Position numbers and translations under genes: made by a program. From assembly GCF_026616195.1 (NCBI RefSeq), contig NZ_JANHDH010000001.1:744001-808000 (forward strand): a DNA stretch of 64,000 nt. The letters are read 5' to 3'. Source of the stretch: Haloarchaeobius amylolyticus. GTDB lineage: Archaea; Halobacteriota; Halobacteria; Halobacteriales; Natrialbaceae. Under the pieces are notes generated by a model, which saw nothing but the letters and a program-made list of their open reading frames with translations, had not been told where the DNA came from and searched no databases. Shown here in pieces: positions 1 to 64,000 of the stretch. Position 1 is the first letter of the stretch. The number at the start of each line of letters is the position of its first letter.

Positions 1-104
1 CTCCATACCTCTCACTTCTTCGACAATGTCCTTAGTCGTTGTGTTGACTGGCCCGACGGCGCCGCAACCGGGGGGTTGAAACCTCCCCCGTCCAAGGCAC
101 CGAT
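1..104. other. Left-edge intergenic segment
   Basis: No gene is supported here. The stretch leads into the aminopeptidase gene. A short complementary pair (CCGGGGGGTT and AACCTCCCCCG) lies about 20 bases before that gene and could fold into a weak hairpin. No clear TATA box was found. Confidence 0.4.
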
Positions 105-1169
105 ATGAACGATTCGCAGTGGGACTTCCTCACGGAACTGCTGGAGACGCCGAGTCCGTCGGGCTACGAGACCCGCGGCCAGCGCGTCTGGGTGGACTAC
201 GTCGAGGCGTTCGCCGACGAGGTCCGGACCGACGACTACGGGAACGCCATCGCGACCTACGAGGGGAGCGACGACGGGCCGACCATCGCGCTGACCGGCC
301 ACGCCGACGAGATCGGCTTCATCGTCAACCGTATCGACGACGACGGGTTCCTCCACCTCGGGAGCATCGGCGGGTCGGACCGCACCGTCACGAAGGGCCA
401 GCACGTCACGGTCCACACCGCCGACGGCCCCGTCTCGGGCGTCATCGCCCAGACGGCCATCCACCTCCGCGACGCCGACGAGGACAAGCTCGACGACATC
501 TCCGAACAGGCAGTCGACATCGGCGCGGCCGACAGGGAGGAGGCCACCGAGGTCGTCGAGGTCGGCGACCCCATCACGTTCTCCAGCACGGTCGAGGAAC
601 TCATGGGCACCCGCGTCGCGGCCCGCGGCATGGACAACCGGGTCGGCACGTGGACCGCCGCAGAGGGCCTGCGGCTGGCCGCCGAGGCCGAGGTCGACGC
701 GACCGTCGTCGCGGTCTCGACCGTCCAGGAGGAGCTGGGCACGCGCGGCGCGAAGATGGTCGGCTTCCAGCTCGACCTCGACGCGGTCCTCGTGGTCGAC
801 GTGACCCACGTCTCGGACTACCCCGGTGGCCGCCCGGACAAGGCGGGCGACATCGAACTCGGCGCCGGCCCGGTCGTCGGCCGCGGTAGCGCGAACCACC
901 CCGTGGTCACGCAGGCGGTGCGGAAGGCGGCCGCGGACGCCGACATCGACGTGCAGCTGCAGGCCGCCGGGATGGGGACCGGGACCGACGCCCGCGAGTT
1001 CTTCGTCGCCCGCGGCGGCGTCCCGACGGTCAACATCAGCGTCCCGAACCGCTACATGCACACGCCGGTCGAGGTCATCGACACCGACGACCTGGAGGAG
1101 GTCGCCGAGTTGCTGGCCGCCTTCACCGAGCAGGCGAGCCGGTACGACACGTTCGCGGTCGACGTCTGA
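105..1169 (+). CDS. M42 family metallo-aminopeptidase
   Basis: A 354-residue cytosolic peptidase of the M42 (glutamyl aminopeptidase/endoglucanase-like, TET) family, which trims N-terminal residues from peptides released by the proteasome. The expected two-metal set is visible: H66 in GHADE, D177 in GMDNR, the catalytic/ligand pair E209-E210 in QEELGTRG, D232 in VVDVTH and H319 near the C-terminus (RYMHTP). The length is usual for the family and there is no signal peptide. It stands alone ahead of the Lsm operon. Substrate preference cannot be read from sequence; the family assignment is secure. Confidence 0.93.
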   Translation: MNDSQWDFLTELLETPSPSGYETRGQRVWVDYVEAFADEVRTDDYGNAIATYEGSDDGPTIALTGHADEIGFIVNRIDDDGFLHLGSIGGSDRTVTKGQHVTVHTADGPVSGVIAQTAIHLRDADEDKLDDISEQAVDIGAADREEATEVVEVGDPITFSSTVEELMGTRVAARGMDNRVGTWTAAEGLRLAAEAEVDATVVAVSTVQEELGTRGAKMVGFQLDLDAVLVVDVTHVSDYPGGRPDKAGDIELGAGPVVGRGSANHPVVTQAVRKAAADADIDVQLQAAGMGTGTDAREFFVARGGVPTVNISVPNRYMHTPVEVIDTDDLEEVAELLAAFTEQASRYDTFAVDV

Positions 1170-1243
1170 CCCGCCCCACCGGTGGGATTCCACGGTCGAA
1201 CTAACTCGGTACGTTTAAGCACGCGACGCTAAGCTTTCGAGGT

Positions 1244-1438
1244 ATGAGCGAATCGAGTGGCCGACCGCTCGACGTACTCGAGGCGGCAGTCGGCGAGGAC
1301 GTCACGGTCAAACTCAAGGACGGCGAGTCGTACGAGGGCGAACTCACTGGCTACGACCAGCACATGAACCTCGTGCTCGAACAGGACGACAACACAACCA
1401 TTATACGCGGCGATAACGTCGTCTCGATAAGCCCATGA
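1244..1438 (+). CDS. lsm: Lsm/Sm-like archaeal RNA-binding protein
   Basis: A 64-residue Sm-fold protein. The Sm1 motif is clear around residues 12-40 ([12 protein letters not shown], then [17 protein letters not shown]), and Sm2 lies at the end ([11 protein letters not shown]). Archaeal Lsm proteins form heptameric rings that bind U-rich RNA. The stop codon overlaps the start of the ribosomal L37e gene (ATGA), the usual haloarchaeal lsm-rpl37e operon. A TATA-like element (cgtttaagc) lies about 28 bases before the start, consistent with a leaderless transcript. Confidence 0.95.
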
Positions 1439-1608
1439 CTGGCGCAGGAACACCCTCCCAGGGGAAGAAGAACACCACCACACACGTCAAGTGCCGACGC
1501 TGTGGTGAGAAGTCGTACCACTCGAAGAAGAAGGTCTGCTCGGCGTGCGGATTCGGCAAGTCCGCCAAGCGTCGCGAGTACGCCTGGCAGTCGAAGGCCG
1601 GCGAGTAG
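1435..1608 (+). CDS. rpl37e: 50S ribosomal protein L37e
   Basis: A 57-residue basic zinc-ribbon ribosomal protein. Two CxxC pairs are visible (CRRC at about 20-23 and CSAC at about 35-38), followed by [13 protein letters not shown], the conserved L37e tail. It starts inside the stop of the lsm gene, so the two are almost certainly [12 protein letters not shown]. It binds 23S rRNA in the large subunit. Confidence 0.96.
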
Positions 1609-1838
1609 ATTCTCTGATTTCTGTCTTCGCGTAGCGCCTCCCGAGCGACAGCCTTCTCCAGTGCGTCGTCGAGTCGGAGTCACCTCCCTGTCCCGCCGAG
1701 AGCCGCTGCCACGTGTGTCCCGCTGCCTGCCGGCCGTGCAGCCATAAATGTGCAAGTATGTGTATATCTCTGGGGTCGAGAGCCGGTAGTAGGGCACAAC
1801 CACGGGGATTTTTACCGTCGGGCACCTGAGCCTCGACC

Positions 1839-3320
1839 ATGACACAGGGGCCGGGTGAAGTCGCCCAGATGGAAGGTCCGACAGAGAAGTGCGGCGTGGT
1901 GGGGGTCTCCCTCGCCGACCGCGACGCCGCGCGTCCGCTGTACTACTCGCTGTACGCCCTCCAGCACCGCGGGCAGGAGTCGGCCGGCATCGTCACCCAC
2001 GACGGCTTCCAGCAGCACGACCACGTCGCCATGGGACTCGTCGGCGACGCGTTCGACGAGGCCGACATCGACGCCCTCAACGGGGAGTCCGGCATCGGCC
2101 ACGTCCGCTATCCCACCGCCGGCAGCGTCGACAAGTCCTGCGCACAGCCCTTCACCGTCTCGTTCAAGTCCGGGTCGCTCGCGCTCAGCCACAACGGCAA
2201 CCTCGTCAACGCCGACGAGATCCGCGACGAGCTAGCCGGCCTGGGCCACGCGTTCACCTCCGACGGCGACACCGAGGTCATCGCGCACGACCTCGCGCGC
2301 AACCTGCTCGAGGCCGACCTCGTCCGCGCGGTCAAGCGGACCATGAGCCGCATCCACGGCTCGTACTCGCTGACCATCATGCACGACGAGACCGTCCTCG
2401 GCGTGCGCGACCCCGAGGGCAACCGCCCGCTCTGCATCGGCAAGCTCGAGGACGGTTACGTGCTCGCCTCCGAGTCCGCCGCCATCGACACGCTCGACGG
2501 CGAACTCGTCCGGGACGTGAAACCCGGCGAACTCGTCGTCCTCCACGAGGACGGGACAGGATTCGACTCCTACCAGCTCGTGAACCAGGAGAACACGGCC
2601 CACTGCTTCTTCGAACACGTCTACTTCGCCCGCCCCGACTCCGTCATCGACGACCACCTCGTCTACGAGGTACGACGCGAACTCGGCCGCAAGCTCTGGG
2701 AGGAGTCCGGCATCGAGACGGACGTGGTCATGCCCGTCCCCGACTCGGGGCGCGCGTTCGCCTCCGGCTACGCCGAGGCCGCCCAGGACGACGGCGCCGA
2801 GACCGACTTCGCCGAGGGCCTGATGAAGAACCGCTACGTCGGCCGGACGTTCATCATGCCGACCCAGGACGAGCGCGAGCGCGCGGTCCGCCTGAAGCTC
2901 AACCCCATCAAGTCCACCGTCGAGGGCAAGACCGTCACCATCATCGACGACTCCATCGTCCGCGGGACCACCTCGAACCAGCTCGTCTCCCTGCTCAAGG
3001 ACTTCGGCGCCGAGGAGGTCCACATGCGCATCGGTGCCCCCGCCATCGTCGCGCCGTGTTACATGGGCATCGACATGGCCACCCGCGAGGAACTCATCGC
3101 GTCCGGCCAGTCCACCGACGACATCTGTGCGGAGATCGACGCGGACTCGCTGGCGTACCTCTCCATCGACGCGGTCGCCAGCGCGCTGGATAGTTCCCGA
3201 AGCGACCTCTGTCTCGGCTGTGTCACCGGCGAGTACCCCTACGACATCGAGGGCGAGACGACCGACCGCGACGTGGAGCGCCCCGTCATCGGCGGCGCGG
3301 ACCTCGCGGCGGACGACTGA
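1839..3320 (+). CDS. purF: Amidophosphoribosyltransferase (PurF)
   Basis: Catalyses the first committed step of purine synthesis: PRPP + glutamine to phosphoribosylamine. The 493-residue protein has an N-terminal Ntn glutaminase domain whose nucleophile is C18 (CGVVGV), so the first 17 residues would be removed as a propeptide. It also has a type I PRTase domain with the PRPP loop TIIDDSIVRGTTS at about 366-378. A late CLGC pair near residue 460 resembles the FeS ligands of Bacillus-type enzymes. A TATA-like box (gatttttac, about 1807-1815) sits 28 bases before this ATG, favouring it over the in-frame ATG at 1869. Confidence 0.96.
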   Translation: MTQGPGEVAQMEGPTEKCGVVGVSLADRDAARPLYYSLYALQHRGQESAGIVTHDGFQQHDHVAMGLVGDAFDEADIDALNGESGIGHVRYPTAGSVDKSCAQPFTVSFKSGSLALSHNGNLVNADEIRDELAGLGHAFTSDGDTEVIAHDLARNLLEADLVRAVKRTMSRIHGSYSLTIMHDETVLGVRDPEGNRPLCIGKLEDGYVLASESAAIDTLDGELVRDVKPGELVVLHEDGTGFDSYQLVNQENTAHCFFEHVYFARPDSVIDDHLVYEVRRELGRKLWEESGIETDVVMPVPDSGRAFASGYAEAAQDDGAETDFAEGLMKNRYVGRTFIMPTQDERERAVRLKLNPIKSTVEGKTVTIIDDSIVRGTTSNQLVSLLKDFGAEEVHMRIGAPAIVAPCYMGIDMATREELIASGQSTDDICAEIDADSLAYLSIDAVASALDSSRSDLCLGCVTGEYPYDIEGETTDRDVERPVIGGADLAADD

Positions 3321-3526
3321 ACGGCCCATCCTGCCCCCGTCTGGTACCCCTCAAGCGACAGTTTTCTCCCTTCCTCAGCGGTGAGACCGTCGACCGCTGC
3401 CCCGTCGATGAGGCCTCGGCGGCCCTGCTCGCCCCCGTCGGCGACGACCGACGCGTGGAACTGACGCCTGCCTGATGGTACCACACCTGAACACGGCTTT
3501 ATATAACCGCCGGTGAATGTGCTCCC

Positions 3527-4069
3527 ATGCCCGGAGCCACATTCCTGTCCGGCGACGTTGTCGACCTCTGTAACGTCGAGGAGGAGGACCTCGAGTTCGT
3601 CACGGAGGGCGTCAACGACCCCGACGTCCGCGTCCCACTCGGTATCGCCCAGCCACGCAACCAGAAGCAACACGAGGAGTGGTTCGAGGAGGAGGTCTCC
3701 TCCGACGACGACCTCACCCTGCTCATCGTCGCCCGGGAGACTGGCGAGCCCGCCGGCCTCATCCGGTCGAACTGGATGAACGAGCGCCACGGCCACGCCA
3801 TCCTCTCGTGCTGGCTCGCGGCCGACGCCCAGAGCCAGGGCTACGGCACCGACGCGACGCGCACCCTCGTCGACTACCTGTTCGAGGAGCGCCGCATGCA
3901 GACGGTCCGGGCGGAGGCCTACGCGTTCAACGAGAAGTCCAACGCGCTGCTGGAGTCCATCGGCATGCGCCACGTCGGCACGCTCCCGAACTGGGCGTTC
4001 GTCGGCGGCGAACACCACGACTCGAACGTCTACGCGGTGACGAGAGAGCAGTGGTGGGACGACCAGTAG
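3527..4069 (+). CDS. GNAT N-acetyltransferase, RimJ/RimL-like
   Basis: A 180-residue single-domain acetyltransferase. The N-terminal part (DVVDLCNVEEEDLEF) resembles RimJ/RimL-type GNATs. The acetyl-CoA loop shows as QSQGYGTDATR at about 103-113, followed by ALLESIGMRHVG near 143-154. The target (protein N-terminus, amino acid or antibiotic) cannot be told. The promoter is strong by eye: tttatata at about 3498-3505, 27 bases from the ATG. The gene converges with the DUF420 gene with only 16 bases between stops. Confidence 0.85.
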   Translation: MPGATFLSGDVVDLCNVEEEDLEFVTEGVNDPDVRVPLGIAQPRNQKQHEEWFEEEVSSDDDLTLLIVARETGEPAGLIRSNWMNERHGHAILSCWLAADAQSQGYGTDATRTLVDYLFEERRMQTVRAEAYAFNEKSNALLESIGMRHVGTLPNWAFVGGEHHDSNVYAVTREQWWDDQ

Positions 4070-4085
4070 CGAGCGCCGTCCAGAA

Positions 4086-4643
4086 TCAGTAGACCAGGTA
4101 CAGCAGCACGTACACCACGTTCCCCAGCACGAACGAGACGAGCCACAGGGGCGCGGCGATGCGGCCGATGGTCGGATGTCTCGTGTTCTTCAGTTCGCTC
4201 ATCGGGTGCGTCCACGCGAGCAACAGCACGTAGTACAGCAGCGGCAGGCAGAGGATGGCCAGCAGCATGTGTATCGCGAGGATGCCGAGGTACGCCAGTT
4301 CGACCAGGCCCGTCCCGGGGAACGCGTTCGGGCCCTTCAGGGCGACCTTGTAGAGGTACAGCACGAGGAACAGCAGGAAGAGCCCGACGCCGGCGAGCAT
4401 CAGTTTCCGGTGACGCTCGTAGTCGTTGCGCTTGATCGCCCGCAGGCCGGCGACGATGACCACGATGGCGACGAGGCTGATGCCGGCGTTCACGTGCGGG
4501 ATGGCCGAGAGCACCCACTCCGGTGCCTTCGGCAGTATCGACTTCGGGATGAGCTGCCGTGCTGCCCCGATGACGAGTGCCAGCGAGACCACCGTCAGCA
4601 CCGCCGTCAGGGCCGGGACGTTCCGCTTTACCGTCTTCTCCAT
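4086..4643 (-). CDS. DUF420 family membrane protein
   Basis: A 185-residue integral membrane protein with about five hydrophobic helices, starting with a transmembrane segment at about 10-28. The conserved DUF420 features are IPHVNAGIS after the first loop, a basic NDYERHRKLM loop and LAIHMLLAI. In haloarchaea and bacilli this family (CtaM-like) is associated with assembly of haem-copper terminal oxidases. Its neighbour on the same strand is a halocyanin, supporting a role in the respiratory chain. The precise function is inferred from the family and context. Confidence 0.85.
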   Translation of the reverse strand: MEKTVKRNVPALTAVLTVVSLALVIGAARQLIPKSILPKAPEWVLSAIPHVNAGISLVAIVVIVAGLRAIKRNDYERHRKLMLAGVGLFLLFLVLYLYKVALKGPNAFPGTGLVELAYLGILAIHMLLAILCLPLLYYVLLLAWTHPMSELKNTRHPTIGRIAAPLWLVSFVLGNVVYVLLYLVY

Positions 4644-4717
4644 GCGGGGGTCTCGGGAACGCAGGCAGAAAGCGGTTACTCAGTCGGTCGGTGCTGTGGG
4701 GAAGTCCGCGGCTCGCG

Positions 4718-5185
4718 TCACTCCTCGACGACGAGCTCGCCGACCATCCCGAGCGCCTCGTGGGGCTCGCAGACGTACTCGTAGGTGCCGGGCACGTCGA
4801 ACGTGTACTCGTACTCGAAGCCGGTGTTCTCGATGGGTTCGTGGCCACCCCAGTCCGCGCCGTCGGGCTGGGCGGTGACGACGATGTTGTGGGTGTCCGA
4901 CTCCCAGACGAAGGTCACGGTGGTCCCGGCGCTCACGGTCAGCGGTTCCGCCGTCCCGGGCGTGAAGACGTACTCCCCCTCGGGGCCGACCTCGACGGTC
5001 GCCGCGCCGGTGTCACCGGAGGGCTCCATGTCGGTCGGGGTGTCCGTCGGTTCCTCGGTCGGTTCGGCCGTCGTCCGCTCGCCCTCGCTGTCCGAGCCGA
5101 GACAGCCGGCGAGTCCTGCTGTCGCGAGCACGACACCTGTCGTTCTGAGCACTGTCCGTCGGTCGACCGTCGAATCGTCAGTCAT
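4718..5185 (-). CDS. Halocyanin-type blue copper lipoprotein
   Basis: A 155-residue plastocyanin-fold electron carrier. The N-terminus has a Tat-like RRTV start and a lipobox ending at C28 (AGLAGC), then a Thr/Glu/Pro linker at about 31-60 typical of haloarchaeal surface lipoproteins. The type 1 copper ligands are all present: H99 (DTHN), C139, H142 and M147 in YVCEPHEALGMVG. It would shuttle electrons on the outer face of the membrane. It lies 74 bases upstream of the DUF420 gene on the same strand. Confidence 0.93.
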   Translation of the reverse strand: MTDDSTVDRRTVLRTTGVVLATAGLAGCLGSDSEGERTTAEPTEEPTDTPTDMEPSGDTGAATVEVGPEGEYVFTPGTAEPLTVSAGTTVTFVWESDTHNIVVTAQPDGADWGGHEPIENTGFEYEYTFDVPGTYEYVCEPHEALGMVGELVVEE

Positions 5186-5233
5186 CTGTGAGCGTGAGTT
5201 AGGAACAGGCCAGCATAACCCGGTGCCCGATTC

Positions 5234-7009
5234 TCAGCGGCTGGAAACCGCCGGTGAGCGCTTAACCGTGTCGGCCGCGGAAGTCGTGTCCTGCTGTCGG
5301 TCCGGGCGCCTGTCGCGACCGTCGCCATCGTCGCCACCGGCGGCCGGCGACGCCCACGGTTCGGTCGCGTCCCAGATGGCCGGCGAGGACTGGTTCCGCA
5401 CCAGCCGCGAGGTCGGGACCTCCTGCTTGCCGAACGACGGCCCGGCCCAGAACACCTCGAGGGACTCCTGGCCCGTCCGCTCGAAGACGGTGACCGTTAT
5501 CTCGTGGGTCCCGGTCTCGAGGTCGATGGTCCCCGATTCCTCGCGGTAGGGGTGTGCCCCGTCGTTGTTCACGACCTGCTCGTCGCCGATGTACAGCGCG
5601 CTACCGTCGTCTGACCCGGTCCAGAACGTGTACTCGCCGTCCTCTGGCACCTCGACGTAGCCGGTGTACCGGTACGCGAAGGTGTCGTCGTCCTGCCCCG
5701 CGGCGAAGATGTCGAAGTCGGTCGTCTCACCGGTGCTGGTCGGCGTCAGCGCGTCGAAGTCCGGCAGGACGTCCCAGTTCCCATCGTAGTGCTCGTACTC
5801 GAGGCCCTGCTCGGTCGGACCGGTGGCGTCCGGGGCGCGCATCGGTTCTGCCGTCACCGTGGTGCTGGTCGTCTCGGTCGCTCCCGTCGACCCGAGGACG
5901 GTCAGCGTGACCGTCCGGTCGCCGGTCGACCCGTACTCGTGGTCGACGGTCGGACCGGTGGTGGTCGTCGTGGTTCCGTCACCGAAGTCCCAGCGGTACT
6001 CCTGGATGGCCCCGCTCTCGTCGGTCGAGGCGCTCGCGTCGAACGAGCAGTTCAGCCCGGCACACGTCGGGGTGAACGCGGCGGTCAGTATCGGCTGCCT
6101 GCGGAGCGCACTCACTCCGAGGGGCTGCTCGCCGAAGCTCGGCCCGGCCCACGTCACGTCGAGCACCTCGTTCCCGGTGTGCTCGAAGTGGGTCACGGTG
6201 ATTGGGTGGTAGCCCGCGGTGAGCGTCACAGTGCCGGATCGCTTTCGGTCCCCGTGCAGGCCGCGATTGTCGACCACACGAGCCCCGTCGATGTACAGCT
6301 CGCTGCCGTCGTCGGAGGACGTCGAGAAGGTGTACTGGCCGTCCTCTGGGACCACGACGTGGCCCCTGAACCGGAACGCGTACTCGCTGTCGCGCTCACG
6401 GACGGAGATGTCGAAGTCGCCGGTCCCACCGACCGCCGTCGGCGTCTCCGTCGAGAAGTCCGGCATGCTCGAGTACTGCGAGTCCGCCTCGTAGTACTCG
6501 TAGGCGACGCCCTGTTCGAACCGGACCGCGGGGTTCGAGTCCTCCGTGACCTCGTACCGTGCGAGCACAGCCGACCGGCCGCCACCGGGCGAGGTCCAGA
6601 CGACCTGGACCACGTCGCCCGCGACCAGCCCCGGCGGGTACGTCGCGTCCGCGGTCCCGGGACTGTTGCTCGCGTTGAGGCTGAAGGAGCTACCGGCAGC
6701 CACGCTCGTCGCCGACCCGTCGCCAACCCACGTCGCGTTCTGCGGTGCGCCGCCACCGGCAGGCCGGACCACGACAGACAGTGCCCCCGACTCGGCGTCG
6801 ATGGTCGCCCCGCCCTCGTGCGTGACGGCCACGACTCCACTGCTCGCGTTGAACGCGAAGCCGAACTCGGCCTGCGGTGGTGGGTCCTGGACGAGCGACG
6901 CGATATCGGCACCCGCGAGGAATATCGCACCGGCGCCGACGAACGCGACCGCGACCATCAACACCAGCGCGATCTGCTCGTTGAGGGCGCGGTCGTCCGT
7001 CGGGAACAT
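5234..7009 (-). CDS. Pilin-like surface protein with PA14-PKD-PA14 domains
   Basis: A 591-residue exported protein. The N-terminus (DDRALNEQ followed by a hydrophobic helix at about 12-33) matches the archaeal type IV pilin N-terminal family, with prepilin peptidase cleavage expected just after RA. An unassigned beta-rich segment runs to about 160. A PA14 module follows (about 165-305, VPEDGQYTFSTSSDDGS), then a PKD domain (about 310-385, YRWDFGDGTTT) and a second PA14 (about 400-535, VPEDGEYTFWTGSDDGS). The tail is Asp/Arg-rich. PA14 and PKD domains usually bind glycans or mediate adhesion, so this is probably a minor pilin or adhesin. Carrying such cargo on a pilin stem is unusual. Confidence 0.85.
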   Translation of the reverse strand: MFPTDDRALNEQIALVLMVAVAFVGAGAIFLAGADIASLVQDPPPQAEFGFAFNASSGVVAVTHEGGATIDAESGALSVVVRPAGGGAPQNATWVGDGSATSVAAGSSFSLNASNSPGTADATYPPGLVAGDVVQVVWTSPGGGRSAVLARYEVTEDSNPAVRFEQGVAYEYYEADSQYSSMPDFSTETPTAVGGTGDFDISVRERDSEYAFRFRGHVVVPEDGQYTFSTSSDDGSELYIDGARVVDNRGLHGDRKRSGTVTLTAGYHPITVTHFEHTGNEVLDVTWAGPSFGEQPLGVSALRRQPILTAAFTPTCAGLNCSFDASASTDESGAIQEYRWDFGDGTTTTTTGPTVDHEYGSTGDRTVTLTVLGSTGATETTSTTVTAEPMRAPDATGPTEQGLEYEHYDGNWDVLPDFDALTPTSTGETTDFDIFAAGQDDDTFAYRYTGYVEVPEDGEYTFWTGSDDGSALYIGDEQVVNNDGAHPYREESGTIDLETGTHEITVTVFERTGQESLEVFWAGPSFGKQEVPTSRLVRNQSSPAIWDATEPWASPAAGGDDGDGRDRRPDRQQDTTSAADTVKRSPAVSSR

Positions 7010-7086
7010 CGTCCGGGTATCGGCGGAGTGGCGGAAAAAGCATATCGGCCCCTGTCACACACCGGAACCGACAGGACAGCGTCGCC

Positions 7087-7127
7087 GCTGCCGGGGTGTT
7101 GCTCCGTTTCGAACGCAACACGGCAGC
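7087..7127. other. Imperfect inverted repeat between tRNA-Leu and the pilin-like gene
   Basis: Arms GCTGCCG+TGTTGC (7087-7093, 7097-7102) pair with GCAACA+CGGCAGC (7115-7127), giving a 13-bp stem with a GGG bulge and a 12-base loop. It lies about 110 bases downstream of the tRNA 3' end and about 80 bases upstream of the pilin-like ORF, both on the minus strand. It could be a processing or termination structure for the tRNA transcript, or part of the leader of the surface-protein mRNA. Confidence 0.45.
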
Positions 7128-7233
7128 GCCGAGGCTGTCTGGTGTTGCGTCGTCAGTAAGTTGTGCGTGGGTGCTGTCCGTCAGGAGAGCACCCGCATCG
7201 TGTTGGTGGCCGAGTTGGTGACCACCGGTGCGA

Positions 7234-7318
7234 TGCGTGGGACCGGATTTGAACCGGCGGACCTCTACAGGACAGCGCCCTCAACGCTGCGCCGTTGGCC
7301 TGGCTTGGCTACCCACGC
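7234..7318 (-). tRNA. tRNA-Leu (anticodon GAG)
   Basis: On the minus strand the acceptor stem GCGTGGG pairs with CCCACGC plus discriminator A. The anticodon stem CAGCG/CGCTG holds the loop TTGAGGG, giving anticodon GAG. The T arm is GCCGGTTCAAATCCGGT. An extended variable arm (class II) makes the gene 85 nt long, right for leucine. No CCA is encoded and no intron is visible. Confidence 0.95.
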
Positions 7319-7352
7319 TCGCTGTGTCTTGCTGCACTTTCGTGTTCTGGGG

Positions 7353-7367
7353 GGATAAATAAAAGCC
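7353..7367 (-). promoter_or_regulatory. TATA element of the tRNA-Leu gene
   Basis: Read on the minus strand this is cttttatttatcc, a strong AT-rich box in GC-rich surroundings. It is centred about 42 bases upstream of the tRNA 5' end, which implies a 5' leader of about 15 nt. Confidence 0.6.
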
Positions 7368-7526
7368 TGTCTTTTCGTCGCCGCCGTGCGAGTAAGCATC
7401 GTGGGGTGTTTTTCCGTGTACCGCGGGAGCGCACGCCCGCCCTTTTCCGCGGCCGGTGGCGGCCCGCGGCGTGGTGGAACGCGAGAAAGCGGGGTATTCA
7501 AATGCCACGCCACGGTAGGGTCGGGT

Positions 7527-8042
7527 ATGGCGAAGTACTCGACGGGCGGTTCGTCGGGTGGCAGCGACGGTGACACCTGTGAGCTCTGCGGCGCGGCGAG
7601 CGACGGCCTGCGGAAGGCGAACGTCGCGGGCGCGACACTGCAGGTGTGCCCTTCGTGTGCGCCCCACGACGACGCACAGAAGCAGCAATCGGGCGGGAGC
7701 AACCGCTCGAACCAGCAGGACGAGTCCGACCGCAAGCGCCGGGCCGTCCAGAACGCCGCGAAGGCGAACGACGTCTGGGACGGCGACTCCTCCCGCTGGG
7801 AGGAGGAGGGGACCAACTACGACGACGACCCCCTCCCGTACCTCGTGAAGGACTACGGGAAGCTCGTCACCGAGAAGCGCCAGGCCGAGGGCCTCCAGCG
7901 CGGGGAACTCGCCGAGGAACTCGGCGTCGACGAGTCCGACATCATCGCCATCGAGCAGGGCCGGGCGACCCAGGCCGGCATCGGCGGCGGCCTCATCGCC
8001 GCGCTCGAGGACCGACTCGACGTGAAACTCGACGACTCGTAG
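7527..8042 (+). CDS. mbf1: Multiprotein bridging factor aMBF1
   Basis: A 171-residue archaeal MBF1 homolog, thought to act near TBP/TFB or the ribosome. It has an N-terminal zinc ribbon (CELC at about 17-20, CPSC about 20 residues later), a charged Gln/Asn/Ser-rich linker, and a C-terminal Cro-type helix-turn-helix (RGELAEELGVDESDIIAIEQGRA). The open frame extends 47 codons further upstream, but that part is arginine/glycine-rich and lacks family similarity. A TATA-like tattcaaa at about 7492-7499 points to the ATG at 7527. Confidence 0.9.
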   Translation: MAKYSTGGSSGGSDGDTCELCGAASDGLRKANVAGATLQVCPSCAPHDDAQKQQSGGSNRSNQQDESDRKRRAVQNAAKANDVWDGDSSRWEEEGTNYDDDPLPYLVKDYGKLVTEKRQAEGLQRGELAEELGVDESDIIAIEQGRATQAGIGGGLIAALEDRLDVKLDDS

Positions 8043-8085
8043 TCCCCACAGCGTTTTTGTCTCCGGGGCGTGTCTCCCTCGGTCG

Positions 8086-9387
8086 ATGACCCAACAGGCT
8101 GCGGCGGAGCCGTACACGACCCGCTTCTCGACGGACGTGACGGCCATCGACGGCCGGGAGGTGCGACTCCAGACCAGCTTCTTCTACGCGGAGAGCGGCG
8201 GCCAGCCCGCCGACCGTGGTACCATCGGCGGGGTGCCGGTCGCCGACGTGCAACAGGCCGACGACGGCACCCACGTCCACACGCTCGCCGAGGACCCGAC
8301 GTTCCGGGCGGGACAGACCGTCGTCTGCGACATCGACTGGACGTTCCGGATGTACTGCATGCGGGCGCACACCGCCAGCCACGTCCTCTATGGCGCGGGG
8401 CGGCGGTTGCTCGACGACCTCGGCTACGGCGGGTTCGGCATCTCGGCCGCCTCGGCCCCCGGCGAGGAGACGGACCCCGAGACCCCCGCCGCCGACGTGG
8501 GGAAGGTCCGCGTCGACTTCCAGACCTCCACCGATGTCGACGACGCGGTCCTGGTCGAACTGGAGCGCCTGGTGAACGAGGCGGTCTGGGAGTCCCGCGA
8601 GGTGACCTGGGAGGAGGTCTCGCTCGAGGAGGTCCACGAGAACGAGTTCGTCGCGTTCAACACGAAGACGGAGGCCGACGTGTTCGCCGACGCCGAGTCG
8701 GTCCGCCTGGTCACCGTCGGCGAGGGCGACGTGGTCCCCGGCCAGCCCTCGGCGGGGCCGTGGGACGTGGCTGCCTGCGGCGGCACCCACGTCCGGAACA
8801 CCCGCGAGATCGGCCCGGTCACCGTGCTGGACCGGTCGAACCCCGGCGAGGGCCTGACGCGGGTCGAGTTCGCGGTCGGCCCCCGGAGCATCGAGCGACG
8901 GGCCGCCGAGAAGCGGTCGGTGCTGCAGGCGAGCCGGCGGCTCGGCACGGGCGTCGAGGACGTCCCCGCGGCCGTGGACCGGCTGCAGGACGAGGTCGCC
9001 GGGCTGGAGTCGGAGCTGGCGGCCCTCCGGACGAAACTGGTCGAGTCACAGCTGGCCGCGCTCGACCCGGTCGAACGCGACGGGGCGACCTGGCTGGTCG
9101 GGTCGGTGACGGACGTCGGACCGAACGACCTCCGGTCCGTGGTAGAAGCGGCAGCGGGGGACCGCGCCGACGTGGTGGCACTCGTCGGAGACGACGGAGG
9201 AACCTTCGTGGTCGTCGGAGCGACGGATGGGCACGATGCCGCGTCCGTCGTATCGGCAGTGACCGACGAACACGGCGGTGGGGGTGGTGGGAGCGACCGA
9301 TTCGCCCAGGGTGGGGGAATCGCGTCGCCCCCGGATGCTGTCGTCGCCGACCTGCGGGGACAGGGCGGCCAGGGGTTCGACGGATGA
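8086..9387 (+). CDS. AlaX-type alanyl-tRNA editing protein with DHHA1 domain
   Basis: A 433-residue stand-alone relative of the AlaRS editing region. It hydrolyses mischarged Ser-tRNA(Ala), and probably Gly-tRNA(Ala), after release. The N-terminal barrel carries AESGGQPAD at about 35-43. The zinc site is HTASH (H95, H99) plus CGGTH (C231, H235). A coiled-coil segment follows (about 300-330), then a DHHA1 domain ending in a glycine-rich GGGGGGSDRFAQGGG. This is the long AlaX form. It has no aminoacylation core. Confidence 0.92.
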   Translation: MTQQAAAEPYTTRFSTDVTAIDGREVRLQTSFFYAESGGQPADRGTIGGVPVADVQQADDGTHVHTLAEDPTFRAGQTVVCDIDWTFRMYCMRAHTASHVLYGAGRRLLDDLGYGGFGISAASAPGEETDPETPAADVGKVRVDFQTSTDVDDAVLVELERLVNEAVWESREVTWEEVSLEEVHENEFVAFNTKTEADVFADAESVRLVTVGEGDVVPGQPSAGPWDVAACGGTHVRNTREIGPVTVLDRSNPGEGLTRVEFAVGPRSIERRAAEKRSVLQASRRLGTGVEDVPAAVDRLQDEVAGLESELAALRTKLVESQLAALDPVERDGATWLVGSVTDVGPNDLRSVVEAAAGDRADVVALVGDDGGTFVVVGATDGHDAASVVSAVTDEHGGGGGGSDRFAQGGGIASPPDAVVADLRGQGGQGFDG

Positions 9388-9580
9388 TGTAAACGACCGG
9401 CGAGGGGTCCGGTCGTCTGGTGCACCGACAGACAGCAGTCCACCCTTCGACAGAAACCTGTCTAAAGGTTATTATTCCGGGAGTACCGGGTTGTTCCACC
9501 TGAGCTGGAGCGTTCGATGCGTTCTGGACCGGTCCGACCCGTCAGGAACGTGTAGTAAATATACCTAGAGGAGAAGTAAT

Positions 9581-10393
9581 ATGTCGACGGCGTTACGAAA
9601 GGGAGACATGGTTGGTCCCACGCAGCGACTCGGGTTCGTCTCGAACTCGGCTGCGCGACGAGCAGTGTTGCATACCCTCGCCGAGGACGCCCGCCCCCGG
9701 CAGGCCGTGGTCGATGCCGTCAGTGCGAGCGAGTCCGCGGTGTACGACGCACTCAATCGACTCCAGCGGCGAGGGTACGTCTACGAGCGCGACGACGGTG
9801 ACTGGGCACTGACAGGAACGGGCTGGGCCGTCCACGACCTCCTCGACCAGATCCAGGCCGTCGAGGGCGTCATGGACGACGCGGCCGAGTACTGGCAGAC
9901 GCACGACCTCTCCGTCCTCCCCGAGTGCGGCCGGCGGACGCTCAACCGGCTGGAGGGCTGCTCCGTCGTCCGGTCGCCGGATGCCGACCCGTTCCGGGCG
10001 GCCCGGTGCGTCCAGGACGCCATCGAGGGCTCGGCGTCGGTCGACGTCATCGCGCCGGTGTACGACGACCGGTTCGCCGACGCGCTCGTCGACTGTGATG
10101 ACCCGTCGCCGCGGTTGCTGGTGACGCCCCAGCTGCTGGAGGGCGCGGTCGAGACGGACGGGCCAGCCGAGGAGGAGACCGCCCACCTCGACGTCCGTGT
10201 CACCACGGCCGGGTTCGCGATGGCCGTGACCGAAGACCAGGTGTGTGTCTCCCTGCCGAAACTGGAGGGTGGCTACGACGCCAAGACGGAACTCGTCGCC
10301 CGGTCGCCCGAGAGCGTCGAGTGGGGCGCGTCGGTCTTCGAGCGGGTCTGGGACGAGGCCACACCGGTCGAGGCGTTCGTCGCCGACGAATAA
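9581..10393 (+). CDS. Winged-helix regulator with FilR1-like C-terminal domain
   Basis: A 270-residue protein. An N-terminal winged helix (about 20-75: SNSAARRAVLHTL, then SAVYDALNRLQRRGYVYE) is followed by a larger domain resembling the FilR1/DUF1724 domain found in many haloarchaeal HTH proteins, with a VCVSLPKL strand and RSPESVEWGASVFERVWDEA near the end. The ligand and targets are unknown. A purine-rich gaggag about 8 bases ahead of the ATG may be a ribosome binding site, suggesting a leadered mRNA from the AT-rich box near 9465-9475. Confidence 0.8.
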   Translation: MSTALRKGDMVGPTQRLGFVSNSAARRAVLHTLAEDARPRQAVVDAVSASESAVYDALNRLQRRGYVYERDDGDWALTGTGWAVHDLLDQIQAVEGVMDDAAEYWQTHDLSVLPECGRRTLNRLEGCSVVRSPDADPFRAARCVQDAIEGSASVDVIAPVYDDRFADALVDCDDPSPRLLVTPQLLEGAVETDGPAEEETAHLDVRVTTAGFAMAVTEDQVCVSLPKLEGGYDAKTELVARSPESVEWGASVFERVWDEATPVEAFVADE

Positions 10394-10431
10394 TCAGGCA
10401 ACTTTTTCCACCCCTGTCCGTAGTGAGTGGT

Positions 10432-11568
10432 ATGGAACTGACAACGGAGCAGGCGGCGGTCCGGGACGTCGTCCGGGAGTTCGCCGAGGAGGAACTGCGG
10501 CCGGTCGCGGCCGAGTGCGACGCCGAGCAGACCTTCCCCGAGGACGTGTGGGACCAGCTCGCCGACCTCGACCTGACCGGGCTCACCGTCCCCGAGGAGT
10601 ACGGCGGCTACGACGCCGACCCGATGACCTACGCCATCATCAACGAGGAACTCGCCTACGGGATGCTCTCGGTGGCGACCGCCCTCTCGGTCCACGGCCT
10701 CGCGACCTCCTGCATCGCCGAGTTCGGCGACGAGGACCTCAAGGAGGCGTGGCTGCCCGAGATGACCACGGGCCGGCCGGTCGGCGCGTTCGCCCTCTCC
10801 GAGCCCGAGGCCGGCTCGAACCCGGCCGAGATGTCGACGGTGGCCCGCCGCGACGGCGACGAGTTCGTCATCGACGGCAAGAAGCAGTGGATCACGAACG
10901 GGAAGCGCGGCGACGTCGTCATCCTGTTCGCGAAGACCGACCGCGACGACCCCGGCTCCATCACCCAGTTCCTCGTCCCCAAGAGCGAGGTCGACGGGCT
11001 CGAGGTCGGCAAGAAGGAGGACAAGCTCGGCCTGCGCGCCTCCGACACGACGACGCTGATGTTCGACGGGGTCCGCATCCCCGAGGCGTACCAGCTCACC
11101 GAGGAGGGCAAGGGTCTCTCGGCGGCCTTCCACATCCTCACCGGCGGCCGCATCGCCATCGCCGCCCAGTCGGTCGGGCTCGCCCAGGCCGCCTTCGACG
11201 AGGCGCTGCAGTACGCCCAGGACCGCGAGCAGTTCGACCAGCCCATCTCGGACTTCCAGGCCATCCGCCACAAGCTCGCGGACATGCAGACACAGCTCAC
11301 CGCGGGTCGCCTGCTCACCCGCGAGGCCGCCCGGAAGAAGACCGCGGGCGACCAGATGGAGACCGCCTTCGCCGCCTCCCAGGCGAAGTACTTCGCCAGC
11401 GAGGCCGCGATGGACGTGACCAACGAGGCCGTCCAGATACACGGCGGCTACGGCTACACGACCGACTTCCCGGTCGAGCGCTTCTACCGCGACGCGAAGA
11501 TCCTCACCATCTACGAGGGCACCTCGGAGATACAGAAGAAGATCATCGCCCGCCACCTGCTCGACTGA
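10432..11568 (+). CDS. Acyl-CoA dehydrogenase
   Basis: A 378-residue FAD enzyme that introduces the alpha-beta double bond in acyl-CoA during fatty acid or branched amino acid breakdown. All three domains show: helical N-terminus, a beta middle domain (FALSEPEAGSNP at about 120-131, WITNG about 35 residues later) and a helical C-terminus with QIHGGYGYTTDFPVERFYRD. The catalytic glutamate is probably the one in IYEGTSEIQ close to the C-terminus. The TATA-like aacttttt lies about 30 bases upstream. Chain-length preference cannot be judged. Confidence 0.95.
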   Translation: MELTTEQAAVRDVVREFAEEELRPVAAECDAEQTFPEDVWDQLADLDLTGLTVPEEYGGYDADPMTYAIINEELAYGMLSVATALSVHGLATSCIAEFGDEDLKEAWLPEMTTGRPVGAFALSEPEAGSNPAEMSTVARRDGDEFVIDGKKQWITNGKRGDVVILFAKTDRDDPGSITQFLVPKSEVDGLEVGKKEDKLGLRASDTTTLMFDGVRIPEAYQLTEEGKGLSAAFHILTGGRIAIAAQSVGLAQAAFDEALQYAQDREQFDQPISDFQAIRHKLADMQTQLTAGRLLTREAARKKTAGDQMETAFAASQAKYFASEAAMDVTNEAVQIHGGYGYTTDFPVERFYRDAKILTIYEGTSEIQKKIIARHLLD

Positions 11569-11616
11569 GCGTCGGCAGGCAGCAGTTTTATCGTGGGTTC
11601 GGGTGAGTCCCGAACG

Positions 11617-12540
11617 ATGAGTCTCGAGGCAGACCGGACCGTCGTCGACGAGTTGCTCGGCGCCTTCGACGCGGCGGACGCCCGGCAGAAGCGGGTCGAC
11701 CTCGAACTGCTCCCGCTCGGGGACGGGACGCAGGTCTCCCGGACGTTCACCGCGACCGCCGAGGACGGCGCCCGCTACACCACGACCGGGGCCGCGGCCG
11801 TCGACGCCGCGCTCACCCTCGAAGGCGCCCGACTGGAGATAACCGAGACGGCCGAGACCGACCAGGGTCGTCGCCTCGGCTACGCACCTGCCCTCCGCGA
11901 ACTCGACGACCGGCCGCCCGTCCGCGATTCCGTCTCGTTCCGCTGGGTCGAAGACCGCTTCGTCCGCGAGGAGGTGTCGCTCCCGACCCGCCGGGAGCGT
12001 CCCCGCGAGTTCTGGTACCGCTGGTACGACGAGGACCAGCCCTGGCCGGGCGCGGACGCCCTCGCCCCGGCGGTCCGGTCGGTCGGCGAACGCCTCTTCC
12101 AGGTCGCCACCGCCCGGTCGACCAGCAACGCAGCCGTGACGGTGTCGGACGACGAGACGACCATGCAGGTCACCGTCCCGCGCCCCGAGGGCCGGAGCTT
12201 CACCTGCGACGCCTCGGTCCGCAACGGCGAGTTGTTCCTGACGGGGCTGGCCGAGCAGCGTCACCACGACGCCCGGGCAGAACAGCCGGCGGAAACCGCG
12301 GCGGGGACCGCGGCAGAGACCGCGGAACTGGACGCCGCCAGAAGCGACGGCGAGGCACGGACCAGACACGAGGACGTGGCGGTGGCAGTCGCTCCGCCGT
12401 ATCCCATCACGGCCGAGGGCGCCCGGGTGACCGTCACGGACGACGAACTCGTCGTCCGGCTGCCACGCTGTGCGCCGGAGGACCGCTGCGACGGCCACGT
12501 CCCGGTCGCGTGGCGCTGGGACTGTCAAAGAACTGTCTAA
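11617..12540 (+). CDS. Hypothetical acidic protein, paralog of the gene at 13508-14362
   Basis: A 307-residue protein of no recognised family, without signal peptide or membrane segments. It appears to contain two beta-rich halves. The second (SNAAVTVSDDETTMQVTV, then VRNGELFLTGLAEQ, PPYPITAEGA and DDELVVRLPRC) lines up with the gene at 13508. A low-complexity Glu/Ala/Thr insert at about 225-245 (AETAAGTAAETAELDAA) is absent from the paralog. The rhythm of the second half recalls an Hsp20-like sandwich, but that is only an impression. The ATG was chosen because gttttatcg sits 26-31 bases upstream. Confidence 0.75.
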   Translation: MSLEADRTVVDELLGAFDAADARQKRVDLELLPLGDGTQVSRTFTATAEDGARYTTTGAAAVDAALTLEGARLEITETAETDQGRRLGYAPALRELDDRPPVRDSVSFRWVEDRFVREEVSLPTRRERPREFWYRWYDEDQPWPGADALAPAVRSVGERLFQVATARSTSNAAVTVSDDETTMQVTVPRPEGRSFTCDASVRNGELFLTGLAEQRHHDARAEQPAETAAGTAAETAELDAARSDGEARTRHEDVAVAVAPPYPITAEGARVTVTDDELVVRLPRCAPEDRCDGHVPVAWRWDCQRTV

Positions 12541-13507
12541 ATCCGCTGGTTTCGATAGAACGTGCGTGCTGCAGGGGGGATGCAGTCAGCAACCGTCGTT
12601 CGTCCGTTTCGGCTTGTTTTCGCTGAATCCTCCGATAAACCGAGAGTGCGAGTCTGGCACATATTTTGTCGAGTCTATTCTGAGTGGCTCCGGATTGAAT
12701 CAGGCGAGGCCATTATCCAACGTGACCAAGTAGTATGCGCCATGCACGGGCCGGTCAGGGGACAGAGCGATGTTGAACTCTCAGTTGTCTCCATCGAAGA
12801 CGATGAGAATGTGACGTACCTTGGAGCGGATGAAACTGTCAGATACGTCGCCCATTGGGCAGGCCCCAAGCAAGAAATCAGCAATGCCAACTTTGCGACC
12901 GAACCATTCGAGAGCTGGAGTCGGACTCGTTGTCTGAAGGCGGCTGGCGAGGTGGCAGCCAAACAGGTCAATGACGTATTCGGTAAACGTGTGGCTTCTG
13001 GTGGCGTATCGGCCACACGAAAATCAGAGGACGGTCCAGATGCCATAGTTACTGCCTATTGGAGAACAGCAGACTGCGATGGGGGGGTCGTCCATGAGAC
13101 AGATATCGAGTTCGAAGAATTCGTCGCTGCTACACCGAGCGAAGTCACAGCAACGTATCGATTGGGGGACCGGAAACGGACGTTGACCGTCCCGATATAC
13201 GCCGAGTTCCTCGAATATCGAGACCAATAGAACGACAGACCCAGCCCTCTGAATCGACCGATCCAAACGATTCCCACCAAGCAACTGGGCGATACCGGAC
13301 TCGCGCCCCGTAGTCAGCACGACCCAACCAGACACACAGCGATAGAACATTTCAAGAGAACCTGGCGGACGTGACTTCGTGAGGATGTTTCACACCCGGA
13401 GGTGTCGAAATCCATGGCTCACCTACCTCCGACAGTATCGGTCGCCCCGTCGAGTTCTCAATCGAGCGAAATAAGCACTATACCGGCGGTTCGCGAACCC
13501 CCTCGCA
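12541..13507. other. Low-GC island between two paralogous genes
   Basis: GC falls from about 70% to roughly 50% by eye for about 950 bases, and codon use shifts (more AT-ending codons). It holds one credible gene (12742-13230). The left margin (12541-12741) has a short inverted repeat CTGCA-N7-TGCAG near 12569. The right margin (13231-13507) shows no convincing gene, only a 29-codon very basic frame. No terminal inverted repeats, target duplications or transposase were found, so the mode of entry is unknown. Confidence 0.65.
12742..13230 (+). CDS. Orphan hypothetical protein in low-GC island
   Basis: A 162-residue soluble protein I do not recognise. It contains AAGEVAAKQVNDVFGKRVASG in the middle (about 72-92) and a C-terminal half of alternating strands (TATYRLGDRKRTLTVPIYAEF). 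There is no membrane segment or cysteine motif. The open frame runs 60 codons further upstream, but a TATA-like cattatcc at about 12711-12718 is placed correctly for a leaderless start at this ATG. Base composition differs sharply from its neighbours, suggesting acquisition by transfer. Confidence 0.6.
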   Translation: MHGPVRGQSDVELSVVSIEDDENVTYLGADETVRYVAHWAGPKQEISNANFATEPFESWSRTRCLKAAGEVAAKQVNDVFGKRVASGGVSATRKSEDGPDAIVTAYWRTADCDGGVVHETDIEFEEFVAATPSEVTATYRLGDRKRTLTVPIYAEFLEYRDQ

Positions 13508-14362
13508 GTGCCAGCCACAGTCTCCCCGGACGCATTGACGTGTCGACTGACGACCGCCATCGGCGAGACCGAGTCGGTGACGCTCCGGGTCGAGGCGACC
13601 GAGGACGGCGGGACCGAGGTCACCCGTGTCGTCCGGTCCGGCGACGACGAACTCGCCGCCTCGACCCGACTCTCGCACCCGGTCACGCTGGCGTGCTCGC
13701 GGGTTGTCGTGACCCGGCTCTCGGAGGCCACCGGCGGCATCCGGCTGGTCCGGCCGGTCCTCCGGCGCTGCGATTCTGAAGACGCTATCGACGGCGAGGC
13801 GACCTTCCACCGGGTCGGGGACGACTTCCTGCGCGAGGGTCGCCACGGACCGCCGGACGCGCCCGAGAGCCCGCCCTCGTACACCTGGCAGCGCCTCCGG
13901 GGCGAGGGCGTCGTCGCGGGGACGCTGGTCCCGGCCATCGGCGGCCTCGTGGAACGATTCTCGCTCTGGCGCCAGCGTGCGGGGGTCGACGCGACCCTGA
14001 CGGTGACCGACGACGCCCTCGAACTCACGTTCGACCGCCCCGCCCAGCCCGAGCACCACTACGACTGCCGGGTCGAGAACGGCGCGGTCTGCGTCTGGCT
14101 GCTCGGCGAGCGCGAGACCGCCGATGGGACCGACCGCACCGAGCACGCGGTCCGGTTCGTCCTACCGTTCCCCGTCACGGCGACCGGCGGCGCGGTCGTC
14201 TCGGACGAGGAGTCTGTCGTGGTCACGGCCGCGCGCTGTAGCCGCGGCGAGCAGCGCGACGGCTCGCTGGACGTCGAATCGGTCGCAGAAGGGTCGCGGG
14301 TGGTCGACGGGGTGGCGGCCGACGGTGCTGGCACCGACGGCGCGGCCGCCGACCCCGCCTAG
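13508..14362 (+). CDS. Hypothetical acidic protein, paralog of the gene at 11617-12540
   Basis: A 284-residue protein with a GTG start, supported by the AT-rich ataagcactatac about 30 bases before it. It aligns with the 11617 product over most of its length: VGDDFLREG against [25 protein letters not shown] against [28 protein letters not shown] against PPYPITAEGA. Function is unknown. The C-terminal tail is Gly/Ala/Asp-rich and ends within the stop of cysE on the opposite strand (4-base convergent overlap). Confidence 0.72.
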
Positions 14363-15051
14363 TCGTCCGCCTCGACGCCGTCGGTCTCGGAGGGGACGCC
14401 CTCCGTGCCGGTGCTGGCGTCGGACACGTCATCCTCCGAGGGCACGTCGACGCAGTCGACGGTCCCGTTCCCGTCTTCCTCGGTCGCGGGAGCGGACGCT
14501 TCGTCCTCCGCCTCGGACTCACTGCTGGACTCGTACGGCGTCGCCGGAATCCCGGTCACGGTGACCCCCGGCTCGACGTCGGTCGTGAGGACCGACCCCG
14601 CGCCGACGCGTGCGTCGTCCCCGAGCGTGATGTCACCGATGAGGGTCGCGTTCGCGCCGATGATGACGCGGTCGCCGACCGTCGGGTGGCGCTTCTCCGG
14701 GCGCGGGGAGTTCCCGCCCAGCGTGACGCCGTGGTACATGTGCACGTCGTCGCCGACCTCGGCGGTCTCGCCGATGACGACGCCCATCCCGTGGTCGATG
14801 ACGACCCGGCGACCCAGCGTCGCGCCGGGGTGGATCTCGACGCCGGTCATGAAGCGGACGAACTGCGAGAGGACGCGTGCCGGCAGGTGGTAGCCGTCGT
14901 TCCAGAGCCGGTGGGCGATGCGGTGGCCCCACACGGCGTGCAGGCCGGCGTAACAGGTGACGACCTCGAGGACGCCGCGCGCCGCCGGGTCGCGCTCGAG
15001 CACGGCCCGGACGTCCTCGCGCAGCATGCGGAGTGCGCGAAGGAGAGCCAT
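14359..15051 (-). CDS. cysE: Serine O-acetyltransferase (CysE)
   Basis: Makes O-acetylserine from serine and acetyl-CoA, the first step of cysteine synthesis. The 230-residue protein has a short helical N-terminus and a left-handed hexapeptide beta helix with the family signatures [38 protein letters not shown] and [16 protein letters not shown]. The last 50 or so residues are an added tail of Glu/Ser/Asp/Thr that bacterial enzymes lack, which probably aids solubility at high salt. No cysK lies next to it here. Confidence 0.92.
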
Positions 15052-15294
15052 CACGGCCACCCCGCTCGCGTGTGTCGGTCTCCTGCGTGGCCACCGCCTT
15101 CGATGCGGCAGCAACACCCAGACCGAGACTGCGTCTGGTCGTGGACGTTCCCACCGGGTGTGACGGTGACCGTCATACTCTGTCATGCGCTTGCGACGAT
15201 GAAAAACTACGCGGTTTCTAGGGGGTCCGTAACCGGGATGGTACCACGCCTCCCGACCGACCCGCTTAATCGGCTGGCTCGCGTACCCTCGGGC

Positions 15295-15816
15295 GTGACG
15301 AGCGAGTACGACGGCGTCGTGTACGACCTCGACGGGACCCTGGTCCGCCTCGACGTGGACTGGGAGGCGGTCGCCAGCGACGTGACGACGGTATACCGGG
15401 AGGCCGGGGTCTCGCCCGACGGCCGGGACCTCTGGGGCCTGTTCGAGGACGCCCCCGAGCACGGCCTGCGCGACCCGGTCCACGAGGCCATCGCGCACCA
15501 CGAGCGCGAGGGGGCACGGACCTCCGACCGCCTCCCGCTGGCCGACGCCCTCGCCGAGGACTACCGGCCGATCGCGGTCTGTTCGCTGAACTGCGAGGCC
15601 GCCTGCCACATCGCGCTGGAGACCCACGGCCTCAGCGACCACGTCCGCGCCGTGGTCGGGCGGGACACCGTCGCGACGTACAAACCGCATCCGGAACCGT
15701 TGCTCACCGCCGTCTCGGCCATCGACAGACACCCGCGGTCGGTCGTCTTCGTCGGCGACAGCGAGCGCGACGAACAGACCGCGCGGCGCGCCGGCACCGA
15801 CTTCGAGTGGGTCTGA
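15295..15816 (+). CDS. HAD-superfamily hydrolase
   Basis: A 173-residue phosphatase-like protein. All four HAD motifs are present: YDLDGTL at about 8-14 (nucleophile D and acid/base D), CSLN near 99 (motif II), TYKPHPEP with the motif III lysine, and [16 protein letters not shown] (motif IV). The cap is small and helical, as in phosphoglycolate phosphatase-like members. A GTG start was chosen: the in-frame upstream sequence is not protein-like and the AT-rich cgcttaatc lies about 30 bases before it. Substrate unknown. Confidence 0.85.
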
Positions 15817-15826
15817 CGCCGCGGAC

Positions 15827-16198
15827 TCAGGCGCTCGTATCGCCGGTTTCGGTGGCGTCCCCGGTTTCACCTGCCTCGCCGGCCTCACCGGTCGGCTCGC
15901 GGTACTTCTTCGCGTAGACGAACACGCCGATAGCGGTGACGAACCAGACGATGGCACCGATGCGGACCGCGAACTCGGCGCGGGCGGCCCACGACGTGAG
16001 GTCGAACAGCACGGAGAAGATGGCGACCAGCGGCGCGCCGACGAGGATGGTGACGACGAAGGTGGTCTGCATGACCCAGGCGTAGAGGTCGTCCGTCTCG
16101 ACGGCCTCGCGGGTGCTCGGCCCGCCCGAAGGCTCGTCTCGCGGTTCGTCGGCCGCGGCCGGAGCGTCGCTGGCGCCTTCCTCGTCGTCCCCTGTCAC
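15827..16198 (-). CDS. Small two-helix membrane protein (DUF5822-like)
   Basis: A 123-residue protein with an acidic Ala/Pro/Glu N-terminal region (about 1-35) and two transmembrane helices (about 44-65 and 78-97: [18 protein letters not shown] and [16 protein letters not shown]), then KKYREP and a Gly/Glu/Thr tail. It resembles a haloarchaea-specific uncharacterised family (I believe DUF5822). A GTG start is preferred over the upstream ATG because a TATA-like gcttatgt lies about 27 bases before it. The gene is divergent from panB. Confidence 0.7.
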
Positions 16199-16286
16199 GC
16201 CCGGAACTGCGGCCGCCACCACATAAGCACTGCCGGTTTGGCCGATAATCGGCAGGCGTTTGAACCCCCCTGTGCAATTCTTGCCT

Positions 16287-17099
16287 ATGCCAACCACGGT
16301 GCGAGACGTGCTCGCGAAGTCGGGGGAGGAGCCCATCACGATGCTCACCGCCTACGACGCGGTGACCGCCGAGATCGTCGACGAGCGGGGGATCGACATG
16401 ATCCTCGTCGGCGATAGCGTCGGCAACACGGTCCTCGGCCACGACTCGACGCTCCCGGTGACCGTCGACCAGATGGCGAGTCACACCGCCGCCGTCGCAC
16501 GCGCGACCGAGAACGCACTCGTCATCGCGGACATGCCGTTCCTCTCCTACGGCCACGACGAGGCCGAGAGCATCGAGAACGCGGGGCGCATGCTCAAGGA
16601 GGCGGGCGCACACGCGGTGAAACTCGAATGCGGGGAGCACACCGTCGACCTGACCGAGCGGATGGTCCAGCTCGGCATCCCCGTCCAGGCCCACCTCGGC
16701 CTGACGCCCCAGCGCGTCAACCAGACCGGCTACGCCCGCCAGGGCACCTCGAACGAGGAGGCAGAACGCATCCTCGACCTCGCGCGCCAGCACGAGGCGG
16801 CCGGCGCCTTCTCGCTCGTGCTCGAACACGTCCCCTCGAACGTCGCCGCGCAGGTGACCGAGGCCATCGACATCCCCACCATCGGCATCGGGGCCGGCCC
16901 GGACTGCGACGGGCAGGTGCTCGTCGTCGACGACGCGGTCGGGCTGTCGGACTGGACGCCGTCGTTCGTCAGGGAGTTCGGGAACCTCCGCGAGGAGATG
17001 ACGAGCGCCATCGACAGCTACCGCGAGGCGGTCGAGTCCGGCGAGTTCCCCGGCGAGGAACACAGCCACGTCGAGGAGGACCTGGACGAACTGTACTGA
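16287..17099 (+). CDS. panB: 3-Methyl-2-oxobutanoate hydroxymethyltransferase (PanB)
   Basis: Transfers a hydroxymethyl group from methylene-THF to alpha-ketoisovalerate, giving ketopantoate for CoA synthesis. The 270-residue TIM-barrel protein shows MLTAYDAVTA, the metal-binding VGDSVGN at about 44-50, ADMPFLSY, KLECG, GIPVQAHLGLTPQ and the conserved IGIGAGPDCDGQVLV. The start at 16287 is preferred to a frame start 27 bases upstream, since family members begin with MPTTVRD-like sequence. No other pan gene is in view. Confidence 0.95.
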   Translation: MPTTVRDVLAKSGEEPITMLTAYDAVTAEIVDERGIDMILVGDSVGNTVLGHDSTLPVTVDQMASHTAAVARATENALVIADMPFLSYGHDEAESIENAGRMLKEAGAHAVKLECGEHTVDLTERMVQLGIPVQAHLGLTPQRVNQTGYARQGTSNEEAERILDLARQHEAAGAFSLVLEHVPSNVAAQVTEAIDIPTIGIGAGPDCDGQVLVVDDAVGLSDWTPSFVREFGNLREEMTSAIDSYREAVESGEFPGEEHSHVEEDLDELY

Positions 17100-17112
17100 C
17101 GACCGAACCCAC

Positions 17113-17889
17113 CTATTCTCCAACTCGCTCACAGAACCCCGAGACGGCGGCGTTGAACGCGTCCGGCCGTTCCAGCATCGCCAGATGTGCCGCCTCCTCG
17201 ACGATGGTCAGCTCGCAGTCGTCGATGCGCTCGGCGAGGAACTCGTGGTAGTGCGGCGGCGTCAGGTAGTCGTACTCGCCGACGAGACAGAGCGTCGGCA
17301 CGTCGATGCGGGCCACCTCGTCGCGCACGTCGAACTCGTGGCAGGTCAGGAAGTCGCGTTCGGTGACCGCGCGGCCGCAGGCCCGCATCCCCTGGATGGA
17401 GAGCTCTTCGAGGCGGGGGTCCGGGTCGTGGAAGAGGCGGTCCTCGTCGTGGAGGAACTCGATTGCGCGCTCGAAGTCGTCCGCCAGCCACTCGCGCAGG
17501 TCGTCGAGGACGGCGAGTTTCGCGCCGGTCCCGGCGAGAACGGCCCCGTCGAAGTCGTGGTCGCGCTCCAGCAGCAGGTGCATGACGACGGCGCCACCGA
17601 GCGAGTTCCCGACGACGACGCTCGCGTCGGTCTCCTCGGCGACGGCCAACACGTCGTCCGCGTACGCCGAGAGCGACTCGTAGCCGGGGTCGGCGTCGAT
17701 GTCGTCGCTCTCGCCGTGCCCGCTCAGGTCGAGCGTGACCACGGGTCGGTCGTCGCTCAGGCGCGACTGGGACTTCCAGAGGCGTCGTGTTCCCCCGCTC
17801 CCGTGGACGAACAGGACCGGGGCCCCGTCGCCACCGCGGTCGGATACCTCGTACGCAGTCCGGCGGCCGTGGTGCGTGATGGTCTGCAT
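17113..17889 (-). CDS. Alpha/beta-fold hydrolase
   Basis: A 258-residue hydrolase. The oxyanion strand LFVHGSGG lies at about 26-33. The nucleophile elbow is GNSLGG (Ser at about 94), the acid is probably in LVGEYDYLTP and the His is in EEAAHLAML near the C-terminus. There is no signal sequence, so it acts in the cytosol. Esterases, haloperoxidase-like and lipid hydrolases share this layout, and the substrate is open. The ATG at 17889 is supported by a TATA-like tttatgcc about 25 bases upstream. It converges with panB (13-base gap). Confidence 0.85.
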   Translation of the reverse strand: MQTITHHGRRTAYEVSDRGGDGAPVLFVHGSGGTRRLWKSQSRLSDDRPVVTLDLSGHGESDDIDADPGYESLSAYADDVLAVAEETDASVVVGNSLGGAVVMHLLLERDHDFDGAVLAGTGAKLAVLDDLREWLADDFERAIEFLHDEDRLFHDPDPRLEELSIQGMRACGRAVTERDFLTCHEFDVRDEVARIDVPTLCLVGEYDYLTPPHYHEFLAERIDDCELTIVEEAAHLAMLERPDAFNAAVSGFCERVGE

Positions 17890-17997
17890 ACCCGTGGCTT
17901 GGTCGGTGGAGGGCATAAAGCCTAAGCCGGTGTGAACCGCAGTTCTACCCGAGAACGCCGAACCCGCTCCCGTACCCCGATTAGGTAGGCGATAACC

Positions 17998-18028
17998 TTT
18001 TATACTATGAAGACTAACTTGTGGTTAG
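17998..18028 (+). promoter_or_regulatory. Promoter with inverted repeat before the Hsp20-like/cdc48 operon
   Basis: A clear AT-rich TATA element (ttttatact, about 17998-18006) is followed by an inverted repeat CTAAC-ttgtg-GTTAG (18014-18028) ending 7 bases before the ATG at 18036. The repeat would overlap or directly follow the expected transcription start, a good place for a repressor or a 5' hairpin. The binding factor is unknown. Confidence 0.5.
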
Positions 18029-18035
18029 CAAGTAC

Positions 18036-18281
18036 ATGCACTTACAAGAATTCGTCTCTGGAAGCGAGCGGTTCGTTCGCCACTACGCCTACGACGACGT
18101 GCACGTCATCGCCGCCGACCTCGGCGCTCTCGGTTCCGAGGCGACCGTGGACGTCGCCGGTGACACCGTCATCGTCGTCCCGAGCGACGACCACGACCAG
18201 TTCGAGATCGAGGTCCCCGGGACCGCGCGAGCGTTTATCAGAAACGGCATCCTCACTATCGAGATGGAGGTCGATGCATGA
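18036..18281 (+). CDS. Small Hsp20-like protein, cdc48 operon partner
   Basis: An 81-residue protein with a single beta-rich domain. The strands [25 protein letters not shown] and GILTIEMEV have the spacing of an alpha-crystallin/CS-like sandwich. It matches a haloarchaeal family I recall only as uncharacterised (DUF7127-like). The stop overlaps the cdc48 start (ATGA), so [11 protein letters not shown] is coupled. It could be an adaptor or substrate-delivery factor for the ATPase, which is inferred from position only. A GTG 15 bases upstream is a possible alternative start. Confidence 0.75.
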
Positions 18282-20545
18282 AACTCACCGTCAAACCACT
18301 CAAACAGAAGGACGCGGGCCGCGGCCTCGCCGCCATCGACCGCGTCTCCATGCAGGAACTGGACCTGGAGAACGGCGACTACATCGAGATCAGCGGGAAG
18401 GGTGACGGCGGCGCCGTCGCCCGCGTCTGGCCCGGCTACCCCGAGGACCAGGGCCAGGGCGTCATCCGCATCGACGGGCGCATCCGCCAGCAGGCCAACG
18501 TCGGCATCGACGACCGCGTCGAGGTCGAGAAGGCCGACGTCAAGCCCGCCAAGAGCGTCACGGTCGCCCTTCCGCAGAACCTGCGCATCCGCGGGAACAT
18601 CGGCCCCCTCGTCCGCGACAAACTGAGCGGACAGGCCGTCAAGGGCGGCCAGACCGTCCCGTTCTCGCTCTCGTTCGGCCCGATGGCCGGCAGCGGCCAG
18701 TCCGTCCCGCTGAAGATCGCATCGACCAACCCCTCGGGGACGGTCATCGTGACCGACTCGACCGACATCCAGATCAGCGAGAAGCCCGCCGAGCAGATCA
18801 GCGGCGGCGCCGGCGGTGGCGGCCGCGAGGGCGTCCCCAGCGTCACCTACGAGGACATCGGTGGCCTCGACAAGGAGCTCGACCAGGTCCGCGAGATGAT
18901 CGAGCTCCCGATGCGCCACCCCGAGCTGTTCAAGCAACTCGGCATCGAGCCGCCGAAGGGCGTGCTCCTGCACGGCCCGCCGGGCACCGGGAAGACCCTC
19001 ATCGCGAAGGCCGTCGCCAACGAGATCGACGCGCACTTCCACACCATCTCGGGCCCCGAGATCATGTCCAAGTACTACGGGGAGTCCGAGGAGCAGCTCC
19101 GTGAGGTGTTCGAGGAGGCCGAGGAGAACCAGCCCGCCATCGTCTTCATCGACGAGATCGACTCCATCGCGTCCAAGCGCGGCGAGGCCTCCGGCGACGT
19201 GGAACGCCGCGTCGTCGCCCAGCTCCTCTCGCTGATGGACGGCCTCGAAGAGCGCGGCCAGGTCACCGTCATCGCGGCGACCAACCGCGTCGACGCCCTC
19301 GACCCCGCGCTCCGCCGCGGTGGCCGGTTCGACCGCGAGATCGAGATCGGCGTCCCCGACAAGGAGGGCCGCCTCGAGATCATGCAGGTCCACACCCGCA
19401 GCATGCCGCTGTCGGACAGCGTGGACCTCGACCAGTACGCCGAGAACACCCACGGGTTCGTCGGCGCCGACATCGAGAGCCTCGCCAAGGAGGCCGCGAT
19501 GAACGCGCTCCGGCGCATCCGTCCCGAACTCGACCTCGAACAGGAGGAGATCGACGCCGAGGTCCTGGAGAACCTCAAAGTCACCGAGGGCGATTTCAAG
19601 GAGGCCATGAAGTCGGTCAAACCCTCGGCGATGCGCGAGGTGTTCGTCGAGGTCCCCGACGTCACGTGGAACGACGTCGGCGGCCTGAACGACACCAAAG
19701 AACGCCTCCGCGAGACCATCCAGTGGCCGCTGGACTACCCCGAGGTGTTCCAGGCGATGGACCTCGAGGCCGCCCGCGGCGTTCTGATGTACGGCCCGCC
19801 GGGCACCGGGAAGACCCTGCTGGCGAAGGCCGTCGCCAACGAGGCCAACAGCAACTTCATCTCCATCAAGGGGCCGGAGCTGCTGAACAAGTACGTCGGC
19901 GAGTCCGAGAAGGGCGTCCGCGAGGTGTTCGACAAGGCACGGTCGAACGCCCCGACGGTCATCTTCTTCGACGAGATCGACTCCATCGCCACCGAACGTG
20001 GCCGCCACTCCGGTGACTCCGGCGTCGGCGAACGCGTCGTCTCGCAGCTGCTGACCGAACTCGACGGGCTCGAGGACCTGGAGGACGTTGTCGTCATCGC
20101 GACGACCAACCGTCCCGACCTCATCGACAGCGCCCTGCTGCGCCCGGGCCGGCTGGACCGTCACGTCCACGTCCCCGTCCCCGACGAGGAGGGCCGCGAG
20201 AAGATCTTCGAGGTCCACACCCGGAACAAGCCGCTGGCCGACGGCGTCGACCTCGAATGGCTCGCGAAGAAGACCGAGGGCTACGTCGGCGCGGACATCG
20301 AGGCCGTCTGCCGCGAAGCCTCCCTCGCCGCGACCCGCGAGTTCATCAACAGCGTCGACCCCGACGACATGGACGACTCCGTCACCAACGTCCGCATCAC
20401 CAAGGAGCACTTCGAACAGGCGCTCAAGGAGGTGACCGCGAGCGTGACCGAGGAGACCAAGGAACGCTACGCCGAGATCGAACAGCGCTTCGGCCGGGAA
20501 CAGCCCGAACTCGAAGAGCGCGAGTTCGGTCGGACGTTCCAATAG
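18278..20545 (+). CDS. cdc48: Cdc48/VCP-type AAA+ ATPase
   Basis: A 755-residue unfoldase (VAT/p97 type) that extracts and unfolds proteins for the proteasome. The N-terminal double-psi barrel and 4-stranded N-domain cover about 1-180, followed by a GGAGGGG hinge. The D1 AAA module has Walker A GPPGTGKT at 233-240, Walker B FIDEID and a GGRFDRE arginine region. The D2 module has Walker A at 506-513, Walker B FFDEID and [10 protein letters not shown]. The length is typical. It is [15 protein letters not shown] coupled to the Hsp20-like gene. Haloarchaea carry several Cdc48 paralogs, and which one this is cannot be said. Confidence 0.95.
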
Positions 20546-20547
20546 GA

Positions 20548-20627
20548 CCTTTTTAGACCTCGAGTTTCCTCGGGCGCCTCCGGCGCCCTGCGGGAACCAC
20601 TCGGTCCAAAAAGCTACGCTAAAAAGG
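20548..20627 (+). terminator. Probable terminator/stem structure after cdc48
   Basis: Starting three bases past the cdc48 stop, CCTTTTTAG (20548-20556) is matched exactly by CTAAAAAGG (20619-20627). Nested inside is a perfect hairpin GGGCGCC-TCC-GGCGCCC (20572-20588). The T5 run directly after the gene is itself an archaeal-type termination signal on the plus strand. Confidence 0.5.
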
Positions 20628-20664
20628 CTGCTCGCTTCGCTCGCAGGTGCCGCGCTTGACGACT

Positions 20665-20703
20665 ACCGCAACCGCGACCGCACCGCACCGCAACCGCGAC
20701 CGC
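20665..20703. repeat. Short direct repeat, 17 bp twice
   Basis: ACCGCAACCGCGACCGC occurs at 20665-20681 and again at 20687-20703, separated by ACCGC, so the whole is built from ACCGC-like units. It sits between the cdc48 terminator and the stop of the acetyltransferase gene. Confidence 0.7.
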
Positions 20704-20705
20704 TC

Positions 20706-21224
20706 TCATTCCTCTACGCTGGCGACCATGTGGACCTGGGTCGTCTCGAAGCCGAGTTTCTCGTAGAAGGCGATGGCTCGCTCGTTGTCCACGTGTGGGT
20801 CGAGACTGAACTCCTCGCAGCCCGCCTCGCGAGCCCAGTCCCGCAGGCGGTCGAACAGCTCGTCGGCCAGTCCCGTCCCGCGGTAGGGCTCGCGGACGTA
20901 GATGTCACAGACGAACAGGCGGTCCGGCCGGTCGAAGACGCTCGGGGCGGGGTCGAGTTCGGCCGCGACGAAGCCGGCGAACTCGCCGTCGACGTCGGCG
21001 AGGCTGTCCGCGGCGGTGGCACCGTCGACGGCGACCCACAGCCGGTAGCCGTCGGTATCGACTCGGTCGACCCGGAACGGCACCTCCTCGGCGACGAGGT
21101 CGACGTCGTCAGCGAGGGCGAACTGCTCGACGGTCGCCTCGAGTTCGCGGTTGTAGGGTAGCCAGAGGGATTCGACGAAACGACGGACGGCGGCTTCGTC
21201 GGCGGGGAGTTCGACGAGGTCCAT
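20706..21224 (-). CDS. GNAT N-acetyltransferase
   Basis: A 172-residue acetyltransferase with a long helical N-terminus, the strand FVCDIYVREPYRG and the acetyl-CoA loop PYRGTGLADELFDRL at about 113-127, then ERAIAFYEKLGFE. The substrate is unknown. The start at MDLVELP is preferred. A GTG 57 bases upstream would add residues unlike GNAT N-termini, though the upstream TATA element (gatagac) is weak and does not decide it. Confidence 0.83.
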   Translation of the reverse strand: MDLVELPADEAAVRRFVESLWLPYNRELEATVEQFALADDVDLVAEEVPFRVDRVDTDGYRLWVAVDGATAADSLADVDGEFAGFVAAELDPAPSVFDRPDRLFVCDIYVREPYRGTGLADELFDRLRDWAREAGCEEFSLDPHVDNERAIAFYEKLGFETTQVHMVASVEE

Positions 21225-21355
21225 GTCGGTGCGGACCGGCACCGACCACTTGGGTCTATCGCAGGTGTGGTACCGGGTCACCTGCCGGGGCCCAGACTGA
21301 AACCTGCGTCACACCTTGCACAAACCATTCATATACGGAATCCGAGACGTGAACC

Positions 21356-22693
21356 ATGCCCTCCCGTCGCGACTACTGCAAGCGACTCGCCCTCACGGCC
21401 GGCGGTATCGGTCTCGCGGGCTGTGCGACCACGCTCTCCGACCGGACCGACCCGGCCGGCGGTCCCGGAACCGGGGATGCGCCGACCACCCCCGCCAGCG
21501 ATGCCGACCCGGTCGACTGGACCGAATTCGGCGTCGATTCGGGGAACACGGGCTTCGCGCCCGGGAACACCGGTCCCGGCGACCCGTCGGTCGCGTGGAC
21601 CGGCATCGGGTCGAAGGCGACCGTGAACTGCTCGCCGGCTGTGGTCGATGGGACGGTCTTCGTCGGCGGCGACGCCGTCTACGCCTTCGACGCCGAATCT
21701 GGCGAGCGACGCTGGCGATACCAGACCGGGCCCTTCGTCCCCTGTGCGCCGGCGGTCGTCGACGGGGTCGTCTACACCGCCCACAGCGACGGGGCGGTCC
21801 TAGCCCTCGACGCGGAGACCGGCGAGGCGGTCTGGACCCACGAGACGAACCACAACCTGTGGTCGCAGGCGCTCACGGTCCACGACGGGTCGGTCTACGT
21901 CGGGACCGCCGGGACCATGCCCGCGGTCGTCAGCGGCGACACCGACGAGTCGAAGGCCGGCCTGCTGGTGGCACTCGACGCTGACTCCGGCGAGAAGCAG
22001 TGGGAGTTCGGCGCGACCGACTGGTTCACCGGGCCGGCCGTCGGCGACGGCCTGGTCTTCGCCGGGAACGAGGAGGACCGGTTCTACGCGGTCGACGTCG
22101 AGACCGGCGAGGAGCAGTGGCGCTGGGACGCCAAGACCTTCGCCGCGCCGCCGACGTACCACGACGGGACGGTCTACGTGGGGCTCCATGGGAGTGGAGC
22201 GTGTGTGGCTCTGGACGCCCAGACCGGCGAGGTTCGCTGGCGGACCGACCTCGGGACGCCCAACGTGAAGTGCTCGCCGGCGGTCGACGGGGACCACGTC
22301 TTCGTCGCCGGGAAGCGAACCACCGGGGTCCTCCTGGGGGGTGGGGAGGACGACGGGACGGAGACCGAAACCACCGAGCCCGCGACCACGACGGCCAGCG
22401 GCCCGGCCGCCGACGGGAACTACGGTCGGCTACAGGCGCTCTCGGTCGCGGACGGGAGCGTCGCCTGGACCTACGACTCCGACGGCGACTTCCGGTCCTC
22501 GCCGGCGGTCACCGCAGACGCGATCTACGTCGGGAACGGCGAGGGCATCGTCTCGGTCGCCCGCGCCGACGGGAGCGAGCGCTGGCGGGTCGCGTTCGAG
22601 AAGTACGTGAACTCGTCCCCGGCGGTCGTCGACGGCCGGGCCTACGTCGGCTGCGCCGACGGCAACCTGTACTGTCTGGCCGACGAGGCGTGA
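21356..22693 (+). CDS. PQQ-type beta-propeller lipoprotein
   Basis: A 445-residue extracytoplasmic protein. A twin-arginine start (SRRDYC) and lipobox GLAGC near residue 22 predict Tat export and lipid anchoring. The rest is a run of PQQ-like propeller blades with repeated A.DAETGE..W cores (for example FDAESGERRWRY, LDAETGEAVWTH, VDVETGEEQWRW). A Thr/Glu-rich loop lies at about 335-350. Such propellers scaffold or bind cofactors and partners. No dehydrogenase catalytic residues were identified, so an enzyme activity is not claimed. Only 19 bases separate it from the convergent transporter gene. Confidence 0.88.
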   Translation: MPSRRDYCKRLALTAGGIGLAGCATTLSDRTDPAGGPGTGDAPTTPASDADPVDWTEFGVDSGNTGFAPGNTGPGDPSVAWTGIGSKATVNCSPAVVDGTVFVGGDAVYAFDAESGERRWRYQTGPFVPCAPAVVDGVVYTAHSDGAVLALDAETGEAVWTHETNHNLWSQALTVHDGSVYVGTAGTMPAVVSGDTDESKAGLLVALDADSGEKQWEFGATDWFTGPAVGDGLVFAGNEEDRFYAVDVETGEEQWRWDAKTFAAPPTYHDGTVYVGLHGSGACVALDAQTGEVRWRTDLGTPNVKCSPAVDGDHVFVAGKRTTGVLLGGGEDDGTETETTEPATTTASGPAADGNYGRLQALSVADGSVAWTYDSDGDFRSSPAVTADAIYVGNGEGIVSVARADGSERWRVAFEKYVNSSPAVVDGRAYVGCADGNLYCLADEA

Positions 22694-22712
22694 CCCCGCC
22701 GAGCCCGCAGCG

Positions 22713-25058
22713 TCACGTCGGCACGGCCCGCCGCAGGTACCGGTAGACCGGGAACGACCACTCCTCGAGGCGACGCTGGGCGCCGGACTCGGCCGCGTAG
22801 ACCAGCACCGGCACCCCGGCCTCGTCCGCTCGCTCGACGACCCGGTCGGGCGTGCTGCCGAAGACCCAGCGCCGGAGCCGCCGGGTCCGGGAGGCGCCGA
22901 CGAGCAACACGGCGTCGTGCTCCTCGGCGGCGAGGACGAGCGAGGTCGCCACGTCCGAGGAGTGCACGTCGTGGTGCTCGACCGTCGCCTCGTCGAAGGC
23001 GGCCGTGGTCTCGGCGGCGTCCTCGGGCGTGCCGTCGTTGCCGCGGGGGACGACCGAGACCACGTGGACCTGCCCGCCGGACTGGACCAGCGACGGGGCG
23101 CTGGCGAGCAACGCCTCGTGATGGGGGCCCGCACCGGCCCCGACGACGACCCGGTCGAAGTCGGCGTCGGCCATCTCCCCGTCGACGAAGACGGTGTCAC
23201 AGGGCGCGTCGTACTCCACCTTCTCGACGGCGGCGACGTTCTTCTCGGGGTACCCCATGACGATGCGGTCCGCGTCCACGTCGCGGGCGGTCGAGACGAT
23301 GTCGTAGCCGAGGTCGCGCGAGACGTGCGCGTCGACCTCGTAGGAGACCGCGAGGTCCGCGTCGTCGAGCGCCTCCGTCAGCCGGGACGCTCGCTCTGCG
23401 GCGACCTCGTCGACGGCGTCGGTCGGCGTCTGGTCCGGGACCTGCGTCACCCGGAGGAAGCGGACGACGGTGTCGGTCCCCGCCTTCCGACCGAGCCGGG
23501 CCGCGATGCGGCCGAACGTGGCGGCGTTCTGGACGCGTTCGACCGGCACGAGCACCGTGAAGGCGTCCTCGTCGGCGGTCGTCGCGGCGGCTTCGTCGGC
23601 CGGTTCGGGCGTCTCGACCTCGCTGACGAGGTCCTCAACGTCGGCCTCGCCGCCCCAGGCGAGGTAGGCGGCGACGGCGACGACCTCGACGACGACCCCG
23701 GCGACCAGCCCGAGCACCGAGGGCAGCAGGGCCACGGTCGTCCCGCCGACCGCCGTGACGAACTGCGCGCCCTCGGGGGCGCTCCCGAAGCGCATGCCCT
23801 TCACCGCGAGGAAGCCGATGAGGGCGACGTTCGCGACGACGCCCACGACCGGCAACACCGACCCGAAGGGCACCTCGAAGGGCCGGTCGAGGTCCGGGTG
23901 CCGGCGGCGGGAGTAGACGAGCGCGACGTTCACGACCGCGAGCGGCGCGAGCAGGTTCAGCGTCGCGAAGTTCGTCAGCCCCGCCAGCCCGATGTGGACC
24001 GGCCCGCCCGCACCGAGCAACCAGACGAAGACCGCGATGAGCGCGACGATGGCGCCGGTGACCGCCCCCACCGCGTAGAGTGGCGTCTCGTAGTCGGGGT
24101 GGACCCGCGAGAGGTCGCGTGGAGCCTGTCCCCGCCGGCCCATCAGGTAGCCGATTCCGCTACCGGCGAGGATGCTGGCGTTCGAGGCGCTGATCATCGA
24201 GAACACCGCCCCCGCGACGATGACCCACTGCCCGATGGGGCCGATGAAGGCCTTCGCGACCGTCCCCATCGCGGTCTCGCCGGCGGTCAGGGCGCCCCGC
24301 ACGCTCGCCGGCGTGTTGACGAGGGCGACGATGACGAAGATGTAGAGCACCGTCACCGTCAGCATGCTCGCCGCGATGGCCTTCGGGACGTTCTTCCGCG
24401 GCTCGATTATCTCGCCGGCGCTGGCGGCGATGGCGGAGAAGCCGAAGAAGGTGATGAAGGCGGTCCCGGCCGTCGAGACGATGCCGACGGGCTTGGTCTC
24501 GAAGTTCCCGGCGAACTCGCCGACCGCGGGCAGGACCCCGGCGAACTGCAGCGCCCCGCCGACGAATATGAGGAGTACGATGACCTTGAGCCCGGTCACC
24601 GCGACCTGGAACGTCCCGCTCTCCTCGGTCCCGCCCGCGTTCAGCGCGCCGAGGGCGAGCGCGGTGAGGATGCCGACCAGCCCGTGCGGGAGGTGGATGC
24701 CGGCCGGGAGGATGAACTTGCGGACCCAGTGGTCCATCGTGGCGAGGTAGAACGCGGTCGTCCCCGTGTAGCCGAGGAACAGCGACATGCCGACCGCGAA
24801 CGTCAACCGGTCACTGTCGAACGTCTGCGACGAGAACAGGTAGCCGCCACCGTTCTGTGCGTATATCGATGCGAACTCCGAGTAGGATGCCGCGGTCACC
24901 CCGGCGACGACGGCCGCGATGACGAACGCGACGACGGCACTCGACCCGACGTCGTGGACGGCCTGGCCCGACAGCGAGAAGATGCCGGCGGCGATCATCG
25001 TCCCGAGCCCCATCGCGAAGGCGACCCAGAAGCCCAGCGAGCGAGTTCGCTCTACCAT
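22713..25058 (-). CDS. APC-family amino acid transporter fused to two UspA domains
   Basis: A 781-residue protein. Residues 1-460 or so form an amino acid/polyamine/organocation permease with about 12 helices (GLGTMIAAGIFSLSG in TM1 carries the family's unwound substrate motif). An acidic linker follows, then two universal stress domains: the first from about 495 (FTVLVPVERVQNAATFGRIA), the second from about 635 (FDRVVVGAGAGPHHEALLAS). Usp domains attached to transporters usually bind ATP/AMP and are thought to regulate flux. Substrate unknown. No transporter partner genes lie nearby. Confidence 0.92.
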   Translation of the reverse strand: MVERTRSLGFWVAFAMGLGTMIAAGIFSLSGQAVHDVGSSAVVAFVIAAVVAGVTAASYSEFASIYAQNGGGYLFSSQTFDSDRLTFAVGMSLFLGYTGTTAFYLATMDHWVRKFILPAGIHLPHGLVGILTALALGALNAGGTEESGTFQVAVTGLKVIVLLIFVGGALQFAGVLPAVGEFAGNFETKPVGIVSTAGTAFITFFGFSAIAASAGEIIEPRKNVPKAIAASMLTVTVLYIFVIVALVNTPASVRGALTAGETAMGTVAKAFIGPIGQWVIVAGAVFSMISASNASILAGSGIGYLMGRRGQAPRDLSRVHPDYETPLYAVGAVTGAIVALIAVFVWLLGAGGPVHIGLAGLTNFATLNLLAPLAVVNVALVYSRRRHPDLDRPFEVPFGSVLPVVGVVANVALIGFLAVKGMRFGSAPEGAQFVTAVGGTTVALLPSVLGLVAGVVVEVVAVAAYLAWGGEADVEDLVSEVETPEPADEAAATTADEDAFTVLVPVERVQNAATFGRIAARLGRKAGTDTVVRFLRVTQVPDQTPTDAVDEVAAERASRLTEALDDADLAVSYEVDAHVSRDLGYDIVSTARDVDADRIVMGYPEKNVAAVEKVEYDAPCDTVFVDGEMADADFDRVVVGAGAGPHHEALLASAPSLVQSGGQVHVVSVVPRGNDGTPEDAAETTAAFDEATVEHHDVHSSDVATSLVLAAEEHDAVLLVGASRTRRLRRWVFGSTPDRVVERADEAGVPVLVYAAESGAQRRLEEWSFPVYRYLRRAVPT

Positions 25059-25133
25059 GGCTCGTGGTTCACCCGTGACACGGGAGAGTGTGCCGTCGAA
25101 CTGTCTTGGCTCGCGCCGAGGAACCGACGACGC

Positions 25134-26549
25134 TCAGTCGTCGCGCAGGGCCCGGGGAACCGTCACCTGCACCCGGTTCCTCGTCTCCTCTCCGAGGGTC
25201 TCGACCGTGATGCTCCCGTTCGAGAGCGTCACCACCCAGTAGACGAGCCAGAGCCCGAGGCCGCTGCTGTGGTACACCTCGTCCATCTCGTGGTCCCCCC
25301 GGAGGACGCGCGACTCGACCTCGGGTATCTCGGGTGCGTCGTCCTCGATGCACAGCGTCACCGTCTCGTCGTCCTGCTCGAGGGTGACCCGGGCCGTCGG
25401 CTCGTCGCGCAGGCTGTGGGTGACCGTGTTCTCGAGGAGCTCCAGGACGGCCAGTCCGAACTCGTCGATGACAGACGCGTGGGCCTCGTCGACGCCCTCG
25501 TACTCGATCTGTGCCCGCGGGAACCGCGACCGGATGGTCTCGACGCTCTCGGCGACGAGCGACGACACGTCGAGCCGCCGGGGCATCGTCTGTTCCGTGA
25601 TGACCTCGATTATCTCGCGTTCCTTCTCGGCGCTCGCGAGGAGTTCCTCGCCGGTCTGGCGGATGACCGCGGTCCGGTCGGCCGCGTCGGGGATGTCCTC
25701 CTCGATGAGCTGGGCGTTCCCGAGGATGATACCGAGGCTGTTGCGGAGGTTGTGTCGCAGGATGTTGTCCATCACGTACAGCTGGCGTTCCCGGCGGTGG
25801 CGGTCCGTGATGTCCCGGCAGAAACCCGTCACCCGGACGACCTCGCCGTCCTCGACGATGGGTTCGCCCTGGACCCAGAGCCAGACGTTGTAGTCCTTCT
25901 CCGGGTTGACGCGGTACTCCATCTCGACGGACTCCCCCGCCGAGATGCGTTCCATCGCCTCCTCGACGGCCGGGAGGTCCGCTGGGTGTATCTGGTCGAG
26001 GAACGCGGCCGGGTCCGATTCGACCTCCTCGATGGACCCGCCGAAGACCGCCTCGTAGGCGGGATTGACGAACAGCAGTTCGGACCAGTCGCTGTCGAAC
26101 ATCCACAGCACCTCGCCGGTCGTCGAGGACAGTTCCCGCAACCGGGCCGCCGTCTCCCTGCTCTCGCGCTGGGCCTCGATACGGTCGGAGATACACCGGG
26201 AACTCACCACGTAGCCGTCGAGCGAGTCGTCGGTCACGTTCGACATCCGTCCCTCCAGCCACACCCACGACCCGTCGTCGGCCCGGTGGCGGTACTCCAC
26301 CGAGGTCTCGGTGTAGCCCTCGCTCTCGATGGCCTGCTCGAACGCTGCCCTCGTCCGTTCGACGTCGTCGGGGTGGAGGTACGAGAAGGCGTCCTCGCCG
26401 ACGAGGTCGTCGGGGTCGAAGCCGAGGATGCGCCTCGCGCCCTCGTTGACGTACTGTATCTCCCCGTCCGGGTCGAGGAGGATGATCTTGTCCTGCGTGT
26501 GGTCGAGCAGCACCTCGAGTGAAGCCGAGGTCACCATCGCCCGGAACAT
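25134..26549 (-). CDS. PAS-domain sensor histidine kinase
   Basis: A 471-residue soluble kinase with two PAS domains (about 8-130 and 140-255, the second containing VNPAYEAVFGGS and ending at CRDITDR). The phosphoacceptor region has NILRHNLRNSLG (H266), followed by a HATPase domain with N box LELLENTVTHS and G boxes CIEDDAPEI and SGLGLWLV. It has no membrane segment, so it senses cytosolic signals. No response regulator is adjacent, which is common for haloarchaeal kinases. Confidence 0.92.
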   Translation of the reverse strand: MFRAMVTSASLEVLLDHTQDKIILLDPDGEIQYVNEGARRILGFDPDDLVGEDAFSYLHPDDVERTRAAFEQAIESEGYTETSVEYRHRADDGSWVWLEGRMSNVTDDSLDGYVVSSRCISDRIEAQRESRETAARLRELSSTTGEVLWMFDSDWSELLFVNPAYEAVFGGSIEEVESDPAAFLDQIHPADLPAVEEAMERISAGESVEMEYRVNPEKDYNVWLWVQGEPIVEDGEVVRVTGFCRDITDRHRRERQLYVMDNILRHNLRNSLGIILGNAQLIEEDIPDAADRTAVIRQTGEELLASAEKEREIIEVITEQTMPRRLDVSSLVAESVETIRSRFPRAQIEYEGVDEAHASVIDEFGLAVLELLENTVTHSLRDEPTARVTLEQDDETVTLCIEDDAPEIPEVESRVLRGDHEMDEVYHSSGLGLWLVYWVVTLSNGSITVETLGEETRNRVQVTVPRALRDD

Positions 26550-26632
26550 GAGGTTGCAGACGTAAATGGATTCGACCTACGAGGGACCACGAACCCCGTC
26601 CCGGGCGGGGCTCGAGTGCCCTGTCGGACGCC

Positions 26633-27100
26633 TCAGTCGAGGTCGAGGCCGAGGTCCGATAGAATCGTCTCCGCGTGTTCCTCGGGGTCGACGCCCTCGT
26701 AGACGCGTTCGATGGCCCCGGACTCGTCGATGACGTACGTGTTCCGGAACACGCCGTCGAAGGTGTTCCCGAACATCTGCTTCTCGCCGTAGGACTCGTA
26801 GAGGGTCGACACCTCGCCGTCGGGGTCCGAGAGCAGGGTCACGGGCAGGTCGTGGTCCCCCTCGAACGTCTTGAGGTCGGAGACCTCGTCGTCGCTGACG
26901 CCGAGGACGGCGATGTCGTGGGTCTGGTACGCGTCCCAGTTGTCGCGGAACGAGCAGGCCTGCGTCGTGCAGCCCTCGGTGTTCGCGCGGGGATAGAAGT
27001 ACAGGACGACGCGCTGGCCGCGGTAGTCCGAGAGCGAGACCGAGTCGCCGTTCTGGTCGTGCAGTTCGAAGTCCGGAGCCGCCTCGCCTTCGTCGAGCAT
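26633..27100 (-). CDS. bcp: Thiol peroxidase, Bcp/PrxQ type
   Basis: A 155-residue peroxiredoxin that reduces peroxides with thioredoxin-type donors. The peroxidatic cysteine is C44 in NTEGC and the resolving cysteine is C49, the CxxxxC spacing of the alpha-type PrxQ/Bcp group. YFYPRANTEG and GVSDDEVSDLKTF are family hallmarks. It has the usual length and is cytosolic. The neighbouring MOSC gene on the same strand starts 40 bases downstream of its stop. Confidence 0.95.
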   Translation of the reverse strand: MLDEGEAAPDFELHDQNGDSVSLSDYRGQRVVLYFYPRANTEGCTTQACSFRDNWDAYQTHDIAVLGVSDDEVSDLKTFEGDHDLPVTLLSDPDGEVSTLYESYGEKQMFGNTFDGVFRNTYVIDESGAIERVYEGVDPEEHAETILSDLGLDLD

Positions 27101-27139
27101 AGCCCCGGCAACGAACAGGGCGCTTTAGTCGATTTCGTT

Positions 27140-27595
27140 TCAGCGCGGTTCGACGCCGTCCCCGACCGAAAGCGTCCCCGTCTCGATTATCTCGGCGCGC
27201 AGGCCGCCGCGGTGGACCAGCGAGGAGGCGACGCCGTCCTCGGTGAGCGATTCGAGGTACGAGCAGGGCTCGCACAGCTCGACGCCGCGACAGACCGCGT
27301 CGCCGACGCGGAACTCCGCGTCGACGAGGTGGTTCAGGGCGACGCCGCGGGTGGTGACGTTCCGCCGGTGTTCCCCCGGGTCGAGGGAGATATCGTAGTC
27401 GCGCTCGGCCGCCTCGATGGCCTCGACCTCGATGAGCGTGATACCCCGCGGTGTCCCGTCGGAGAACGTCCCCGACTCGTCGAAGTAGCGGTCCCCCCGG
27501 AGGCCCGCGCCGGCGACCGCCTCGACGGTTTCGACCGTCTCGACGGGGTCGCCGGACTCGCGTGCGATGTGGATGGACTCGACCGTCCCTGTCAT
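27140..27595 (-). CDS. MOSC-domain protein
   Basis: A 151-residue stand-alone MOSC domain. GLRGDRYF at about 31-38, GITLIEVEAIEA, PGEHRRNVTTRGVALNHL and the family cysteine in GVELCEPCSYLE are visible, followed by HRGGLRAEI. MOSC proteins bind sulfur or molybdenum-cofactor species and act as sulfur carriers or Moco sulfurases, or reduce N-hydroxylated compounds. Which applies cannot be told, and no moa/moe genes are nearby. Confidence 0.9.
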   Translation of the reverse strand: MTGTVESIHIARESGDPVETVETVEAVAGAGLRGDRYFDESGTFSDGTPRGITLIEVEAIEAAERDYDISLDPGEHRRNVTTRGVALNHLVDAEFRVGDAVCRGVELCEPCSYLESLTEDGVASSLVHRGGLRAEIIETGTLSVGDGVEPR

Positions 27596-27626
27596 GGCGA
27601 GTCCTTGGTGAACCCCCGAGAAAAAG

Positions 27627-28643
27627 CTACTCCAGTCGCTTCGCCGCGTCGCGTTCGACCAGCGGGTCGGCGTTGGCCGACGGGAGTTCGACCACGTCGT
27701 CGGCCGAGAGCGAGTACTCGCGCTCGTCGACGCCGAAGATGTCGCCCACGTCCCGGGTGATGAGCACCTCGGTCCGGTCGAGGTCCTCGTCGGTCGCGTC
27801 GGCGCCGGCCGCGGCCTCGCTGCCGCCGTCGGCTTCGCGGGACGGGACCGCCCCGTCGTCGCCTGCGCCCTCGTCGATGGGTTCCTGTGGCGGTGTGCCC
27901 TGTGGTGCGGGCTCGTCCCCACCAGCCGTGGTTTCGTCGCCGGCCGTGTCTCCCATCACGTCCGCGGCGGAGACGCCGCCGTCTTCTGTGGCCGACCCCG
28001 TGTCGGCGTCCGCGACCGCCCGCGCCTCGGCCGCAGAGATGTCTGGGTCGCTCCGTACGTCGTCCTCGTCGTCGGCCGGCTGGTCCGGTGTCGACGTGCC
28101 GGTCTGCTCCTCCGTGGCCGGCGGGTCGGTCGCGGGGTCGGGGTCGAACTCCGGCGCCGGGTCGGGGTCGGGCACGTCGTCCGTGGCCCCGACGTCGGCC
28201 CCGGCTCCCTCGCCCTCGTCGGCGGCGCGGGCGGCCGGCGTCGTCTCGGCCTCGCCCGCGACCACGTCGAGCATGTGCGCCTTGTTCTCCTCGATGCGGC
28301 TCACGAGGTCGTCGTAGAGCTGTCGTTCCTCGGCCGTGAGCCCCTGGACCTGCTCGGCGTTGGCCATGTCGGCGGCTGCGAGACTGGCCTGCTTGACCAA
28401 CTTGCCGAGCCGGCGCTCGTACAGCGACTCCGCGGCGTTCTTCGCCGTCTCTATCTCGTCGGTGAGGCGCTGGATCTCGGGCGAGGAGAAGGGGTCGTCG
28501 GCCTCGGCAGCCTTGCTCTCGCGTTTCGTCTTCAGTTCCTCGACGTACTCGGCGACCTCCTGGTAGAACGAGTCGCGCAGTTGCTGGAGCCCACCCTTCT
28601 GTCGTTCCGTGTCGAGCGCGGAGCGAAGTTCGTTCAGATTCAT
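27627..28643 (-). CDS. GINS complex subunit (Gins51-like)
   Basis: A 338-residue replication factor. The N-terminal helical A domain (about 1-135) starts MNLNELRSALDTERQKGG and includes ELKTKRESKAAEADDPFSSPEI. An acidic Ala/Asp/Glu/Pro/Thr linker of about 140 residues follows, then a small C-terminal B domain from about 285 (RTEVLITRDVGDIFGVDERE). The A-then-B order fits the Gins15/51 type. GINS joins MCM and Cdc45/GAN in the replicative helicase. The start overlaps the stop of priS (ATGA), a linkage known in archaea. The linker is much longer than in most archaeal homologs. Confidence 0.87.
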   Translation of the reverse strand: MNLNELRSALDTERQKGGLQQLRDSFYQEVAEYVEELKTKRESKAAEADDPFSSPEIQRLTDEIETAKNAAESLYERRLGKLVKQASLAAADMANAEQVQGLTAEERQLYDDLVSRIEENKAHMLDVVAGEAETTPAARAADEGEGAGADVGATDDVPDPDPAPEFDPDPATDPPATEEQTGTSTPDQPADDEDDVRSDPDISAAEARAVADADTGSATEDGGVSAADVMGDTAGDETTAGGDEPAPQGTPPQEPIDEGAGDDGAVPSREADGGSEAAAGADATDEDLDRTEVLITRDVGDIFGVDEREYSLSADDVVELPSANADPLVERDAAKRLE

Positions 28644-29812
28644 TCTTTCCCCTTCTCGGCCTGCCCGCGGGCCATCAAGAACACGCCCACGTACTCCGGT
28701 ACAGTGTGTGCGCCACGCTCCAACGTAAATGTACCGCCACCGAGGTGTACCTCGACCGGTTCGGTGACCGTGACCCGAATCTCGCTCCCGATGAAGGTGC
28801 GGGGAACCGCGTCGTGCAGCGGGTCGAAGTCCTCGAGGTCGGCCCGCGGGATGCGCGTCACCTCGAGGCCGCTCCCGCCGTGGAGGCTCCCCGGGAGCCG
28901 GATGAGTCGGTTGATGTCGGTCGTCACCGGCTCGTCGATGGGGGCGGTCTCCTCGGTGAACGTCTCCGCGGCGAGGCTGCGTGCGAGGGTCAGGAACGCC
29001 GGGTGGACGTCCACGTTGCCGGCGCGTATCTGGTCGACGTTCGTCCGCGCGGCGTTCAGGATGCCCTCGGCGCGGCCCTGCCCGATACCGTCGAGTTCCT
29101 GTAGGCGCGCCAGTGCGTCCTCGTCGTCGAGTTCGAGCAGGTCGTCGACGTACGCCTCGATGCGGCGCTGCACCCGGCGACTCCACCCGCCGGTGGTGTC
29201 GAGGGTCTTCTTGTCGGCCGGGGTCTTCCGGCCGATGCCGGCGACCGCCTCGTGCTGGAGCAACGTGTCGAAGTCCACGTCGGTCGCCAGCACGTAGTCG
29301 ACGATCTCGCGTCGGTGGCCGCGGCCGAGTTCCTTGACGCCCTCGTCGCGGACGTGGACGTGGTAGCCCCGGCCGCCCGAGAAGACGATGGTGAGGTCCT
29401 CGAAGCCGAAGTCGTCCTCCAGCAGCTCTAAGAGGCGGAAGAGCGCGCCCTTGCAGGTCTCGAGCATGTCGGCGTAGGCGTCCTCTTCGGGGTCGACGCC
29501 CGGCAGGTGGTCGGCGTCGAGGTCGAAGACGAGGTCCGAGGACCGCCAACCCTTCTTCGACATCGACCCCGCGCCGGGGTCGTCGTACCGCCCGGCCGAG
29601 AAGTAGACGTGGCGCGGGCGCTCGTCCGCGAGGAAGGTCCCGAGGTCGCCGATGTCCAGCCACGAGTTGTGCCGGACCATCGTCGTCCCACCGGCACTCC
29701 AGGTGACCCACCCCCACTCGCGCTCGTTCGCGTCCGGCGGCGGCGTCACCGACAGCTGTCGATAGTGGTCGCCGAAGCGACCGCGGAGGTACCGTCGGGT
29801 GCGCTCTTCCAT
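28640..29812 (-). CDS. priS: DNA primase small (catalytic) subunit PriS
   Basis: A 390-residue archaeo-eukaryotic primase that makes RNA/DNA primers with PriL. The catalytic acid pair is D97/D99 in VFDLDADH. SGGRGYHVHV (about 144-153) supplies the nucleotide-binding Ser/Arg/His motif. TTDINRLIRLPGSLHGGSG and the third catalytic region near IPRADLEDFDP follow. Cotranscribed and [15 protein letters not shown] coupled with the GINS gene downstream; priL is not in the window. Confidence 0.96.
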   Translation of the reverse strand: MEERTRRYLRGRFGDHYRQLSVTPPPDANEREWGWVTWSAGGTTMVRHNSWLDIGDLGTFLADERPRHVYFSAGRYDDPGAGSMSKKGWRSSDLVFDLDADHLPGVDPEEDAYADMLETCKGALFRLLELLEDDFGFEDLTIVFSGGRGYHVHVRDEGVKELGRGHRREIVDYVLATDVDFDTLLQHEAVAGIGRKTPADKKTLDTTGGWSRRVQRRIEAYVDDLLELDDEDALARLQELDGIGQGRAEGILNAARTNVDQIRAGNVDVHPAFLTLARSLAAETFTEETAPIDEPVTTDINRLIRLPGSLHGGSGLEVTRIPRADLEDFDPLHDAVPRTFIGSEIRVTVTEPVEVHLGGGTFTLERGAHTVPEYVGVFLMARGQAEKGKE

Positions 29813-29881
29813 GGCTCTCGATTCGTTAGAGGAGGCGTCTAAAGAACCTAGCGGAGTCGGTCGAGGGGCAGAGAAACAGTC

Positions 29882-30367
29882 CTACCGGCGCATGAACTCG
29901 GAGAGCCGCGCGGTCAGGCTCGCGTCGTCGCCGAGCTTCAGGTAGTAGGCGTCGCCGCCGTCCTCGTAGTAGTTGTCGATGCGTCGTTTGATGTCGAACC
30001 CGAGGTGTTCGTAGAACCGTAGCGCGTTCTCGTTCGTGGTCCGGGCGTGGCATGTCACGGAGCGGTGTTCCTCCGCGACCATCGCGACGAGCTTCTTCCC
30101 GATGTCCTCGCCGCGGTGGCTGGGGTCGACGGCGAGGAAGAGGATGTACCCGTCCCGGCGGACCGCACAGAACCCGATGATGGACGTGCTCGGGCCGTCC
30201 TCGACGAAGAGGTGGACCTTCGACCGCCGGTAGGCGTCGCTGAAGAAGCCCTTGCGCTGCTTGAGGACGCCCTCGCGCTGTCGGATGCGCTCTTTGAGCT
30301 GCCACGCATCCTCGACGTACTCGTCGTTCCCCGGACCGACGACGCGCGTGTCGATGTTGACGCTCAC
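29882..30367 (-). CDS. GNAT N-acetyltransferase
   Basis: A 161-residue acetyltransferase. The strand YILFLAVDPSHRG leads to the acetyl-CoA loop HRGEDIGKKLVAMV at about 95-108, and NALRFYEHLGFDIKRRIDNYY follows. The N-terminal helical part (DAWQLKERIRQREGVLKQRK) is typical of a haloarchaeal group. A GTG start (VSVNIDTR) is preferred over the upstream ATG because a strong TATA-like aattatat (about 30392-30400) lies 27-29 bases before it. The substrate is unknown. Confidence 0.87.
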   Translation of the reverse strand: MSVNIDTRVVGPGNDEYVEDAWQLKERIRQREGVLKQRKGFFSDAYRRSKVHLFVEDGPSTSIIGFCAVRRDGYILFLAVDPSHRGEDIGKKLVAMVAEEHRSVTCHARTTNENALRFYEHLGFDIKRRIDNYYEDGGDAYYLKLGDDASLTARLSEFMRR

Positions 30368-30510
30368 TGTTCTGATAGTGGAGGGCACGACGATATAATT
30401 CCACCGGCAGTCCGAAGTGATGTCGCCGCCAGCGGTGGGTCGCCTCGCCCGGGGTCGGTCGAACCCGTTTGGGTGTGGTTTTTCAACAGTATCGGTCCTT
30501 CACATGAACA

Positions 30511-31377
30511 ATGCTGTCAGCTGGTGGCGAAGAGTTCGAGCGGACTCGCGAGGCAGGTCGGACCGTCGTCGATACCATCAGGGACGCCTTCGTCGCCGGG
30601 CTCGCCATCGTGGTCCCGGTCATCGTGACGCTGGTGGTCCTCAACGTGCTCGCGGGCTACGTCTTCTCGACGCTCTCCGGGTTCGTCGAGTTCATCCAGG
30701 CGTACGACCTCAGCCCCGCCGAGGCACGGGTCTTCGCGGCCATCACGCCCGCGACGGCCGAACTCGTCCTGCAGATACTGACCCTGGTGGTGCTCACCGC
30801 GGTCATCCTCGGCCTCGGCTTCCTGACGCGGTTCACCTTCGGCGAGCGGTTCATCCAGTACGCCGACGACTTCATCGGCGCCATCCCCGGCGTCGGCTCG
30901 GTGTACGACGGCTTCCGCGAGATGTCGGACGTCATCGTCGAGAGCGACCAGCAGAACTTCCGCGACGTGAAACTCGTCGAGTTCCCGCAGGAGGACACCT
31001 ACACCCTCGGGTTCCTCACCGCCGACACCCCCGCGGCCCTCCAGGCCGCCGCCGGCCGCAACGACATGGTGACCGTCTTCCTCCCGCTGGCGCCCAACCC
31101 GGTGATGGGCGGGAACCTCGTCCACGTCCCCGAGCACCGCGTCGAGGACGTCGACATGACCGTCGAGGAGGGCATCCGGACCATCGTGACCAGCGGGGTC
31201 GCGACCGGCGACGGCTCCGCGAACGGCGATGCCCGCCTCTCCGAGGCCGAACTCAGCCAGATGGACGCCTTCCAGCAGGCCGAGGACCGGATGGGCCGGA
31301 GCGAGGCGGACGAGGCGACCGACCCCATCGACAACCGACAGACAGAGGCCGACGTGGCGAGTAGAGACGCCAAATGA
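30511..31377 (+). CDS. DUF502 family membrane protein
   Basis: A 288-residue protein. Two transmembrane helices (about 27-48 and 87-110: AGLAIVVPVIVTLVVLN and LVVLTAVILGLGFLTR) precede the DUF502 core: FIGAIPGVGSVYDGFREMSD, VKLVEFPQEDTYTLGFLTAD and VFLPLAPNPVMGGNLVHVP. The C-terminal 60 residues are acidic and cytosolic. The family is widespread but uncharacterised. Its stop overlaps the archease start (ATGA), so it is [12 protein letters not shown] with the RNA-ligase group. A TATA-like tttttcaa lies about 28 bases upstream. Confidence 0.9.
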   Translation: MLSAGGEEFERTREAGRTVVDTIRDAFVAGLAIVVPVIVTLVVLNVLAGYVFSTLSGFVEFIQAYDLSPAEARVFAAITPATAELVLQILTLVVLTAVILGLGFLTRFTFGERFIQYADDFIGAIPGVGSVYDGFREMSDVIVESDQQNFRDVKLVEFPQEDTYTLGFLTADTPAALQAAAGRNDMVTVFLPLAPNPVMGGNLVHVPEHRVEDVDMTVEEGIRTIVTSGVATGDGSANGDARLSEAELSQMDAFQQAEDRMGRSEADEATDPIDNRQTEADVASRDAK

Positions 31378-31784
31378 GTTTCCAGCTCCGGGACCACACC
31401 GCCGACGTGGCCGTCGAGGCCACCGGCGACAGCCTCGAGGAGACGTTCGCCGCGGTCGCCGACGGCCTCACCGCCGCGATGTGCGACGAGTGGCCGGACA
31501 CCGGCGACCGGTTCTCGTTCGCCCTCGACGCCGAGAACGCCGAGGCGCTCCTGTTCGACTACCTCGACCAGCTCATCTACGAGCGCGACGTGCGCCTCGT
31601 CCTCCCCGTCGAGAACGCGGCCAGTATCGCGGAGGCCGACGGCGAGTGGCACCTCGAGGGCAGCGCCCGCGGCGTCCCCCTCGACGAGGTCTCGGCCCGC
31701 GACATCAAGGCCGTCACCTACTCCGAGATGGCCGTCGAGGAGACCGCCGATGGCTGGCGGGCGTACGTCGTCCTCGACGTCTGA
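31374..31784 (+). CDS. Archease, RtcB activator
   Basis: A 136-residue archease, which speeds guanylylation and multiple turnover of the RtcB RNA ligase. Family motifs are DHTADVAVEATG at about 7-18, ALLFDYLDQLIYERD, GVPLDEVSARDIKAVTYS and a terminal VVLDV with the metal-site aspartate. It is coupled by overlap to the DUF502 gene and followed after 73 bases by rtcB, so it needs little further argument. Confidence 0.95.
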   Translation: MSFQLRDHTADVAVEATGDSLEETFAAVADGLTAAMCDEWPDTGDRFSFALDAENAEALLFDYLDQLIYERDVRLVLPVENAASIAEADGEWHLEGSARGVPLDEVSARDIKAVTYSEMAVEETADGWRAYVVLDV

Positions 31785-31857
31785 GGCGGTCGCCCCGACC
31801 GCTGCCGGCGGGACCATCAACGAAATCCTTTCCGGGGTGCCGCGTCCATCTTCGGGT

Positions 31858-33363
31858 ATGGACACCTACGACGCAGGCGACGTCACGCTCCGGAAGGTCC
31901 GTGACTACGTCTGGGAGATTCCGAAGGAAGGCGACATGCGCGTCCCGGCGCGCGTGCTCGCCAGCGAGTCGCTCCTGGACGAGATCAGCGACGACAAGAC
32001 GCTCGAACAGCTGAAGAACTCGACGCAGCTCCCCGGCATCACGAAGTACGCCATCTGCATGCCCGACGGCCACCAGGGCTACGGCTTCCCCGTCGGCGGG
32101 GTCGGCGCGATGGACGCCGAGAACGGCTGCATCTCACCCGGCGCGATCGGCTACGACATCAACTGCGGCGTCCGGATGATGAAGACGAACCTGACCTACG
32201 ACGACCTCCAGGGCCGCGAGGAGGAACTCGTCGAGGCGCTGTTCGCCAACATCCCCTCGGGCCTCGGCGGTGGCGGCGTCTTCGAGGGCACCATCGACGA
32301 CATCGAGAACATCCTCGACCACGGGATGGAGTGGGCGCTGGCCAACGACTGGGCCGTCCCCGAGGACCTCGAACACTGCGAGGACGAGGGCGTGCGCCAC
32401 GACGCCGACCCCTCGAAGATATCCCAGAAGGCGAAGGACCGCGGCAAGAACCAGGTCGGCAGCCTCGGCTCGGGCAACCACTTCCTCGAGGTCCAGCGCG
32501 TCACCGACGTCTACCGCGACGACGTGGCCGCAGAGTTCGGGCTGGAGGAGGACCAGATCGTCGTCCTCATCCACTGCGGGTCGCGCGGCCTCGGCCACCA
32601 GACCTGCACCGACTACCTGCGCAAGATCGAGAAGACCCACGCCGGCCTCCTCAAACAGCTCCCGGACAAGGAGCTGGCGGCGGCTCCCGCCGGCTCGCAA
32701 CTCGCCGACGACTACTACGGCGCGATGTGTGCCGCCATCAACTTCGCGTGGGTGAACCGCCAGCTCATCATGCACCGCACCCGGCAGGTGTTCGAGAAGG
32801 TGTTCGGCCGCGACTGGCAGGACATGGAGATGGACCTGCTGTACGACGTGGCCCACAACATCGGGAAGAAGGAGGTCCACGAGGTCGGCATCGACGCGGA
32901 CGGCGAGGCCGTCCCCGACGAGGACGCCGTCGACTTCGAGGAGCGCGAACTCTACGTCCACCGCAAGGGCGCGACCCGGGCCTTCCCGGCCGGACGCCCC
33001 GAACTCCCGCCCGCCTACCAGGGCGTCGGCCAGCCCATCATCATCCCCGGCAGCATGGGTGCGGGCAGCTACGTCCTCCGCGGCGGCGAACAGTCCATGA
33101 AGGAGACGTTCGGCTCGACCGCCCACGGTGCGGGCCGGCTGATGAGCCGCACCCAGGCGAAGAAGGACTACTGGGGCGGCGACGTGCAGGACGAACTCCG
33201 CGAGCAACAGCACATCTACGTCAAGGCCCAGTCCGGCGCGACCATCGCCGAGGAGGCCCCCGGCGTCTACAAGGACGTCGACGAGGTCGTCCGCGTCAGC
33301 GACGAACTCGGCATCGGTGACAAGGTCGTCCGGACCTTCCCCGTCTGCAACATCAAGGGCTGA
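31858..33363 (+). CDS. rtcB: RNA-splicing ligase RtcB
   Basis: A 501-residue GTP/Mn-dependent ligase that joins 2',3'-cyclic phosphate and 5'-OH ends during tRNA intron splicing and RNA repair. Visible are MPDGHQGYGFPVGGV, the metal cysteine C103 (INCGVRM), GSGNHFLEV, HCGSRGLGHQ and the guanylylated His at H423 (STAHGAGRLMSR). There is no intein. It starts 73 bases after archease; an AT-richer stretch (gaaatccttt) 30 bases before the ATG may give it its own promoter as well. Confidence 0.97.
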   Translation: MDTYDAGDVTLRKVRDYVWEIPKEGDMRVPARVLASESLLDEISDDKTLEQLKNSTQLPGITKYAICMPDGHQGYGFPVGGVGAMDAENGCISPGAIGYDINCGVRMMKTNLTYDDLQGREEELVEALFANIPSGLGGGGVFEGTIDDIENILDHGMEWALANDWAVPEDLEHCEDEGVRHDADPSKISQKAKDRGKNQVGSLGSGNHFLEVQRVTDVYRDDVAAEFGLEEDQIVVLIHCGSRGLGHQTCTDYLRKIEKTHAGLLKQLPDKELAAAPAGSQLADDYYGAMCAAINFAWVNRQLIMHRTRQVFEKVFGRDWQDMEMDLLYDVAHNIGKKEVHEVGIDADGEAVPDEDAVDFEERELYVHRKGATRAFPAGRPELPPAYQGVGQPIIIPGSMGAGSYVLRGGEQSMKETFGSTAHGAGRLMSRTQAKKDYWGGDVQDELREQQHIYVKAQSGATIAEEAPGVYKDVDEVVRVSDELGIGDKVVRTFPVCNIKG

Positions 33364-33375
33364 CCGCCCCTCTGC

Positions 33376-33636
33376 TCACTGCTCGTTGAGGCCGTGGCGT
33401 TCCTCGTCGGTCTTGTTCATACTGACCAGTTTGCCGAGGGCGAGTGCCACCGCGAGGCCGCCCAGGCCGTACGCCGCGACCAGCGACTGGAACTCGCCGA
33501 ATCCGAGCGCCTCGACGACGCTCTCGCTGATGCCGTACTTTCCGCCCCCGGCGGCGACGAGGGCGAGCAGGCTCGTCACGAGCAGGAACAGCGCGACGCC
33601 GGCGACGAGTCGCCGCTGGCCGTCAGAGAGCTTCAC
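33376..33636 (-). CDS. Small two-helix membrane protein
   Basis: An 86-residue protein of no recognised family. Two hydrophobic segments (about 10-29, LVAGVALFLLVTSLLALVAA, and 49-69) are separated by a GGGKYGISESVVEALGFGEF loop. The C-terminus is charged. The GTG start overlaps the stop of a 30-residue ORF (33633-33725), which suggests a small two-cistron operon. The gene converges with rtcB, 12 bases from its stop. Confidence 0.65.
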   Translation of the reverse strand: MKLSDGQRRLVAGVALFLLVTSLLALVAAGGGKYGISESVVEALGFGEFQSLVAAYGLGGLAVALALGKLVSMNKTDEERHGLNEQ

Positions 33637-33725
33637 ACCGACTCACCCGTCCTGTCGCCCAGAACGACTGCCGTAGCGACGACGAAGGGGACGGTCGCGG
33701 CCACGAGGGCAGCCGTCGTTCTCAT
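33633..33725 (-). CDS. 30-residue single-helix membrane microprotein
   Basis: The minus strand encodes MRTTAALVAATVPFVVATAV, then VLGDRTGESV and a stop: one hydrophobic helix (about 5-22) with a basic N-end and a charged tail. A GGTGAG ribosome-binding-like motif lies 6 bases before the ATG. The stop overlaps the GTG start of the next membrane gene (GTGA), a classic coupling arrangement. Such short ORFs arise by chance, so it is offered with moderate confidence. Confidence 0.45.
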   Translation of the reverse strand: MRTTAALVAATVPFVVATAVVLGDRTGESV

Positions 33726-33908
33726 CGTCTCTCACCGACTCCCGTGTCGCAGTTCAACCTTGTCCCCGGGTTTATCCGTGATGCCGCGGCCAGACGGGCC
33801 GTGGTCTGAACCCCACTGCATCCCGGCCGAGGCGGTCGCGCGGCACACCGGATGCGGGGCCGAGTACGGGTGCCGCCTGTTCGCCACGACGCGCCACGCA
33901 GCCGCTGC

Positions 33909-34121
33909 TCACTTCACCCGGTACGGGTTGTCGTCGTCGTCTTCGTCGTCGCCGTCGCCCGGGAACTGCTTGCGCGCGCTGAGCGTGATGCTCGCCTCCG
34001 GCGTGTCGTCGTCCTCCCAGGGGCTCTCGTAGACCGAGAGCTCCGTCTCCGTCACGTCCCAGCCCTGTTCCTCCAGCAGGCGCACGAGTTCGCGCTGGTG
34101 GTCGAGTATCTCGTCGTCCAT
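33909..34121 (-). CDS. Hypothetical acidic protein
   Basis: A 70-residue cytosolic protein, not recognised. A helix (DEILDHQRELVRLLEEQGW) is followed by strands (TETELSVYES, PEASITLSARKQF) and a disordered GDGDDEDDDDN tail, suggesting a small alpha-beta domain. The ATG is backed by a strong TATA-like box (atttttat, about 34145-34152) 27 bases upstream. The preceding GTG is one codon earlier. Confidence 0.65.
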   Translation of the reverse strand: MDDEILDHQRELVRLLEEQGWDVTETELSVYESPWEDDDTPEASITLSARKQFPGDGDDEDDDDNPYRVK

Positions 34122-34168
34122 CACCGGCCCTCAGAACAGCGCGAGATAAAAATCCACGCACCGGTTCC

Positions 34169-34468
34169 CTACACGTTGAAATCGAACCGGGGCCGGTCGA
34201 TGTCCGGCATCCGGTGAGAGACCTCCTCGCCGTCGGCGAACTTGACGAAGTTCAGGTAGAACGTCCGGCCACAGCCGTCCTGCTCGGGGTCCGCGTCGCC
34301 CAGACAGACGAACTCGACGCCGTCGGCGTCCTCGTACTCGCCCGTCGTGCTCTCGTAGGACCAGCCCTTGAGGGGCTCTCTGGTGACACACTTGTCCGCC
34401 ATGTAGGCGTCGCGCTCCAGGCTCGTGAGCGCGCCGCAGTACGGACAGTAGTACGTGACTTCGACCAT
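34169..34468 (-). CDS. Hypothetical zinc-ribbon protein
   Basis: A 99-residue protein with a CPYC pair at about 8-11 (YYCPYCGALTSLERDAYMAD) and further cysteines (CVTRE at 27, CLGD and CGRTF around 55-66), enough for a zinc site. The remainder is beta-rich (FYLNFVKFADGEEVSHR). Similar small CPxCG-type proteins are abundant in haloarchaea, and a few affect biofilm or stress. The specific role here is unknown. Confidence 0.7.
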   Translation of the reverse strand: MVEVTYYCPYCGALTSLERDAYMADKCVTREPLKGWSYESTTGEYEDADGVEFVCLGDADPEQDGCGRTFYLNFVKFADGEEVSHRMPDIDRPRFDFNV

Positions 34469-34561
34469 GCCGGTGGTTGGACCCGGAGCGTAATCAGTCG
34501 GCGGGTCGACCCGACCAGCGTAGTGGAAAGGATTTTGCCGGCTACCGCAGACGGTTCACAC

Positions 34562-35413
34562 ATGATAGACGAGACAGTCGAGGAGATCGAAGAGATGCAG
34601 ACGCACTCCTCGTCGGTCGTCGCCGTCAAGGCGACCCAGGCGCTCGCCGACCTGCTCGACCGGGAGTACGCGACGGTCGAGGAGTTCCAGCGCGGCCTGG
34701 AACGCAACGCGAAGGCGCTCCAGCGCGCGAACCCGTCGCACGCCTCCCTGCACAACGCGATGCGCGGGGTCTGCACCCACGTCGACGGTGCCGACCCGGA
34801 GACGGTCACCGACGCGAAGGCGGCACTGAGCGAGGCCATCGAGTCCGTCGTCGACGACGTCGAGCACGGGAAACGTCGCGCCGCGGAGAACGCGACGGAC
34901 CTCATCGAGGACGGCACGACCGTCCTCACGCACGACTACTCCTCGACCGTCCTCGAGGCCGTCGAGCTGGCGACCCGCGACGGTGCGTACATCGACGTGT
35001 ACGTCACGGAGGCCCGCCCGCGCTACCTCGGCCGGAAGACCGCCCGGACGCTCGCCGGGAACGACCGCGTCGAGACGCACCTGCTCACCGACAGTGGCGC
35101 CGGCTACTACATGGACGAGTGCGACCGCGTCCTCATCGGGATGGACTGCATCGTCGAGGACACCCTGTACAACCGCGTCGGGACCTTCCCCATCGCGGCG
35201 ACGGCCGCCCAGTGCGACGTACCCGTGACCGTGGTCGGGTCCGGCGCGAAGATCATCGAGGACGGCTTCCGGTTCGAGAACGAGTTCCGCTCGCCCAGCG
35301 AGGTGATGCGCGAGCCGGCCGAGGGGTTCGAGGTGTGCAACCCGGCCTACGACGAGACGCCGGTGTCGCTGCTCGAGTCGGTCGTCACCGACGACGGCGA
35401 GAGAACGTTCTGA
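34562..35413 (+). CDS. eIF2B-like protein, probable ribose-1,5-bisphosphate isomerase
   Basis: A 283-residue member of the eIF2B alpha/MtnA/R15P-isomerase superfamily. A helical N-terminal domain is followed by a Rossmann-like domain with TVLTHDYSSTVLEAV, VTEARPRYLGRKTAR, DRVLIGMDCIVEDTLYNRVGTF and PVTVVGSGAKI. In archaea such proteins turn ribose-1,5-bisphosphate into ribulose-1,5-bisphosphate in the NMP degradation pathway. A true [11 protein letters not shown] factor subunit is the alternative. AMP phosphorylase and RuBisCO genes are not in view. Confidence 0.8.
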   Translation: MIDETVEEIEEMQTHSSSVVAVKATQALADLLDREYATVEEFQRGLERNAKALQRANPSHASLHNAMRGVCTHVDGADPETVTDAKAALSEAIESVVDDVEHGKRRAAENATDLIEDGTTVLTHDYSSTVLEAVELATRDGAYIDVYVTEARPRYLGRKTARTLAGNDRVETHLLTDSGAGYYMDECDRVLIGMDCIVEDTLYNRVGTFPIAATAAQCDVPVTVVGSGAKIIEDGFRFENEFRSPSEVMREPAEGFEVCNPAYDETPVSLLESVVTDDGERTF

Positions 35414-35435
35414 CTGGGCCGTCGATTCTCGGTTC

Positions 35436-36497
35436 TCAGCGCTCGACCTCGGGCGGTTCGTTCCGCCCGACCGTTATCTCGTGGGCCTCGATGTCCTCGA
35501 GCGCGGCGACCCGGCCACCGACGGTCAGTTCGTCGCCGTCCCCGGTCTCGAGGGTGAGCCCGGCGACCTCCTCGGTCATCTCGAAGGAGATGTCGGTGAT
35601 GCGCCCCTGCACGATGCGGGGGGCACCGGTCTCGACGTCGCGGCCCTCGATGGTGGCGTAGAACTCGCCACCCTCCTCCATGAGGTCCTTGACCGTCCGG
35701 CGGATCGAGGAGTAGCGACGCGGGAACGGCCGGTCCTCGCCGTCGCTGTAGAGTTCGCTCGCGGTCGTCCAGAGGACCGTCCCGAAGAACCCGGAGACGA
35801 GGAAGCCCAGTGCGGACCGGTTGAAGATGACGCCGTAGCGGTCCTGGTCGTCGCGCAGGGCGTCCTGGGTCGCGTAGATGGAGTACTCGCCGTCGGCGAC
35901 CGCGATGACCGGGCTGGTGATACCGCGCCGGGCGCGGACCGAGGTCGCGATGCGGCTGTAGTCGTACTCGTCCGGGTCCGGGGCGCTGGAGGCCGGCGTG
36001 ACCAGGAGTTCGATGCTGATGCCCTCGTGGTGGCGGGTCGCCAGCAGGTCCTGGAACCGCTCCAGCAGGTCGGGCGTGAGCGAGAGCGAGAGTTCGTACT
36101 CGGCGGCGTCGATGACCTCCTCGAGGTAGCGCAGGATGGTCGAGCGGGACTTCACCAGCGAGACGGCCTCGGTGTCGCGGGCGGGGGCGGTGTACCGTGC
36201 CGCGAGTTCGTCGACCATCTCCGTGAGCGAGGACTGCACGTCGGAGAAGGCGTCGTCGGGGTCGACCGCGATGATCTTCATCGGCCGGGACTCGCGGAGT
36301 TCGACGAGGCCGCGGTCGGAGAGGCTTCGCACCGTGTCGTACACCCGGGGCTGGGGTATCTCTGTCCGGTCGGCGATCTCGCTCGCCGTGAGCTGGCCGT
36401 GGTCGAGGACGGTGAGGTAGGCGTCGATCTCGTACTCGCCGAGATTGAACCGGTCCCCCACACGTTCGATGGTCCCACGGAGGTCGTCGGATGGCAT
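35436..36497 (-). CDS. TrmB-family transcriptional regulator
   Basis: A 353-residue regulator. The N-terminal winged helix (about 18-75: [28 protein letters not shown], recognition helix around [14 protein letters not shown]) is followed by the TrmB ligand domain with [16 protein letters not shown] and a C-terminal beta domain ([21 protein letters not shown]). TrmB proteins respond to sugars and control sugar uptake or glycolysis/gluconeogenesis genes. No sugar transporter lies adjacent, so it probably acts at distant sites like TrmB of Halobacterium. Confidence 0.93.
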
Positions 36498-36665
36498 ACC
36501 CTACACACTGCGGTCCGTCCCTAAATGATTTACTGAAATCCGAGTAGCACTGGGTTCCGGAATCGACTCCTGTGGTATCACGTCACAGTCCGGGTGGACG
36601 AGCGATACCTGCCGGGGGCTGTCGGCTTCCCAACCCTTATCTCCGGAGGGCGTCACGGGTGGGAT

Positions 36666-37796
36666 ATGCCAGGGGGCGCGGCCGTCGAACAGGACGGGAC
36701 GAACACGTCGACGACGACAGCCGGGGCCGAGACCACGACCGGCCAGCCCGGCGGCGCCGGTGGTGGACCAGCGGGGACGACCACCGCAGAGGAGGCCAAC
36801 GGCGTCGACGCGATCAGCGATGTGCTGGCCGGCCAGCTCGACCAGCTCGTCCCACCGTGGTTCCCCAGCCAGGAACTCGTCAACCTCCTGCTCGCGGTGG
36901 CCATCATCACCTTCGCGTGGTACGCCTCGAAGCTAGTCGTCCGGCTTCTCGGCCGGACCATCGCCCAGCGCCTCCAGCGCCCGAGCGTCACCCGGACCGC
37001 CCTCCGGATGGTCCGCATCGCGGTGATGGGCATCGCGTTCACCATCGTCGCCCCACTGCTCGGGCTCCAGTTCGGGGACATCCTCCTCTCGGTGACGGTG
37101 TTCTCTGCCGTCCTGGGTATCGTCCTCGCACCCATCGTCGGGAGCATCATCAACGGGGTGTTCGTGCTTGCCGACCAGCCATACGAGATCGGCGACATGA
37201 TCAAACTCGCCGACAGGGACACCACCGGCTTCGTCGAGGACATCACCATCCGGTACACGAAGATATTCACGCTCGACAACACGTTCCTCGTCATCGACAA
37301 CTCCTCCATCCGCGGTCGGGACGTCGTCAACTACTCCGCAGAGGACGAACGCACCCGGCTCTCGCTCTCCATCACCGTGACCTACGAGGGCGACCTCGAC
37401 GAGGCGCGCGAACTCATCGAGGACGCGGCGAAGGAGGTCGACATGGTCATCCCGGGCGGCCCCGACATCCGCATCGGCTCGGCGCGCTACCCGGCCGCCC
37501 CGACGTGCTACATCGACCAGTACGCGGACCACGGCGTGATGCTGACGCTGCGCTACTGGGCGAAACAGCCCTACAAACTGCTCACGGTCCGCTCGCGGGT
37601 ACAGGAGAACGTCTGGGCGAAACTGGAGGACGCCGACGTCGAGATCGCCTACCCGCACTCGCACGTCGTCTTCGACGAGACGAGCGGCGAGCTCCCCATC
37701 TCGATGCGAGAGGGTGAGACTCGGCGGGCTGGTCCGGGCGGTGTGCGGCCGGGCGAGGCAGGCCCGGCGTCCGGCGTCGACCGCGAGGAGGAGTAG
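36666..37796 (+). CDS. MscS-family mechanosensitive channel
   Basis: A 376-residue membrane protein with a Thr/Gly-rich N-terminal tail, three or four helices (about 77-97, 120-140 and 145-170) and the MscS pore/beta region (FSAVLGIVLAPIVGSIINGVF, then DQPYEIGDMIKLADRDTTGFVEDITIRYTK as two blocks). The cytosolic alpha-beta domain ends with an acidic tail. It would release solutes on osmotic downshock. The ATG at 36666 was chosen because cccttatct lies about 28 bases upstream; the frame is open 24 codons further. Confidence 0.92.
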   Translation: MPGGAAVEQDGTNTSTTTAGAETTTGQPGGAGGGPAGTTTAEEANGVDAISDVLAGQLDQLVPPWFPSQELVNLLLAVAIITFAWYASKLVVRLLGRTIAQRLQRPSVTRTALRMVRIAVMGIAFTIVAPLLGLQFGDILLSVTVFSAVLGIVLAPIVGSIINGVFVLADQPYEIGDMIKLADRDTTGFVEDITIRYTKIFTLDNTFLVIDNSSIRGRDVVNYSAEDERTRLSLSITVTYEGDLDEARELIEDAAKEVDMVIPGGPDIRIGSARYPAAPTCYIDQYADHGVMLTLRYWAKQPYKLLTVRSRVQENVWAKLEDADVEIAYPHSHVVFDETSGELPISMREGETRRAGPGGVRPGEAGPASGVDREEE

Positions 37797-37831
37797 CGTC
37801 TCGAGAACGCGGAACCGTCAGAACCGCCGTA

Positions 37832-38236
37832 TCAGGCCGCCTGGACCGTTATCACTTCGCAGTCGAGGTTGCGCCGCAGGTACTGGTCGATGTCGGGGTC
37901 GTCGACGAGCTTCTGGAGCATGCGTCGCCAGCGCCCAGCCTGCTTGTTCCCGATGACGACGACGTCGGCGCCCTCGGAGGCGACCTCGTCGAGGATGGTC
38001 TCCTCGACCAGGAAGCCGCGGCGCACGACGTAGCGGACGTGCTCCAGCGCGCCGAACTCGCGTTCGGTGGCCCGCTTGAGGTCGGAACGGGTCACGCGCT
38101 TGGACTCCTGGTAGAGGTTGACGTGCAGGACGGTCAGCGCGGCCTCGTGTTCGCGGGCCACGTCGATGGCCGATTCGAGTGTGCGACGGGAATGCTTCGT
38201 CAGCGGATACCGGACGGGAACCACCACGCGGGTCAT
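37832..38236 (-). CDS. UspA-domain universal stress protein
   Basis: A 134-residue single Usp domain. It has VVVPVRYPLTKHSRRTLESAI at the start, TVLHVNL, and ADVVVIGNKQAGRWRRM in place of the canonical G2xG9xG[ST] ATP loop, then DCEVITVQA. The third motif is clearly altered (GNKQAGRWRRM rather than G..GHSG..GLLLGS), so ATP binding is doubtful. It converges with the channel gene (35-base gap). Confidence 0.88.
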   Translation of the reverse strand: MTRVVVPVRYPLTKHSRRTLESAIDVAREHEAALTVLHVNLYQESKRVTRSDLKRATEREFGALEHVRYVVRRGFLVEETILDEVASEGADVVVIGNKQAGRWRRMLQKLVDDPDIDQYLRRNLDCEVITVQAA

Positions 38237-38327
38237 CTGTTCCAGACTAGTCGACGATTACGCGTAAACCTTCTCACTCACCGCACCGGAATCACCTCGC
38301 CGTCATCGGGTACCGTCACGGAAACCG

Positions 38328-39695
38328 TCACGTGTCGTCGCCGTTCCAGACGACGCGGCCCTCGACGACGGGGTCGACGCCGCACTCGCGGGCGTACGCC
38401 GCCAGCACCTCGTACTGGATGTCGTAGGTGCCGGCACGGTGCTGGTCGTCGAGCGCCGGGAACTCGTGGTCGGTGTGGAAGAGGTAGTCCGTGGTGGCGA
38501 GGGTGTAGGTTCTCTCGGGGTCGATGGGGTCGCCGTCGACCGTCGCACGGACGAGTTCGTGGGTCTGGCGGTCCCAGGTGACGTGGGCGCCCGAGAGGTG
38601 GGCGTGCCACCAGTCGGGCTCGCCGAAGGCGACGTTGGCACCGCTGGCCTGCCGGAGCGTGTCGAGCAGTTCCGCGCCCGTCAGCTCGGCGACCGTGACG
38701 GGTTCCTTGAACGGGACGACCGAGATGAGGTCGCCGATGGTGACCTCCCCGACGAGTTCGTCACCCTCGCGGATGCCGCCGGAGTTCTGGAGCCCCACGT
38801 CCGCGTCGGTCGCCCAGCGGTAGGCGTCGGCGACGAAGTTGCCGATGCGGCTCTCGCCGCGGAAGGCCGCGGCGTGGCTCCGGGGGATGGGGTCCTCGAC
38901 CACGGCGACGACCTCGGTCAGGTCGGCCTCGTCCATCCGGGTGCGGAGGGCGTCGGCGACGGACTCGTCGAGCGGCCCCTCGGTCGGGTCGTGCCGGGTC
39001 GCGCTCGCGCCGTCGGGTCCGAGTTCGACCTCGAAGATGGCCCCGCCGTTGACGCCGGGGCGCACCAGCAACGTGTCGTCGATGCGCTCTTCGACCATGC
39101 TGTGGACGTGGCCGCCGAGGATGCAGTCCACGTCGACCGAGACGGCGAGTTCCTCGTCGTCGCTCCCGAGGTGGGAGACGGCCACGACGTGGTCGACGCC
39201 CTCGGCACGCAGGTCGGCGACGGCCTCCTCGGCGGCCGCGATGGGGTCGGTGAAGTGGAGGCCGGTCGCGGCCGGGTTGATGGAGGGCGTCCGGGGGTCG
39301 GTGACGCCGAAGAAGCCGATGCGGGCGCCGTCGACCTCGCGGATGGTCCAGCTCTCGGTGTGGGCCGCGGCGAAGCGGTCGCCGTTCTGGCGGACGTTCG
39401 CCGTGAGCCAGGTCTGGGGCGAGTCGGCGACGAGGTCGACGGTGGCGTCGGCCCCGAAGTCGAAGTCGTGGTTCCCGAAGGTCTCCAGGTCGGTGTCGAT
39501 GGCCGCGAAGAAGTCGAGCGCCTGTCGGCCCTCGTTGACCAGCGCGAGCACGCCGGGCGCGGTGTTGTCGCCGGTCCCGACGACCAGTGCATCGTCGCCG
39601 TCGCGCTCGCGGATGGTGCCGGCGAGGCGACCGATGCGTTCGGGGTCGTCGTAGGCGTTCTCGACGTCGGAGTAGTGGAGGAGACGGGGGGACAT
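38328..39695 (-). CDS. 5'-Nucleotidase/metallophosphatase-like protein, copy 1 of 3
   Basis: A 455-residue two-domain protein. The N-terminal metallophosphatase domain shows HYSDVEN (the usual DxH is DxE), GDN near residue 42, FGNHDFDFG, SHLGSDDE and GGHVHS. The C-terminal nucleotidase domain has NSGGIREGDELVGEVTIGDL and VPFKEP, the classic substrate pocket. There is no signal peptide, unlike exported UshA/CD73-type enzymes, so it should act in the cytosol on nucleotides. Of the three tandem copies this keeps the motifs best. Confidence 0.88.
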   Translation of the reverse strand: MSPRLLHYSDVENAYDDPERIGRLAGTIRERDGDDALVVGTGDNTAPGVLALVNEGRQALDFFAAIDTDLETFGNHDFDFGADATVDLVADSPQTWLTANVRQNGDRFAAAHTESWTIREVDGARIGFFGVTDPRTPSINPAATGLHFTDPIAAAEEAVADLRAEGVDHVVAVSHLGSDDEELAVSVDVDCILGGHVHSMVEERIDDTLLVRPGVNGGAIFEVELGPDGASATRHDPTEGPLDESVADALRTRMDEADLTEVVAVVEDPIPRSHAAAFRGESRIGNFVADAYRWATDADVGLQNSGGIREGDELVGEVTIGDLISVVPFKEPVTVAELTGAELLDTLRQASGANVAFGEPDWWHAHLSGAHVTWDRQTHELVRATVDGDPIDPERTYTLATTDYLFHTDHEFPALDDQHRAGTYDIQYEVLAAYARECGVDPVVEGRVVWNGDDT

Positions 39696-39780
39696 ACGGA
39701 CAGGCTTGCAGGTGGTTTCGCAAGTAGGCTTCGACACGAGACGGCTGGAAGTCGACCCGATGCGACGAGCCCGACCGCGC

Positions 39781-41202
39781 TCAGTCCTGCCGCGACACGA
39801 CGGTCTGGCCGTCGAGCAGTGGGCGCTCGATCCGCCCGTCCAGCGTCGCCTCGATGCCGCATTCGCGGCAGTACTCGACGATCGCCTCGTACTGCGGCCC
39901 GAGGGAGTCGGTCACGTCCTCGGGGGCGAACGCGTCGAACAGGTGCGAGGACTCGACGTAGTAGTTCGAGGTCGCGAGCGTGTAGGTCGCGTCGTCACCG
40001 ACGGGGTCGCCACCGACCGCGATGGACCGCGGCTGGCGGCGCTCGTCGTCCCAGACGATATCGAGGCCGCTGACGTGCCCGAAGTAGTGCGCCGGGACGT
40101 CGGCGGGGTCGTACTGGACGAGGCCGAGGTTGGCGACGGTTCGCCGGAGTTGCTCGCCGGTGACCTCGAGCCGGACGAGGTCGTTCTCGAACGGGCAGAG
40201 CCCGACGAGGTCCGCCGCCGTCACCTCGCCGGCGAGGGCGTCGCCGGAGCGCAGCCCGCCGGTCGAGTGGACCGCCACGTCGGCGTCGGCGACCCACCGG
40301 TAGGCGTCGGTGACGAGGTTGCCGACGCGGCTCTCGCCCTGCTTCGTCGCGGTGCGGGTGACCGGAATCGGGTCCTCGACCGTGTCCACCACGTCGGCGA
40401 GGCCGGCCTCGCGGCGGCGGGCTTCGAGCGCCTCGACCACGCCCTCGTGAACCGGCGCGTCCCGGAGTGGGTACCGGTAGGCCGTCGGCCGGTCGTCGAA
40501 GACGACCTCGGCGAGGCCACCGGCGGTCCCGCCGGGACGGACGACCAGCGTCCCCTCGATCGTCTCGATGCGCTCGGTGTGGGCGTGACCGCCGAGGATG
40601 CAGTCCACGTCCAGTGCCTCGGCCAGGTCGTCGTCGCCACTGCCCATGTGCGAGAGGACGACGACGTGGTCCACGTCGCGCTCGCGGACCGCGGCGACCG
40701 CGTCGGCCGCCATCTCGACCGGGTCGCGGAAGGCCAGTGGTTCGGCCTCGGGGTTCATCTCTGGCGTCTCCGGGGTCGTGACGCCGACGATGCCGACCCG
40801 ATGGTCGCCGGGCTCGGCCACGAGCCAGGAAACGGTCCCCTGCTCGCTGGCGAACAGGTCGTCCGGGGAGGCGTCGTCGGCCGCCGCCTCGCCCTCGCAG
40901 ACGTTCGCACAGACCCAGGGCATCGGCGAGTCCCGGACCACGTCGCGGGTCGCGGCGGGCCCGTGGTCGAAGTCGTGGTTGCCGAACGTCTCGGCGTCGG
41001 GCTGGACCGCCTCGTAGAAGTCGAGTGCCTGCCGGCCCTCCGTCACGAGCGAGAGGACGCCGGGCGCGAGGTTGTCGCCCGCGCCCACGACGAGTGTCTC
41101 CTCGTCACGGAGCGATTCGACGAGGCCGACGAGGCGACCGAGCCGGCGGGGCTCGTCGGTCGCACGTTCCACGTCGGCGTAGTGGAGGATGCGGAGGGAC
41201 AT
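39781..41202 (-). CDS. 5'-Nucleotidase/metallophosphatase-like protein, copy 2 of 3
   Basis: A 473-residue paralog of its neighbours. The metal motifs are HYADVER (again DxE), GAGDN, FGNHDFDHG, SHMGSGDDD and GGHAHTE. In the C-terminal domain the usual NSGG asparagine is changed (HSTGGLRSGDALAGEV), which may alter substrate choice. No signal peptide. It lies 85 bases upstream of copy 1 and 17 bases downstream of copy 3, all on one strand, consistent with an operon. Confidence 0.87.
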   Translation of the reverse strand: MSLRILHYADVERATDEPRRLGRLVGLVESLRDEETLVVGAGDNLAPGVLSLVTEGRQALDFYEAVQPDAETFGNHDFDHGPAATRDVVRDSPMPWVCANVCEGEAAADDASPDDLFASEQGTVSWLVAEPGDHRVGIVGVTTPETPEMNPEAEPLAFRDPVEMAADAVAAVRERDVDHVVVLSHMGSGDDDLAEALDVDCILGGHAHTERIETIEGTLVVRPGGTAGGLAEVVFDDRPTAYRYPLRDAPVHEGVVEALEARRREAGLADVVDTVEDPIPVTRTATKQGESRVGNLVTDAYRWVADADVAVHSTGGLRSGDALAGEVTAADLVGLCPFENDLVRLEVTGEQLRRTVANLGLVQYDPADVPAHYFGHVSGLDIVWDDERRQPRSIAVGGDPVGDDATYTLATSNYYVESSHLFDAFAPEDVTDSLGPQYEAIVEYCRECGIEATLDGRIERPLLDGQTVVSRQD

Positions 41203-41219
41203 GCCCCCGACCAGTCGGA

Positions 41220-42629
41220 CTACCGACTTGTCGGCTTCGATTTCTCGCCCGGCTGTCGGCGAGTGAGCCAGCCCTGCGGCCGCGTCGGAATCCCGTGCTC
41301 GCGGCCGTGAGCCGCCATCGCGTCGTGGACCTGCCCCGGCTCGCCGACCTGCTGGTCCGCCGTCAGCGTCGGGTACTCCACGTCCTCGATGGCGAGGTAC
41401 CGGATGGTCGTCATCGTGAACTCGCGCTCGGGCGCGACGAGGTCGCCCTCCGCGACGACCGGCTCGCCGCCGACCGTGAGCGACTCGACCCGGCCCGCGG
41501 CCGGGTTCCAGGTCAGCTCCAGCCCGGCGAACTGGCCGTTCCAGAGCTCGATGTCGCGGTCGAGGTGCCAGCCCGCGGCCTCCCTCGCGACGGCTCGCAG
41601 GTCCGACCCGGTGAGTGCGAGCGTCACGAGGTCGCCACCGAAGGGCACCAGCGAGTGCAGGTCGGCCAGCGTCACCGCGCCGTCGAGGGAGACGCCACAG
41701 TCCCGCATCGTCAGGCTGTTGATGAGGCCGACGTCGGCGTTACCGCCATCGCCAGCCCGCCGGAACGCCTCGGCGACGAAGGTGCCGACCGGGGACGCAC
41801 CGTCCCGCACGTCGCGCGACACCGGCCCGTCGACCTCGGTGACGGTCTCGCCGAGGCCGAGATCGGCGAGGCGCCCCCGCAGGGCGGTCGTGACGGCCGC
41901 GTCGGGCTCGAACGCGGTCACGTCGTGCCAGCGCGTCTCCGTCGTGCCGTCGTCGGCGATGCGTACTTCGACGAGGTGCCGGCCGGCCGCGCCGGTCCGG
42001 ACCAGCCGGGTCCCCGCGACGACCTCGTCGCGGGTCTCGTGGTCGTGGCCGCCGAGGATGGCCGCGGCGTCGATGGCTTCCGCGAGGTCGGTGTCGTCGC
42101 CGCAGTGCGAGACGCCGACGACGTGGTCCACGTCGTGGCGGTCGTGGAGGAGCCGGACCGCCCGCTCCCCGGCCGGGACCGGGTCCTCGACCTCGAAGTC
42201 GAGGTGGGGCTTGATGTCGGCGAGGTCCGGCGGCGAGAGCCCGAACAGGCCGACCGTGCCGCCGGCCCTCTCGACGGTCGTGACGGGCGTGGTCTCCTCG
42301 CGGGCGAAGCGCACCCCGTCGTCGAAGACGTTCGCGTTCAGCCAGGTCTGGGGCGACTCGTCGGCCAGTTCTCTGGCTCGCCCGGGCGAGTCGTCGAACT
42401 CGTGGTTCCCGAAGACGTCCACGTCGGGGTCGACGGCCTCGAAGAAGTCGAGGGCCTGCGCCCCGCCGGTCGCCATCGACAGGACGCAGGGGCCGGTGGT
42501 GTCCCCGCCCCCGGTGACGACGGTGTGCTCGTCGCGCAACGCGTCGATGGCCGTGACGAGGCGGCCGACGCGTTCGGGCACGTCGTAGGCGGCTTCGATG
42601 TCGGCGTAGTGGAGGAGGCGACAGGTCAC
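41220..42629 (-). CDS. 5'-Nucleotidase/metallophosphatase-like protein, copy 3 of 3
   Basis: A 469-residue paralog, first in the tandem array. HYADIEA, GGGDT (Asn of GDN replaced by Thr), FGNHEFDDS, SHCGDDTD and GGHDHE are the metal-domain motifs. The C-terminal pocket reads NSLTMRDCG instead of NSGGIR, so it is the most diverged copy. A GTG start is chosen; an AT-rich agaaattt lies about 27 bases upstream. Whether it is still a nucleotidase is uncertain. It is divergent from the hypothetical gene at 42724 (94-base gap). Confidence 0.83.
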   Translation of the reverse strand: MTCRLLHYADIEAAYDVPERVGRLVTAIDALRDEHTVVTGGGDTTGPCVLSMATGGAQALDFFEAVDPDVDVFGNHEFDDSPGRARELADESPQTWLNANVFDDGVRFAREETTPVTTVERAGGTVGLFGLSPPDLADIKPHLDFEVEDPVPAGERAVRLLHDRHDVDHVVGVSHCGDDTDLAEAIDAAAILGGHDHETRDEVVAGTRLVRTGAAGRHLVEVRIADDGTTETRWHDVTAFEPDAAVTTALRGRLADLGLGETVTEVDGPVSRDVRDGASPVGTFVAEAFRRAGDGGNADVGLINSLTMRDCGVSLDGAVTLADLHSLVPFGGDLVTLALTGSDLRAVAREAAGWHLDRDIELWNGQFAGLELTWNPAAGRVESLTVGGEPVVAEGDLVAPEREFTMTTIRYLAIEDVEYPTLTADQQVGEPGQVHDAMAAHGREHGIPTRPQGWLTRRQPGEKSKPTSR

Positions 42630-42723
42630 GTCTGGACTCCTGTTGGCGCGCGAGAAATTTCTTGCGGGCCCGGTCGAGAGACACCGGCGATACGCCCTTG
42701 CGCCCCCCGTGTCTCTCTCCTGT

Positions 42724-43758
42724 ATGGACGAGTTCGCCGAGACGAGTCGTCTCGACCTCGCCGAGGTCGACCGGACGCTCGCACTCTTTCCGACGCGGCT
42801 CGACAGTCGAGACCGCGTCCAGCTCCACGCCGAACTTCGTACGGAGGCCGACGGGCCACCCCGACTTCGGGCGATCATCGAGAACCAGGGTGACCACCCA
42901 CGCCCGGTGATACTCGGCGACCTCCCCTTCGAGGGGCCGAATAGACCCGTGTCAGCCTTCGCGGGTGGCACGGCGACCGGAGAGAACCACTCACTCTGGC
43001 TCCTTCCCACGGAGAACCACGCCTTCTTCGAACACCCCGTCCCGGTCGAGCGTGCATCGTCGGGGGTCTGGCGGGCGACCGACCACCCCAACCAGGGGTG
43101 GGCCGAGACGCCCAGACAGATCATGGTCGACCCGGGCGAGCGCGTGGTCCTGGAGTACCACCTGCTCGTCGGGCCGGACGAAGACCGGCTCCTTCCCGGA
43201 CGATACCGCTTCCGTGGGTTCCCCGGTGGCGAGACCAGAATCCCGCGATTCGACGCGATGCTGGCCATCTGGGAGACGAGTGCGCCCGGCCCGTCTCCTG
43301 ACGGCGACTCACGGTTCGCGGGAACGACGTTCCCGCCGGTTCCCCTCGCCGACGAGACGGCCTGGTTCCACGACGCGACACCCGAAACTCCGGTGTATCT
43401 GCGGCCGAGTACCGAACGAGCGCAACTCCCGGCTGCCATCGAGTTCACGCTGGTGAACCGGGGCAATCGGACTCTCTTCGGGAACCAGACGCGCTGGGTC
43501 CTGTACGAACTCGTCGACGGTGTGTGGGAGTCTCGTTCCCATCACACCCTCGTCGATGTCGGGAGCCCCCTCTGGCCCGGCGACGCGCAACGCTGGCGGC
43601 TTCGCGCCCGCGCCGACACGGTGCTCCCCTGCGACCCCGACCGGCCGGCCGAACCCAGCGTCGGCGACCTCGCACCCGGAACGTACGCGTTCTGGGTCGA
43701 GTACAGTCCGGAGTCCTGCCACGACGGATTCGGGGCAGTCGTCGAACTGGTCGAGTGA
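42724..43758 (+). CDS. Hypothetical beta-rich protein, cytosolic paralog of the lipoprotein at 43842
   Basis: A 344-residue protein without signal peptide or membrane helix, not recognised. It seems to have two Ig-like halves. The second (ETAWFHDATPETPVYLRPS, later FTLVNRGNRTLFGNQTRWVLY and GTYAFWVEYS) aligns with the following gene. A first half with GENHSLWLL and ERVVLEYHLLVGP has a weaker counterpart there. Such folds suggest binding rather than catalysis. It starts 94 bases from the nucleotidase array on the opposite strand, so regulation may be shared. Confidence 0.7.
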   Translation: MDEFAETSRLDLAEVDRTLALFPTRLDSRDRVQLHAELRTEADGPPRLRAIIENQGDHPRPVILGDLPFEGPNRPVSAFAGGTATGENHSLWLLPTENHAFFEHPVPVERASSGVWRATDHPNQGWAETPRQIMVDPGERVVLEYHLLVGPDEDRLLPGRYRFRGFPGGETRIPRFDAMLAIWETSAPGPSPDGDSRFAGTTFPPVPLADETAWFHDATPETPVYLRPSTERAQLPAAIEFTLVNRGNRTLFGNQTRWVLYELVDGVWESRSHHTLVDVGSPLWPGDAQRWRLRARADTVLPCDPDRPAEPSVGDLAPGTYAFWVEYSPESCHDGFGAVVELVE

Positions 43759-43841
43759 GCGCTGTCGCTTGCTCATCAGAGACCGAAATCCATCTTTCAC
43801 CTTGCTGAAAACCTTTACCGATTCGCTGTCACGTCCGGCCC

Positions 43842-45317
43842 ATGCAGCGCCGCCACTACCTCGCCTGCTGTGGGGCCGCCCTCTCCGCCGGGTGCTCCGG
43901 CTTCTTCGACACGTCCGGACGGGAGTCGTTCGACGCGCCGACACGCGACCCCGAGACCGAGGACGAGCACCCGGTCACCGTCGAGGACCGGCAAGAGGAC
44001 GACGACCGCAACCTGATCGCAGAGGGCCCCACCGTCAGCCAGTTCGCGGTCGGGAACCGCACGGTCGCCCTCGTCCCGGGCGCCATCGAACTCGAGGACG
44101 GCGTCACCGCGTCGTTCGCGTTCACGGCCCCGGCGACGGCGGAGCACCCCGCCAGGGTCGCCGCGACCATCGAGAACCGGAACGGCTGGGACGAGACGGT
44201 CGACACCGAGTCGATTCCCCTGTTCGGGGCGTCCACGGCGTACCCGACGGCGGAGTTCCAGGCGGAGGAGCCGACGGTGGTCGTCGCCGCCCCGACGCCT
44301 GCCCACCCGCTGGCCGAGGAGCCGGCCGAGTGGGCGCAGGGGCAGTCGGTCCACTGGCGGCTCGCCGGGTCGACCGAGGACTTCAGCCTCCCGCCGGAGC
44401 TCGAACTCGGCCCCCGGGAGGAGGTCACGGGCGAGTACGCCCTCGTGACGGCCGGGGCCAGCGGCTTCCCGACCGGGCGGTACTCGTTCGGGGCCGACCT
44501 GTCGGTCGTCGCCTGGGAGCGCGACGCCCCCGGGCCCGCCCAACTCTCGATGTTCGAGGACCCCTCGATTCCGGCACTGGGTGACGGGCCGGGGACCACC
44601 AGCTGGTTCCACGAGGCCACCCACGAGACACCCGTCTTCCTCCGGCCGAGTCAGGAGTCCGTCAGCCTCCCGGCCAGCCTGGGGTTCGAGTTCGTCAACC
44701 ACTCGACGCAGCAGGTCACCGGGAACCCGGACAACTGGCAGCTGTTCAAGCGCACCGACGACGGCTGGAAGGCCATCCGGTTCGGGCTGGTCGGACCGAC
44801 GGCTCGCCGACTCCTGCCCGGTGAGAAGAACTCGTGGTCGCTGCTGGCGACGCACGGCGACCCACTCGACGTGCCCGATACCCTCGGGATGGGGCACCTC
44901 GGCGGTGGAACCTACGCCTTCGGCGTGAGCTACCGGCTCGAAGACCGCTTCGACTACATGGCCGCCCTCGTGACGGTCGACGCGCCCGCGGTCTCGGTCG
45001 AGGCCGACGCGAACCTGACCGTCGAACAGGACGGCGACACCGTCGTCGTGACCAGCCCGGCCGTCGAGACGGCGCGTGAGCCGGCGACGATGGTGCTCGA
45101 ACCGGCCTCGTCGGCGGACCGGACGCTCGTCCCCGAGCAGGTGATGCAGGTCGACCCACTCCGGAACACCGTGCCCTTCGTGACCCGACCAGACGTCGCC
45201 AGGGCCCGGTATCGCGGGCCCGAGGTGGAGTGGCTCGCCGGGGACGACCAGCCGTTCCGGTTCGGCTTCGACGGCCAGTCCTTCGTCCTGCGGCAGGTCC
45301 GGGACGAACAGACCTAA
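43842..45317 (+). CDS. Hypothetical lipoprotein, paralog of the gene at 42724
   Basis: A 491-residue exported protein. A short N-terminus with RR at 3-4 and lipobox LSAGC ending at about residue 18 precede an acidic linker. The body has two beta-rich domains. TSWFHEATHETPVFLRPS, FEFVNHSTQQVTGN, GEKNSWSLL and GTYAFGVSY match the neighbour at 42724. The C-terminal 120 residues (DAPAVSVEADANLTVEQDGD onward) have no counterpart there. A TATA-like accttta is centred about 27 bases before the ATG. Function unknown, possibly a surface binding protein. Confidence 0.75.
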   Translation: MQRRHYLACCGAALSAGCSGFFDTSGRESFDAPTRDPETEDEHPVTVEDRQEDDDRNLIAEGPTVSQFAVGNRTVALVPGAIELEDGVTASFAFTAPATAEHPARVAATIENRNGWDETVDTESIPLFGASTAYPTAEFQAEEPTVVVAAPTPAHPLAEEPAEWAQGQSVHWRLAGSTEDFSLPPELELGPREEVTGEYALVTAGASGFPTGRYSFGADLSVVAWERDAPGPAQLSMFEDPSIPALGDGPGTTSWFHEATHETPVFLRPSQESVSLPASLGFEFVNHSTQQVTGNPDNWQLFKRTDDGWKAIRFGLVGPTARRLLPGEKNSWSLLATHGDPLDVPDTLGMGHLGGGTYAFGVSYRLEDRFDYMAALVTVDAPAVSVEADANLTVEQDGDTVVVTSPAVETAREPATMVLEPASSADRTLVPEQVMQVDPLRNTVPFVTRPDVARARYRGPEVEWLAGDDQPFRFGFDGQSFVLRQVRDEQT

Positions 45318-45342
45318 GCGGGCCCCCTCCCAAGCGATGGCC

Positions 45343-45597
45343 ATGAGCGAATCCGCACTGGAGGAACGAGTGACGGAAGACGGCGAGACGGTGTACGTCT
45401 CCCAGCGCGAGGGCGACCGCGGCTCGAAGGCCCCCTTCCTCGTCGCCTACCGCACCGCCGAGAAGGAGCGCAAGTACGGCTACTTCTGCGTGAACTGCGA
45501 GACGTTCGACAACGCGATGGACACGATGGGACGGATCCAGTGCAACGCGTGCGGGAACCTCCGCAAGCCGACCGAGTGGGACGCGGCCCACGAGTAG
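45343..45597 (+). CDS. DUF5816-like zinc-ribbon protein
   Basis: An 84-residue cytosolic protein. EDGETVYVSQREGDRGSK and RKYGYFCVNCETFDNAMD precede a CNACGN pair, so the two CxxC pairs (FCVNC and CNAC) likely bind zinc. It resembles a haloarchaeal family of unknown function (DUF5816 by recollection). The second ATG is preferred because the TATA-like acctaag is 27 bases before it. The alternative starts two codons earlier. Confidence 0.75.
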   Translation: MSESALEERVTEDGETVYVSQREGDRGSKAPFLVAYRTAEKERKYGYFCVNCETFDNAMDTMGRIQCNACGNLRKPTEWDAAHE

Positions 45598-45746
45598 CCC
45601 TTCTCGTGACCGCCCCCGGTTTCTGACGGTCGGTGACGAACTCCCCGGTTCGGTGAACGTCTCGGCGGTTCTTCGCGAGCACTCTTGATTTCGACCGTGA
45701 GAAACGGGTGAATATTTATTACCGTGGCTACGGTACGAGCTAACGA

Positions 45747-46064
45747 ATGTGCCCTGTTAACACGAACCGCCACATCGGCGAGCAGGCCAGGAAGGTCTTC
45801 GACCGCCTGGGGTACACCGTCACTGGGGACGGGGACGAGTTCCGAGCAGAACGCGACTGGAAGGTCGTGCACGTGACCGCGACGACGGACTTGCGCGAGC
45901 CACCGTCGACAGCGGGGGACGGACTGCAGTGTTTCGTGACGAACAAGGAGCGCGCAGAGCGCGTGCGTCGCAGGGTTTCGGAATCGAATCCGGCCTACGA
46001 GTGGGCCGTCATCGGCGTCGGCGAAGACGACCAGTACGTGGTCGAACGCGCCCCGCCGAGTTGA
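45747..46064 (+). CDS. Small conserved haloarchaeal protein, function unknown
   Basis: A 105-residue soluble alpha-beta protein. An N-terminal helix (GEQARKVFDRLGYTV) and strands (FRAERDWKVVHVTAT, LQCFVTNKERAERVRRRV, YEWAVIGVGEDDQYVV) suggest a single compact domain, loosely reminiscent of restriction-endonuclease-like small domains, without evident catalytic acids. A strong TATA-like box (aatatttatta, about 45712-45722) marks the start. Confidence 0.7.
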   Translation: MCPVNTNRHIGEQARKVFDRLGYTVTGDGDEFRAERDWKVVHVTATTDLREPPSTAGDGLQCFVTNKERAERVRRRVSESNPAYEWAVIGVGEDDQYVVERAPPS

Positions 46065-46114
46065 GAGGATAGCGCGAGTACCGGGAGGACGACCGCGTCG
46101 CGGTCCGGCGTCGA

Positions 46115-47305
46115 CTACAGACGGTCGGCGGTCGCCGCGATGCCTGCTTCTGCGTCGACGTCGGCACCCATATCGTCGAGCACCGCGCCCAGCGCGCTCA
46201 TGAGGTAGGAGACGTTCTTCGGCCGGGCGGAGTGGCCCATGCAGCCGATGCGGAAGATGTCGCCCGAGAGCGCGCCGAGGCCGCCGGCGATCTCGAGGTC
46301 GTAGTCCTCGATGAGCCGCGAGATGACGTCGCCGTCCTCGACGCCCTCGGGGACCCGGACCGCGTTCAGGCTCGGGAGCCAGAACTCCTCGGCGGCGTTC
46401 ATCTGCATGCCCATCGCCTCGACGCCGGCCTTCAGCGCGCCGGCCATCTCGCGGTGGCGCTCCCAGCGGTTCTCGATGCCCTCCTCGGCGACGAGGCGGA
46501 GGGCCTCGCGCAGGGCGTAGACGTTCGTGATGGGTGCGGTGTGGTGGTACGCGCGCTCCTCGCCCCAGTAGCCCTCCAGCAGCGAGAGGTCGAGGTACCA
46601 CGACCGGGCGGGTTCCTCACGGCCGAGCACCTTGTCCATCGCGGCCTCGTTGAGCGTGAGGGGGGACGCTCCCGGCGGGCAGGAGAGACACTTCTGCGGG
46701 CCGGCGTAGGCCACGTCGATGTCCCACTCGTCGACGCGCAGCTCGACGCCGCCGATGCTGGTGACGGTGTCCGCGATGACGAGCGCGTCGTGTTCGTGCG
46801 CGATGCTGGTGAGGTCTGCCACCTGCGGCTGGCGCACGCCGGTACTCGTCTCGGCGTGGACGAACCCGAACACGTCGGGCTGGTGGGTCGCGAAGGCGTC
46901 CTCGACGTCCGCGGGTGCGAGCGGTTCGCCCCACGGCGCGTCGACCTCGACGACCTCGCCGCCGGCGCGGCGGGCCATCTCGGCCATCCGGCCGCCGAAG
47001 TAGCCGTTCGTCGGCACGAGCATCGTGTCGCCGGGTTCGACGACGTTCCCGATGGCGGCCTCCATCGCGGCCGAGCCGGTGCCCGAGACCGGGATGGTCC
47101 ACTTGTTCCCGGTCCGGAACGTGTACCGCAGCAGCTCCTGGACCTCGTTCATCACGTCGATGAACGACGGGTCCAGATGACCGACCAGCGGCGTGCTCAT
47201 CGCCCGGAGGACGCGCGGGTGCACGTCGCTCGGGCCCGGCCCCATCAGCGTTCGGTTCGGCGGTGTCAGCTCGCCCACGTCGGGCGCGTCGGGAATCTCG
47301 GACAT
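46115..47305 (-). CDS. Class V aminotransferase, alanine/serine-glyoxylate type
   Basis: A 396-residue PLP enzyme. The N-terminus LMGPGPSDVHPRVLRAMSTPLVGHLDPSF is the hallmark of the AGXT/SPT group. VSGTGSAAMEAAIGN, HAETSTGVRQP and IADTVTSIGG follow, and the PLP lysine lies in GPQKCLSCPPG. It ends with IGCMGHSARP. It probably moves amino groups between alanine or serine and glyoxylate or pyruvate. It is divergent from a glycolate/D-lactate-type dehydrogenase (91 bases apart), which supports a glyoxylate link. A T-rich box (cctttttt) about 27 bases upstream may be its promoter. Confidence 0.9.
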   Translation of the reverse strand: MSEIPDAPDVGELTPPNRTLMGPGPSDVHPRVLRAMSTPLVGHLDPSFIDVMNEVQELLRYTFRTGNKWTIPVSGTGSAAMEAAIGNVVEPGDTMLVPTNGYFGGRMAEMARRAGGEVVEVDAPWGEPLAPADVEDAFATHQPDVFGFVHAETSTGVRQPQVADLTSIAHEHDALVIADTVTSIGGVELRVDEWDIDVAYAGPQKCLSCPPGASPLTLNEAAMDKVLGREEPARSWYLDLSLLEGYWGEERAYHHTAPITNVYALREALRLVAEEGIENRWERHREMAGALKAGVEAMGMQMNAAEEFWLPSLNAVRVPEGVEDGDVISRLIEDYDLEIAGGLGALSGDIFRIGCMGHSARPKNVSYLMSALGAVLDDMGADVDAEAGIAATADRL

Positions 47306-47396
47306 GCGTACTGGTTGGCTCAGTCGGGGCAAAAAAGGTGGTGTCACCGGCGAACGTCCCGAATCGTTAAACCGTGAGGGCTGCTCACGTGTGACA

Positions 47397-50300
47397 ATGG
47401 CGACCGACGGCTCCCTGCGTCCCGGCCACGACGCACTCGGGTTCGACCACGTGGACGACGAGGCCTACACCGCCCTCGCGGCCGACCTCCGCGAGGCGGT
47501 CGACGGCGAGGTCCGGTTCGACGAGTACGCGCAGGTGCTCTACGCGACCGACGGGAGCATCTACCAGGCCCGGCCCGCCGGGGTCGTGGTCCCCGAGACC
47601 ACCGCCGACGTGGCGGCCGCGGTCTCGGTCGCGGCCGACCACGAGGTGCCAATCATGCCGCGGGGGGCGGGCACCTCGCTGGCCGGGCAGGGAATCGGCC
47701 CCGGCTGTGTCGTGCTCGACTGCTCGGTCGAACTGGACGACGTGCTCTCGGTGGACCCCGAGGCGCAGGTCGCCCGCATCCAGCCCGGCGTGGTGCAGGA
47801 CGACCTCGACGAGCGTCTCGAACCCCACGGCCTGCAGTTCGCGCCGGACCCGGCCTCCTCCGCCCGCGCGACCGTCGGCGGCGGCATCGGGAACAACTCC
47901 ACCGGGGCGCACTCGGTCCGGTACGGTATCACGGACGCCTACGTCCGCGAGGTCGAGGTGGTCCTGCCCGACGGGACCCGCGCCGAGTTCGGCGACGTGG
48001 TGCTCGACTCGCCCGAGTGGGACGACCTCGTCTCGCGCGACGACCGGGTCGCAGAGTTGCACCGGACCGTCCGGGACATCGTGGCAGAGAACGAGGCCGA
48101 GATCGAATCGCGCTACCCCGAGCTCAAGCGCAGCGTCTCGGGCTACAACCTCAACAAGGTCGTCCGCGAGGAGGACGGCGAGCAGGTGATGAACCTCGCG
48201 AAGCTCGTGGTCGGGGCCGAGGGCACCCTCGGCGTCGTGGTCGAGGCCGAACTCGACCTCGTGACCCGGCCCGACGAGCGCGCCCTCGCGGTGTACGCCT
48301 ACGACGACCTCGTGACCGCGCTCGCGGCGGTCCCCGACGCGCTCTCCCACGAGGTGAGCGCGGTCGAACTCGTCGACGACCAGGTCGTGGCGATGGCCCG
48401 AGAGTCCCAGGCCTACGCCGAGTACGCCGAACCCATCCCCGAGGACGCGGCGGCCCTGCTGATGGTCGAGTTCGATTCCGAACTCCACGACGACTTCGCA
48501 GCCGCGATGGCCGACGTGACGACGACCCTCCAGACCGAGGGCGACGCGTTCGACCGCATCGAGGCCTACGACGCCGACGCGCAGGCCCGGCTCTGGAAGC
48601 TCCGCAAGGCCGCGATTCCGCTGCTCATGTCGATGGAGGGCGACCCGAAGCCCTACCCGTTCATCGAGGACGCGAGCGTCCCACCGGACCAGCTCGCCGA
48701 GTACGTCCAGGAGTTCCAGGCCGTCCTCGAGAAGCACGGCACCTCGGCGGCGTACTTCGCCCACGCCGGCGTCGGCACCCTCCACATCCGACCCATCCTG
48801 AACCTCAAGGACGGCGCCGACGTCGAGACGATGCACGCCATCGCCGACGACGTGACCGACCTCGTGCTGGAGTACCACGGCTCGTTCTCGGGCGAGCACG
48901 GCGACGGGATGGCCCGGACCGAGTTCACCCCGAAGATGTACGGCGACGCCCTCTGGGACGCGTTCAAGCGCGTGAAGACCGCCTTCGATCCGCAGTGGCT
49001 CTGTCACCCGGGGAACGTCGTCTACCGCGACTCGCCAGACGACCACGGCCCGGCGACGAAGCGCGGCGTCGGCGCCGACATGCGCGAGCACCTCCGGTAC
49101 GGCCCGGCCTACCAGACGGTCGAGCCACAGACCGCACTCGACTTCGACGACGACGGCGGCTTCGCGCACCTGGTCGAACTCTGCAACGGCTGTGGCACCT
49201 GTCGGCAGGAGGGCTCGGGGACGATGTGTCCGACCTACCGCGCCAGTCAGGAGGAGCTACAGACCACCCGGGGGCGCGCGAACATGCTCCGGGCGGCCAT
49301 CTCAGGCGAACTGGACGAGGACGAGCTGTACTCCGAACGGTTCCAGGCCGAGGTGCTGGACCTCTGCGTGGGCTGCAAGGGCTGTGCGAGCGACTGCCCG
49401 ACCGGCGTCGACCTCGCCAAGCTCAAGAGCGAGGTGAAACACCAGTACCACGAGCGCGAGGGGGCGACCCTCCGGGAGCGCCTCTTCCGCGACATCGACC
49501 GGTGGGCGGCGCTCGGAAGCAAGCTCGCGCCGGTCTCGAACTGGGCCGCGAAACTGCCCGGGTCGCGGGCCGTCGCCGAGACGGTCGCGGGCATCGCCCC
49601 GGAGCGCGAGCTTCCCTCCTTCCAGCGCGAGAGCTTCACCGACTGGTTCGACGCGCGTGGCTCGTCGGTGTCCGCCTCGGGAGCCGACCACCGCGTCGTC
49701 CTCGTCCCGGACACCTACACGAACTACACCGACCCCGCGGTCGGGAAGGCGGCCGTCCGGGTACTCGAAGCCGCGGGGGTCCACGTCGCGGTCCCGGCCG
49801 ACCTCGGCCCCAGCGGGCGCCCCGCCTACTCCCTCGGGTTCCTCGACCACGCCCGCGACCGGGCGGAGACCTTCGTCGAGACGGTCGCGCCGCGGGTCGA
49901 CGACGGCTGGCAGGTCGTCTTCGTCGAACCCTCCGAGGCCGTGATGGTGCAGGACGAGTACGCCGACCTCCTGCCCGCGAGTCCGGACAGGGACGCCGTG
50001 ATGGCCGCGACCAGCGGCCTCTGTCGCTTCCTCGACGAGCATCGGCTGGCCGAGGCCATCGACTTCGCGGCCCCCGACGAGCGACTGGTCTACCACGGCC
50101 ACTGCAACGAGAAGGCCATCGGGCAGGACCACCACGCCGTCGGCGTGCTCCGGCGGGCCGGCTACCGGGTCGACCCCCTCGACTCAGGCTGCTGCGGGAT
50201 GGCCGGGTCGTTCGGCTACGAGACCGAGCACTACGACCTCTCGCAGGCCATCGGGCGCATCCTGTTCGAGCAGGTCGACGACGCCGACGGCACCCCGGTC

Positions 50301-50405
50301 GCACCGGGGGCGTCCTGCCGGACCCAGCTCGGCGACCGACCCGGGGCCGAGCGACCGCCACACCCGGTCGAGAAGCTCGCCGAGGCACTCCCCGGCGAGG
50401 AGTGA
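47397..50405 (+). CDS. FAD-linked oxidase fused to FeS/CCG domains, glycolate or D-lactate dehydrogenase type
   Basis: A 1002-residue fusion. The FAD_binding_4 domain (about 60-240) shows MPRGAGTSLAGQGIG and GGGIGNNSTGAHSVRYG. A GlcD-type cap (about 270-540) ends with GSFSGEHGDGMARTEF. A 4Fe-4S ferredoxin pair follows (CNGCGTC from C596, CVGCKGCASDCP from C657). C-terminal CCG-type cysteine regions close the protein (YHGHCNEKAIG, DSGCCGMAGSFGYE). This combines what Escherichia encodes as GlcD and GlpC/GlcF. Electrons probably go to quinones. Substrate (glycolate, D-lactate or a 2-hydroxy acid) cannot be resolved; the neighbouring aminotransferase favours glycolate. Confidence 0.92.
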   Translation: MATDGSLRPGHDALGFDHVDDEAYTALAADLREAVDGEVRFDEYAQVLYATDGSIYQARPAGVVVPETTADVAAAVSVAADHEVPIMPRGAGTSLAGQGIGPGCVVLDCSVELDDVLSVDPEAQVARIQPGVVQDDLDERLEPHGLQFAPDPASSARATVGGGIGNNSTGAHSVRYGITDAYVREVEVVLPDGTRAEFGDVVLDSPEWDDLVSRDDRVAELHRTVRDIVAENEAEIESRYPELKRSVSGYNLNKVVREEDGEQVMNLAKLVVGAEGTLGVVVEAELDLVTRPDERALAVYAYDDLVTALAAVPDALSHEVSAVELVDDQVVAMARESQAYAEYAEPIPEDAAALLMVEFDSELHDDFAAAMADVTTTLQTEGDAFDRIEAYDADAQARLWKLRKAAIPLLMSMEGDPKPYPFIEDASVPPDQLAEYVQEFQAVLEKHGTSAAYFAHAGVGTLHIRPILNLKDGADVETMHAIADDVTDLVLEYHGSFSGEHGDGMARTEFTPKMYGDALWDAFKRVKTAFDPQWLCHPGNVVYRDSPDDHGPATKRGVGADMREHLRYGPAYQTVEPQTALDFDDDGGFAHLVELCNGCGTCRQEGSGTMCPTYRASQEELQTTRGRANMLRAAISGELDEDELYSERFQAEVLDLCVGCKGCASDCPTGVDLAKLKSEVKHQYHEREGATLRERLFRDIDRWAALGSKLAPVSNWAAKLPGSRAVAETVAGIAPERELPSFQRESFTDWFDARGSSVSASGADHRVVLVPDTYTNYTDPAVGKAAVRVLEAAGVHVAVPADLGPSGRPAYSLGFLDHARDRAETFVETVAPRVDDGWQVVFVEPSEAVMVQDEYADLLPASPDRDAVMAATSGLCRFLDEHRLAEAIDFAAPDERLVYHGHCNEKAIGQDHHAVGVLRRAGYRVDPLDSGCCGMAGSFGYETEHYDLSQAIGRILFEQVDDADGTPVAPGASCRTQLGDRPGAERPPHPVEKLAEALPGEE

Positions 50406-50469
50406 GGGACGGTACCACTCCCCAGCCAGCGACTAACTTATCCGGTCGCCTGTCATACCTTCAGTAGCT

Positions 50470-51480
50470 ATGATGGTCGGCCACGCGCTCCTGGCGTTCG
50501 CCCTCGTCGCCCTCTGTGGGCGCCTCGCGAACGTCGACCGCGACCGCGCGCTCCTCCTCGGGGTGGTCGCGGGCGCGTTCGCCGCCGTCCCCGACGTCGA
50601 CATGGTGTACGCCCTCGTGGGCGTCGTCCACGCGGACTTCACCGGCGTCTTCGCGGTCACGAAGGCGTTCTGGTCGGCGAGTACGGTCGTCCACCGGGCG
50701 ATGACCCACTCGCTCGTCGTCGCACCCGTCGCCGCGCTCGGGTTCGCGCTCTGGGCCGTCCGGGGGCGCTGGGTCCACCACGCCCGGCTCCTCGGGACGC
50801 TCCTCCTCGGGACGCTCGTGCTGGTCGCCACGGTCAAGCACGGCCTGCTCGGGTTCGTCGTCATGGGCGCGTTCGTCTTCGCCGGCGTGGCCGTCGCGCT
50901 GGCGGTCTGGTGGCGGACCGCGCTCGGCGCGGGTGAGACCTTCGCGCTGGCGCTGGTCGGCCTCGTCAGTCACCCGTGGGGTGACCTGTTCACCGGCGAG
51001 CCCCCGGCCATGCTCTGGCCCCTCGACACGCTCCTGTTCGCGGAGCGCGTCGTACTCGCGCCGGACCCGACCCTGCACCTGCTCGGCGCGTTCGCACTCG
51101 AACTCCTGACCGTCTGGCTCGCGGTCTGGGTCGTCCTCGACGCCTCCGAAGAGTTCCGCCCGACCTTCGACGCCCGCGCCCTCGCCGGCCTCGCCTACGG
51201 CGGCGTCGCCTTCCTCATCCCCCCGCCGACGCTCGACGTCTCCTACCACTTCGTCTTCAGCATCCTCGCGGTCGGGACCGTCGTCGCGGCCCCCGACGTG
51301 TTCCGGGCGCGGTTGCTCCGGTCGGTCCGACGGCTCCGCCGGGACTGGGACGTCGCCCGACTGTTCTCGGCGGTCCTGACCGGCCTCGCCGCGGTCACCC
51401 TCGCGCTGGCGGCGTACGCCCTGCTCTACACCGCCGCCGCCCTCGGGTCGCTCGGGGCCCTCGGCGTCTTCGTCGGGTAG
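50470..51480 (+). CDS. YdjM-like membrane-bound metal-dependent hydrolase
   Basis: A 336-residue membrane protein with about eight helices. The N-terminal MVGHALLAFALVAL (His in the first helix), PDVDMVYALVG, HRAMTHSLVVAP and HPWGDLF match the YdjM/DUF457 family, in which these His/Asp residues bind a metal at the membrane face. The substrate is unknown, possibly a lipid phosphate or head group. Two adjacent ATG codons are possible starts. It is followed after 33 bases by two more membrane genes, so it may head a small operon. Confidence 0.85.
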   Translation: MMVGHALLAFALVALCGRLANVDRDRALLLGVVAGAFAAVPDVDMVYALVGVVHADFTGVFAVTKAFWSASTVVHRAMTHSLVVAPVAALGFALWAVRGRWVHHARLLGTLLLGTLVLVATVKHGLLGFVVMGAFVFAGVAVALAVWWRTALGAGETFALALVGLVSHPWGDLFTGEPPAMLWPLDTLLFAERVVLAPDPTLHLLGAFALELLTVWLAVWVVLDASEEFRPTFDARALAGLAYGGVAFLIPPPTLDVSYHFVFSILAVGTVVAAPDVFRARLLRSVRRLRRDWDVARLFSAVLTGLAAVTLALAAYALLYTAAALGSLGALGVFVG

Positions 51481-51513
51481 CCTTTTTTACCGGCCGGGTG
51501 CCAACGCCCAGCT

Positions 51514-52167
51514 ATGACGGCGCAGGACCTCGGTCGCCTCTTCGAAGAACACCGCGTCAACGCGGCGCTCGCGTGGCTACTGGTCGTCCTCGTCGGCCTG
51601 ACCGCCGTCGAGGAAGTCCTGTTCGGCGAGCTCCTCTGGGCAGCCTTCGCTGTGGGTGTCGCCGCGCTCGCGCTCGTCCCGCCGGTCGCGTTCCGCTCGC
51701 CCCGGGTGATGCTCCCGTGGGAGGTGCTCTTGCTCGCCGCGCTCCCGGTCATCGGCCGGGTGTTCGCCACGAACGCGCTGTCGAGCGCGCTCGCGACGTA
51801 CCTCGCGGTGGCCGCGGTCGCACTCATCGTCGCGGTCGAGTTGCACGTGTTCACGTCGGTCCGGATGACCGTCGGCTTCGCCATCCTCACCGTCGTCGTG
51901 ATGACGCTCGCCGCCGCGGGCGTCTGGGCCATCCTGCGGTGGATCTCGCACATCTACCTCGGCACGCCCTTCTACGAGGGCCCCGACGACCTCGACCTGC
52001 TGATGTGGGAGTTCGTCTACTCGACCGCCGCGGGGCTGGGCGCCGGGGTCACCTTCGAGCTGTACTTCCGCCGGCGCCGGCAGGTCGCCCGGCGGGCGCT
52101 GGACGCCGCGGAGGAGGTCGCCCACGAGGGCCTGACCGAACTCGCGGAGGAGGTGGCCGACGAATGA
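51514..52167 (+). CDS. Membrane protein, first gene of a repeated two-gene module (copy A)
   Basis: A 217-residue protein with five or six helices (NAALAWLLVVLVGLT, PWEVLLLAALPVIGR, ATYLAVAAVALIVAVEL, SVRMTVGFAILTVVVMTL, LMWEFVYSTAAGLGAGV) and a charged cytosolic tail RRRRQVARRALDAAEE. Not a named family to me. The gene at 63369 is a clear paralog: PWPLLLLAVVPLLGG, TTVRMTAAVAV and YLGTG occupy matching positions. The stop overlaps the next gene start (ATGA). Confidence 0.78.
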   Translation: MTAQDLGRLFEEHRVNAALAWLLVVLVGLTAVEEVLFGELLWAAFAVGVAALALVPPVAFRSPRVMLPWEVLLLAALPVIGRVFATNALSSALATYLAVAAVALIVAVELHVFTSVRMTVGFAILTVVVMTLAAAGVWAILRWISHIYLGTPFYEGPDDLDLLMWEFVYSTAAGLGAGVTFELYFRRRRQVARRALDAAEEVAHEGLTELAEEVADE

Positions 52168-52823
52168 GGATACGGGACTACCTCGGCATCTCGGAACGCG
52201 CCCAGCACCTCCTGAGCCGCGCCATGGAGATCGGGCTGGTCGGCCTGTTCTTCGTCGGCCTCTACGAACCGAGCCCGGGCGTGGTCGTCAACGCCGGCAT
52301 CGGCCTCCTCGTGCTCCAGTTGCCCGCGCTCCTCGAACGCGACTACGGTATCCCGATGGACGCCGGCCTGACGCTGTGGATCACGTCCGCGGTGTTCCTG
52401 CACGCGCTCGGGACCGCGGGACTGCCCGGCATGTCGAAGAACCTCTACGTCGCCACCTCCTGGTGGGACCACATGACCCACGCGCTGTCGTCCTCGGTGG
52501 TCGCCGGGGCCGGCTACGCCACGGTCCGGGCCCTCGACGAGCACCGCGACGACATCTACCTCCCGCCACGGTTCACGTTCGTCTTCATCCTCTCGTTCGT
52601 CATCGCCTTCGGGGTCGTCTGGGAGGTGGTGGAGTTCGCGCTGGGGCTGCTCGCGAACGTCTACGAGGGGAAGGCGTTCCTCACGCAGTTCGGCGTCGAC
52701 GACACCATGCGCGACCTCCTGTTCAACACCCTCGGCGGCCTCGTCGTGGCCGTCTGGGGGCAGGCGTACCTCTCGGACGTGGTCGGGGCCATCCGGCACC
52801 GACTGGAGCAACGGACGGCCTGA
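52164..52823 (+). CDS. Membrane protein, second gene of the repeated module, YjdF/DUF2238-like
   Basis: A 219-residue protein with about five helices. ATSWWDHMTHALSSSVVAG at about 91-109, FGVVWEVVEFALG and DDTMRDLLFNTLGGLVVAVWG resemble the His/Asp-bearing core of YjdF/DUF2238 proteins; that call is tentative. WDHxxH and DxxxDL could form a metal or lipid site. It is [15 protein letters not shown] coupled to the upstream gene. The same order, with the same ATGA overlap, recurs at 63369-64000. Confidence 0.75.
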   Translation: MRIRDYLGISERAQHLLSRAMEIGLVGLFFVGLYEPSPGVVVNAGIGLLVLQLPALLERDYGIPMDAGLTLWITSAVFLHALGTAGLPGMSKNLYVATSWWDHMTHALSSSVVAGAGYATVRALDEHRDDIYLPPRFTFVFILSFVIAFGVVWEVVEFALGLLANVYEGKAFLTQFGVDDTMRDLLFNTLGGLVVAVWGQAYLSDVVGAIRHRLEQRTA

Positions 52824-52908
52824 CAGGTCAGGCTGCGGGCCGAAGACGGGTGGAATCGACGGACGCCGCGGCTAGGTTTAAGTTACCATGGTGAGTGGTA
52901 GCACGTGA

Positions 52909-53109
52909 ATGGTATTCAAGAAGATAACACTCATCGGCACCAGCAACGAGAGCTTCGAGGCCGCTGCCGACGACGCCATCGACCGGGCACAGGACACGCT
53001 GAACAACGTCCACTGGATCGAGGTACAGGAACTCGGCGTCGAGATCGCCTCGGCGGCGGACCGCGAGTACCAGGCCGAAGTGGAGGTGGCCTTCAGACTG
53101 GAGGAGTAG
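52909..53109 (+). CDS. Dodecin (flavin-binding)
   Basis: A 66-residue dodecin. It forms dodecameric shells that store or buffer riboflavin and lumichrome. The sequence is very close to the studied Halobacterium protein: [26 protein letters not shown], the flavin-stacking W36 and the hydrogen-bonding Q55 are all retained. A TATA-like ggtttaagtt lies about 27 bases before the ATG. Confidence 0.96.
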
Positions 53110-53197
53110 CACGGGAGCGTCATGGCGACCCCGCGCCGAGCCAGACGCGGGTCTTGCGTTCACACCCTTCTCGCGGCGGCAATCCGACACCAGCCAG

Positions 53198-53380
53198 TCA
53201 CTTCTCGCGCTTGAACACCAGCGCCTGCGTGTTGCCACCGCCCTCCGACAGCGTCTCGACCAGTTCCCACCCCTCGGCACCGAGTTCGTTCAGCGATTCC
53301 TCGTCGACCTTCGTCTCGTGGCCGAAGAAGGACGACGAGAGTTCGACCACCTTGTACTCCCACTGCTGGTTCGGGGACAT
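53198..53380 (-). CDS. DUF4177 family small protein
   Basis: A 60-residue protein: QQWEYKVVELSSSFFG, EESLNELGAEGWELVETLSEG and ALVFKREK are the full DUF4177 pattern (two strands, a helix containing LNELGAEGWELV, then strands). Function unknown. The start MSPNQQWEY is supported by a minus-strand TATA-like atttattct about 27 bases upstream. The frame stays open another 29 codons, but that part is not family-like. Confidence 0.88.
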   Translation of the reverse strand: MSPNQQWEYKVVELSSSFFGHETKVDEESLNELGAEGWELVETLSEGGGNTQALVFKREK

Positions 53381-53436
53381 GTTCTCCTCTGCGAACACGT
53401 CGAGAATAAATCTTCTCGTGAGAACGAGTGGTTCGG

Positions 53437-53802
53437 TTACGTCCGGAACGATTCGCCACAGCCGCACTCGCTGACGACGTTCGGGTTCTCGACGTGGAAG
53501 CCGGCGCCCTGCAGCCCGCCCTCGTAGTCGAGCACGCTGCCCTCGATGTACTTCATGCTCGCCGGGTCGACGAAGACGCGCAGTCCGTGGTGCTCGAAGA
53601 TGGTGTCGTCGGACTCCGGTTCGTCGTCGAATCGCATCCCGTACGAGAGGCCGGCGCAGCCGCCCTGCTGGACGAACAGTCGAAGCCCCGAGACGTCGGT
53701 GTCCATGTCCTCGCTCTCGAGGAGGGACAGCGCCTCGTCGGCGGCCGTCTCCGTCACCTCGATGCGGGTGCCGACGTCGCCCTCAGCGGTTCCCGTACTC
53801 AT
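53437..53802 (-). CDS. IscA/ErpA-type iron-sulfur cluster carrier
   Basis: A 121-residue A-type carrier that receives and passes on FeS clusters. The three cluster cysteines are present: C49 in GGCAGLSYG, and C113 and C115 in the SECGCGESF tail. FVDPASMKYIEGSVLDYEGGLQG splits into the family's central block. It lies 56 bases beyond the start side of the DUF4177 gene on the same strand and is divergent from the response-regulator gene. Confidence 0.95.
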   Translation of the reverse strand: MSTGTAEGDVGTRIEVTETAADEALSLLESEDMDTDVSGLRLFVQQGGCAGLSYGMRFDDEPESDDTIFEHHGLRVFVDPASMKYIEGSVLDYEGGLQGAGFHVENPNVVSECGCGESFRT

Positions 53803-53910
53803 GCTACGAACTATCGGCGCGACGGATGTTAACTGTGTTGCCGACCTCACATGACATGTCAGGACCGTTGCCGACATCTCTAAATCCCGTCGGTGGGTTC
53901 TCCCGGTTGA

Positions 53911-55065
53911 ATGTCGCGCTCCATCAGGGTGCTTCACGTCGACGACGACGAGGCGCTGCTCGACCTGACCAAGACCATGCTGGAGCGCGAGCACGACAGC
54001 ATGGTCGTCGAGACGGAGACCGACGCACACGAGGCACTGTCGAAACTCGACGGCGATGCGACCTACGACTGCATCGTGAGCGACTACGACATGCCCGGGA
54101 TGGACGGGCTGACGTTCCTCTCGGCGGTGCAGGAGCGCCACCACGACCTCCCCTTCATCCTCTTCACCGGGAAGGGGTCCGAAGAGATCGCCAGCCGGGC
54201 CATCTCCGCGGGGGTGACCGAGTACCTCCAGAAGGGCGGCGGCACCGACCGCTACCTCGTGCTGGCGAACCGCATCGACAACGCCGTCGCGAAGTACAGA
54301 GCCGAGCGCGAGCGCCGCAAGAGCCGGGAGCGCTACCGGGCGCTCATCGAGTACTCCTCGGACTCGGTCGCCATCCTCGACGCCGAGGGCGTCTTCCAGT
54401 ACGTCAGCCCGGCCGCCGAGGGCATCCTCGGCTATCCCCCCGAAGAACTCGTCGGCACGAGCTCCTTCGAGTACGTCCACCCCGACGACCGCGAGTCCGT
54501 GAAGACCGCCTTCCGCGAGTGTCTCGACGACCCCTCGGTCCGGCCGACGGCGACCTACCGGTTCGAGCACGGCGACGGGACCTGGCACGTCCTGGAATCG
54601 CGGGCCGCGAACCGCCGCGACGACCCCGCCGTCGAGGGGTTCGTCGTCAACACCCGCGACGTGACCGAACAGCACGAGGCGAAACAGCAACTCAGGGAGG
54701 AACGCGAACTGTTCGACGCCGCCCTCGACGCCCTCCCGGACACGTTCTACATCTCGCACCCGGACGGGACGGCCTGGCGCTGGAACCAGGCGTTGCAGGA
54801 CCTGATGGGCTACACCGAACAGGAGATGCGCGAGTTACCGCCGGAGCAGTTCTTCGCCGAGGAGGACCGCGAGCGGATCGCCTCGGTCATCGAGGAGGTC
54901 CACGCGGGCGAGACCGTCGTCTACGAGGCACGGGTCCTCACGAAGTCGGGAGAGACGGTCCCGAAGCGACTCAGCGCCACCATGCTGACCGACGACGATG
55001 GCGAGCCGATGGCCCTGTGTGGCATCGGCGTCGACACCGACCTCTCGCCGGAGGGCGTCGACTAG
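53911..55065 (+). CDS. Response regulator receiver protein with two PAS domains
   Basis: A 384-residue soluble protein. The receiver domain (about 4-120) has the acidic DDDE pocket at 11-14, phosphoacceptor D58 (VSDYDMPG) and K at FTGKGS. Two PAS domains follow (about 140-255 and 265-378), the first with ILGYPPEELVG and a PAC-like NTRDVTEQ end. No histidine kinase, HTH or enzyme output domain follows before the stop, so it probably relays by protein contact. It is not next to a kinase gene. Confidence 0.9.
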   Translation: MSRSIRVLHVDDDEALLDLTKTMLEREHDSMVVETETDAHEALSKLDGDATYDCIVSDYDMPGMDGLTFLSAVQERHHDLPFILFTGKGSEEIASRAISAGVTEYLQKGGGTDRYLVLANRIDNAVAKYRAERERRKSRERYRALIEYSSDSVAILDAEGVFQYVSPAAEGILGYPPEELVGTSSFEYVHPDDRESVKTAFRECLDDPSVRPTATYRFEHGDGTWHVLESRAANRRDDPAVEGFVVNTRDVTEQHEAKQQLREERELFDAALDALPDTFYISHPDGTAWRWNQALQDLMGYTEQEMRELPPEQFFAEEDRERIASVIEEVHAGETVVYEARVLTKSGETVPKRLSATMLTDDDGEPMALCGIGVDTDLSPEGVD

Positions 55066-55109
55066 GCGGATTCGGCAGAATCGCTCGAAGTGCTTTTCCA
55101 GGGCCGTGA

Positions 55110-56390
55110 CTACTCGAACCGTTTCCGGACGCTCTCGGCGTGGGCGTCAAGCCCTTCGGCTTCTGCGAGCGTCGTGATGGTGTCCGAGAGCGAGTCGAGG
55201 CCGTCGCGGTCGAGTCGCTGGACCGTCGTCGACCGCAGGAACGAGTCGACCGAGAGGCCGCCGTGGCGCTTCGCCATCCCGCCGGTCGGCAGGACGTGGT
55301 TCGTCCCGGAGGCGTAGTCGCCGGCCGCGACCGGGGTGTAGGGGCCGAGGAAGACGCTACCGGCGTTCGAGATGCGGTCGAGGATGGCCTCGTCGTCGTC
55401 GGCCTGGATGGAGAGGTGCTCGGCGGCGTACTCCTCGGCGAAGAGGATGGCCTCGCTCATCGACCGGGCGACGAAGACGCCTGAGGCGTCGTTCTCGAGT
55501 GCCTCGCGGATGGTCGCCTCGCGCTCGCGCTCGCCGACCTGCTCGTCGACCGATTCGACGACGGCCTCGGCCAGGGCCTCGTCGTCGGTGACGCAGACGA
55601 CGGAGGCGTTCGGGTCGTGCTCGGCCTGGGCGACGAGGTCGGCAGCGACGTACTCGGGGGTCGCCGTCTCGTCGGCGACGACCAGGATCTCCGAGGGACC
55701 GGCGAGGAAGTCGATTGCTACGTCGCCCTGCACCTCGGCCTTCGCGGCCGTCACCCAGCGGTTGCCCGGTCCGACGACCTTCTGGACCGCCGGGACGGAC
55801 TCGGTCCCGTAGGCCATCGCGGCCACGGCCTGGGCGCCGCCCACGGAGTACACCTCGTCCGCGCCGGCGGCGTGGATGGCCGCCAGCGTGACCGGGTTCA
55901 GCTCCTCGGCGGGCGGGGTGCAGACGACGACCTCGTCCACGCCGGCCACCTTCGCGGGGACGACGCCCATGATGACCGAGGACGGGTACGCCGCGGTCCC
56001 GCCGGGCGCGTAGACGCCGACGCGCTGGAGGGGTCGGAAGCGCCGGCCCAGCTCGCGTGTGCCGGATTCGCTCGGGAACTCGTCGCGCCAGTCGTCGGGG
56101 ACCTGGCGCTCGTGGAACTCGCGGACGTTCGCCGCCGCCGTCTCGATGGTCTCGCGTAACTCCTCGTCGAGGTCCTCGTAGGCGCGCTCGGCCGCGTCGG
56201 AGACGTCGAGGTTGCCGACCGCTACGCCGTCGAACTCCTCGGAGAACTCCCGGACCGCCACGTCGCCCTCCTCGGCGACGCGCTCGACGATGTCGCGGAC
56301 GTCGCCGCGGATCTCGTCGATGCCGGCGTCCCGCTCGAAGAGGTTCCGTCGGTCGTCGGGGCCGAGGTCGGCCACCGGTTGCAGGTTCAT
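55110..56390 (-). CDS. hisD: Histidinol dehydrogenase (HisD)
   Basis: A 426-residue enzyme oxidising L-histidinol to histidine in two NAD-dependent steps, the end of histidine synthesis. Recognisable are RRFRPLQRVGVYAPGG, YPSSVIMGVVPAKVAGV, GGAQAVAAMAYGTESVP, GPGNRWVTAAK, DFLAGPSEILVV and the late NHVLPTGGMAKRHGGLSV, carrying the zinc/catalytic histidines. The usual length; it stands alone, as is common for scattered his genes in haloarchaea. Confidence 0.97.
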   Translation of the reverse strand: MNLQPVADLGPDDRRNLFERDAGIDEIRGDVRDIVERVAEEGDVAVREFSEEFDGVAVGNLDVSDAAERAYEDLDEELRETIETAAANVREFHERQVPDDWRDEFPSESGTRELGRRFRPLQRVGVYAPGGTAAYPSSVIMGVVPAKVAGVDEVVVCTPPAEELNPVTLAAIHAAGADEVYSVGGAQAVAAMAYGTESVPAVQKVVGPGNRWVTAAKAEVQGDVAIDFLAGPSEILVVADETATPEYVAADLVAQAEHDPNASVVCVTDDEALAEAVVESVDEQVGEREREATIREALENDASGVFVARSMSEAILFAEEYAAEHLSIQADDDEAILDRISNAGSVFLGPYTPVAAGDYASGTNHVLPTGGMAKRHGGLSVDSFLRSTTVQRLDRDGLDSLSDTITTLAEAEGLDAHAESVRKRFE

Positions 56391-56481
56391 ACGCCACGGT
56401 TCGGCCGGGCGAGGAAAAACCGTTTCTTCCGCGTCTGCTGCTACCGGGGGTGTCGGCCACCTCCTGACCGCTGTCGGTTCG

Positions 56482-56691
56482 TCACTGGTCGCGCGACCCG
56501 ACCACCGTGGTCCGGACCGCGTCGAGGAACAGCACGAGGACGAGCCCGAACCCGACGAGCCCGATGGGCGCCGAGAGGAGCTGTGCCGTCCGGTAGCCGA
56601 GGAATATCCGACTGACGCCGAGGACGATGAAACTGGTGACCACGAGCCCGAAGGCGACCAGCGAGAGGGTGACGAAGCGGTCCCGGTTCAT
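56482..56691 (-). CDS. Small two-helix membrane protein
   Basis: A 69-residue hydrophobic protein, not recognised. Helices run at about 8-28 (TLSLVAFGLVVTSFIVLGVS) and 40-60 (SAPIGLVGFGLVLVLFLDAV), joined by RIFLGYRTAQLL. The N- and C-termini are short and charged. It lies 44 bases downstream of the start side of the large lipoprotein gene's stop, on the same strand as hisD. Small membrane proteins of this kind are common in haloarchaea. Confidence 0.65.
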   Translation of the reverse strand: MNRDRFVTLSLVAFGLVVTSFIVLGVSRIFLGYRTAQLLSAPIGLVGFGLVLVLFLDAVRTTVVGSRDQ

Positions 56692-56735
56692 ACCCGGCGA
56701 GAACGGGTCGTGGCGCTAAGTGGTTTCGGAACGGC

Positions 56736-58838
56736 TCAGAGCTTCTCGGACGCCAGCGCCTGTTCAGCCCGGCGGTCCGCCTGTGCGAGGCGCTTCTCCG
56801 AAGCCTTCGCGGTCGGCGCCGGCACGTCCTCGCGCGCCTCGGCGAGGCGCTGGGAGGCCCGCTCCAGCGACTCGGTGACCGCCTCGAGGGCGCGGTCGGC
56901 ACCCTTCGAGTCCGTCTCGGCCGCCCGTTTCGCCGCCCGGTCGGCGGCCTCGGAGATGGCTTCGAGCGCCTGCACGAGGCCGTTGACGGAACTCGGGCGC
57001 CCATCGTCGTCCGCGCCGGTGGCCCGGTCGACGTCGGTGGCGGTCTCGGCCGAGATGTCGGCGAGGAAGCGCGAGAGCGACGCCTTGCCGGTGTCCGGGC
57101 GCTCGATGGTCACCTCGCTGTCGTCGCCGTCGCTGTCGTCGCTGTCGCCATCACCGGCGCCGGTGCCGGGCCGGACCCGGAACGCTCCGATGGCGTCGTC
57201 GCTGTCCCTGACCTCGGTGGTGTACGCGCCGCCGCGGTGGACGTAGACGGCGTCGGGGCCGTCCATGCTGGCCTCGTATAGTCTCCCGCCGAAGTCGTCG
57301 GCCACCGAGACGTCCGTCAGGTCCGCGTCGGTGCCGTCGGCGTCGACTCGGAGCTTCACGGCGTCCTCGCTGGCCACGAGGGGTATCTCGCCCTCGACGC
57401 CGGCGACCGCGGTGCTGCCGCCGTCTTCGACCCCGACCGGCTCGCTGTGGGGCTCGAAGCCGGCACCGTTGACCGTGAGCCGGTGCTCGCCCGCGGGCAC
57501 GTCCTGGACCATCGCGACCCCGCGGAAGGTCGGGACCGCCTCTGGCTCTGACTCCAGCAGCGCCATCGTCTCGACGGGCGATTCGGCGGTCGTCACGCCC
57601 TGACCGTCGGGTGCCTCGTCCGACGAGATGGTCCGGGAGACCGTGGCGATGACGCTGTTGACCGCGCTCGGCGCGCCGATGGCGTCGTACCGGTCCGCGA
57701 GGGTCGCGCGGTGGGCCGGTTCGGAGATGTCGGCGGCCGGGTTGGCGTACCGGGTCTGGTCCCAGGGCACGCCGGCCGTCGTGATGTGGCCCGCGACCGC
57801 GTCCTCGACGAACCCCGGAATCGCGAACTCGAAGCTCAACTGCGGCCCGGTGAACGCCGAGATGTGCTCGGCCTCGGTGGTGGGGACAAGGTCGTAGGTG
57901 GCGTCGGCACCCGTGTCCTCCCGCCCCGCGTGCTCCATCGTCAGGCCGGGTTCGCGTGCGGGAATCGACCCCGGCGGGCTGGAGAGCGCGTCGTAGGACC
58001 GGATGGTGACCGCGTCGTCGACCAGGCTCTCGCGGTCGACCGACGGCAGCCGGTCGTGCTCGTAGATGGGCGCCCCGTCGAGTTCGGGGACGACGTAGGG
58101 CAACCGCCCGCCCTCGTCCCGGGGGAGCCCGTAGGCGATGGGGAGCTGGGACAGCGATTCGAGCGCCTCCAGCCCCCGGTTGGTGATGTCGGCCGCCACG
58201 TCGCCGACGGGGAGGCGCTGGAAGCTCTCCGGGCGCTCGTTGAGCGAGACGGTGCTCGAGTGCGACCCGAGTTCGGCGAGGATGCGCGGGCGCTGCTGGG
58301 GGTCGAGGTGTTCGTTGTTCGGGACCTTCCGCGAGTGGGCGCTGGCGACGTAGAGCTGTGGCTCGTCGGTCTCGGTGTCGACGAACACCTGCAACAGCTC
58401 CCAGTCGTGCCAGTGGAAGTTCGTCGTGAACTGGTCGAACACCGAGTAGAACCAGAACTGCACGACCGCCAGCGGCGACTCCTCGTACTCGACGGCGTGG
58501 TAGAACACGGTCGGGGCGGGCGGCTCACCGCCCGCCTCGAACTGCTTCGTGTAGCCGTCGAACGCGTCGAACCCGTCGACGACGGTCTCGCCGTCTTCCT
58601 CGTGCTCGTACTGGCGCGGGTCCGTCGGGAACCAGCGCTCGTACCTGTCGAAGGAGAGCCGCGGCGCGAACCGCTCGGCGAGCGCCGTCGCCCGGTCGTC
58701 CTCGATGGTCGTCGCCGTCGCGTCGGACTCGCGTTCCAGCAGCGAGCAGCCGGCGAGTGCCGCGGTGCCACCCCCTGCAACCGCCTGCAGGAGCCGTCGC
58801 CGCGACACGCCAGTTTCCGTGGACCGGTCCCCGTCCAT
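56736..58838 (-). CDS. Tat-exported lipoprotein with a Vps62-like region
   Basis: A 700-residue surface protein. SRRRLL and lipobox LAGC at about residue 31 indicate Tat export and lipid anchoring. Residues about 50-330 contain FAPRLSFDRYERWFPTD, VFYHAVEYEE, FWFYSVFDQ, HWHDWELLQVFVD and ASAHSRKVPNNEH, resembling the W-HxxDWE core of Vps62/DUF946-type proteins, with His/Asp/Glu residues suited to metal binding. An Ig-like segment follows (about 430-560), then an acidic linker and a long charged helical tail (about 600-700). Function unknown. It shares its upstream region with the metal uptake operon. Confidence 0.72.
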   Translation of the reverse strand: MDGDRSTETGVSRRRLLQAVAGGGTAALAGCSLLERESDATATTIEDDRATALAERFAPRLSFDRYERWFPTDPRQYEHEEDGETVVDGFDAFDGYTKQFEAGGEPPAPTVFYHAVEYEESPLAVVQFWFYSVFDQFTTNFHWHDWELLQVFVDTETDEPQLYVASAHSRKVPNNEHLDPQQRPRILAELGSHSSTVSLNERPESFQRLPVGDVAADITNRGLEALESLSQLPIAYGLPRDEGGRLPYVVPELDGAPIYEHDRLPSVDRESLVDDAVTIRSYDALSSPPGSIPAREPGLTMEHAGREDTGADATYDLVPTTEAEHISAFTGPQLSFEFAIPGFVEDAVAGHITTAGVPWDQTRYANPAADISEPAHRATLADRYDAIGAPSAVNSVIATVSRTISSDEAPDGQGVTTAESPVETMALLESEPEAVPTFRGVAMVQDVPAGEHRLTVNGAGFEPHSEPVGVEDGGSTAVAGVEGEIPLVASEDAVKLRVDADGTDADLTDVSVADDFGGRLYEASMDGPDAVYVHRGGAYTTEVRDSDDAIGAFRVRPGTGAGDGDSDDSDGDDSEVTIERPDTGKASLSRFLADISAETATDVDRATGADDDGRPSSVNGLVQALEAISEAADRAAKRAAETDSKGADRALEAVTESLERASQRLAEAREDVPAPTAKASEKRLAQADRRAEQALASEKL

Positions 58839-58918
58839 ACCCGCACCTGCGCCCGGCGAGTGAAAGGTCTTCGGCCGAGCCAGTGTGGGACCGGGGCGAG
58901 ACGGGCGGCCCGAGTGGA

Positions 58919-58963
58919 TTAGATTTGTCTAATTCGGTATTTAGAGCACTACTACTAAATACC
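58919..58963 (+). promoter_or_regulatory. Metal-operon promoter with two inverted repeats
   Basis: Two palindromic elements lie between divergent genes. TTAGA-tttg-TCTAA is at 58919-58932. A perfect repeat GGTATTTAG (58936-58944) and CTAAATACC (58955-58963) has a 10-base spacer. The second arm contains the TATA box (ctaaata, centred 27 bases before the ATG at 58985), so a bound repressor would block TBP. TTAG...CTAA units recall DtxR-family operators, and a DtxR-like gene ends the operon. Confidence 0.75.
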
Positions 58964-58984
58964 ATACTCACTCTAAGTCCGATA

Positions 58985-60064
58985 ATGGCAGAATCGAACA
59001 CGCGTTCCAGTAACAGGCGACAGGTGACCAGACGGCGTGCACTGGCCGCCGGCGCGGGACTCCTCGCGACCGGTGCTGCGGGCTGTCTCGGCAACGTCTC
59101 CGGCGGCACCAGCTCCGGCGAGTCGGACGGCTCCGAGGACGGTCCGGTGGCAGTCGCGTCTTTCTTCAGTTTCTTCGACTTCGCGCGCAAGCTCGCCACC
59201 GACACCCCCGTCACGGTGAAGAACCTCGTCCCGACCGGGCTGCACGGCCACGGCTGGGAGCCGAACGCGAGCGTCACCCGCGACATCATCGAGGCCGACG
59301 CCTTCATCCACGTCGGCGAGGACTTCCAGCCCTGGGCGGACCGCGCCATCCAGACGCTGAAGGACGATAACGTCGACACGCAGCTCATCAACGTCCGCGA
59401 GGGCGTCGAGCTGGCCGACCTCGCGGCGACCCTCGACCCCGACGAGGAGGGCGTCGGCCAGAACCGCGGGAAGGACCCGCACTTCTGGCTCGACCCCCAG
59501 CGCGCGAAGATCTCGGTCGACAACATCACCGAGGGGCTGGTCGAGCTCGCGCCCGACCACGAGGACACCCTCCGCGAGAACGCCGAGACGTACAAGACGG
59601 ACGTGCTGGAGACCATCGATTCGGACTACCAGGACATCTTCGACCGCGCCGACCGGAAGGTCGTCCAGCTGGCGGCGCACAACGCCTTCCAGTACATCGG
59701 CGTCCGCTACGGCGTCGAGATGCGGCCACTGGTCGTCAACCTCGCCGCCAGCGGCGACGTGAAGCCCTCGGACATCACGAAGGCCAAGGAGACCATCGAG
59801 GAGAACGACATCCGATACATCGGCAACGGCGTGTTCGAGTCCCGGAAGCCCGCGAAGCAGCTCCTGGCCGAGACGCAGGTCGAGGCGTACTTCCCGGTCA
59901 CGCCGTACGCCGGCGTCCGCGAGGAGTGGGTCGAGAACAACTGGGGCTACGAGGAGATCGCCTACAACATCAACATGCCCACCTTCGAGGTCGTTCTCGG
60001 GAACGAGGCGCCCGAGGACGTCGGCCCCGACGGCTGGGCGGAGCAGTGGAGGAACTTCGAATGA
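58985..60064 (+). CDS. Zinc/manganese ABC transporter substrate-binding lipoprotein
   Basis: A 359-residue cluster A-I (ZnuA/TroA-type) metal receptor. A Tat-like TRRRAL and lipobox AAGC (C34) anchor it outside the membrane. Metal-ligand candidates are H in GLHGHGWEP, H in DPHFWLDP and H in LAAHNAFQY. The His-rich loop of many ZnuA proteins is absent. The expected last acidic ligand region reads PVTPYAGV, so Zn against Mn against Fe stays open. First gene of a four-gene operon with overlapping cistrons. Confidence 0.92.
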   Translation: MAESNTRSSNRRQVTRRRALAAGAGLLATGAAGCLGNVSGGTSSGESDGSEDGPVAVASFFSFFDFARKLATDTPVTVKNLVPTGLHGHGWEPNASVTRDIIEADAFIHVGEDFQPWADRAIQTLKDDNVDTQLINVREGVELADLAATLDPDEEGVGQNRGKDPHFWLDPQRAKISVDNITEGLVELAPDHEDTLRENAETYKTDVLETIDSDYQDIFDRADRKVVQLAAHNAFQYIGVRYGVEMRPLVVNLAASGDVKPSDITKAKETIEENDIRYIGNGVFESRKPAKQLLAETQVEAYFPVTPYAGVREEWVENNWGYEEIAYNINMPTFEVVLGNEAPEDVGPDGWAEQWRNFE

Positions 60065-60843
60065 GCGCCCCGGCCGACGACGCGACGACGGGTGCGCGTC
60101 TTACGGACGACCCCGTCGTCGAACTCTCGAACGTGAACTTCGGCTACACCGCGAGCCGGGTCGTCGAGGACATCTCCCTGCGCATCGACCGCGGGGAGTA
60201 CGTCGCCGTGGTCGGCCCGAACGGCTCGGGGAAGTCGACGCTGATGAAGCTCATGCTCGGGCTCCTGCGCCCGGACACCGGCACGGCCCGGCTCTTCGGC
60301 GAACCCTCCCACCAGTTCGACGACGGGGCCCGCATCGGCTACGTCGCCCAGCAGGCCAGCGCCTCGAAGGAGATGCCCATCACGGTCCGCGAGGTCGTCC
60401 GCATGGGGCGGTTCCCCCACGTCGGCTTCGGCCTCCTCTCCCCCGAGGACGAGAAGATCGTCGACGATGCGCTGGAGACGGTCGGGATGACCGCCTTCGC
60501 GGACCGCCGGGTGACGAAGCTCTCGGGCGGCCAGCGCCAGCGCGCGTTCATCGCCCGGGCGCTCGCCGGCAAGGCCGAACTCCTCGTACTCGACGAACCG
60601 ACCGTCGGCGTCGACGTCGAGTCGGTCGACGCGTTCTACGACCTGCTCGAATCGCTCAACGAGCAGGGCATCACCGTCCTGCTCATCGAGCACGACCTGA
60701 GCGCCGTCACCGAGCACGCAGAGCGCGTGGTCTGTCTCAACCGCGAGGTGTACTTCGACGGGCCGACCGAGGAGTTCGTCGAGAGCGACGCCCTCGGCCG
60801 TGCCTTCGGGACCGCCGCCAGCCTGCTGGGTGGTTCGCGATGA
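60061..60843 (+). CDS. Metal ABC transporter ATP-binding protein
   Basis: A 260-residue ATPase. Walker A GPNGSGKS at 52-59, the Q-loop in YVAQQ, signature LSGGQRQR from 154, Walker B VLDEPTVG and the switch His in LLIEHDLS are intact. The family is ZnuC/MntB-like. The start overlaps the receptor gene stop (ATGA) and its own stop overlaps the permease start, giving tight [13 protein letters not shown] coupling. Confidence 0.95.
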   Translation: MSAPADDATTGARLTDDPVVELSNVNFGYTASRVVEDISLRIDRGEYVAVVGPNGSGKSTLMKLMLGLLRPDTGTARLFGEPSHQFDDGARIGYVAQQASASKEMPITVREVVRMGRFPHVGFGLLSPEDEKIVDDALETVGMTAFADRRVTKLSGGQRQRAFIARALAGKAELLVLDEPTVGVDVESVDAFYDLLESLNEQGITVLLIEHDLSAVTEHAERVVCLNREVYFDGPTEEFVESDALGRAFGTAASLLGGSR

Positions 60844-61871
60844 CGGGACCCGGCGCGCTGTCGGGCCTGCTGCTCCAGTCGTCGAGCCCCCTCGACACCG
60901 TGCTGGCACCGTTCTACTGGTTCCTCTCGCTATGGACCGTGCTGATGAACGGGCTGTACGACGCGACCGGCATCGAGTTCCTCCAGTACGGCTTCATGCA
61001 CCGCGCCATCCTCGTCGGGCTCTGTATCGGCGTCATGGCCCCGCTCATCGGGACGTTCCTCGTCCACCGCCAGCTGGCGCTCATCGGGGACGCGCTGGCG
61101 CACACCGCCTTCGCGGGCGTCGCCATCGGGCTGTTCCTGAACGCCGTGTTGAACCTCGGCGTCTCGCCCTACCTCACGGCGGTCGTCGTCGCGGTCATCG
61201 CGGCGCTGCTCATCGAACTCATCTCCGAGGCGACCGGCGCTTACAACGACGTGTCGATGGCCATCGTGCTCTCGACCGGGTTCGCGCTGGGGACCGTGCT
61301 CATCAGCATCAACGCCGGGGGGCTCGCGGTCGGCGTGAACCAGTACCTGTTCGGCAACCTCTCGACCGTCTCGGCCGAGAACGCCGCCATCCTGCTGGTG
61401 CTGTTCCTCGTCATCGTCGGCGTGGTCGGCCTCACCCGGAACCAGTTGCTGTACGTCACCTTCGACGAGACGGCCGCCGCGGTCGCCGGTATCGACGTGA
61501 ACTGGTACAACCGCGTCATGGTGATGCTGACCGCGCTCGTGGTCGTCGGCGCGATGCAGATCATGGGCGTCATCCTCGTCGCCGCGATGCTGGTCGTCCC
61601 CGTGGCGGGCGCGGCACAGGTCTCGCGCAGTTTCACGGAGTCGCTGCTCGTCTCGGTCGTCCTCGCCGAACTCGCGGTCACGGTCGGCATCGCCGTCGCC
61701 TACTACGGCGAGGCCACGGCCGGGGGCGTCATCGTCCTCGTCGCGGTCGCCATCTACGCCGTGACCGTCGTCGCCGGGAAGGTCCAGGCCCGCACCGGCG
61801 AGGATGCGACGCCGACGGTCGGCAGCATCGACGCCAGCGAGGGCGCCGAGAGCCAGGCCACCTCCGACTGA
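60840..61871 (+). CDS. Metal ABC transporter permease
   Basis: A 343-residue ABC-3 family permease with about eight helices. Family features are LCIGVMAPLIGTFLVHRQLALIGDALAHTAFAG (seen as two blocks at about 60-95), YDDVSMAI-like NDVSMAIVLSTGFALG, VTFDETAAAVAGID and LVAAMLVVPVAGA. It has an acidic cytosolic tail. It starts in the stop of the ATPase gene, and the DtxR-type gene begins one base after its stop. Confidence 0.95.
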   Translation: MTGPGALSGLLLQSSSPLDTVLAPFYWFLSLWTVLMNGLYDATGIEFLQYGFMHRAILVGLCIGVMAPLIGTFLVHRQLALIGDALAHTAFAGVAIGLFLNAVLNLGVSPYLTAVVVAVIAALLIELISEATGAYNDVSMAIVLSTGFALGTVLISINAGGLAVGVNQYLFGNLSTVSAENAAILLVLFLVIVGVVGLTRNQLLYVTFDETAAAVAGIDVNWYNRVMVMLTALVVVGAMQIMGVILVAAMLVVPVAGAAQVSRSFTESLLVSVVLAELAVTVGIAVAYYGEATAGGVIVLVAVAIYAVTVVAGKVQARTGEDATPTVGSIDASEGAESQATSD

Positions 61872-61872
61872 G

Positions 61873-62586
61873 ATGGCGACGACTGGCCCCGACGCGCGGG
61901 ACGAGCGCGACGCGACGGCCGACCTGACGCCCGTGATGGAGGACTACCTCCGGCAGATCTACACCCTCGAACGGGCCGCCGAGGGCCGGGTGTCGAACGC
62001 CGACCTCGCCGACCGCCTCGGCGTCAGTCGCCCCTCGGTCACCAGCATGTTCGAGGTGCTGGCCGACCGCGGCCTCATCGACCGCGAGCCGTACCGGCCG
62101 GTCGTCCTCACCCCTGACGGTGAACGCGCAGCCCTCCGTATCGTCCGCAGACACCGCCTCGTCGAGACGCTGCTCACCGAGCACTTCGGCTTCGCCATCA
62201 GCGAGGTCGACGCCGAGGCGGACGCGCTGGAACACCACATCAGCGACCGACTCTGCGAGGAGATCGACCGCGTGCTCGGCCACCCCGCGGTCGACCCCCA
62301 CGGCGACCCCATCCCGGACGCGAGCCTCGAACTCCGCGGTGAGTCAGCGGCCGTCTCGCTGGTCGACGTCGCCGAGGGAACTGCCGCCGAGGTGACCCGC
62401 ATCGGCACGCAGGACGAGGAGACCCTCTCGTACCTGGTCGCCGCCGGCATCGAACCGGGTGCCAGACTCACGGTCGCGGAGGTCGCCCCCTTCGGGATGG
62501 TGACGGTCGACGTCGCTGGCGAGGAGGGAGCAGAGAGCCTCCCGGAACCCCTCGCGACGCAGGTCCTCGTTCGCGTCGACGAGTAG
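61873..62586 (+). CDS. DtxR-family metal-dependent repressor
   Basis: A 237-residue regulator. The winged helix (about 18-75: MEDYLRQIYTLE, DLADRLGVSRPSVTSMFEVLADRGLI) is followed by the metal-binding/dimerisation domain (RRHRLVETLLTEHFGF, DALEHHISDRLCEEIDR with the C/E/H ligand region) and a C-terminal SH3/FeoA-like domain (about 145-237). It is the last gene of the transporter operon and the obvious candidate to bind the palindromes at 58919-58963. Metal (Mn, Fe or Zn) not determined. Confidence 0.93.
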   Translation: MATTGPDARDERDATADLTPVMEDYLRQIYTLERAAEGRVSNADLADRLGVSRPSVTSMFEVLADRGLIDREPYRPVVLTPDGERAALRIVRRHRLVETLLTEHFGFAISEVDAEADALEHHISDRLCEEIDRVLGHPAVDPHGDPIPDASLELRGESAAVSLVDVAEGTAAEVTRIGTQDEETLSYLVAAGIEPGARLTVAEVAPFGMVTVDVAGEEGAESLPEPLATQVLVRVDE

Positions 62587-62589
62587 CGT

Positions 62590-62877
62590 TCAGGTCACCC
62601 GCGTCTCGACCGCCTCGAACAGCCGCGAGGCGACGTAGATGCAGGCGAGGAAGACGGCCACGCTGACGAGTACGACGGCGAGGAGCCCGACCGCGACCGC
62701 TGGCGTGTCGACCTGCCCGGCGAACCGGGGACGGTTCGACAGGCGGACGAGGAACAGCAGTACCTCGAAGCCGGCCGCGAGTCCCGCGACCAGCGCCAGC
62801 ACGACGGTCGCGACGCCGGTGACGACGCCGACGGCTTCGTGCGCCAGCGACCGCTCGTCGTCGCCATCGTCGGCCAT
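62590..62877 (-). CDS. Small two-helix membrane protein
   Basis: A 95-residue protein, not recognised. An acidic start (DDGDDERS) precedes a helix at about 18-43 (VTGVATVVLALVAGLAAGF) and another at about 60-85 (VAVGLLAVVLVSVAVFLACI). It converges with the DtxR-like gene only three bases from its stop. Confidence 0.65.
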   Translation of the reverse strand: MADDGDDERSLAHEAVGVVTGVATVVLALVAGLAAGFEVLLFLVRLSNRPRFAGQVDTPAVAVGLLAVVLVSVAVFLACIYVASRLFEAVETRVT

Positions 62878-62930
62878 GGTGGCCTCTGTCGTGGGGTCGA
62901 CAAAAACGTTGGCAGTCGCTGGCCGGCGGC

Positions 62931-63170
62931 TTACTCGGGGTCGTCCGTTCGCGCAGAGTCTGGCGTCTGCTCGCGGTCGGCGGGCTCGTCGTCCGCTTCG
63001 TCATCAGCCTCGACGACGACCGGGCCGCCACACTCCGGGCACTCGCCCTCGTGTTCGTAGAACCCTGCCTCGCACTCCGTACAGCGATACGTGGCGTGCG
63101 CCTCCTTCGCCTCGCGGGCCTCCTCGGTGAGACGGCCGACCCGCCGTCCGAACTTCCGGAACAGTCCCAT
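62931..63170 (-). CDS. Small zinc-ribbon protein
   Basis: A 79-residue protein. The basic N-terminus (GLFRKFGRRVGRLTEEAREAK) may contact nucleic acid or membrane. A rubredoxin-like ribbon follows with CTEC at about 30-33 and CPEC at about 44-47, then an acidic tail. It resembles the CPxCG-type small zinc-finger proteins of haloarchaea. Role unknown. Confidence 0.72.
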   Translation of the reverse strand: MGLFRKFGRRVGRLTEEAREAKEAHATYRCTECEAGFYEHEGECPECGGPVVVEADDEADDEPADREQTPDSARTDDPE

Positions 63171-63368
63171 GCATGGTCAGACGGGCGCTTCGCAGATAAG
63201 TGCAGGAGCACACCGGGGACGCCGAGACGATGTGTCGCTCCGGCATCGACCGACCCCCCAGCAGGCGCGAAAAATCCTTATTCGAGCCTGTCCCCTCCGC
63301 TCCTGTGAGGCACTGACACGCATGACCGGGGCGGTTGCTCCGGCCGGCAGGGTCCTCGAGGGGGAGAC

Positions 63369-63977
63369 ATGAGCCAAGAGCTACGACGGGAATGGTTCGA
63401 ATCGCACAGTCGCGTGAACGCCGGCGTCGCATGGGTCCTCACCGCCCTCCTGGTACTGGCGACGCTGTCCAGCCTGCTCCGGTTCAGGGTGGTCGACGTG
63501 GTCCTCGGGCTGAGTGCGGTGCTGATCGCGGTCGCGCCGGCACTCGTCTCGCGGTCGTGGACGACGACCGTCCCCTGGCCACTGCTGTTGCTCGCCGTGG
63601 TGCCACTGCTCGGCGGCGCGTTCGAGACGACCGCCTTCGTCGGGATGGTGGTCACCGGCGTCGGTATCGCCGGCCTCGGCATGCTGCTCGTCGCGACGCT
63701 CCAGCTGGTCACCACGGTCCGGATGACGGCCGCGGTCGCGGTCGCGTTCACCGTCCTCACGACGCTGGCGTTCGCCGGCTACTGGGCGGTCGGGTCGGCT
63801 CTCTCGGCGACCTACCTCGGGACCGGGTTCGTCGCGACCAACACCGAGCTGATGCAGGTGTTCACCGCGGCCCTGCTCGGCGGCGTCGTCGGTGGGCTCG
63901 TCTTCCGGTGGTACTTCCGCAGACAGCTCGGGCTCCCGGCCCCGGGCGCGACCCCCGCCGAGGGTGAGGTCGCATGA
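63369..63977 (+). CDS. Membrane protein, first gene of a repeated two-gene module (copy B)
   Basis: A 202-residue protein with five or six helices and a short cytosolic tail. It is a paralog of the gene at 51514: NAGVAWVLTALLVLA against NAALAWLLVVLVGLT, PWPLLLLAVVPLLGG against PWEVLLLAALPVIGR, VTTVRMTAAVAV against FTSVRMTVGFAI, TYLGTG against IYLGTP. A TATA-like cttattcg near 63280 implies a leader of about 60 nt. Its stop overlaps the start of the following gene. Confidence 0.78.
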   Translation: MSQELRREWFESHSRVNAGVAWVLTALLVLATLSSLLRFRVVDVVLGLSAVLIAVAPALVSRSWTTTVPWPLLLLAVVPLLGGAFETTAFVGMVVTGVGIAGLGMLLVATLQLVTTVRMTAAVAVAFTVLTTLAFAGYWAVGSALSATYLGTGFVATNTELMQVFTAALLGGVVGGLVFRWYFRRQLGLPAPGATPAEGEVA

Positions 63978-64000
63978 GCGTCGCGCGCCGCGTCGGGCTC
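63974..64000 (+). CDS. Start of a downstream gene, cut by the window edge (module copy B, gene 2)
   Basis: Nine codons are visible (MSVARRVGL). The ATG overlaps the previous stop as ATGA, exactly as at 52164. By position it is expected to be the counterpart of the YjdF-like gene there; too little sequence is present to verify this. Confidence 0.5.

Follow-up and report, generated by a model that had tools for sequence, protein, structure and literature searches.

Modular type IV pilins, in which a small pilin is followed by a large C-terminal module, are described in bacteria: a survey gathered by the bacterial N-terminal motif IPR012902 reports more than 1,200 such proteins in 264 architectures, the 15 commonest of which include IPR011658 (PA14) and PF13385 as added modules (PMC8179133, Raynaud 2021). 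Streptococcus sanguinis PilC is a modular lectin pilin that was shown to bind glycans and was placed in a modelled tip complex (PMC9934059, PMC8179133). The word archaea does not occur in the main text of the survey (PMC8179133). For archaeal pili, DUF2341 proteins, by analogy with PilY, and unassigned large proteins were proposed as adhesins (Makarova 2016, PMC4858521), and the words PA14, PKD and lectin are absent from the main text of that paper. In open-licence PMC articles we found no description of an archaeal PA14-pilin. Surface and cell recognition by archaeal type IV pili is poorly known, and a pilin with a lectin-type arm is a concrete candidate for such a role.

Here, we describe a gene from the window, by which we mean the whole stretch of 64,000 nucleotides of Haloarchaeobius amylolyticus DNA that was analyzed. 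It encodes an archaeal type IV pilin followed by a PA14-PKD-PA14 arm, an architecture that we regard as certain. We propose, with a probability of roughly 60%, that its product is a modular minor type IV pilin, processed by PibD and acting as an adhesin with a glycan-binding arm.

Architecture of the window protein

The coordinates and reading frame assigned to this gene in an earlier note on the DNA were confirmed (Table 1), and both Pfam and fold comparison bear out its description of two sugar-binding-type PA14 domains separated by a PKD domain. PA14 was matched twice, with PKD_4 in between; for the whole protein, the PA14 match has E 7.2e-36 and 123.6 bits, against a cut-off of 24. The window gene is the sole PA14 ORF detected in its own genome, its two matches lying in one frame. 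A search of 149 genomes, the own one included, recovered full-length relatives in 3 of the 148 others, at 52-62% identity. The last ~48 residues form a poorly conserved tail of low model confidence, which the earlier note had overlooked.

Table 1. Positions in the window of the modular pilin gene, its parts and its immediate neighbors
Feature	Position	Strand	Evidence and remarks
Modular pilin gene	5234..7009	(-)	ATG start, 591 aa: pilin stem - PA14 - PKD - PA14 - tail
Leader MFPTDDRA, residues 1-8	6986..7009	(-)	Predicted class III leader, predicted PibD cut A8/L9; orthologues R-G/L-N
Hydrophobic N-terminal helix, mature pilin, residues 9-33	6911..6985	(-)	Stem model helix 6-37; alignment to 8fj5
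Beta-sandwich pilin head, residues 45-156	6542..6877	(-)	Stem model against 8fj5 (VIA-align): Z 11.2, rmsd 4.1, 132 of 133 residues aligned, 33% identity
PA14 domain 1, residues 166-305	6095..6514	(-)	Pfam; Z 16.5, rmsd 2.4 to 6m8m (RTX adhesin sugar-binding domain) and Z 16.2 to 5j6y (MpPA14) (VIA-align)
Asp233-Asp234, DD motif of PA14-1	6308..6313	(-)	Candidate Ca/sugar site, by analogy with MpPA14
PKD domain (spacer), residues 305-390	5840..6097	(-)	PKD_4 E 6.7e-18 (Pfam); Z 14.3, rmsd 1.2 to 6aem (VIA-align)
PA14 domain 2, residues 391-543	5381..5839	(-)	Pfam; Z 16.2, rmsd 2.5 to yeast flocculin Lg-Flo1p 4gq7 (VIA-align)
Asp467-Asp468, DD motif of PA14-2	5606..5611	(-)	Invariant in 14-row alignment
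Tail and stop, residues 544-591	5234..5380	(-)	Variable, low model confidence
tRNA-Leu(GAG)	7234..7318	(-)	Upstream neighbor, conserved
Halocyanin-type cupredoxin	4718..5185	(-)	Downstream neighbor, conserved

Residues 4-151 align with the pilin of PDB entry 8fj5 (phmmer against PDB chains, E 2e-14), which is the Haloferax volcanii archaeal type IV pilus. The stem was modelled alone, since PA14 and PKD folds fill the match lists of the full model in both Foldseek and VIA; its mean pLDDT of 68.7, with 46-49 for the remaining four models, is middling and calls for a cautious reading. The top Foldseek match of the stem model was again 8fj5 (E 2.2e-8), and the second-best Z in VIA-align was 8.1 (Table 1). 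Thus, a pilin fold, consisting of an N-terminal helix and a beta-sandwich head, is indicated by sequence and by predicted structure. Pilin_N (PF07790) scored 22.7 bits on the window protein, under its cut-off of 25.2, and passed the cut-off in the three full-length orthologues (G001, 27.7; G003, 25.3; G011, 35.5 bits). No match to the N_methyl-type Pfam model, which we take to stand for IPR012902, was found in the window protein up to E 0.1. A 165-column profile built from the stems of four PA14-pilins and two LamG-pilins was run over 392 genomes of the order; its best listed matches are mostly open frames of ~140-250 aa that cover nearly the whole stem, with a few longer ones. As these listed relatives are mostly small pilins no longer than the stem, the window protein reads as a complete pilin plus ~435 residues. 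Alignment and model therefore argue that the first ~156 residues are a whole pilin and more than a mere anchor, a point that had also escaped the earlier note. The large size that it remarked on is less odd than it supposed, being that of the bacterial modular-pilin design (PMC8179133).

The sequence at the predicted processing site is DDRA/LNEQIALVLMVAVAFVGAGAIFLAG (the slash marks the cut), and the orthologues have D-[DE]-R-G/LNSQ[IL]A. The elements of a class III signal, namely a charged residue, a small residue and a hydrophobic helix, are present at DDRA/LNEQ, with R-[AG] in all four orthologues. The solved 8fj5 chain of H. volcanii begins at residue 13, and residue 9 of the stem model falls on it, in support of a cut at DDRA/LNEQ. 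The similar sequence RALS is listed for the Sulfolobus pilins AapA and AapB (PMC4371748). We consider prepilin processing likely; removal of the predicted 8 residues would leave 583, close to the mature length of almost 590 expected earlier, and the archaeal prepilin-type N-terminus recognized at that time is borne out by sequence and fold.

In the full-length model, built from 14 sequences, the block pLDDT is 75-94 for residues 161-540 but low for the stem and for the 50 C-terminal residues. The best match for the pair of PA14 domains, by sequence and by fold, is the PA14 dyad of RsgI (6qe7, 6qdi); identity between PA14 lectins and the window PA14 domains is 12-21%. Anthrax protective antigen and glycosidase entries are also among the listed folds that match the arm, so that the fold alone is no proof of a lectin. 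Glycosidases and toxin translocation subunits contain PA14 domains as well, which need not act as lectins there. Here, the Pfam score for PA14, matched in two stretches, is over the cut-off, and both domains have the PA14 fold at Z 16, as expected of PA14 carbohydrate-binding domains. Each contains an Asp-Asp pair (233-234 and 467-468) that is invariant across the four archaeal orthologues; in a 14-row alignment with bacterial modules, D467-D468 is invariant and D233-D234 nearly so. PA14 carbohydrate-binding domains are marked by two consecutive Asp residues in cis that hold Ca2+. In MpPA14, this pair is D110-D111, and sugar diols are bound by the Ca2+ that it holds (PMC8092209). Glycan binding by the arm seems probable, and by analogy it may involve this candidate Ca2+/DD site. 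Matches over the whole PA14-PKD-PA14 stretch occur in Bacteroidota such as Hymenobacter at 33-44% identity, with a putative PKD as the middle domain; often, several arm-like matches lie at one locus.

Presence and loss at the tRNA-Leu locus

Seven genomes were compared at this locus, six of the genus and one (G011) of a second genus. The gene order PurF - GNAT - DUF420 - halocyanin - tRNA-Leu(GAG) - HVO_2718-like is kept in all seven, where the first gene is the one that we take to be PurF and the other protein neighbors were searched with Pfam. Between halocyanin and tRNA-Leu, the PA14-pilin is present in four genomes (the own genome G000, G001, G003 and G011) and missing from three, all of them within the genus (G002, G004 and G005). 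Absence from three of the six genus genomes implies that the gene is dispensable. G005 has kept a remnant in which residues 1-36 (47% identity, E 2.6e-7) are joined to residues 517-549 (51.5%, E 1.8e-7), the pattern that an internal deletion leaves. This remnant, along with the fact that the PA14-pilin of G011, from another genus, occupies the same site, favors an old presence at the locus, followed by repeated loss.

Other changes were seen around the site. In G004, the gap between tRNA-Leu and halocyanin (L185, ~7199-7930) seems to hold a second copy of the 3' part of tRNA-Leu and its flank, by eye a small tandem duplication at the tRNA. G002 carries four copies of the neighboring GNAT acetyltransferase gene in tandem (L184:2316-4696). 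A phage origin of the PA14-pilin was considered and appears unlikely: none of 37 candidate viral_contigs stretches encoded a relative in a single tblastn scan.

Related lectin-type pilins and their gene rows

Fusions of a pilin with PA14 are not unique to the window: related ones were found both in further haloarchaea and in more distantly related members of the phylum. The order sample of 392 genomes contained 33 PA14 ORFs in 30 genomes (hand-counted), a number that includes ORFs of G373, G289, G345 and G347 whose PA14 is below the cut-off and which were not counted as PA14-pilins. Five of the 33 are pilins, namely the four orthologues and a protein of G262 with a different stem (26% identity over 107 residues, E 0.002) and the layout pilin-PKD-PA14-PKD-PA14. 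Another 23 are neither pilins nor prepilin-like, save that of G373, a small pilin with a sub-cut-off PA14; some of the PA14 ORFs in the order are GH3 glycosidases, as judged by eye. Five haloarchaeal proteins of 692-962 aa (L162-L166) have one PA14 each and look prepilin-like by eye; Pfam found Pilin_N in none of them and weak, sub-cut-off Big_1/invasin-type matches in four.

A PA14 match was present in 37 of the 392 genomes of the phylum sample, and 36 PA14 ORFs in 33 genomes lie outside the order (hand-counted). Pilin_N passed its cut-off in 15 of these 36 ORFs, which encode 348-1474 aa and come from 7 families, one of them (G706) barely so at 25.6 bits; the genomes are related, with 9 of the 15 from two families, and do not represent independent events. 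A further 6 are prepilin-like by eye without Pilin_N, 10 have other N-termini, and 5 were left unsorted (G499 and the second G561 ORF; G536 and G600, cut at the 5' end; G615, with an in-frame stop). As a yardstick, the same 33 genomes (~86 Mb) contain 255 Pilin_N matches, summed by hand, so that Pilin_N marks ~0.3% of genes, an estimate that assumes one gene per kb, vs 42% of PA14 ORFs.

Outside the order, a pilin gene on the same strand lies no more than 500 bp from 12 of the 15 PA14-pilins (15-stem HMM, E under 1e-10), and 11 also have a DUF7289-like gene within 3 kb (motif search). Pfam confirmed Pilin_N in all six adjacent proteins tested and matched DUF7289 in all four tested, three over the cut-off of 27 and one just under it at 26.0 bits. 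The order DUF7289-like, pilin, PA14-pilin is found in 10 of the 11 rows, whereas in G606 the pilin lies downstream. These rows resemble minor-pilin sets such as that of the S. sanguinis PilA-PilB-PilC tip complex (PMC9934059) and GspI-J-K as given in PMC8179133. In 11-20 kb around each of the 15 loci, blastp with eight query ORFs of the window genome, the PilB queries among them chosen by a loose motif, gave no PilB or PilC match at 1e-8. The gene rows are the best evidence that PA14-pilins function in filaments, but this is evidence on relatives and not on the lone window gene.

Examples of the same-strand rows are L276:6372-10571, L271:7415-13745, L272:8458-13821 and L269:9020-14385, and the large PA14-pilins of some rows also carry PKD and LamG. 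Four prepilin-like frames of 212-241 aa (L264:1290-2012, L235:1768-2403, L224:1396-2082 and L225:1420-2094) have PA14 nearly directly after the N-terminal helix, as if it replaced the pilin head.

Pilins with LamG in place of PA14 were detected as well. A LamG-LamG pilin is encoded by G004 and G005, two of the three genus members that lack the PA14-pilin; both types are present in G011, and a LamG pilin was also found in G339, which belongs to another family. LamG was assigned by Pfam in G004, G011 and G339, and in G005 by 89% identity to the G004 protein. In G002, neither a PA14-pilin nor a LamG pilin was found at E 1e-20. The four haloarchaeal pilins L007, L008, L036 and L180 (frames of 762-946 aa) have two C-terminal LamG domains of the ConA-like lectin type, assigned in L008 by identity.

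In a 20-row stem tree, the four PA14 stems group together (95/96) and fall on the LamG side (85/93), a placement weakened by long branches. A single clade of all large pilins was not supported: the LamG stems split in this tree, and the G262 stem sides with small pilins. The PA14 tree spoke neither for nor against a single origin of all PA14-pilins; in it, 3 of the 14 listed proteins from outside the order have no segment, G440b is not listed, and two long rows were probably mis-cut.

Pilins with other C-terminal extensions were also noticed. L159:737-1921, from the own genome (G000:C1:2295443), and L155, L157 and L158 share a similar C-terminal domain of ~180 aa, with the motif F[DNK]STxxG[DE]IHGIGL[AE]DD by eye and no Pfam match in L159. 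In L154 and L156, the pilin stem is followed by bactofilin-like repeats (Bactofilin at 15.2 bits in L154, below its cut-off; L156 by eye).

Proposed function and comparison with known systems

We envisage that Sec would export the window protein and PibD would remove residues 1-8, and that the hydrophobic helix would be held in the membrane until a PilB/PilC machine incorporates the whole pilin module into a pilus. Given the bulk of the C-terminal arm, which would cause crowding along the shaft, the most likely place of insertion would be the tip or its vicinity. The PA14-PKD-PA14 arm would then stand away from the filament, and both PA14 domains would bind sugars through Ca2+ on the Asp-Asp motif, attaching the cell to glycans of another cell, to extracellular polysaccharide or to a polysaccharide particle. 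We infer cleavage, incorporation, Ca2+ binding, glycan binding and the tip position. With regard to the machinery, all seven genomes contain a single match to prepilin peptidase (PF01478), which falls short of the cut-off only in G004, and PilC-type matches occur in all seven, in the own genome in five ORFs (nine T2SSF matches). Use of the window protein in or on a pilus is, in our assessment, reasonably likely.

The earlier note had suggested either a tip adhesin or a membrane-anchored receptor. As a receptor for glycans, the protein would be cut by PibD and never enter a filament, its helix anchoring the arm in the way of the substrate-binding proteins with class III signals in the Sulfolobus bindosome. 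Archaeal prepilin peptidases process bindosome subunits too (PMC4371748), and no pilus gene was recognized next to the window gene; on the same contig, ~217 kb separate it from the nearest other Pilin_N match. Against such a receptor, the stem retains a complete pilin head like that of the H. volcanii filament subunit, Pfam found no ABC-type substrate-binding domain in the protein up to E 0.1, and none of the four neighbors of the gene searched with Pfam is an ABC component. We consider the receptor unlikely, given the complete pilin stem, whereas the tip or minor-pilin adhesin is favored by this stem, by the peptidase and PilC-type genes, and by the gene rows at 11 of the 15 related loci. The same 11 of 15 PA14-pilins, each near two other pilin-type genes as in a minor-pilin set, and the bulk of the ~435 extra residues make it improbable that the protein decorates the shaft of a major filament instead of being a tip subunit.

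A different reading concerns the partner of the arm, which might bind the cell's own S-layer glycans or other subunits and thereby bundle or space pili. Two tandem sites could cross-link, and the module is repeated several times within single Bacteroidota loci. The nearest folds, however, are sugar-binding domains of adhesins and flocculins, though flocculins also engage in like-to-like contact, and we regard a structural or self-adhesive arm as rather doubtful. The adhesin that binds foreign glycans from the pilus tip remains our preferred reading.

It is conceivable, and we offer this only tentatively, that pili in this archaeal phylum end in a dedicated tip complex whose outermost subunit is a PA14 or LamG lectin pilin. 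The gene rows might then be the counterpart of GspI-J-K and of PilA-B-C, and the lone PA14-pilin of the window an exchangeable tip lectin that replaces, or competes with, LamG-type tips. If this holds true, cell-cell recognition would change by swapping one gene. In any case, the class is larger than one gene, since in the phylum sample PA14 is found on pilin stems far above the random-gene rate, in 7 families outside the order and mostly beside pilin genes. If the proposed function is confirmed, the modular-pilin principle would extend to archaea and make biofilm formation and partner choice accessible to simple genetic manipulation.

Several known systems share parts of this design. DUF2341 tip adhesins are likewise large proposed adhesins of archaeal pili (PMC4858521), whereas Pfam found no DUF2341 in the window protein. 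The RsgI PA14 dyads of Clostridium (6qe7, 6qdi) likewise have two PA14 stretches in one ectodomain, but their solved chains of 291-295 residues leave no room for an intervening PKD, and they belong to anti-sigma-factor proteins and not to pilins. With MpPA14/MhPA14 and the yeast Flo/Epa adhesins, the window PA14 domains share the fold (listed rows: Z 13.2-16.5, rmsd 2.4-3.7) and the Asp-Asp motif, but at the low identity given above, and the proteins that carry those domains are RTX adhesins or yeast wall proteins, not pilins. The H. volcanii pilin 8fj5 shares the helix and the beta-sandwich, that is, the whole pilin; its chain stops at residue 145, whereas the window protein runs ~435 residues further. 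Bacterial modular pilins such as S. sanguinis PilB (vWA) and PilC (ConA-like lectin) likewise join a small pilin to a large C-terminal module (PMC8179133, PMC9934059), and the window protein has the corresponding layout of a complete pilin followed by C-terminal PA14 and PKD domains that are not specific to pili. It differs from them in its archaeal, Pilin_N or H. volcanii-type stem with a PibD-type site, and, having no N_methyl-type match, it is filed as an archaeal variant outside the list of Raynaud 2021. The window protein is thus best read as an archaeal variant of the modular-pilin design known in bacteria.

Follow-up and report, generated by a model that had tools for sequence, protein, structure and literature searches.

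A conserved, predicted DtxR-type operator before a haloarchaeal metal ABC import operon, with an unlinked protein as its most likely main regulator

The DNA analysed here is a stretch of 64,000 nucleotides from Haloarchaeobius amylolyticus (hereafter the window; G000:C1:744001-808000), which belongs to a genome of 4.6 Mb with a G+C content of approximately 68%. It holds a metal import operon of four genes on the plus strand, consisting of a ZnuA/TroA-type metal-binding lipoprotein of 359 residues (58985..60064; PF01297, E=2e-45), an ABC transporter ATPase (60061..60843; PF00005), whose nearest NCBIfam model is of the AztA type, under its cut-off, an ABC-3 family metal permease (60840..61871; PF00950, E=5e-57), and a regulator of 237 residues (61873..62586). 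The last gene had been proposed to encode a DtxR-type repressor, and its product indeed holds an HTH domain (PF01325, 59.7 bits, cut-off 26), a dimerisation domain (PF02742, 93.8 bits, cut-off 27), and an FeoA domain (PF04023, 50.6 bits, cut-off 23), the first two of which, scoring over their curated cut-offs, place it among the metalloregulators of the DtxR/MntR family.

The operon is preceded by a gap of 146 bp (58839-58984) between the ATG of the binding lipoprotein gene (58985) and that of a facing gene on the minus strand (58838). Two inverted repeats had been described in this gap, and both can be read directly in the sequence where they were placed. The first, TTAGA-TTTG-TCTAA (TTAGATTTGTCTAA; 58919..58932; site 1 from here on), is a complete DtxR-type palindrome, while the second is a perfect inverted repeat of 28 bp, GGTATTTAG-AGCACTACTA-CTAAATACC, with a spacer of 10 bases (58936..58963). 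A third half-site, TTAGA on the plus strand (58941..58945), begins 22 bp downstream of the first base of site 1 and forms the left half of a weak second predicted repressor site. It is followed on the same strand by the BRE region and TATA box (58949..58961), with CTAAATA at 58955-58961, TAAATA at 58956-58961, and a T at +37 from site 1. The TATA-like CTAAATA, whose centre lies approximately 26 bp before the ATG at 58985, as fits a leaderless haloarchaeal gene, is covered by the right arm of the 28-bp repeat, in agreement with the initial annotation, which had set this arm over a TATA box 27 bases before the gene.

The facing gene (56736..58838) encodes a lipoprotein-like protein of 700 residues with no Pfam or NCBIfam match, in keeping with its earlier description as an uncharacterised lipoprotein, and has homologues in some haloarchaea at 46–76% identity. 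Among the 99 loci searched, it adjoins the operon only in H. amylolyticus and in one congener (G002). Its homologues in G001, G003, G011, and G040 are encoded elsewhere in the genome, and no exact TTAGA-N4-TCTAA site is listed upstream of them on their contigs. The lipoprotein gene was rejected as a co-regulated divergent partner for these two reasons and, since the adjacency is restricted to two species, the gap, initially described as a divergent control region, is not a conserved one.

In order to follow site 1 among relatives, named genomes—almost all labelled as haloarchaea—were scanned with a ZnuA alignment, and the site was sought up to 260 bp upstream. The scan gave 80 named haloarchaeal loci whose metal ABC operon is orthologous; 79 of them retain at least nine of the ten fixed bases and 61 retain all ten, counts that are not independent because the loci share descent, although the bases upstream of site 1 vary freely. 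Nearly all of the loci L001-L030 hold the site, including most of L020-L030, where the homologues are only 33–36% identical. In the promoter alignment, the fixed positions of site 1 are nearly invariant and its four central bases variable, which is the pattern expected for a palindrome bound by a dimer. When the 78-bp promoter, which is AT-rich, is resampled with a Markov model, TTAGA-N4-TCTAA arises by chance with P = 0.0008. Exact matches outnumber those of a reversed control pattern in the 4.6 Mb genome (three versus one), across the genus (six genomes, 16 versus 2), and in 61 relatives (106 versus 40, where a handful of distant genomes, G037, G045, and G053 among them, account for much of the control count). 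Site 1 is a predicted operator of the DtxR type, deeply conserved, and TTAG-type palindromes of this kind precede importer, regulator, and exporter genes alike.

The three exact sites of H. amylolyticus precede the importer, a second DtxR-type gene, and a gene for an ArsP_2 heavy-metal exporter with 10 transmembrane segments. In the relatives, 75 exact sites are listed: a znuA begins at most 130 bp after 19 of them, a DtxR-type gene follows 21, and 10 come immediately after such a regulator gene, ahead of its downstream neighbour. ArsP_2 genes with a site upstream occur in eight genomes, H. amylolyticus included (the others at L157, L172, L174, L176, L181, L227, and L228; in L176, the distance to the gene is approximately 200 bp). 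These sites appear to mark a metal-homeostasis regulon. Single-mismatch matches in the genome, when read through, revealed no clear association with metal genes.

Several individual neighborhoods can also be described. The second DtxR-type gene of H. amylolyticus (L033, 1501-2996; G000:C2) has its exact operator 26 bp before the start and, downstream, a gene for a cation transporter of the GDT1 family (PF01169), which makes it a second metal locus with this predicted operator, and the ArsP_2 (PF11449) gene with the exact operator upstream is located at L032, 229-1514 (G000:C1:2088708). One congener holds an operator with a similar TATA layout before a multicopper oxidase gene (L169, 1501-2936; G003:C1:243700), and another an exact site before one of two tandem small genes that look cupin-like by eye (L225, 1501-2108; G001:C7:181534). 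In G026, an exact site separates the regulator gene from a neighbour that, by eye, resembles a ZIP-type transporter (L226, 941-1944).

When the 80 promoters are aligned without gaps on site 1, TTNGA is present at exactly +22 from its start in 61 of them, and in none at +18 to +21 or +23 to +31; the right half of this second site is weak. The TATA region is also held in place, with a T at +37 in 91% of the aligned promoters and A/T-rich positions at +38 to +41, and most promoters have 23 bp between the end of site 1 and the TATA box. This layout, with the operator upstream of a TATA-like sequence at that place, is shared by the window and 60 of 79 promoters in total. In about 15–19 promoters, the operator is downstream of the TATA box or there is no TATA at +37; most of the other 19 of the 79 hold a TATA-like sequence upstream, with the operator over the start region (such as L095-L097, L101, L104-L106, L115, L117, L118, and L124), and their +22 element is looser, following [TG][TG]NG in 17 of the 19. 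The fixed third half-site and the existence of two promoter layouts may both be undescribed features.

The distance between site 1 and the TATA box in the commoner layout leaves room for an activator, and a dual activator/repressor role has been discussed for the DtxR family in Halobacterium (PMC1779511), both of which would suit a conserved element acting as an activator site or as a basal promoter element instead of a repressor operator. However, this element is found downstream of the TATA box in approximately 15 promoters and, as described below, 22–29 bp before the start of an unlinked regulator gene, two positions that suit repression, and the deletion of sirR in Halobacterium raises the mRNA levels of the targets zurA, zurM, and ycdH in the presence of manganese (PMC1779511). 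A conserved element able to precede or to follow the TATA box is more easily explained as a repressor site, and an activating or basal role is considered highly unlikely. Nevertheless, the 15–19 promoters that deviate from the upstream layout indicate that occlusion from upstream is not the sole mode of action.

Unlike site 1, the palindrome of 28 bp that overlaps the TATA box does not behave as a conserved element. A perfect repeat with 9-bp arms of any kind arises in Markov resamples of the 78-bp promoter with P = 0.0064, and the whole window contains 17 such repeats (spacers of 3–20 bp) versus 14–29 in shuffles, so the palindrome alone is unremarkable. Over the 80 promoters, the arms pair on average at 3.09 of 9 positions, versus 3.03 expected from independent columns and 1.8–3.0 for slid arms, and high pairing is restricted to the window (9/9) and to Halobellus captivus (L111, 8/9). 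Conservation of the palindrome in relatives with the same operon, on which the initial annotation had made its model depend, is thus not observed. Due to this independent-column level of pairing and the slid-arm controls, the palindrome was rejected as an operator, and it is best read as a chance product of a half-site, TTTAG, and a TATA sequence, CTAAA, that happen to be reverse complements.

The operon had originally been interpreted as an autoregulated metal switch, whose own DtxR-type protein would bind the TATA palindrome as its operator. The location of the regulator gene at the end of the operon, the perfection of the palindrome and its overlap with the TATA box, and the retention of 8/9 of its arms (by inspection) in G002, which also holds the linked gene, all point in this direction. 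Nevertheless, nine other operons with regulators of the same clade lack the palindrome yet hold site 1. Site 1 is also retained in relatives devoid of the linked gene, and these observations make this interpretation quite improbable. The part of the original proposal that stands is the presence of a DtxR-type operator before a metal ABC importer operon ending in a DtxR-type gene; what is not supported is the role of the operon's own repressor as sole regulator, because four of the five congeners lack the linked gene and keep the operator, and an unlinked paralogue is present almost everywhere together with an operator of its own.

H. amylolyticus encodes four PF02742 proteins, two of which are relevant here. 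The linked regulator groups with other operon-linked proteins in a clade of 11 members, which has a support of 100/100 and a long branch of length 1.33. Most of the 80 loci lack its gene, as do the congeners G001, G003, G004, and G005, with G002 as the congener that holds it; across these loci and congeners, the operator is therefore not consistently accompanied by a linked repressor. The unlinked DtxR-type regulator (G000:C2:898693-899379, 229 residues) has close homologues in nearly all of 61 genomes. Of the 30 loci of this regulator that were read, 21, among them all six from the genus, carry at least nine of the ten operator bases, beginning 22–29 bp ahead of the gene start. An operator 22–28 bp before the start of regulators of this type is also present in Halogranum, Haloferax, and Halobacterium. 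For both proteins, the best NCBIfam model is the MntR equivalog NF047407, with scores of 184 bits (linked) and 227 bits (unlinked) under its cut-off of 350. In Haloarcula (L053, L057, L067, and L084), a regulator of the unlinked type is convergent with the importer operon and lies approximately 1 kb past it.

Since most relatives lack the linked gene and yet keep the site, and the unlinked gene is near-universal and usually carries the same site, the operon-linked repressor is probably not the ancestral one, as judged from this distribution. The near-universal, unlinked protein of the SirR/MntR type is the most likely main regulator and, given the same site at its own start, probably also represses itself, whereas the linked protein is a patchily occurring paralogue that probably recognises this site too. 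The simplest history that accounts for the patchiness of one gene and the near-universality of the other, with the operator at its start, is an unlinked, self-regulating master repressor to which an operon-linked paralogue was later added.

A division of labor between both proteins can be imagined, where the unlinked regulator reads site 1 and the linked paralogue of H. amylolyticus and G002 has drifted to the TATA palindrome, resulting in two-metal or two-threshold control. The occurrence of the long palindrome in both congeners with the linked gene, the long branch of the linked clade, and an Asp in the dimerisation domain of the window protein, where ScaR and the unlinked regulator hold a His, would agree with such a drift. 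However, only two related species are concerned, common descent explains the palindrome in both, and other members of the linked clade do not have it, which renders a second, separate operator unlikely.

Regarding the metal, the nearest solved relatives of the window regulator include SloR and ScaR, and its residues Asp24, Asp117, Glu120, and His121 align with Asp7, Glu99, Glu102, and His103 of the manganese regulator ScaR, which we take to be manganese ligands. By this alignment, these residues would be consistent with manganese, without constituting proof, and the NCBIfam cut-offs for MntR and for manganese- or zinc-binding proteins were not reached. In Halobacterium salinarum, the homologous operon (L113) holds the operator at 9/10 together with the +22 half-site, and its genome encodes one full-length homologue of the unlinked regulator, which we infer to be SirR. 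SirR has been reviewed as a Mn(II)-dependent autorepressor (PMC3600143), while the DtxR proteins of Haloferax (SirR, TroR, and Idr) have been treated as iron regulators (PMC11349517). The Halobacterium data fit manganese-dependent repression; manganese is favoured, with iron or zinc as possible metals.

We consider that the region 58839-58984 is the promoter/operator of an ABC import operon of the manganese (possibly Mn/Fe) type under repression by the DtxR/MntR family, with an unlinked main regulator, a reading to which we assign a probability of roughly 80%. The conserved operator and its spacing, the position of the TATA box, the distribution of the sites, and the regulator families are read from the sequences, and they lead to a mechanism in which binding, the identity of the metal, cooperativity, and the direction of regulation are predictions. 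A metal-loaded dimer of the DtxR/MntR family would bind TTAGA-N4-TCTAA at 58919-58932. A second dimer, aided by the first, might then occupy the half-site at 58941-58945, two helical turns (22 bp) downstream, a step that is a guess because the right half of this site is weak. This second dimer would reach into the BRE/TATA region (58949-58961) and exclude TFB/TBP or the polymerase, so that import would be shut when the metal is plentiful.

This reading provides a precise and testable operator model for haloarchaeal metal import, defined by site 1, the third half-site, and the TATA spacing, and tells a functional element apart from an eye-catching coincidence. Importer promoters in which the operator precedes or follows the TATA box represent natural variants for studying how archaeal repressors block initiation, and the pairing of a linked with an unlinked regulator at a single operator offers a small case of regulator duplication. 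More speculatively, and with considerable doubt, a three-half-site operator with a fixed phasing of 22 bp, repressing from either side of the TATA box and common to the ancestral unlinked regulator and the later linked paralogue, could reflect a regulator takeover or two-level metal sensing.

Among known systems, the SirR/ycdH-zurA-zurM system of H. salinarum NRC-1, whose sirR is presumably VNG0536G, is alike in its orthologous metal ABC operon and in its operator, with the 9/10 match and 22-bp half-site of L113. There, the deletion of sirR derepresses the operon in manganese (PMC1779511). Unlike the window operon, which ends in a second DtxR-type gene, the Halobacterium operon (VNG6262-6265) is unlinked to sirR (PMC1779511). 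The bacterial regulators DtxR/IdeR and MntR/ScaR/SloR share the domains of the window regulator (HTH, metal/dimerisation, and FeoA/SH3-like) and provide its nearest solved structures. Bacterial DtxR-type operators consist of a TTAG...CTAA inverted repeat, whereas the window holds an archaeal TATA/BRE promoter, with a 5+4+5 palindrome and a third half-site at 22 bp. In Archaeoglobus fulgidus, MDR1 is a metal-dependent repressor of the DtxR family that controls its own metal ABC transporter operon; the kind of control is similar in a different lineage. Leyn and Rodionov (2015; J Bacteriol 197:451) reportedly predicted archaeal DtxR-family regulons, among them an MntR group, with palindromic DtxR-type motifs before TroA-family, FeoAB, NRAMP, and ZIP transporters. 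The control at 58839-58984 is a member of the known archaeal DtxR/MntR regulons, to which the present analysis adds anatomy.
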